The notes under the pieces were generated by a model, which did no database searches, was not told the DNA's origin, and worked only from the letters and a program-made list of their open reading frames with translations. A DNA stretch of 23,574 bases from a virus: IMG/VR virus record IMGVR_UViG_3300033153_002660, positions 1-23,574 of that record; one strand, written 5' to 3'. Each line of letters begins with the position of its first letter. The stretch's first letter is position 1. The translations under genes were made by a program, and so were the position numbers. Positions 1 to 23,574 of the stretch are shown piece by piece.

Positions 1-1067
1 ATAACCCGACTGAAGGAATAGATAGTGGAGAACGAAAAGATATTACAACTGTTAGTACAGGTTGGCACTCATATACCTTTAACGCTACAGGTCGAGGATG
101 GGTAACTGGTAGCTACGCACAGTTGGGACTTAGAGAGGGACATGATGTTCAAGATGTAGCTATTACTACTACGGGTTCTCTTCGTAGATCTGGTCTTACT
201 TATGATGAAGTGGGGGGAACAAATGAACCTTATCTTGATGTAACAACAGCGGCTGGCGGCGAAACAGTAACTCTTACAAAAGTATCTACAAATTATTCAG
301 GACTTAATCTAAATGAAGCCTTCGGCCTTAATAGTCTTGCTTTAGTTTACACAGGAAAGACACTAACTGCTACTATCAACGAAATTATTACTTTAATAAA
401 AACAGCACTATCTTTTACAGGAAAGTCAGTAGATACTTTTATTGCCGAGACTATCCTTCTAGTAAAACAAAGTCTTGCCTTTACAGGGAAAACTCTTAAT
501 ATTTTTACAACGGAGTTAATAAATCTAGTAAAAGTTTCCTTAACCTATACAGGGCTTAACTTAGATGCTTTTGTCGGTAGTATAGTTAACCTTACAAAAG
601 GAACGTTAGCTTTCATAGGAAAGACTCTATACCTAAACGATCTTGTTTCATTTGCTAAAGCAAGTCTAGTTTTTACAGGAAGGGTTTTATTTTTTAGTAT
701 ATTATTAAACCTAGCTAAATTAAGTTTATCGATCACAGGAAAGACTCTATACACCGCTTACACGCTTTCTCTTACACTAACATCGCTTACTTTCACAGGA
801 GGAAGTCTTCTTCTAAACGAATTACTTAATTTAGCGAGGAAGACTGTATCCTTTACAGGTAAAAGTCTTAATATATTAGAAGGAAACGTAATCCTCTTTA
901 CAAGAGGTATTCTATCCTTTACGGGAAAAGCCTTCAGTACTTTTACATCAGAGACTATTATATTAAGCAAGGCTTCGTTAGTATTCACAGGTAAGCTTAT
1001 TTTAGGTCTTGGCGCTGCTTTACAGCGAGGTCTTAGAAAACTAGGCCAAGCTCAATCACAGAAATAA
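1..1067 (+). CDS. Fibre-like virion protein with ~22-residue repeats (5' end outside window)
   Basis: The reading frame is open from the left edge to a TAA at 1065-1067, so the gene begins upstream; the TTG at 123 is only an internal codon. The visible N-terminal part has the pattern W-x-x-Y-x-FN-x-x-G, then GHDV and an EPYLDV motif, and resembles the C-terminal domain of the protein at 13640-15001. I infer a beta-sandwich domain of the kind found in phage fibres. After it come about eleven degenerate repeats of 20-22 residues with the core L-x-F-TGK-x-L followed by a hydrophobic stretch ending in K/R. The C-terminus is short and basic. A virion surface or tail-associated role fits the domain and the structural neighbourhood, but no exact family name can be given. 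No enzyme motif is visible. Confidence 0.7.
   Translation, partial: NPTEGIDSGERKDITTVSTGWHSYTFNATGRGWVTGSYAQLGLREGHDVQDVAITTTGSLRRSGLTYDEVGGTNEPYLDVTTAAGGETVTLTKVSTNYSGLNLNEAFGLNSLALVYTGKTLTATINEIITLIKTALSFTGKSVDTFIAETILLVKQSLAFTGKTLNIFTTELINLVKVSLTYTGLNLDAFVGSIVNLTKGTLAFIGKTLYLNDLVSFAKASLVFTGRVLFFSILLNLAKLSLSITGKTLYTAYTLSLTLTSLTFTGGSLLLNELLNLARKTVSFTGKSLNILEGNVILFTRGILSFTGKAFSTFTSETIILSKASLVFTGKLILGLGAALQRGLRKLGQAQSQK
270..1005 (+). repeat. Array of ~11 degenerate protein-coding repeats, 20-22 codons each
   Basis: Within the first gene, the motif F/Y-TGK (variants TGL, IGK, TGR, TGG) recurs every 20-22 residues, each time preceded by a small-L-x pattern and followed by a variable segment ending in L-x-K/R. 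At DNA level the units have diverged. The best conserved core is a version of TTTACAGGAAA, and one longer identical string, GGAAAGACTCTATAC, occurs near 618 and again near 738. Units five to eight are about two residues shorter than the others. This suggests an old amplification kept for structure, not a recent tandem duplication. Confidence 0.8.
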
Positions 1068-1079
1068 TCGAGGAACGAT

Positions 1080-1325
1080 ATGAAAATTTTTAAATTCTTT
1101 AAACGAAAAAAGAAGGAAAAGAAGGAAGGAAGAATACTTGAAACATCTTTCGGTGGACAGGAATTAATATCTAATCCACATCCTCCAATTGCTATAAAAC
1201 GAATGGAGAAAAGATTAGAGACTGTCGAAGGTATTCTTTTAACTCTTGATAAAAAACACCCAAAGAGGGAAGAGTTTAGACAAGCAGCGATAAGACTTAG
1301 AAGTAAATTAAAAGTAACTAAATAG
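1080..1325 (+). CDS. Small highly basic protein of unknown function
   Basis: An 81-residue protein starting at an ATG preceded by GAGGA with proper spacing. The N-terminus (residues 1-16) is a dense run of Lys, Arg and Phe. The C-terminal half (about 39-81) is charged and probably helical, with a heptad-like spacing around MEKRLETVEGILLTL. There are no cysteines, membrane segment or signal peptide. It starts 12 nt after the repeat-rich fibre-like gene. Its TAG stop is part of the TAGGAGG ribosome site of the next gene, so the two are probably translationally coupled. The family is not recognised. The charge would suit nucleic-acid or peptide binding, but that is only an inference. Confidence 0.6.
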   Translation: MKIFKFFKRKKKEKKEGRILETSFGGQELISNPHPPIAIKRMEKRLETVEGILLTLDKKHPKREEFRQAAIRLRSKLKVTK

Positions 1326-1337
1326 GAGGAAAGAACC

Positions 1338-1787
1338 ATGGCATGGGTAGCTTTTCATAAATGGAAACAAGGACAGTTGGACGGGGCTTCGCAGCCTAAC
1401 GCTCCGGTAGATTTTAATACAGATGATATTCGATTATTGCTAGTCAAATCTACTGCAGCCCCAACAGTAGCGACAGACGAAGATGTAGCGGATATAGTAG
1501 CAGCTTCAGGTGAAGTTACAGGTACAAATTATGCAAGGAAGACGTTAACAGGAGAAGCAATTACGCTTTCGGCAGGGACTATTACTTTCGACGCAAGCGA
1601 TCCATCGGCATACTCGCAGAGTTCTTCAGGATTTAACGACGCAAGGTATGCAGTACTTTATAAATACAACGCAGCTGATGCGTCAGCTCCTGTGATTGCT
1701 TACTATGATTTCGGGTCAAACAAGGGAAATGTATCTGGGACTCTAACATTGCAGTTCAGTGCTAGTGGAATCTTTACATTTGCTTAA
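1338..1787 (+). CDS. Phage virion protein of the MAWVAFHKWK type
   Basis: A 149-residue protein with a strong AGGAGG ribosome site. The sequence pattern (N-terminal AWVAFHKWK; DDIRLLLVKSTAAPT near residue 30; EVTGTNYARKTLTG near 60; RYAVLYKY near 105; a closing SGTLTLQFSASGIF) matches a small all-beta protein I recall from many tailed-phage structural modules, where it is usually left as a hypothetical or structural protein. The Ala/Thr/Ser-rich composition without membrane segments fits a capsid or tail surface protein. It lies directly before the cysteine-containing unknown gene at 1817. The precise virion position cannot be assigned from sequence. Confidence 0.7.
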   Translation: MAWVAFHKWKQGQLDGASQPNAPVDFNTDDIRLLLVKSTAAPTVATDEDVADIVAASGEVTGTNYARKTLTGEAITLSAGTITFDASDPSAYSQSSSGFNDARYAVLYKYNAADASAPVIAYYDFGSNKGNVSGTLTLQFSASGIFTFA

Positions 1788-1816
1788 ATCTTTAATCCCT
1801 AACGAAGGAGGGAACA

Positions 1817-2578
1817 ATGTACACAAAGTTATTTAATAAAAAGGGAATTTTACATGTTACGTCGATAGATAAAATTATTGGAGAGTTACTAAGTAACGGA
1901 GAGTTTAGTATTCAAGTTTCTGGAAGATTGGCTCCTAGTAATCCAAAAGGAGCTAGACAGATTCCTTGGATATTTATTAACGCAAACGTAAGGCATAAAT
2001 TTTGTTCTGTTTGGAACTCAGTCTATTGCGGAAAATTTAACCTGATTCCGACACACTGTAGATTTAACTGCTGGAAAACTGTAATTAAACCTAGAAATAT
2101 ACTAGAACTCTTCGATTGCTACAATGCCTTAAAAAGTTTAGACCTGCCCAGTAAGATAGGAATAGATGTACGAGATTATACATACGGAGCTTATGCAGGA
2201 TTTATCTATGCAGATAGTCTTGAGGAAGGAAAGAGATATTATCAATTAACTAGAAGGCAGATATCTAATAAAGTTCCTATTATCTTAAAACGAGGTTGTA
2301 CTGAAATGGAGAAACTTAAGCCTTCTAATACTTGGGATGATGTTTCAGTAGAAGAGCTTAGACTCGAAGAGCGTTTAAACGATCTATTTCAGTTTAACGA
2401 AATTAACTTCTACCAAGGCGGCTGGCTGATTCAGGAAATTAAAGAGCGTTGGATCAAACACAGTATTAAAATAGGCGATAAGTTTGCACAAGAGGCAGCT
2501 GAGAAGTTCTCTCTTAACCCTGATGTATGGAACAATCTTGTCGTATCAAGCGTCACTTATCACGATAAGGAGAACTAA
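1817..2578 (+). CDS. Cysteine-containing unknown protein, paralog A
   Basis: A 253-residue protein with a strong AAGGAGGG ribosome site. It is a clear paralog of the protein at 11162-12004. Shared blocks are C63-x-x-WN, then IP-x-x-C81-x3-C85-WK-x-VI, PSK-x-G-(I/V)-D-(I/V)-R at 111-119, Y-x-GFIYAD-x-LE-x-GKRYY at about 126-142, ILK-R/K-GC161TE-x-E, and a C-terminal TYH. Four cysteines (63, 81, 85, 161) align between the copies; the spacing from first to second is 18 residues in both, which suggests a metal site or disulfides. The family is not recognised, and no nuclease, methyltransferase or NTPase motif is visible. The ribosome site AAGGAG of the next gene lies in its last codons. Its place among virion genes suggests either a structural accessory or an inserted moron-like gene. 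Confidence 0.75.
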   Translation: MYTKLFNKKGILHVTSIDKIIGELLSNGEFSIQVSGRLAPSNPKGARQIPWIFINANVRHKFCSVWNSVYCGKFNLIPTHCRFNCWKTVIKPRNILELFDCYNALKSLDLPSKIGIDVRDYTYGAYAGFIYADSLEEGKRYYQLTRRQISNKVPIILKRGCTEMEKLKPSNTWDDVSVEELRLEERLNDLFQFNEINFYQGGWLIQEIKERWIKHSIKIGDKFAQEAAEKFSLNPDVWNNLVVSSVTYHDKEN

Positions 2579-2580
2579 TT

Positions 2581-2904
2581 ATGGCAACAGAAGTTCAATC
2601 TAAAGGAACGATTCAAATTACAGGAATAGCTGCTGATTGGGATTGGGGAACAGTGATGACTGACTTTCCAAATGATGTAAGACTTGCATCTATTACATTC
2701 GTTCCGGGAGCGGCTAATGATAAACTAATCGTTAAAGAAGATAGCGCTGCAGGAGCCGTTATTATGCACGCTTTATGTTTAGACACAGACGAGAAGATTA
2801 AATACTTCTACGGAACTAAACATTCTCCGTATGTAGACTTTAGCGATTGTATATTAAGCGCTGGGCATATGGTAATAATAGACCTCTGGTCGACTGGAGC
2901 GTAA
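2581..2904 (+). CDS. Small virion-associated protein (hypothetical)
   Basis: A 107-residue protein starting 2 nt after the TAA of paralog A, with its ribosome site AAGGAG inside that gene's end. The sequence reads as a compact beta protein: ITFVPGAANDKLIVKEDS near residues 38-55, then YFYGTKHSPYVDF and a final hydrophobic strand ending IIDLWSTGA. I recall similar short proteins from phage structural modules, but they have no standard name. There is no signal peptide or catalytic motif. A small decoration or tail protein is the best guess. It is the last gene before the lysis cassette. Confidence 0.6.
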   Translation: MATEVQSKGTIQITGIAADWDWGTVMTDFPNDVRLASITFVPGAANDKLIVKEDSAAGAVIMHALCLDTDEKIKYFYGTKHSPYVDFSDCILSAGHMVIIDLWSTGA

Positions 2905-2912
2905 AAAAAATT

Positions 2913-3095
2913 ATGGACTGGACTGACTATACTCAAGGCGGAATGGGTGCTGTTATAGGGTCTATTGTAACTGTTTTAGGTTTCAGACGTAGATTAGACG
3001 ACATAGAGAAGGATCACGAAAGTTTAAAGACAGAGACTCACGATATGTTTAAAGAAATTAGACGAGATATCAAGGAACTTTTAAAAAGGGGCTAA
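2913..3095 (+). CDS. Holin-like protein, one membrane segment plus coiled coil
   Basis: A 60-residue protein. The ATG at 2913 is preferred to the in-frame TTG at 2847, which would overlap the previous gene by 58 nt and has no ribosome site; upstream of 2913 there is a GGAG at 13 nt, a weak site. Residues 9-24 (glycine-rich, GAVIGSIVTVLGF) form one plausible membrane helix. Residues 25-58 are strongly charged with heptad-like spacing, so a cytoplasmic coiled coil is likely. It lies 2 nt before the endolysin gene, and the endolysin has no signal peptide, so a membrane protein that releases it is expected here. A holin or holin-accessory role is inferred from size, topology and position; the sequence itself does not match a named holin family. 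Confidence 0.6.
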   Translation: MDWTDYTQGGMGAVIGSIVTVLGFRRRLDDIEKDHESLKTETHDMFKEIRRDIKELLKRG

Positions 3096-3097
3096 CG

Positions 3098-3667
3098 ATG
3101 AAAATCTGTATAGATCCTGGTCACGGAGAAAGAGGTAAAGATACCGGCGCTGTCTATGACTTTGCAACTGAGGATGATATTAATCTAGCTATTGCACAAT
3201 ATCTTAATCTAATGCTCTATGGAAAAGACGTTCCTAAAAGTATAACAGCCTTTATGACCCGAACTAGAGATGAAAAAGTCTCACTTGCCCGTCGATGTGA
3301 ACTTGCTAAACTAGGAGAAGCTGATTGCTTTATCAGTATTCATTGTAACGCTTTTGAGGATCTAAGAGTAAGTGGAATAGAAATCTTTACAGAAAAATTA
3401 GCGAGTCCTGAATCTACAATCTTAGCCAAATTTGCGCTAAGGCAGCTTTTACTTATGTTTCCTGAAAAATACAATAGAGGAATAAAAAAAGCTAATTATA
3501 CAGTATTAGTCGACACAAAAAATATTCCGGCGATTCTCGTAGAGTGCGGTTTTTTAAGCAACCCTAAAGATCGATTTTTCCTAGTAGAGCCTGAAAATCA
3601 ATTAAAACTTGCTTTTGCGTTAAAGCACGCTGTGCTTAAATTTGCAAGGCATATGCACGAGGTCTAG
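3098..3667 (+). CDS. Endolysin: N-acetylmuramoyl-L-alanine amidase, Amidase_3 type
   Basis: A 189-residue zinc amidase that would cut the bond between N-acetylmuramic acid and the peptide stem of peptidoglycan. The whole protein is one Amidase_3 (AmiC/LytC-like) domain. It begins with ICIDPGHG, whose H9 is a predicted zinc ligand; E25 in the TEDDINLAIA stretch is the second; H82 in SIHCNA is the third; and E149 in ILVECGFLSN is the catalytic glutamate. The R-x-x-x-A pattern around RRCELA also fits. There is no signal peptide and no separate cell-wall-binding domain, so it should stay in the cytoplasm until the membrane is opened by the holin candidate just upstream. The ribosome site is AAGGGG; the start is 3 nt after the previous stop. 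Confidence 0.92.
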   Translation: MKICIDPGHGERGKDTGAVYDFATEDDINLAIAQYLNLMLYGKDVPKSITAFMTRTRDEKVSLARRCELAKLGEADCFISIHCNAFEDLRVSGIEIFTEKLASPESTILAKFALRQLLLMFPEKYNRGIKKANYTVLVDTKNIPAILVECGFLSNPKDRFFLVEPENQLKLAFALKHAVLKFARHMHEV

Positions 3668-3669
3668 TT

Positions 3670-4032
3670 ATGAAATTTACAGAACTTGCTATAAGGCCGG
3701 CGGGAAAGAATAGATGGCAGTTATTAAAACCTCTATACTGGTCTCGAAATAATAAAATTATTAAAGTTCCTAAAGACTTTATAACTGACTTTGCGTCAGT
3801 TCCAAGGATGTTTTGGAGTCTTATACCTCCCTGGGGCAGGTACGGAAAAGCGGCAATTCTGCATGATTTTCTCTACTTTGAGGGCAAACTAAATAGATTA
3901 TCTTGCGATAAGGAATTTCTAATCGCAATGAAATATTTAAATGTTCCTTTCTATAAATACATAGTTATGTATAGATGTGTTAGACTCTTCGGAAAGCGTG
4001 CTTGGGATTATTATAGAGAAAAGAGAGGCTAG
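3670..4032 (+). CDS. DUF1353-family phage protein
   Basis: A 120-residue protein with the family's diagnostic parts: IKVPKDFITDFASVPR at residues 31-46 and AAILHDFLY at 61-69, followed by a helical C-terminus rich in Tyr and Arg. DUF1353 proteins are common in tailed phages and are often found near lysis or tail genes; their function is not established. The conserved H-D pair suggests a catalytic or metal site, which is inference. It starts 3 nt after the endolysin stop with a GAGG ribosome site. Its TAG stop is the first three bases of the palindrome that precedes terL. Confidence 0.85.
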   Translation: MKFTELAIRPAGKNRWQLLKPLYWSRNNKIIKVPKDFITDFASVPRMFWSLIPPWGRYGKAAILHDFLYFEGKLNRLSCDKEFLIAMKYLNVPFYKYIVMYRCVRLFGKRAWDYYREKRG

Positions 4033-4060
4033 ATTTTATTGAAATTTTCATTGAAATCTA
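4030..4060. repeat. Palindrome family, copy 1, directly before terL
   Basis: A 31-bp inverted repeat: left arm TAGATTTTATTGA, five-base centre AATTT, right arm TCATTGAAATCTA. The arms pair except for one mismatch and one position that is G-U in RNA. It overlaps the stop codon of the DUF1353 gene and ends 8 nt before the terL ATG, leaving no room for a Shine-Dalgarno sequence. Three near-identical copies occur at 10574, 15013 and 19715. Confidence 0.85.
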
Positions 4061-4068
4061 ATTAAATT

Positions 4069-5649
4069 ATGACTGACGAACGATTGATAATCGAAAATAT
4101 GTTTATGATAGTGAGTAAGGAAAAGGAGGATATTCCTTTCACACTAAACGAAACTCAACAAGCTCTTGATACTAACATGACGGGTCGAGACATTATTCCG
4201 AAAGCTCGGCAAGAAGGAGTATCGTCTTATATTCTAGCTCTTTTTTTAGTCCGATGTCTACATATTCAAAACACAAGGGCTGTTGTAATTAGTCATGATC
4301 AAGAATCTACTGAAAAGTTATTTAAGAAGGTAAAGTACTACTTAGACACGATTCGAGGCCCGAAAGCAGTCTTAGAGACAAGTTCTAAACGAGAGTTAAC
4401 GTTTCCTAAAACAAATTCTGTTTTCTACATCGGAACTGCCGGTGCTCGTAAATTCGGCCGAGGCGACACAATTACAGACTTGCATTGTTCAGAAGTCGCT
4501 TTCTGGGAAAATCCTAAAGAACTAACTTCAGGACTTTTTCAGTCTGTTCCTCGCTCCGGTACAATCCTGTTAGAAAGTACAGGAAACGGAAAGAACTGGT
4601 TTCATAAAAGAACTATGAAGGCATACGAAGGTAAAGGTAGATATCGTTGTCATTTCTTCAACTGGCAAAACTTCAATGAGTACGATCTTAAACTAACTGA
4701 AAGCGAAAAGAAACATATTTTAGATACACTAGACCCTGAAATGGAAGAAGTAAATCTATACGAGAATAATTTACTAACTCTAGGACAAATTCAATTTAGA
4801 AGGGAGAAACTAGAGGAGCTTGATTATGATTTAGAACTCTTCAAGCAAGAATATCCGATGACTATCGAAGAATGTTTTAAATCTACAGGTCGAAGTGTCT
4901 TCTATAAAGTTTGGTATCAGAAATCTAAAGCCTGGCAAAAGCAGTCTCTCGAACTCTCAACACTCGCCGGGCACCCTAAAGTAGACCTACACTATATAAT
5001 CGGAGCTGATGTAGGCGGCGGGGTAAGACTCGATAATTCTGTAATCGAGGTAGTTTGTCTCGAGACTGGAGAACAGGTAGTTGAGTGGGTTTCAAACATA
5101 GTACCTCCTGATGCCTTCGCTAAAAGTATTGCAAACCTTGGAAACTTATACAACAATGCATATATTGTAGTTGAAGCTAACAGTCATGGAATCTTGACAT
5201 TAAGCGAACTTCGAGGTACTTATCCTACATACTTAATACATAAGAAAAACGTAAATACTGCTGATAGAGATAGCGAGTTACTCCGTTACGGACTTTTACA
5301 AACAAGTAGAACAAAACCTTTATCGATAGGTCTACTTAGAAAATTACTGATAGACACAATTAAGATACACAGTCCGTTACTAAGGGATGAATTAGACACC
5401 TTTATTGAAAATGATGGCAAGTTAGAGGCCGAAGAAGGATGCTTTGACGACAGAGTTATGGCTATGGCCGCCCTTGCTTACGGCTTTGAACGAGGTGGAT
5501 TATTAGTAGACAGCGCTCCAAGACAAAGATCAACTGTTAATGATCCTTTTAGCCTTGACGCAATTATAAAGGAATTATCGGGTAGAGGTCGAAACTTCCC
5601 CATAAAACCACAAGTAGGTAACTATGCAAATTTTATATCTAGCAACTAA
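4069..5649 (+). CDS. terL: Terminase large subunit (DNA-packaging ATPase/nuclease)
   Basis: A 526-residue packaging motor that pumps DNA into the procapsid and cuts it. The ATPase half shows a phage-type Walker A, KARQEGVSS, at about 45-53, a Walker B with its catalytic glutamate in ITDLHCSE at 135-142, and a coupling motif LLESTGNG at 167-174. The nuclease half (RNase H-like) shows IGADVGGG with D314, VVEANSHG with E369, and CFDDRV with D460/D461. The length is normal for the family. No small terminase subunit lies in the window. The start has no visible Shine-Dalgarno sequence because the palindrome ends 8 nt upstream. The 3' end overlaps the PurD-like gene by 26 nt. Confidence 0.95.
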   Translation: MTDERLIIENMFMIVSKEKEDIPFTLNETQQALDTNMTGRDIIPKARQEGVSSYILALFLVRCLHIQNTRAVVISHDQESTEKLFKKVKYYLDTIRGPKAVLETSSKRELTFPKTNSVFYIGTAGARKFGRGDTITDLHCSEVAFWENPKELTSGLFQSVPRSGTILLESTGNGKNWFHKRTMKAYEGKGRYRCHFFNWQNFNEYDLKLTESEKKHILDTLDPEMEEVNLYENNLLTLGQIQFRREKLEELDYDLELFKQEYPMTIEECFKSTGRSVFYKVWYQKSKAWQKQSLELSTLAGHPKVDLHYIIGADVGGGVRLDNSVIEVVCLETGEQVVEWVSNIVPPDAFAKSIANLGNLYNNAYIVVEANSHGILTLSELRGTYPTYLIHKKNVNTADRDSELLRYGLLQTSRTKPLSIGLLRKLLIDTIKIHSPLLRDELDTFIENDGKLEAEEGCFDDRVMAMAALAYGFERGGLLVDSAPRQRSTVNDPFSLDAIIKELSGRGRNFPIKPQVGNYANFISSN

Positions 5650-6658
5650 TAACGACGGTACGGGAGTTGCTCATCAGTTAGAAAGAGAAGGAAATGGCGT
5701 TAAAGCTTTTATTCAACATGATTCTGTTTCTGGTACAGGAATTATAGATAGAGTAGACTCTTGGCGAGACTACATCAGTAGCGTTAATTTTGTAGTATCT
5801 ACTCATATGAGTTTTGCTAGGCACGAAAAGATTTTCAAAGACCTAGGAAAACCTTTTATAGGTTGTTCTCAATTTGGGAATTTGTTATTGACTACGAAAC
5901 GAGATAGCTTTCTATCTACCTATAACATTCCAAACGACGATAATTTACATATGTCGTACATGCTACACGGCTTCTTTAACGGACAGGATTGGGTAAGACC
6001 TCTAGTTTTAAGCAATCTTTACGATAAGTTACTTCCTGAAAACTTAGGTATAACATGCGACAATACAGGAATTGTATTAAAGTCTATTAAATACGAACCT
6101 CCTTTTATTGAAAGCATTTCAAAAGGATTGAGAAAACTAGGACTTCGTGATTTAGTCTCAATTTCTTTTAACGAAAATTACGAAGTTCGCCAGATTATCT
6201 GCGGACTTCTTCCTGTTGTTACGTATGGCATTATAGAAGGTATGCAGTCTTCACTAACGGATATTCTCTTCAATGTTGCTCAAGGTACAGCAACTGAGAT
6301 TGACTTTTCTGAAGATTATGTTGTAGGTGTAAAGCTAACCGTCCCTCCTTGGCCGTACAGAAGCGGGGCTGATTTCAACCTAGACCCACTGGAAATCCTA
6401 GGTTTAAACGATGAAAACTTAAAACATATAGCACTCTGCGGTGTAATCAAGGAAGGTGATAGATACTTCGCAGATTGCACAAACGGAAATACTATGTATG
6501 TTACAGCTCACGGAAGACATTTACACGAAGCACAAAGAAGGGTATATCGAACCTTGAAGAATATATCAATTAGCTATAAACAATATCGAGTTGGAGTAGG
6601 GGACGATGTTGAAATACTTCAACAAGATCATATAAGGAAAATTATACATGGCGTATAA
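5624..6658 (+). CDS. PurD-like ATP-grasp protein, apparently missing part of the ATP-binding domain
   Basis: A 344-residue protein that resembles phosphoribosylamine-glycine ligase (PurD). The N-terminal domain begins ILYLATNNDGTG-x-AHQLEREG. Residues 54-103 resemble the preATP-grasp segment ending in a STYNIP motif. Residues 115-160 match the GFFNGQDWVRP...DNTGIVLK part of the ATP-grasp fold. Residues 238-330 match the PurD C-terminal domain, with PPWPY, CGV, TNGNTMYVTAHG and HEAQRRVYRTL. Cellular PurD is about 430 residues. Here only about ten residues separate the STYNIP motif from the GFFNG part, where PurD carries its ATP-binding subdomain, so ATP binding may be lost. It overlaps terL by 26 nt and the portal gene by 11 nt, which ties its expression to packaging. 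The substrate and role are unknown. Confidence 0.7.
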   Translation: MQILYLATNNDGTGVAHQLEREGNGVKAFIQHDSVSGTGIIDRVDSWRDYISSVNFVVSTHMSFARHEKIFKDLGKPFIGCSQFGNLLLTTKRDSFLSTYNIPNDDNLHMSYMLHGFFNGQDWVRPLVLSNLYDKLLPENLGITCDNTGIVLKSIKYEPPFIESISKGLRKLGLRDLVSISFNENYEVRQIICGLLPVVTYGIIEGMQSSLTDILFNVAQGTATEIDFSEDYVVGVKLTVPPWPYRSGADFNLDPLEILGLNDENLKHIALCGVIKEGDRYFADCTNGNTMYVTAHGRHLHEAQRRVYRTLKNISISYKQYRVGVGDDVEILQQDHIRKIIHGV

Positions 6659-8330
6659 TAAACGAATACCTGATGTAGGTTGGTGGAGAGATCAATTAGC
6701 TGCCGGGATACGATTTCGAGAGCAGAACGCTTTTGAGCATAGATGGCCAACTTGGCGGTCTTATTATCGAGGAGAATGGGATAGCGGCGTACTTCCTATA
6801 AACCTTTTCTTTACGCTCTTACGTATGCTTGTACCTAGAGTTCACTTTAAAAATCCTGCAGTTTCTATTGTCTCCGCACAGCCTGGAATGTCTAATGCTA
6901 TCTTTGCGCAAATTCTAGAACGAGTTGATAATAAACTCCTTACTGCAATGAAGGTAAAGAAGCAGATAAAAAAGATGATTCAAGATACCTTTCTTTATGG
7001 AACAAGTTTCGGCAAGGTTGGCTTCGGCTCTCAATTTACTCCTGCTCCTATATCTCCAGTCACTATGCAGCCGCTCTCCAGACGATACGGAGTAGTAGAA
7101 TATAAAGCAGGAATTTTACCTAACATGCCTTGGTTTAGTAGAATACACCCTAGAAATGTAATCGTACCTAACGGTTGTGAAGATACTGATGACTGTCGTT
7201 GGCTATCGCATATTGTAGATAGGCCTATAATAGATGTAAAAAACGACAGCAGGTTTAAAAATACAAACGACATTAATCCAACAAGGCAGGTTTCTATCCA
7301 ACGGCACGGCACTAATGTTAATATAATGAAGCCAATCGAGATGACGAGACTTTATGAGATTCGAGACAGAAAATACGATCAAGTTACTGTAATCTGTGAA
7401 GATCATACAAAGCCACTTTATGTAGGCCCTGATACGTTACAAACCCGAACTGGCTTTTCTATTCTTCCTCTAATCTTTAACGTTGATGGAGATGTCTTTT
7501 GGGGAATACCTGATTCAATAATTGTAGAACCGCAACAACTAGAGATAAATGAAATTAGAACACAGGCTATGAAACATAGAAGAGTTTCCATCGTAAAGGT
7601 TCTCTATGAACAAGGTGTTATCGAAGAAACAGAACTTGAAAAGATGTTAAGCGAGGAAGTCCTAGCCGGTATTAAAGTCAAAGATATTAATAAAATAAAA
7701 CCTATGCAAATTTCTAATATTCCTAACGATTTAATGCTAGCCGCAGAGCAAATTCGTTCCGATGTTAGAGAGCAGATGGGGTTCTCGCGGAATCAAGCCG
7801 GAGAACTTTCGCAGAAGTCGGGCGATACTACGGCAACAGAAGCCTCTATAGTCCAGATGGCATCTGAGATTCGAGTCAACGAGCGTCAGGATGTTGTAGC
7901 TGATATGATGGTAAATCTAGTCGAGACTATACACGAGATTATATTTCAGTTTTGGCAGAAGGAACAAGTAATAGATTTAATAGGCCCGGGAGGAATTCCT
8001 GTCTGGGTCGAGTTTTCTGGGAAAATGCTAAGCGGAGGGTCTTTCGAAATCGTTATGGACGCTGACGCAGGTATGCCGATTTCTAGAACGGCGAGGACTA
8101 ACAAAGCTGTACAAATGTATCAGTTATTAAAGGATAATCCTTTGATAGATCCTATTCTATTAACTAAGCAACTTTTAAGGGAATTCCACGGTGTTCAGTA
8201 TGATTCACTTCTAAGGGGATTGCCTCAAGGAGCAGGCCAGGCGTTTCCTATGAATGTAGGACAGTTTGGACAGATGATGCAGAATGGCGCTAATTTAGGT
8301 TTATCTGCGCCGAAACAAAGGAGTGTATAA
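6648..8330 (+). CDS. Portal protein
   Basis: A 560-residue protein with the layout of a podovirus-type portal, the dodecameric ring at one capsid vertex through which DNA passes and on which terminase docks. Visible hallmarks: an N-terminal helical segment with PINLFFTLLRMLVPRVHFKNP at 50-70, MIQDTFLYGTSFGKVGF at 110-126, the IHPRNVIVPNG element at 166-176, a long helix with QQLEINEIRTQAMKHRR at 296-312, and the TTATEA motif at 394-399 before a long helix, common in portals. The C-terminus is Gly/Gln/Met-rich and probably flexible. It starts inside the end of the PurD-like gene with AAGGA upstream, and its TAA overlaps the next ATG by one base. Confidence 0.9.
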   Translation: MAYNKRIPDVGWWRDQLAAGIRFREQNAFEHRWPTWRSYYRGEWDSGVLPINLFFTLLRMLVPRVHFKNPAVSIVSAQPGMSNAIFAQILERVDNKLLTAMKVKKQIKKMIQDTFLYGTSFGKVGFGSQFTPAPISPVTMQPLSRRYGVVEYKAGILPNMPWFSRIHPRNVIVPNGCEDTDDCRWLSHIVDRPIIDVKNDSRFKNTNDINPTRQVSIQRHGTNVNIMKPIEMTRLYEIRDRKYDQVTVICEDHTKPLYVGPDTLQTRTGFSILPLIFNVDGDVFWGIPDSIIVEPQQLEINEIRTQAMKHRRVSIVKVLYEQGVIEETELEKMLSEEVLAGIKVKDINKIKPMQISNIPNDLMLAAEQIRSDVREQMGFSRNQAGELSQKSGDTTATEASIVQMASEIRVNERQDVVADMMVNLVETIHEIIFQFWQKEQVIDLIGPGGIPVWVEFSGKMLSGGSFEIVMDADAGMPISRTARTNKAVQMYQLLKDNPLIDPILLTKQLLREFHGVQYDSLLRGLPQGAGQAFPMNVGQFGQMMQNGANLGLSAPKQRSV

Positions 8331-8623
8331 TGCCTCTATATGATTATATGTGTGAAAACTGCGAAACAATTAAAGAAGTAGTAACCTGTATAGATAAGAC
8401 AAAAGAGACTATTTTTTGTGGTAGTTGTGGCGCTAAGATGAAACGAATATTAAGCACGTTCAAGATAGAGAAATTTCCCGAAGGTCTGTGGGATATAGGT
8501 AACAATTCGATAGAAATTCGATCGAGAAATCAACTTAGGGAGGTGATGAAACGACATAACGATAATCCAGACTCGACAAAACACAGCCAGGCGAAGTATT
8601 TAGACGGCTACTCAAGTTATTAA
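8330..8623 (+). CDS. FmdB-like zinc-ribbon protein
   Basis: A 97-residue protein whose first 45 residues form an FmdB-type zinc ribbon: MPLYDYMCENC at the start, then FCGSCGAKMKR, giving two C-x2-C pairs (C8/C11 and C30/C33) that would bind one zinc. The remaining half is charged and unassigned. FmdB-like ribbons are named after a putative regulator of formamidase genes and occur widely in bacteria; their biochemical role is poorly known. Here the gene overlaps the portal stop by one base and precedes the scaffold region, so it is co-expressed with capsid genes. A role as a virion assembly factor or a small regulator is possible; neither is shown by the sequence. Confidence 0.8.
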   Translation: MPLYDYMCENCETIKEVVTCIDKTKETIFCGSCGAKMKRILSTFKIEKFPEGLWDIGNNSIEIRSRNQLREVMKRHNDNPDSTKHSQAKYLDGYSSY

Positions 8624-8632
8624 GGAGACACT

Positions 8633-8830
8633 ATGAACGAAGAAGAAATCTACCCATCATTTACTGTAGTATTTAAACCTAATGGCATAGAAGCTTCGAT
8701 AACAGATTTCAGTGCTATTAATTACGTCAAGATAGACAAAGGAATAAGGGCTGTTGTTAAGGAACGACAGCGACTTATTGCTGCGTCGCTTAAAGAACAA
8801 AGACAAAACAAAGTAAAGGAAGGAGACTAG
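8633..8830 (+). CDS. Small hypothetical protein
   Basis: A 65-residue protein starting 9 nt after the zinc-ribbon gene with a good AAGGAG site. The N-terminal half looks like beta strands (YPSFTVVFKPNGIEASITDF), and the C-terminal 30 residues form a basic, charged helix with KERQRLIAASLKEQRQ. There are no cysteines or membrane segments. The family is not recognised. The ribosome site of the scaffold gene lies in its last codons, so it is translated in the same block. Confidence 0.55.
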   Translation: MNEEEIYPSFTVVFKPNGIEASITDFSAINYVKIDKGIRAVVKERQRLIAASLKEQRQNKVKEGD

Positions 8831-8832
8831 TT

Positions 8833-9525
8833 ATGACTGACGAAGAAAAAAAAGCTGAAGCGGAAGCACTGGCGGCAGAAAGGTTGCAAAAAATGGAAGA
8901 TAGTATTACAGCCCTATCTACAGGACTATCGTCACTTACGTCTGGAATGAAAACTATGAGTGATAATATTACACAACTCGCAAATACGAGAAAAGATCCT
9001 GATAAAAAAGAACGTAAACAAACCGATCTTACTAACATTGAAGTCTTAAGTAGAAAAGAATTTCTTGATGTAATTGAGGAACGAGTCGGAGATATTGTAT
9101 CGAAGAAGATTTCCTCCGTTTCCGAACACATCAAGGATGTAGACTCAAGAACAACGGAAGAGAATCTTAGTAAGCAAGTTAAGGAAGTAGAGGAGAAACA
9201 TAAAGATTTTTGGGAATGGCGAGATGAAATAGGTAAAATAGTTAAGTCAAGCCCAGGACTATCTGTTAGGCAAGCCTATCTTCTTGCCAAGGATAGTAAT
9301 CCCGAAAAGGCCACGGAAATGGCGGAAAAGTATAAAAGCGACGAGGACAGGAAAGCTGAGGAAGAAGCTAAGAAACAGGCGGAACTGGAGAAGAATAAAC
9401 CTAAGGAAACAGTCTTTGGTGGATTGACTCCTACTTCCGGCGTGACGGAACACAGTAAGGAAATGAGTAAGGACACAGCAGCAGAGTTAGCCTGGGATAA
9501 ATGTATGACAGGTGGCGAAGAGTAG
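8833..9525 (+). CDS. Capsid scaffolding protein (probable)
   Basis: A 230-residue hydrophilic, highly charged and mostly helical protein directly upstream of the major capsid gene, which is the standard place for a scaffold. Residues 1-25 are Glu/Ala/Lys-rich; 26-60 contain a Ser/Thr/Met-rich helix with repeating LS-x-L pattern; 115-150 contain DSRTTEENL and the DFWEWRDEIGKIVK segment; 165-190 are again Lys/Glu-rich coiled coil. The C-terminal AELAWDKCMTGGEE could be the short capsid-binding tail. Scaffolds are poorly conserved in sequence, so the call rests on composition and position. I see no protease motif, and no separate head protease gene is present nearby. Confidence 0.75.
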   Translation: MTDEEKKAEAEALAAERLQKMEDSITALSTGLSSLTSGMKTMSDNITQLANTRKDPDKKERKQTDLTNIEVLSRKEFLDVIEERVGDIVSKKISSVSEHIKDVDSRTTEENLSKQVKEVEEKHKDFWEWRDEIGKIVKSSPGLSVRQAYLLAKDSNPEKATEMAEKYKSDEDRKAEEEAKKQAELEKNKPKETVFGGLTPTSGVTEHSKEMSKDTAAELAWDKCMTGGEE

Positions 9526-9556
9526 TCCTTTGAGATAAACTAAATAGGAGATTAAT

Positions 9557-10525
9557 ATGGCACTAACTTTAACAGAACAACTTGATAATCTCTATACTAC
9601 TACATGGGAGCATAGAAAAGCAAAAGCTCACGATAATATCTTCACCGCAACTCCATTTTGGTTTTGGCTTAAAGAGAAAGGCAAATTCCAGACTGAGCAA
9701 GGTGGACGTTTTATCATGGAGCCGCTTGAATATGCTAAAAATGATAGTGTAGAGTGGATAGGTAAGGGCGACGCTGTTTCGCTTAATGACTATGAGTTCT
9801 TAACTGAGTCTAAGTGGGACTGGCGTTATATGACTGCGTCACTTGTACGTTTCGGAGTCGATGATCAGCAGAATAGAGGAAAAGCAGCTATTATGAAGTT
9901 GATGACAAAGAAACTTGATAATACTGAAAACTCTATGATTGATGCCTTAGAGACTGCGTTATTTGCGGCACAGAGTGGGGATTCTATTGAGGGATTACAG
10001 AACTTAGTTCCTGATGATCCTACCGCTTCAGAGGATGCCGGAGGTGTGGATCCTAGTACATATACTTGGTTTAGAAATAACGCTAAGGATATGACAGGTC
10101 TTTCATTCTCTACTCAAGGTATTGCTGAGATGCGAACTATGTTAAACCTCTGCTCAAAGAATCGTTTACAGGACAAACCTGATATTATAGTTACTGCGCA
10201 GACTCCGTATGAGTACTACGAAGATGAAACTATGATTCAGAAGCAGATTGTTAATAAGACATTAGGTGACGCAGGGTTTCAGAATATCGAGTATAAAGGT
10301 ATTCCAATGATATGGAGTCCGGCGTGCGCTAGTGACCGGATGTATTTTCTTAATACTAACTTTCTTTATTTCGTCTACGATCCTATGATGAACTTCGATA
10401 TGACGGAATGGAAGGCGATTCCAGATCAAGTAAACGATAGAGCCGCACAGATTATTCTTGCTTGTGCGTTTATTATAACTCGAAGACTTTGCCAAGGACT
10501 TTTGTACGATATTGATACTGCATAG
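9557..10525 (+). CDS. Major capsid protein, probably HK97 fold
   Basis: A 322-residue protein with a good TAGGAG ribosome site, following the scaffold. The sequence carries features of a common phage major capsid family: an N-terminal helix LTEQLDNLYTTTWEHRK, a segment rich in aromatic residues (TPFWFWLKEKG) before a likely E-loop with GRFIMEPLEYAKNDSVEWIGKGD, the long helix around KLMTKKLDNTENSMIDALETAL, and a beta region near PDIIVTAQTPYEYYED followed by IPMIWSPAC and YFLNTNFLYFVYDP. The C-terminal part includes AAQIILACAFIITRR. There is no obvious N-terminal cleavage region, which agrees with the separate scaffold. A terminator-like hairpin follows the gene. Confidence 0.9.
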   Translation: MALTLTEQLDNLYTTTWEHRKAKAHDNIFTATPFWFWLKEKGKFQTEQGGRFIMEPLEYAKNDSVEWIGKGDAVSLNDYEFLTESKWDWRYMTASLVRFGVDDQQNRGKAAIMKLMTKKLDNTENSMIDALETALFAAQSGDSIEGLQNLVPDDPTASEDAGGVDPSTYTWFRNNAKDMTGLSFSTQGIAEMRTMLNLCSKNRLQDKPDIIVTAQTPYEYYEDETMIQKQIVNKTLGDAGFQNIEYKGIPMIWSPACASDRMYFLNTNFLYFVYDPMMNFDMTEWKAIPDQVNDRAAQIILACAFIITRRLCQGLLYDIDTA

Positions 10526-10539
10526 TTGATAGAGTTACT

Positions 10540-10570
10540 CACTTCGGCTAGCATCACCGAGTGTTTATTT
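10540..10570 (+). terminator. Possible intrinsic terminator after the major capsid gene
   Basis: CACTTCGG and CCGAGTG can form a 7-bp stem with one bulged T around a nine-base loop, followed immediately by TTTATTT. It starts 15 nt after the capsid stop codon. The stem is short and the T run is interrupted, so partial termination or 3'-end protection is likelier than a full stop. Downstream genes of the same type continue on the same strand. Confidence 0.45.
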
Positions 10571-10573
10571 AGT

Positions 10574-10606
10574 CTAGATTATAATGATTTTTTCATTATA
10601 ATCTAG
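10574..10606. repeat. Palindrome family, copy 2 (perfect)
   Basis: The best copy: arms CTAGATTATAATGA and TCATTATAATCTAG are perfect reverse complements of 14 bp around a TTTTT centre. It lies 24 nt before the ATG of the decoration-like gene, downstream of the terminator-like hairpin. An AAGGAG ribosome site lies between it and the ATG, unlike in copies 1 and 3. Confidence 0.9.
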
Positions 10607-10630
10607 GCGAGATGCGAAAGGAGATTTATT

Positions 10631-11116
10631 ATGGCTAAAGGACAAAAGAAAGTATTTTTAACTAAACTAACCGACGTATCTTCTACTGATAAAGAAGGTG
10701 TTGGTACGATTCGACGAGAAGGTAACGATGAGTATATTTATCTTAAAGGTGTCGGAAGTACAGTAGCCGGAAGTGTTGTTACAATATCTACAGACGGTAC
10801 ATACACTACAGCATTAATAACTACAGCATTAGCCGCTGTTCCTAGAAAACTTGCAGTTGCCATGGCAGCGATTGTAGCAAGTAAGTGGGGATGGTATCAA
10901 GTTAAAGGCTACAGTACTGGAATCTACGGTGCTGCTTCTTGTGCGGCAAATACTCAATTATATTCTGACACTGGTACTACAGGTGGCGTAGATGATACTT
11001 CTACTTCTGAACACGCTATTCACGGTATGGTCTTAGGCGCGGCAGTTCCCGCTTCTTCGCCTGCGACTGCTGTAGGAATGTTAGACTATCCTTGGACAGC
11101 GCCAACTTTTGATTAA
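10631..11116 (+). CDS. Head decoration-like virion protein
   Basis: A 161-residue protein right after the major capsid gene, with AAGGAG upstream. The sequence is Gly/Ala/Thr-rich and beta-type: an early EGVGTIRREGNDEYIYLKGV, a KWGWYQVKGYS strand near residue 85, then runs of Ala/Ser/Thr with DTGTTGGVDDTS and a closing MLDYPWTAP. I recall GW-x-QV-x-G patterns from small capsid-associated proteins in podovirus-like phages. Position after the capsid gene supports a decoration or head-stabilising role, inferred rather than proven. A GC-rich hairpin lies just after it. Confidence 0.6.
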   Translation: MAKGQKKVFLTKLTDVSSTDKEGVGTIRREGNDEYIYLKGVGSTVAGSVVTISTDGTYTTALITTALAAVPRKLAVAMAAIVASKWGWYQVKGYSTGIYGAASCAANTQLYSDTGTTGGVDDTSTSEHAIHGMVLGAAVPASSPATAVGMLDYPWTAPTFD

Positions 11117-11125
11117 TTTTAACTT

Positions 11126-11145
11126 AGGGAGGCTTCGGCCTCCCT
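11126..11145 (+). terminator. GC-rich hairpin with TTCG loop, terminator-like
   Basis: AGGGAGGC and GCCTCCCT form a perfect 8-bp stem around a stable TTCG tetraloop, between the decoration-like gene and paralog B. What follows is TATAAAGGAG, not a T run, so classical intrinsic termination would be weak. It may protect the 3' end of the upstream message or act as a partial stop. The AAGGAG of the next gene starts 5 nt later, so the hairpin could also affect its translation. Confidence 0.55.
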
Positions 11146-11161
11146 TATAAAGGAGTAAACC

Positions 11162-12004
11162 ATGAAGGGTAAAGTACAGCGAAGAGAGCTTCTACATAAA
11201 AGAAAGTCCGGAACAGTTCCAGGAAATATCCTGTTCGATGATTTTTATAACATACCTACAGGCATTACTGAAACACTATCGAGGTTGATGCAAACTAAGC
11301 AACTAATTTACGGCACTAAGGGTAAGTTAAAACCTAACATAATTCCTAGAAACGTTCTATCCCCTTGGTATCACAATCGTATGCCAACAAATCGAAGTTG
11401 TTTTCTTTGGAACGACATCTTCTTTGAGTATTTTAAGTTTATTCCTAGAGGCTGTAGAAATTGTTGGAAAGTAGTAATCGTAACAAATAAAAGACCTAGT
11501 AGGCAACGTGTCTTAGACTTATTTACATTAAGGGATATTCTAGTAAGGCTTAACGTTCCTTCAAAATGTGGTGTCGATATACGATTGCATACACCTAATA
11601 GATATTCAGGTTTTATCTATGCAGATAATCTTGAAGCAGGAAAACGATATTATCATCTGATTAAAGATGCACTAAGCACAGAGTTCAAAAACAGCACTGT
11701 AATACTAAAGAAAGGTTGTACTGAATTTGAACACTCGGTAGGAGATTCTAATTCCTGGGATGAGATAAGTCAGGCAAGACGTTGGGACAATCTTGAAGAT
11801 TATCTTAACTATATAATAGAAACTAACGATGAGTGTATTACAGAAGGACTTTTTCAACAACAAAACGTAGATACATTCAGATACTGGATAGAGTATGCAC
11901 ACTGTATTGGAGATAGTTCTTGGCGAAAAGCCCTCGAATCTCAAGGATATATAGTGCCAAAGACACTCTTTCCTAAACCGATAACGTATCATGAGGAGAA
12001 ATAG
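11162..12004 (+). CDS. Cysteine-containing unknown protein, paralog B
   Basis: A 280-residue relative of the protein at 1817-2578. Shared blocks are C80-x-x-WN, F-IP-x-x-C98-x2-C101-WK-VVI, PSK-x-GVDIR at 133-141, Y-SGFIYAD-x-LE-x-GKRYY at 148-164, ILKKGC186TEFE, a W-x(2)-IS segment, an IGD motif at 249-251 and a C-terminal TYHEE. C80, C98, C101 and C186 match C63, C81, C85 and C161 of paralog A. The N-terminal 40 residues are basic and specific to this copy. DNA similarity persists in the core, for example 11609-11655 against 2198-2244 with only a few differences. It has an AAGGAG site, and its last codons carry the GAGGAG site of the next gene. The function is unknown. Confidence 0.75.
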   Translation: MKGKVQRRELLHKRKSGTVPGNILFDDFYNIPTGITETLSRLMQTKQLIYGTKGKLKPNIIPRNVLSPWYHNRMPTNRSCFLWNDIFFEYFKFIPRGCRNCWKVVIVTNKRPSRQRVLDLFTLRDILVRLNVPSKCGVDIRLHTPNRYSGFIYADNLEAGKRYYHLIKDALSTEFKNSTVILKKGCTEFEHSVGDSNSWDEISQARRWDNLEDYLNYIIETNDECITEGLFQQQNVDTFRYWIEYAHCIGDSSWRKALESQGYIVPKTLFPKPITYHEEK

Positions 12005-12006
12005 TT

Positions 12007-12207
12007 ATGTCAGAATGGAGTCAAATTGTAGATAAAGCATTTCAACATAATAAAGGAATTCTACACGGAAACCCTAAAACAATTACAAATGCTGGAGATC
12101 CAGCCAGTACAGCGAGTAAAGTAGGTATGCTTTGTTACGATACTACTAACGATGATGCCTATATCTGTACAGTAGCTACAGGAACTTGGGTAAAGATTAA
12201 CGCTTAG
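12007..12207 (+). CDS. Small virion protein (hypothetical)
   Basis: A 66-residue protein starting 2 nt after paralog B and using a ribosome site in that gene's end. The pattern KVGMLCYDTTNDDAYICT-x-ATGTWVKI at about 38-66 resembles a short module seen in phage fibre and tail proteins, where a strand pair ends in TW-x-KI. The N-terminal 30 residues are polar. Its TAG stop is embedded in the TAGGAG ribosome site of the next gene. A small tail or head accessory protein is the best guess. Confidence 0.55.
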   Translation: MSEWSQIVDKAFQHNKGILHGNPKTITNAGDPASTASKVGMLCYDTTNDDAYICTVATGTWVKINA

Positions 12208-12215
12208 GAGTTATT

Positions 12216-12902
12216 ATGGGAGCAATGACTGAAAGTCAGATGGAAGCTGAAATCAGAGCTAATCTTGGAGATCGAACTGATCTCGACTCCAGACTCGTAA
12301 CCTTTATAAACTGGGCGCAGGAAGAAATTGCAAGACAGCATACATTTAGAGAGCTTCAAGAGATTAATACTAGTATAACTACTACAGCAGATTTAGTTAA
12401 GAATTCTCTACCCACGGGTACAAGAAACTTAATATCTATTAGACTTCTAGACGGAACTAGCAGTCGAAAAGTAATATATGTTCCGTCTGGACTCTTTGAT
12501 AAAAACTTTCCTAGCCCTGCTGAATACGCAACAAGTCGTCCTACACATTATACTCTATACGGAGACGTCATATACTGGTGGAGAGTCCCTAACGATGCTT
12601 ATAGTGTCGAACTAAAAAGAGAACTCTGGCCTACTGCATTAACAGCGGCTAGCGCTACAGTCTCAGATTTAGAAAACCTCGACGAAGCTATCTGCGGTCT
12701 TGCTACAGCAAAAGCGCTTAAATCTATAGGTGCTGACGTTAAGAAAGTTTCTATCTTTATGAAAGATGCTAACTTTATTATAAAGGAAGCTATTAGACGA
12801 GACAAAACTTTATACGCCGATCAGGATATTCGAGCGGACTATAACTTTGGCCGAGGAAGTTCTGATTATTGGTTAGATCCATTTGTAAGAAGATCGCCTT
12901 AG
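12216..12902 (+). CDS. Head-tail adaptor (connector) protein
   Basis: A 228-residue protein whose order of motifs fits the adaptor family that lines the bottom of the portal in short-tailed phages: MTESQMEAEIRANLGDRTDLDSRLVTFINWAQEEIAR (two helices, 4-40), a beta region with SLPTGTRNLISIRLL, SRPTHYTLYGDVIYWWRVPND at about 107-127, then ELWPTALTAAS and LDEAICGLATAKALKSIG (about 149-166) and a long C-terminal helix. The LDEA-x-x-x-LATAKAL part is especially typical. The position after the capsid genes and before fibre, spike and nozzle genes agrees. It would seal the portal and provide the platform for the tail. Confidence 0.75.
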   Translation: MGAMTESQMEAEIRANLGDRTDLDSRLVTFINWAQEEIARQHTFRELQEINTSITTTADLVKNSLPTGTRNLISIRLLDGTSSRKVIYVPSGLFDKNFPSPAEYATSRPTHYTLYGDVIYWWRVPNDAYSVELKRELWPTALTAASATVSDLENLDEAICGLATAKALKSIGADVKKVSIFMKDANFIIKEAIRRDKTLYADQDIRADYNFGRGSSDYWLDPFVRRSP

Positions 12903-12911
12903 GAGGTAATT

Positions 12912-13640
12912 ATGGCGCATACAGAAACTTGGAACGCTGCGTTTGAGAGTTCACCGGCTGATGGAGATTTTATTCCTGACGGCCCTGATAAGATTAGAGA
13001 TTTAAAACTCGCTGTTCGAGAACGATTAGCAATTGATCATTATATGGATATAGCAGGTACTGACGCAGATCACGGCGAGCATAAAAAAGTTACGTTTCAC
13101 GAACCTATCAGTACACCTGGAAACGTCGCTGATAAGGCTTTTCTATACACAAAAGATGTCAATAGTAAAGTTGAACTACACTGGGAAGACGAGGACGGAA
13201 ATGAAGCTCAACTAACTACAGAAGGTGCTTTAAATAGACCTACTGTTATGTCCTTAGGTACGGATCATACAGCAACTGGTGAAATAGCTATTATGACTAT
13301 GTCCTATACAGGAGCATTTGGTGAAGCGTTATACTTAGATACTAATGGAGAACTAACAAAAGCAGACGCTGATGCTGCCACTACAATGCCCTGTGTTGCT
13401 ATTGCTTTAGAAGCCGGTTCTGGGAGTAAGAAAGTTTTACTTAGAGGAACGATTCGAGACGATTCTTGGGCTTGGACGGTAGGAGCTACTGCAGGACTTA
13501 TTTTTGTAGACGTAACCGCAGGAGCCTTAACGCAGACTGCCCCTAGCGGAACAGGAGACCAGGTACAGGTTGTTGGCTATGCTTTGTCTGCTACATCTAT
13601 GTACTTTAATCCGGCACTCGTTGTTGTGGAGATAGACTAA
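12912..13640 (+). CDS. Virion structural protein, fibre-like N-terminus
   Basis: A 242-residue protein with TAGGAGG upstream, where the TAG is the stop of the adaptor gene. The N-terminal 60 residues (ETWNAAFESSPADGDFI, then KIRDLKLAVRERLAIDHYM and GTDADHGEHKKVTF) match a widely distributed start of phage fibre or tail-associated proteins. The middle has LYTKDVNSKVELHWEDEDGNEAQL. The C-terminal half (about 110-242) is beta-rich, with VLLRGTIRDDSWAWTVGA and QVQVVGYALSATSMYFNP. No enzyme motif is visible. It is probably a fibre or fibre-connecting protein. Its TAA overlaps the next ATG by one base. Confidence 0.65.
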   Translation: MAHTETWNAAFESSPADGDFIPDGPDKIRDLKLAVRERLAIDHYMDIAGTDADHGEHKKVTFHEPISTPGNVADKAFLYTKDVNSKVELHWEDEDGNEAQLTTEGALNRPTVMSLGTDHTATGEIAIMTMSYTGAFGEALYLDTNGELTKADADAATTMPCVAIALEAGSGSKKVLLRGTIRDDSWAWTVGATAGLIFVDVTAGALTQTAPSGTGDQVQVVGYALSATSMYFNPALVVVEID

Positions 13641-15001
13641 TGATTCTTAGACGAATGGCGTTGTCAAGGACGCAAGAAATAGTAGAATACGACGACGGTT
13701 CTATAAAGCGTCTTTGTTACGCAAAGCATAATCCGCATTTCTTTAAAGATAAACGTGGACGTTTATATCCTATAGAACTTTTCCCTCATAGAGATAGAAC
13801 CCCCAATCGAGAAAGTATTTATGTTTGGCGAAATAATGTCTGTTCAGTGGGAATTAAAAGATCAGGAAATAAGCGAAAGTACTTGGGAATCAGGCCAGAC
13901 ACAGAGCAGGAAGAAGGAAAAGAACAGCTTGAATTTTCTATAGATAGTATAAGATTAGACAATGCTCCGACAACAGTAGACCTTTACGAACCGTCTAGAA
14001 TAGAACCACATATAATTAGAACTGGTGTTATGACTATTATTAATACCAGACAAGGTGTTAAACAACTCTATAAAGTTACGAATCCAATAAGAAACTTTGA
14101 GATTAGATTAAAGCTTGACTTAACTGGACTTGTAGTAAAGCCTACAGGAAAGAATTTTGATTTCTTCAGCGCTGAAAGTAAAAAGTTTCGATTTAGAATC
14201 AGACCTCCTGTTTATTTAGATCAAGAGTTTAATCCAATTTTAGATAGTAATATTACACATAGTTTAGTTAAGGAAGGCGGAGACTGGATATATACTAAAA
14301 AGAATTTAACTTCGATAGATACTTCAGGTTCTTTTACGCCTTACTATATTGATGCAGATATAGTTTATAGCTCTACAGCTGACGGATATGTTTTAGGTTC
14401 TAATGCTTCGTGGGCTACGGCGAGAACTACTCCAACAGATGTCGATTCGACATCAGCTCACGCAGTTACAGGAACAGCGAATAAGTCATTAACTGATACA
14501 TATATGATCTATCGTGGCTTCTATATGTTCGATACTTCAGGAGTAGTAGCAGCTGCTGGTGCATGTTCGTTATTTATAAGAGGACATACCGATAGCACAG
14601 GCACAATGTACGATGTCTGTGCTATGGAAGGAACACAAGGAGATACATTAACTACAGGAGACTATAACGCATTTACAGGAGTTTATTACGGAATAGTCGA
14701 TCCTTGGGTCGCTTCTGATTGGAATGAAATAGTCTTTAACGATCTAGGTTGCGGAAATATTAATGGGGGCGGAACTACATATATTTGTTGTAGAAATTAT
14801 ACACATGATTATTCTAATACTCCTGTAGGTGTAACCTCCGCACATCAAGGATATTATACAGATCAAGCAGGGCAGGATTACGATCCATACCTTTCAATAG
14901 ATGCACTTTGGCCGCACAAAGTTTATGGTATAGATGCTCCGCAGAAGATTGTAACTATAGATGGACACTATATTCAATCTTTTGCGACAGTAGATAAGTA
15001 A
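13640..15001 (+). CDS. Fibre-like virion protein with C-terminal beta-sandwich domain
   Basis: A 453-residue protein translated with a one-base overlap from the previous gene. Residues 1-110 are a charged N-terminal domain with IYVWRNNVCSVGIKR and LEFSIDSIRLD. Residues 110-230 are a second beta-type region. Residues 235-422 form a domain with IVYSSTADGYV, YRGFYMFDTSGV at 291-301, WNEIVFNDLG at 361-370 and DPYLSI at 415-420. These last motifs reappear in the protein at the left edge, so the phage carries the domain twice. I infer a jelly-roll or carbohydrate-binding-like fold from the pattern. No catalytic residues are apparent. Copy 3 of the palindrome follows 12 nt after the stop. Confidence 0.65.
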   Translation: MILRRMALSRTQEIVEYDDGSIKRLCYAKHNPHFFKDKRGRLYPIELFPHRDRTPNRESIYVWRNNVCSVGIKRSGNKRKYLGIRPDTEQEEGKEQLEFSIDSIRLDNAPTTVDLYEPSRIEPHIIRTGVMTIINTRQGVKQLYKVTNPIRNFEIRLKLDLTGLVVKPTGKNFDFFSAESKKFRFRIRPPVYLDQEFNPILDSNITHSLVKEGGDWIYTKKNLTSIDTSGSFTPYYIDADIVYSSTADGYVLGSNASWATARTTPTDVDSTSAHAVTGTANKSLTDTYMIYRGFYMFDTSGVVAAAGACSLFIRGHTDSTGTMYDVCAMEGTQGDTLTTGDYNAFTGVYYGIVDPWVASDWNEIVFNDLGCGNINGGGTTYICCRNYTHDYSNTPVGVTSAHQGYYTDQAGQDYDPYLSIDALWPHKVYGIDAPQKIVTIDGHYIQSFATVDK

Positions 15002-15012
15002 AAATTAAAGGA

Positions 15013-15043
15013 TAGATTATAATGATTTTTTCATTAAAATCTA
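15013..15043. repeat. Palindrome family, copy 3, directly before the spike gene
   Basis: Arms TAGATTATAATGA and TCATTAAAATCTA around a TTTTT centre, with one mismatch. It ends 7 nt before the ATG of the spike gene, and the intervening bases (ATAAAAT) contain no Shine-Dalgarno sequence. Left arm and centre are identical to the inner part of copy 2. Confidence 0.85.
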
Positions 15044-15050
15044 ATAAAAT

Positions 15051-16367
15051 ATGTCAGACTTAGAGTATAAATTTCCATCGCTTTTGACAAACTACAGTAA
15101 TCCTACAGAATCTCTTCGTGGATTAACTCGAGCTTTAGAGATTATGAGTTCTGAAATCGTTAAGGCAGTTAACACGAAACAGGATAAGCATTATAGGCGT
15201 GTCTTAGTTTTCCCCCCATCTACAGTAGTAGGCTCAAATGTTTTAAAACCTGATGGTACCTGGGTTGATGTAACTGGGACTACAACTGCTGGTTTGCAAG
15301 AGGCTATAGATGTAATGGCAGCAGTTGAAGGTTGGGATTTAGAAATAATTGGTGGAGAAGAACCAATAACAAGAGGTGCTATTGTATATAATGTATCAGA
15401 TACTTTATCATTTCCTCCCATGCAAGGGAAAAGTATAAAAATTGGGGCTGCCACTATCAACTGTAATAATTCAATAGGTGCAGGCGCCGGCATACAGTTT
15501 GATACTTGTTTAATGGTTGACTTTGATATAAGTGGAGGACAAATAGTGTACGGTACAACAAATACTGCCTTTAATGTTCTATTTCAACCTACAAATCCTG
15601 CCCCCCTTGATACATGGGTAACGGGTATAGCTGATTCTACATTCAAATTTGGGGCGATAGCTACTAACCCAACAGTGGCAGGTACTGCATCTGTAAGATT
15701 CAATAATACCATAGGGGGAATGGGTAGTAATTATTTTGAGTTTCAAGAAATCAATGGTGGATATGAAGGTATTAGTATTGTAGGCATGACATCAACCACT
15801 GCCTTTCAAAATAACTTTATCAAATGTCCTCACGTTCATGGATTTGGAGATGCCGCACTGCAATTAGGTAGTGACGCTGCTAGTAAGTATGCCTATGGTA
15901 ATGATATTCACATAGTAACTCAAAGAGATGCAGCACAGACTCCTACTAGAAGATTAGACATTTGGGGTTATAATAATACTATAAGGGCGCAACTTTATTC
16001 TGATAGTGATGCTGTTAGTAATGTAGTTTGGGAATCGACCTCTTACGGAAATCTTCTTATAACAAACTCAATAGATATGAATAAGATAATTAATTCTGCT
16101 ACTATAAAAACAAATAGAATTATTTACCCAAGAGTTAAACTATATGGGGCAATAGACGTAGGTGCCTCACCAAATATCTATCAAAATGTATCTTCTTTTA
16201 ATGAAGTAGTTATAGTCAGTGGAGGAACCGTTTCAAATATTGATTATAGCACCGACAACGTTACTTTTTATGACGCTGGAGCAACATCTGGAAGTTTCCC
16301 TTTGCCTATTGGAACTTATTTAAGAGTAACATATACAGCTGCTCCAACTATGTATAGAATCTATTAA
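15051..16367 (+). CDS. Tail spike or fibre, probable receptor-binding protein
   Basis: A 438-residue protein. Residues 1-50 (SDLEYKFPSLLTNYSNPTESLRGLTRALE...) look like a helical virion anchor. Residues 70-340 resemble a parallel beta-helix: repeated short strands with Gly/Asn turns, such as GDAALQLGSDAASKYAYGNDIHIVTQ and GYNNTIRAQLYSDSD. The last 60 residues have a different, beta-type composition and could be a trimerising or binding tip. No glycosidase or lyase active site can be pointed to. Arginine codons shift from mostly CGN in the first 60 codons (three of four) to none of ten afterwards, which suggests the distal part came from elsewhere. Start is an ATG with no Shine-Dalgarno sequence, next to palindrome copy 3. 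Confidence 0.75.
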   Translation: MSDLEYKFPSLLTNYSNPTESLRGLTRALEIMSSEIVKAVNTKQDKHYRRVLVFPPSTVVGSNVLKPDGTWVDVTGTTTAGLQEAIDVMAAVEGWDLEIIGGEEPITRGAIVYNVSDTLSFPPMQGKSIKIGAATINCNNSIGAGAGIQFDTCLMVDFDISGGQIVYGTTNTAFNVLFQPTNPAPLDTWVTGIADSTFKFGAIATNPTVAGTASVRFNNTIGGMGSNYFEFQEINGGYEGISIVGMTSTTAFQNNFIKCPHVHGFGDAALQLGSDAASKYAYGNDIHIVTQRDAAQTPTRRLDIWGYNNTIRAQLYSDSDAVSNVVWESTSYGNLLITNSIDMNKIINSATIKTNRIIYPRVKLYGAIDVGASPNIYQNVSSFNEVVIVSGGTVSNIDYSTDNVTFYDAGATSGSFPLPIGTYLRVTYTAAPTMYRIY

Positions 16368-16427
16368 TAATGAATGAAGAAACTCAATAAATACTTTTTT
16401 CACATATAGACTATATTAGAGGTTATA

Positions 16428-18182
16428 ATGCCAGATTGGGAAAGACTTATTTTAGATAACTTAACAAAAGGCTATGATGTTCGGCAACCTCCGAATAAGC
16501 TTCCGCCAGGAGCTTCTCCATTTATAGAAAACCTGATTTTCAATCAAGGTAGGTTAGAGACTGACGACGGCTATTTGAAAAAGGGAGCTCAGGTTCAAAA
16601 GCATCCTAGATTAATATATCAGTTTACAAGAACTTCAGGAACTACGGAAGTTGTAGTTATTACAGACCAAGCTTTTATAATTTGGACAGTTAATCAATGG
16701 CAGCGTGTAGGGAACGGAACAGCTACGACGTGTACAGGAATTCAAGCAGAAGGGACTACAAACCTAGTTGTCGCAGATTCGACAGGATTTACTGTAGGAA
16801 TGTGCGCAGGAATTATACTTGATAACGCAAAACAGCATTTAAGTACTATAATGGCAGTCCCAGATAGTACGCATGTAACTATAGAAAATGGCATTCCTGC
16901 AGGACGTACAGCGCCAGATGGTTCGGCTGTAATAGAAACTGTATTCTTAAACGGACAACCTACGCTTCCCGTAACTGCTGCTACATTTCCTGCTAGCGAT
17001 ATTATGCTCTTTACGAATGGAACAGACAACGTAAAGTATTATAATGGAGATGTCGTACAGGACGTTCCTAATCTCGTAACGGCTGTAGGAGGAGGAAACT
17101 GTTATGCTAGTATTGTACGAGTAAAGGATAATAAAGTCCTTCTATACAATATGAACGAAAACGGAACAAATTATGCACAAAGAGTTCGTTGGTGTGCTAC
17201 TGGAGACTATACGGATTGGACTACTTCCGGTGATGCGGGTTTTGAGGATTTATACGGAAGTGAAGACCCGATAACGGCGGCTGAAAAACTAGGCCCTTAT
17301 ATGATAGTCTATAGAGAGAATTCTATCGAAAGGCAAGAATGGGTAGGTTCTGCTTCCTTACTGTATAGTTTCGAGAAGACAATTACATCTGACGGAGTAT
17401 CTTCCGTTAATGCTATAATCAGAGATAAGTCTGTGCATATTGTAGTAGGTAACCAGGGATTCTATATTTATGATGGAGGCTATCAACTAGTTGAATTCGG
17501 ACAGGAAGTCTTTGATAAGATTTTTGGACAATCTGCTACGATCTCGACAATGTATAAAATAAATATAGCTACTGCCTACATAGATAGATTAAAACGCTAT
17601 TACTTTCTAATTCCTTCCGATTCAGAGGTATGGCCTAGTAGATGTTGGATATATAGTATAATAGATACAGCATGGACGTCTAGAGTATTTAGTGAAAATG
17701 TAAGTTTTATGGTTCCTGTCGAAGTTTCTTCTGGTACTACGTGGGCAGAAGCTAGTGGAGAAACTTGGGACGATCCTGCGTGGAATATAGCTTGGAATGA
17801 CATCTCTCTAATGTCAGGTAGTTCGGATATATTCTTCATAGGCGAGGATGATAATATATATAGTTATAATAATACCTATACGGATGATAACGGAACTGAT
17901 ATAATCGGAGAGTATCATACATCTGAAATCTACACAGAAACGGGGCAGATTAGAGTCAATAGGATCGAGGTAAAGGCAAAAGGTTCTTCGATAACTGTAG
18001 AGTATTCAGAAGATTCCGGAGCGACCTGGAGTTCTTACGGAACGTTAACACCTGGAAGTGCTTATGTTTTACAGTCTATATGGAAACAACTTATTGTTCC
18101 TAGAGTAATGTTTAGGTTTACAGGAACACAATTCGGGTTGGATAGAATTTTAATCGAGTGGAGAACTGAGAGTATATATTAA
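16428..18182 (+). CDS. Tail nozzle-like beta-propeller protein
   Basis: A 584-residue protein. It begins with a typical anchor, LILDNLTKGYDVRQPPNKLPPGASPFIENLIFNQGRLE, which I recall from the nozzle or tail stabilisation proteins of podoviruses (the class that includes T7 gp12 and P22 gp10). The following region has blade-like repeats: KVLLYNMNENG, RVRWCATGDYTDWT at about 250-265, AAEKLGPYMIVYRENSIERQEW, SSVNAIIRDKSVHIVVGNQGFYIYDGG and RCWIYSIIDTAWT. The C-terminal part contains IRVNRIEVKAKGSSITVEYSEDSG. It would form the distal tube of the short tail. It is preceded by a 60-nt gap with an AGAGG site and a small ATATAG-A-CTATAT palindrome at 16404-16416. Confidence 0.75.
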   Translation: MPDWERLILDNLTKGYDVRQPPNKLPPGASPFIENLIFNQGRLETDDGYLKKGAQVQKHPRLIYQFTRTSGTTEVVVITDQAFIIWTVNQWQRVGNGTATTCTGIQAEGTTNLVVADSTGFTVGMCAGIILDNAKQHLSTIMAVPDSTHVTIENGIPAGRTAPDGSAVIETVFLNGQPTLPVTAATFPASDIMLFTNGTDNVKYYNGDVVQDVPNLVTAVGGGNCYASIVRVKDNKVLLYNMNENGTNYAQRVRWCATGDYTDWTTSGDAGFEDLYGSEDPITAAEKLGPYMIVYRENSIERQEWVGSASLLYSFEKTITSDGVSSVNAIIRDKSVHIVVGNQGFYIYDGGYQLVEFGQEVFDKIFGQSATISTMYKINIATAYIDRLKRYYFLIPSDSEVWPSRCWIYSIIDTAWTSRVFSENVSFMVPVEVSSGTTWAEASGETWDDPAWNIAWNDISLMSGSSDIFFIGEDDNIYSYNNTYTDDNGTDIIGEYHTSEIYTETGQIRVNRIEVKAKGSSITVEYSEDSGATWSSYGTLTPGSAYVLQSIWKQLIVPRVMFRFTGTQFGLDRILIEWRTESIY

Positions 18183-18194
18183 AGGAGGTCTATT

Positions 18195-19019
18195 ATGGGA
18201 TGGGGATCAGTAGTTGGAGCAGTAGTTGGCGGTTTATCCTCGTTGAATAAAAGTAAACAAAAAGATAAAGTCAAATCAGCTCCCTTGTGGAATACTTGGC
18301 AAAAATCAATAGCGCCATTTCTTAATCCGTATCTTATGCGAGGCACAGAACTTCCTGTCGATCCTGGACAGACAGCGTTATCGACAGCCTCGTTAACGGC
18401 TATGGAACAGTTCGCACAAAATATGTACGGGGGAGGCGCCGGGGCTGACCGAGGTATGAAAGGACAGGGGGAAGACGCACTCAAGCATGTGCTTGCGCAA
18501 GGACCTACAAATGTAGAAGACTTCTATAAAACAAATATAGAACATCCGATGTTAGAATCCTTTAAGCAAGATATTATGCCGGCGATATCTAGAGAATACA
18601 CTCCATCAGGATTCTGGAGTTCTGAAAGAACTAGAACTGAAGAGCGCTCGAGAGAAGATCTTCTTGACGCTTTAGTGCAAGCTAAGGCTGGACTAGAATA
18701 TAAGTCTAGAGAAGACAATCTTAATAGACTTTTACAGGCTTCCGGAATGGCTAGAGACTTCTCGACTAGAGATCTTACAGAACTTGCAACTTTATTCGGT
18801 GCTGGTGAGCAACAGTACGGAAGGGAGAAGGCTGTTTTAGACGAACAACAAAGAAGAGAAGAGGTAAGAAATAGAGCAATCCTTGCCGCTCTTGGACTTT
18901 CTACACAGGAAAATATTGCGTTTACTGGCGGCGGACAGGGAAATATTTTACCTTATGCCCTCGGTTCCCTAGGAGAAGCTTTCGATCAGACTAAGTGGGG
19001 AAAATCGCTTAATAAGTAG
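18195..19019 (+). CDS. Putative internal virion / DNA-ejection protein
   Basis: A 274-residue protein with AAAGGAGG upstream. The N-terminus (MGWGSVVGAVVGGLSS) is glycine-rich and hydrophobic, as in many phage ejection proteins that insert into membranes. The rest is helical and polar, with SLTAMEQFAQNMYGGGAGADRGMKG at about 66-90, PSGFWSSERTRTEERSREDLL at about 135-156 and a basic region with GREKAVLDEQQRREEVRNRAIL. The C-terminus is Gly-rich again. The call follows from composition and its place after the nozzle and before two more helical proteins. No enzyme motif is visible. Confidence 0.6.
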   Translation: MGWGSVVGAVVGGLSSLNKSKQKDKVKSAPLWNTWQKSIAPFLNPYLMRGTELPVDPGQTALSTASLTAMEQFAQNMYGGGAGADRGMKGQGEDALKHVLAQGPTNVEDFYKTNIEHPMLESFKQDIMPAISREYTPSGFWSSERTRTEERSREDLLDALVQAKAGLEYKSREDNLNRLLQASGMARDFSTRDLTELATLFGAGEQQYGREKAVLDEQQRREEVRNRAILAALGLSTQENIAFTGGGQGNILPYALGSLGEAFDQTKWGKSLNK

Positions 19020-19030
19020 GAGGATAAATT

Positions 19031-19708
19031 ATGGCTACAGTAGTTCATAGACAAAGAGATGATACTGGTGTTGAGTTTTTTAAAGAACTATACAGAGGAA
19101 TACAGCAAAGGAAAGCTGAGGCTAGAGAAGCAAAAGAGTATCAAAGGAGACTAGACGAACAACGAAAATATTTCGAGGATATTCTTAGACCTAAACAACT
19201 AGAGGATAAAATAGACTTTCTCAAAGCGGAAAAAGAGGCGCAGTTAGGAGTTTTAAGAGACAAGGAACTATTAGACCTTAAACTTGAACAAGGTATAACT
19301 AAAGCAATTAAAGATCGAACAAAACAACAACGTGATATAGACGCTAGAAAAGAAGCTGCGAAACTTAAGGCAGATGCTGCGCTTAGAGCGGCTGAAAAAT
19401 TAGCTAAAGCAAAAGAAACACGGTATGAAGAAGTAGATCAAAATAAATTCCTAGAGTGGTTTAACGAGGAGTCTCAGAGACTTAGTTCCGCAAGTGCTGG
19501 AATAAAGGAACAGTTTGTTAAGACGGCACAGTTGAGAGCAAATGCACTCGGTCTTCCTTATACAGTTGGATTAAAGGAGGGGGCATATTTTGGACTCGGT
19601 AAATCTTCCTTTACTTTAACAGATGAAGGTGGCGAGGACGTATCTTCTAAGGCTACAAAAAATATTAAAGGAACAATAGACGATCCGTATAACATAAACT
19701 GGGATTAA
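19031..19708 (+). CDS. Coiled-coil virion protein, probable ejection protein
   Basis: A 225-residue protein with TAGGAGG upstream, where TAG is the stop of the previous gene. Residues 20-135 are almost entirely charged helix (Lys/Glu/Arg/Ala with long heptad runs such as KAEAREAKEYQRRLDEQRKY and AALRAAEKLAKAKE), so a long coiled coil is likely. Residues 136-175 hold a second helical pair, and the final 50 residues are loop-like with YFGLGKSSFTLTDEGGEDV. There is no membrane segment. The place between a Gly-rich ejection candidate and the very large gene downstream suggests it belongs to the ejected protein set. Confidence 0.6.
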   Translation: MATVVHRQRDDTGVEFFKELYRGIQQRKAEAREAKEYQRRLDEQRKYFEDILRPKQLEDKIDFLKAEKEAQLGVLRDKELLDLKLEQGITKAIKDRTKQQRDIDARKEAAKLKADAALRAAEKLAKAKETRYEEVDQNKFLEWFNEESQRLSSASAGIKEQFVKTAQLRANALGLPYTVGLKEGAYFGLGKSSFTLTDEGGEDVSSKATKNIKGTIDDPYNINWD

Positions 19709-19714
19709 TTTTAA

Positions 19715-19745
19715 TAGATTATAATGAAATTTTCATTGAAATCTA
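19715..19745. repeat. Palindrome family, copy 4, before the large ejection gene
   Basis: Arms TAGATTATAATGA and TCATTGAAATCTA around an AATTT centre. The left arm equals those of copies 2 and 3, the right arm and centre equal those of copy 1. There is one mismatch and one G-U position. It ends 12 nt before the ATG at 19758, with a short AAGGA between that could serve as a ribosome site. Confidence 0.85.
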
Positions 19746-19757
19746 AGGATAAATATT

Positions 19758-22700
19758 ATGCCTTTTATGATAACTCCAGCTAGTAAGAATATTCGATTCA
19801 CGATACCTAAAGATAAAGAAGCAGATATAGACGCAGATCGGGTATGGGAAGAAAAACTATCTAGCCATGTCAAAGCTCTTCCTTATATGCCTGAAGGATA
19901 CCAGAAAGGATACGGGAGAGGTTCTATTTTCGGGGCTAGTGATCCTGAAAACCTAGACACTGAAATAGCACAGGTAGCTTCCAGTATTACAGAAGACGAT
20001 CCAGATAAAGAAATTAATATTGTAGCTGGCCAGATGGTAGGAGCGAGGGATAAGTTAATAGATACCTATAGACCATATCGTTCTGATGTAATTACTCGCT
20101 TAGGTACACACAGTATGACAGGTGATAGAGTAGGAAAACTCGGAACACAAACGGTTAGAGTTTTAAAAACAGGCACAACAAAAGATGGAACTAGAATTGC
20201 TAAACTCGAAGACGGTAGAATTGTTCCTATGCTTCTAACAAACGATGTTAGACTTCTAGCAAATCCTCGAGACAGTGAGGAGGAGATTCGAGCTAGAGAA
20301 GTTGAAAAATATATAGGAGAAGAAGACTTAGATAAGTTTCGAGCAGACGCTTACGGAGAAATAACTGAACCTCTTTCTGTAACAGTTGGACAGGTAGCAA
20401 AGCATTGGTTACTAGATCCTGCTATGCGAGCTACTGGTATTGTTTTCGGGATTCTTCCACCTGTGCAAGCAGTAGCATTAGGTGCAGGAATGGCGAAAGG
20501 GATACAGGATATTAGAATAGAATCAAGGGGTAGCTACCTAGCAGATAATTTTCATGTTTTACATGAGGGTATAATAAGCTCTTATAAAGCAGCGTTCGAG
20601 AAAGGTTCTTTCGGTGTACTTCCGAACGAGATAATTAAGACAGGCTTTGGCAAAACTTTAGGTGAAGCTATTAACGAAAGTTTAGGTGTGTCAAACGATC
20701 CTGGAAAGCGAACTATGTTAAACGAAGCGAAGAGGATGGTTGGAAACTTCGCCGACATAACAATAGATACACTTTGTTTTCTAGCCGCTGACCGAACTCT
20801 TGGTGGACATGCCGCCGTTAATGCGCTTAGACAAGAAGTAAACGGAGTACATAGCGCTATAAATCAACAGGGTATATCAGCTTCAGCTAAAGCAGAAGGC
20901 GCAAAATTGTTAAAGGATAGTAAAGCACTTCTTGAGAATCGACAGCTTCTTATCCATACAATAGACACATTAAGAAAGTCTAAAAAGTTTCAGGAGATGC
21001 GAGTGTCTATGGCAAAGGCTGCGCATAACGCACAACTCCTCAAAGATAAAGAAATGATAGGACAAAGAGGGTCTGTGTTAAGAGGTATAAAAGGAACGAA
21101 GCATACTACAGCTAAGGCGGAAGAGATTAGAAATTTATTAAAAGATACTTCGTGGACACCTAATAATAGATATGCAGGCCTTCTTGATGATCACCCCGCT
21201 GTAGTTAATATGAATAGAATCAGAAAAGAACAAGGCCTTCCTCCGTATATATCTGAAGGAGGAAAGGAATTAATCGCTAGTGCCCAAAGAGAAGGGCTTA
21301 ATCAAGGACTTCAGAATGTAGTTAAGGAAGCAAAAGGATTCAATCCTGAAATGATTAAAGATGCTTTTGATAGGGTTACATCGATAAAAAAACCTAAAGT
21401 AAGTCCTGCAGATAGACTTCTTGCTAAGGAAATGCTACAGAAGATGGAAGTGTTTAGGGCTAGAGAATCAGAACTAGCCTTGAACGTTCAAAAAATGCTT
21501 ATAGCTGATACAAGAGAACTAAGACGTGCAGGAAAGTATACTCCGCAAGAAATAAGCTCAAGAGTTTATAGCACACTGTTGGATAAAAATAATCCCTATC
21601 ATAATATTTATAAACTAGTAAAAAGCCTCGGAGTCAAGATTAAAACTGTGCCAAAAACTGCAGGATCAGCCCGGGCTTTAGGTAAATATTCACCTGGCGA
21701 AAATACAATCGAAATTAGAGCTTTAGGTAGAGAAGGATTGATTAAACAGGAAGCTGAGGAGTTAATGACTACGTTAAACCATGAATGCTCGCATGCGTTG
21801 TCAAGTAACTTCAGTAAGATTTTTGGACGTAGTCTTAATACATCTATACGTTTGCGAGGATTGATGCAGGATCTCGATTCCCTCTCTAAACCTGAAATTA
21901 TAAAATTACACTTTAATCAACACTTTAAAGGCATACGTATAAAGCCTAACGGGGAACTTAATGTATTATACGTGCCAGAAGAGTTTGTCGCATACTCGTT
22001 GACTGATCCTAAAATAGCTGAATGGCTTATGAGTATACGTGTGCCTAGAGTACAGAAAGGTCTCACCGCACGTACTGTTTGGGAAGATATGGGAGATATA
22101 ATGCGAGAGTTGGTGGTTAAGGAAGCTGATTCTGTAAAAACTACTGACATTCTAAAGGCTAATCTAGATAGCGCATTCTCCGGAATGGTAGACATAGTTG
22201 CCGACATTTCTCCAGGAAGGATGAAGTTTGGGTTGAGTCCTTATACAATAAAACATGGAGTTAAGCAAGACCCAGGTATGGTGACGTTCGAATCTATGGG
22301 ACTTCAAAATATCTATGAATCAATCGAAAAAGGAATTAAGGCAGGAACAGGAATTTATAAAAACTGGAAGACGAAAGATACACAAACAGCTAAAGAACAA
22401 CAAACAGCTAAAGAACAACTCAACGATGTTTTTGATTTAGTTAGTGAAATTCTAAGACACGAGTATGGAAAGGAAACCTTCGGAGTAAGCGCTACAAAGA
22501 CTATAATACAAGCAGCAAGAGAAGTCGGAAGCACGATTAAGATGCGGAGAGGTTTTAAACCTTACTTATTAAAGGCTGATAAGTCTCGAATTCCTCTAGG
22601 AGAAGTAAGCACGAGTAGAAGAAAGGTAATGGACAACGCTGCAAAAGCCTTAGGTCTAGGCGATACAGCAGAAGGATATAAACAAGAAGTTGCCGATGTA

Positions 22701-23574
22701 CACCTAGCATTAGCAGTAGAAGAAGGAAAGATGGCATTTATGAAGTGGGCTTTTGAAGGGAATCTTGATAATATAACCCCTGATAAAGCTTTTAAAGCTG
22801 CTGAGAAACTCGAATCTTTAATAATCGCAAGAAGAAAAGGGAAGAATATAGAGTATCTAGGAGATCAATGGTTAAAAACAGCTGAGACAGTATTAGGGAG
22901 AACTCCTTCCGGAAAAGAACTTTATAAGAAACTTCGCTTAATTAGAGATAAGTCAGAAATAGGATTTGGAAATAGTTTTGTTGACGTTCAAAACGCCTTG
23001 AAGAAGCACAAAATAACTAATCAAAAAGATATTGATGATGTTAGACTTGTACTTGACGGGTTTAATCCAGGAGACATAAAAACTGGTGTATTAGAAGCAG
23101 CGAAAGAAATTAGACTTGTACTTGACGACATATATAAAAAGGCTAAGTCTGGCGGTGTCAAGATAGCAGGGTATATAGATGATTACTTTCCGCATATTAT
23201 AGATATTGATTCCTTAAAAGGTGGAAAGATTCGTAAAGAAGTTCTAGATGCAGTAGTTAAAGAAGGAAGATTTATAAGTAGAGGAATAGCTGAAAGAAAC
23301 CTTGATAGTTTTCTTAACTTTGTTGGTGGAAACACAACTGACTTAACGTTTATCAAATGGCTAGCAGAGCAACAGGGGATAACTAAAGTTGAAGCGTTGA
23401 AAATATGGCAGAAAGAAATAGCTCCGCATTATAATAAGGTTACTGGACATCTAACAAAAGGAAGGTATAAAAATCTACCCTGGTATAATAGAAACCTTAA
23501 TACAGTTTTGTCTGATTACTTTTTAAAGGCTCATAAAGGGATAGAGATGACAAAGCAATTAGGGAAAAGGAAAG
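19758..23574 (+). CDS. Very large internal virion protein with HExxH metallopeptidase-like motif (3' end outside window)
   Basis: An open frame of at least 1272 codons from the ATG at 19758 to the right edge with no stop. Residues 1-200 are soluble and charged. Residues about 223-246 (ATGIVFGILPPVQAVALGAGMA) are hydrophobic enough to cross or insert in a membrane. Residues 290-660 are helical. H675-E676-x-x-H679 in LNHECSHAL is a zinc peptidase signature, and the later EEFVAYSL (E741/E742) fits the third ligand seen in zincin domains of large phage polyvalent proteins. The remaining 500 residues are helical and Lys/Glu-rich. Size, helicity and place at the end of the tail block suit an ejection protein that enters the host. 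The peptidase activity is inferred from the motif only. Confidence 0.75.
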   Translation, partial: MPFMITPASKNIRFTIPKDKEADIDADRVWEEKLSSHVKALPYMPEGYQKGYGRGSIFGASDPENLDTEIAQVASSITEDDPDKEINIVAGQMVGARDKLIDTYRPYRSDVITRLGTHSMTGDRVGKLGTQTVRVLKTGTTKDGTRIAKLEDGRIVPMLLTNDVRLLANPRDSEEEIRAREVEKYIGEEDLDKFRADAYGEITEPLSVTVGQVAKHWLLDPAMRATGIVFGILPPVQAVALGAGMAKGIQDIRIESRGSYLADNFHVLHEGIISSYKAAFEKGSFGVLPNEIIKTGFGKTLGEAINESLGVSNDPGKRTMLNEAKRMVGNFADITIDTLCFLAADRTLGGHAAVNALRQEVNGVHSAINQQGISASAKAEGAKLLKDSKALLENRQLLIHTIDTLRKSKKFQEMRVSMAKAAHNAQLLKDKEMIGQRGSVLRGIKGTKHTTAKAEEIRNLLKDTSWTPNNRYAGLLDDHPAVVNMNRIRKEQGLPPYISEGGKELIASAQREGLNQGLQNVVKEAKGFNPEMIKDAFDRVTSIKKPKVSPADRLLAKEMLQKMEVFRARESELALNVQKMLIADTRELRRAGKYTPQEISSRVYSTLLDKNNPYHNIYKLVKSLGVKIKTVPKTAGSARALGKYSPGENTIEIRALGREGLIKQEAEELMTTLNHECSHALSSNFSKIFGRSLNTSIRLRGLMQDLDSLSKPEIIKLHFNQHFKGIRIKPNGELNVLYVPEEFVAYSLTDPKIAEWLMSIRVPRVQKGLTARTVWEDMGDIMRELVVKEADSVKTTDILKANLDSAFSGMVDIVADISPGRMKFGLSPYTIKHGVKQDPGMVTFESMGLQNIYESIEKGIKAGTGIYKNWKTKDTQTAKEQQTAKEQLNDVFDLVSEILRHEYGKETFGVSATKTIIQAAREVGSTIKMRRGFKPYLLKADKSRIPLGEVSTSRRKVMDNAAKALGLGDTAEGYKQEVADVHLALAVEEGKMAFMKWAFEGNLDNITPDKAFKAAEKLESLIIARRKGKNIEYLGDQWLKTAETVLGRTPSGKELYKKLRLIRDKSEIGFGNSFVDVQNALKKHKITNQKDIDDVRLVLDGFNPGDIKTGVLEAAKEIRLVLDDIYKKAKSGGVKIAGYIDDYFPHIIDIDSLKGGKIRKEVLDAVVKEGRFISRGIAERNLDSFLNFVGGNTTDLTFIKWLAEQQGITKVEALKIWQKEIAPHYNKVTGHLTKGRYKNLPWYNRNLNTVLSDYFLKAHKGIEMTKQLGKRK
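22383..22418 (+). repeat. Perfect 18-bp tandem duplication inside the large gene
   Basis: CAAACAGCTAAAGAACAA occurs twice head to tail (22383-22400 and 22401-22418), in frame, giving the peptide QTAKEQ twice. Both copies are identical at every base, so the duplication is probably recent. It lengthens a polar helix or linker in the large virion protein by six residues. Confidence 0.9.
23041..23127 (+). repeat. Pair of identical 18-bp direct repeats, 69 bp apart
   Basis: TTAGACTTGTACTTGACG occurs at 23041-23058 and at 23110-23127. The offset of 69 bp is 23 codons, so both encode the same RLVLD segment in frame. The sequence between the repeats does not itself repeat clearly. It could be the trace of a duplicated helical element in the large virion protein. 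Confidence 0.8.

Follow-up and report, generated by a model that had tools for sequence, protein, structure and literature searches.

Phage proteins with four conserved cysteines, relatives in lasso-type RiPP clusters and a putative role in modifying peptides and virion proteins

ORF A and ORF B, two genes in the 23,574-nucleotide stretch of viral DNA analyzed here (IMG/VR record IMGVR_UViG_3300033153_002660, positions 1 to 23,574; the window), belong to a large, undescribed protein family, a few members of which are found in bacteria inside lasso-type RiPP gene clusters. Because these relatives lie in lasso-peptide clusters, A and B are probably metal-containing modifiers of neighboring virion proteins. 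The explanation that we prefer is that the family comprises peptide- or protein-modifying enzymes with a metal site (Fe-S or Zn), each phage copy being dedicated to the adjacent virion protein, and we hold it with about even confidence.

In the window, a repeat-rich protein is followed by a 149-residue phrog_644 protein, A, small proteins, an amidase endolysin and the terminase; beyond these lie an ATP-grasp-like protein, the portal, a scaffold-like protein, the major capsid protein, a 161-residue structural protein, B, an adaptor-type protein and the tail genes (Table 1). Near A and B, no RiPP precursor, PqqD or cyclase gene is present in the window, which contains phage structural, packaging and lysis genes and the one ATP-grasp-like gene. 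The phrog_644 relatives of the 149-residue protein occur in the lysis-proximal tail region of Gordonia phages, and one of them, upstream of lysin A, is annotated as a minor tail protein; the AlphaFold model of the window protein is poor (pLDDT 63). The capsid protein has relatives among the Mx9 and Mx8 capsid proteins. We regard the 149-residue protein as the candidate target of A and both the capsid protein and the 161-residue protein as candidate targets of B.

Table 1. Positions of ORF A, ORF B and their neighbors in the window
Feature	Position	Strand	Product or best match	Location or role
c18 (cluster-18)/phrog_644 protein, 149 aa	1338..1787	+	phrog_644, E=2.5e-16	directly 5' of A
ORF A (paralog A)	1817..2578	+	253 aa, ATG start	family member
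107-aa protein	2581..2904	+	no Pfam match	directly 3' of A
Major capsid protein	9557..10525	+	phrog_9953 major head protein, 5.8e-45	two genes 5' of B
Virion structural (decoration-type) protein, 161 aa	10631..11116	+	phrog_29386, 1.4e-12	directly 5' of B
ORF B (paralog B)	11162..12004	+	280 aa, ATG start	common family position 3' of major capsid gene
Tail/adaptor-type protein	12216..12902	+	phrog_6013 tail protein, E=0.009; neighbor clusters 1/6	3' of B

Three further products of the window are of separate interest. The repeat-rich protein (positions 123-1067) has repeats of ~20 residues, (S/A)LxFTGKxLxxxxxxxIxLxK, that are also present in locus L009; it is a possible fibrous protein of the tail or of an appendage. 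Between the terminase and the portal, positions 5624-6658 encode a 344-residue protein that matches GARS_C weakly (PurD-type ATP-grasp; E=3e-4), and its counterpart in locus L012 (12313-13335) matches the same model with E=2e-6, both below the Pfam cutoff; an ATP-grasp-like ligase within a packaging/portal block is unusual. Directly 3' of the portal gene, at 8330-8623, is a 97-residue Zn_ribbon_8 protein (PF09723, 8e-9), and similar zinc-ribbon ORFs are located at the equivalent place in L012 and L014.

ORF A and ORF B are closely preceded by the ribosome-binding sites GGAGG and GGAG, respectively. When ORF A is compared with its counterpart in L009, conservation at codon positions 1, 2 and 3 is 0.65, 0.73 and 0.30; the greater conservation of the first two positions relative to orthologues indicates that A and B are real genes under purifying selection. 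The two products are 34% identical over 252 residues (BLASTP, 123 bits, E=2e-38), and their Smith-Waterman score, 329, is far above the scores of 500 shuffles (mean 34, standard deviation 5.5, maximum 67). Residues Cys63, Cys81, Cys85 and Cys161 of ORF A, spaced C-x17-C-x3-C ... C, align with Cys80, Cys98, Cys101 and Cys186 of ORF B, whereas the remaining cysteines (71 and 101 in A; 136, 225 and 248 in B) are not shared. An earlier sequence-only reading of this DNA, which had placed two homologous genes at these positions, paired these four cysteines and matched the proteins to no family, is borne out on all three points. Its description of a duplicated pair holds for the homology but not for a private pair, A and B being members of a much larger family.

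Neither ORF has a match in Pfam at E≤10, and profile searches with both matched no known enzyme or homing endonuclease family. The family as a whole has no significant match in NCBIfam, PHROGs or PDB sequences; weak matches in PHROGs and Pfam (E>0.04) were dismissed as chance. No family gene was detected in the annotated phages of INPHARED by tblastn with five members, and a literature search on the motif NCWK returned unrelated papers only. In contrast, successive profile scans of IMG/VR confirmed the family in 90 and then in 194 stretches. It thus occurs in ~200 IMG/VR stretches but has no representative in the collections searched (annotated phages, Pfam, NCBIfam and PHROGs). The protein family itself is without a described relative. 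Its members are almost all from uncultured viruses, and those of phages are all metagenomic. Searches of 396 genomes in each of two phyla and of 200 genomes of the Acidobacteria family gave no members beyond those already known, indicating that the non-phage branch is rare. The set used below comprises 153 genes, identified by our own greedy gene calls in fetched loci that partly overlap on the same contigs; removal of redundancy at 90% identity left 117 distinct genes.

The usual position of a family gene is one or two genes 3' of the major capsid gene. Among 95 labelled members, 76 follow a capsid or decoration gene, 4 precede a capsid gene, 9 are beside cluster-15 proteins and 6, including A, are beside cluster-18 proteins; homology between clusters 15 and 18 was unsupported by profile comparison, and they are treated as separate groups. 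The adjoining capsid genes belong to at least four families (phrog_334, 212, 371 and 9953). Of 231 neighbors, 207 share the strand of the family gene, and the median downstream gap is -4 bases. In one clade, the gene directly 3' encodes a PF03692 protein (CxxCxxCC, FliB-type Fe-S). Such a gene adjoins 17 of 102 family genes tested, or 17-18 of about 110, and mostly overlaps the family gene. Genomes carry one to three copies at recurrent operon positions, usually near the capsid gene. The three copies of phage contig L107 (3900-4601, 9956-10990 and 14524-15273) belong to different clades and have different neighbors; a small cysteine-rich protein directly 5' of the third (14324-14527) is a possible second partner.

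A maximum-likelihood tree of the 117 distinct sequences was obtained by a careful search, and its deep forks are weakly supported. A falls in a clade of five (support 100/98), all with the cluster-18 protein immediately upstream; this neighbor is found in L009, L010, L011 and L012 and, independently, in L062. B falls in a clade of three (support 100/100) with the major capsid gene at -2, and the gene order of capsid protein, small protein, family member and adaptor is conserved. The path between A and B is 3.03, as compared with 0.97 from A and 1.63 from B to their respective orthologues in L012. Where a genome has several copies, these belong to separate clades, every copy accompanied by a neighbor of its own; they are likewise far apart in L009, L012, L041, L042, L120 and L107. 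When the neighbor classes are placed on the tree, with clusters 15 and 18 separate, they change 7 times as compared with a mean of 18.6 for shuffled labels, a difference that is partly confounded by the shared ancestry of the phages. Two loci show that the pairing with neighbors arose more than once: in L062, cluster 18 adjoins a family gene from a different clade, and in L029, cluster 15 adjoins one from another clade. Since A and B diverged anciently and each has kept its own structural neighbor, they look like two dedicated copies and not one pair, and the useful paired role previously proposed for them is better worded in these terms.

Conservation was counted over 118 aligned sequences that include phage and bacterial members (ORF A numbering). 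Residues Cys63, Cys85, Cys161, Lys87, Lys113 and Lys158 are present in all 118, Cys81, Gly115, Thr162 and Glu163 in 117 each, and position 159 is Arg or Lys throughout. Such near-strict invariance in proteins that are often less than 30-35% identical to one another indicates a functional site, and the combination of four cysteines and three lysines looks like an active site rather than a scaffold. The AlphaFold2 model, made with 77 relatives, is confident (pLDDT 91.3, pTM 0.86) and has a core, residues 86-159, with a predicted strand-helix-strand-strand-helix-strand order that corresponds to a ferredoxin-like topology. In the model, Cys85 is just before strand 1 and Cys161 just after strand 4, Cys81 is four residues from Cys85, Cys63 starts the helix that precedes strand 1, and Lys87 lies on strand 1, Lys113 on strand 2 and Lys158 on strand 4. 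In ferredoxin-like folds, strands 1 and 4 run antiparallel side by side, with the beginning of the former next to the end of the latter, and Cys85 and Cys161 should therefore adjoin at the same edge of the sheet; all four cysteines may cluster there. A metal site is supported by the near-strict conservation of the four cysteines together with the modeled topology; the sequence-only reading had suggested a zinc site, and Fe-S is judged likelier than Zn. Fold searches with the model against PDB and BFVD gave no significant match (best PDB match, E 7.5e-3, TM 0.25), and no cofactor-binding or catalytic motif of any known enzyme was found in the family. Assignment to the radical SAM enzymes was rejected, the family having no CxxxCxxC motif and a ferredoxin-like model instead of a TIM-barrel-type fold.

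The substrate is suggested by three non-phage members, L086 and L087 from Acidobacteria and L158 from Thalassobaculum, two of which are sister lineages. The L086 and L087 clusters contain no phage genes. Directly 5' of the family gene is a conserved 53-residue precursor-like ORF (L086, ...WSKPTITLLDVESGTLTTSGPVSDGNGSTS; L087, ...WTKPSITVLDVETGTLTTSGPVADGNGSTS), and on its 3' side are a 2OG-Fe(II) oxygenase (2e-18), a PqqD-like ORF, a sulfotransferase (4e-30) and an HPr-kinase-like ORF (2e-6, below cutoff); an asparagine synthase (4e-20) is on the opposite strand, and no B2 was found within the stretch. L158 (NZ_CP139716.1, 45988-70569; family protein WP_322335124.1) is part of a mobilizable plasmid carried by Thalassobaculum sp. 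OXR-137, which is in culture. There, a lasso PqqD (NF033536, 90.8 bits; cutoff 80) adjoins the family gene, accompanied by a lasso B2 (NF033537, 65.7 bits; cutoff 33), an asparagine synthase-related protein with lasso cyclase as its best NCBIfam match, below cutoff, two HprK-like ORFs, an annotated sulfotransferase, a precursor-like ORF and, judged by eye only, a probable 2OG-oxygenase. The components of a lasso cluster (precursor, PqqD, B2 and an asparagine-synthase-type cyclase) are found with the non-phage members, most fully in L158. Because a matching gene set recurs in two phyla, adjacency by chance is unlikely, and a ribosomal peptide substrate is indicated. If the core of the L158 precursor-like ORF (...RRPWSAPRLSLLPIENTLGPSTFSSGQAAHVS) starts at GPST, it has no Asp/Glu acceptor at the customary positions 7-9, and the ring chemistry may be unusual. 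Another member, L085, is from a Bacteroidota genome but resembles phage DNA, with adaptor-type neighbors (by eye).

HPr-kinase homologues and Fe/2OG hydroxylases such as CanE are known lasso-peptide tailoring enzymes (PMC8498205); these have the same genomic setting as the three non-phage members but no sequence similarity to the family, which has no Pfam or NCBIfam model. Residues Arg119 and Glu/Asp117, near-invariant in the phage members, differ in the RiPP-cluster members, where Arg119 is lost and position 117 is changed, and the Thalassobaculum member also lacks Glu163, so that activity may differ between the two groups. The alteration of these positions, with retention of the four cysteines and three lysines, suggests that the core reaction is common to both and that the substrate side is different.

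In the mechanism that we propose, the four invariant cysteines would bind a metal, probably Fe-S and possibly Zn, along one edge of the ferredoxin-like domain, and the invariant lysines on strands 1, 2 and 4 would line an adjoining surface that binds an anion or a cofactor. The bacterial branch would be a tailoring enzyme of lasso-type RiPP clusters that acts on the RiPP precursor; among the phage copies, A would serve the 149-residue protein and B the capsid protein or the 161-residue structural protein. The homology, the invariant residues, the fold prediction, the association with neighbors and the membership in RiPP clusters are observed; the metal, the catalysis, the choice of target neighbor and the chemistry are the parts of this reading that we infer. 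Of the three roles suggested by the sequence-only reading, that of protein modifier is, as a predicted function, the best supported, by the relatives in lasso-type RiPP clusters of two phyla. By analogy only, and not by homology, the family may resemble FliB, in which a CxxCxxCC-like motif holds a [4Fe-4S] cluster needed for methylation of flagellin lysines (PMC8598068): in both cases, an enzyme with a cluster of cysteines would act on a structural protein that is abundant at the surface, and one phage clade has a PF03692 gene immediately 3' of the family gene. However, the family has no CxxCxxCC motif, its cysteines being spread over ~100 residues, and membership in FliB/PF03692 was rejected since members A, B and A2 have no PF03692 match.

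An alternative, in which the copies are themselves parts of the head or tail and use the four cysteines to bind Fe-S or Zn in a structural capacity, appears rather unlikely. The genes are within head-tail operons, and a four-cysteine Fe-S cluster is known in the phage tail hub (lambda gpL and the R4C/RcGTA hub; PMC10276861), which the family resembles in size, its four conserved cysteines and location in a structural operon. In contrast to the hub, the family is mostly beside the capsid gene and also occurs outside phages, in RiPP clusters without virion genes; the three invariant strand lysines suggest a reactive site, and the number of copies (one to three) and their varied operon positions also argue against a structural component. 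Identity with the tail hub itself was rejected, the PDB hub structures matching neither the sequence nor the fold of the family and Pfam being empty at E≤10.

It seems quite improbable to us that the family assists assembly or maturation without catalyzing a reaction, as a chaperone or scaffold folded around Zn and bound to the neighboring structural protein or RiPP precursor. Adjacency to structural genes and to the RiPP precursor and PqqD, a peptide-binding chaperone, would suit such a factor in both contexts, but strict conservation of four cysteines, three lysines and Arg159 is a pattern seen more often in catalytic sites, and the partners are of redox type (CxxCxxCC protein and 2OG oxygenase).

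Basic-faced ferredoxin-like sheets bind nucleic acids, and Foldseek gave weak matches to ribosomal and Rep proteins; a regulator or enzyme that binds nucleotides or nucleic acid through such a sheet is nevertheless very doubtful, because these matches are non-significant and scattered over unrelated small ferredoxin-like proteins and because the RiPP context indicates a peptide substrate. A gene of the selfish or homing type, inserting close to conserved structural genes and also among the earlier suggestions, is scarcely credible: the variety of operon positions and the presence of as many as three copies in one genome (L107) would accord with it, but no transposase or endonuclease match (HNH, GIY-YIG, LAGLIDADG or PD-(D/E)XK) was found, the RiPP-cluster members lie between precursor and tailoring genes, coupling to neighbors, including the PF03692 partner, is tight and on the same strand at recurrent positions, and the copies are ancient and have stayed with their own neighbors.

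The peptide- or protein-modifying enzyme with a metal site is accordingly the reading that we retain. A bolder form of it, in which a single metalloenzyme family with a novel fold arrangement and chemistry modifies bacterial lasso-type RiPP precursors as well as the capsid or tail proteins of a broad range of uncultured phages, which keep one diverged copy for each target, is tentative. The members in RiPP clusters provide a testable handle, namely a short, defined peptide substrate for an enzyme with phage relatives. If the phage members modify virion proteins, they would represent a widespread and unrecognized chemistry of the phage particle and a source of peptide-modifying enzymes.
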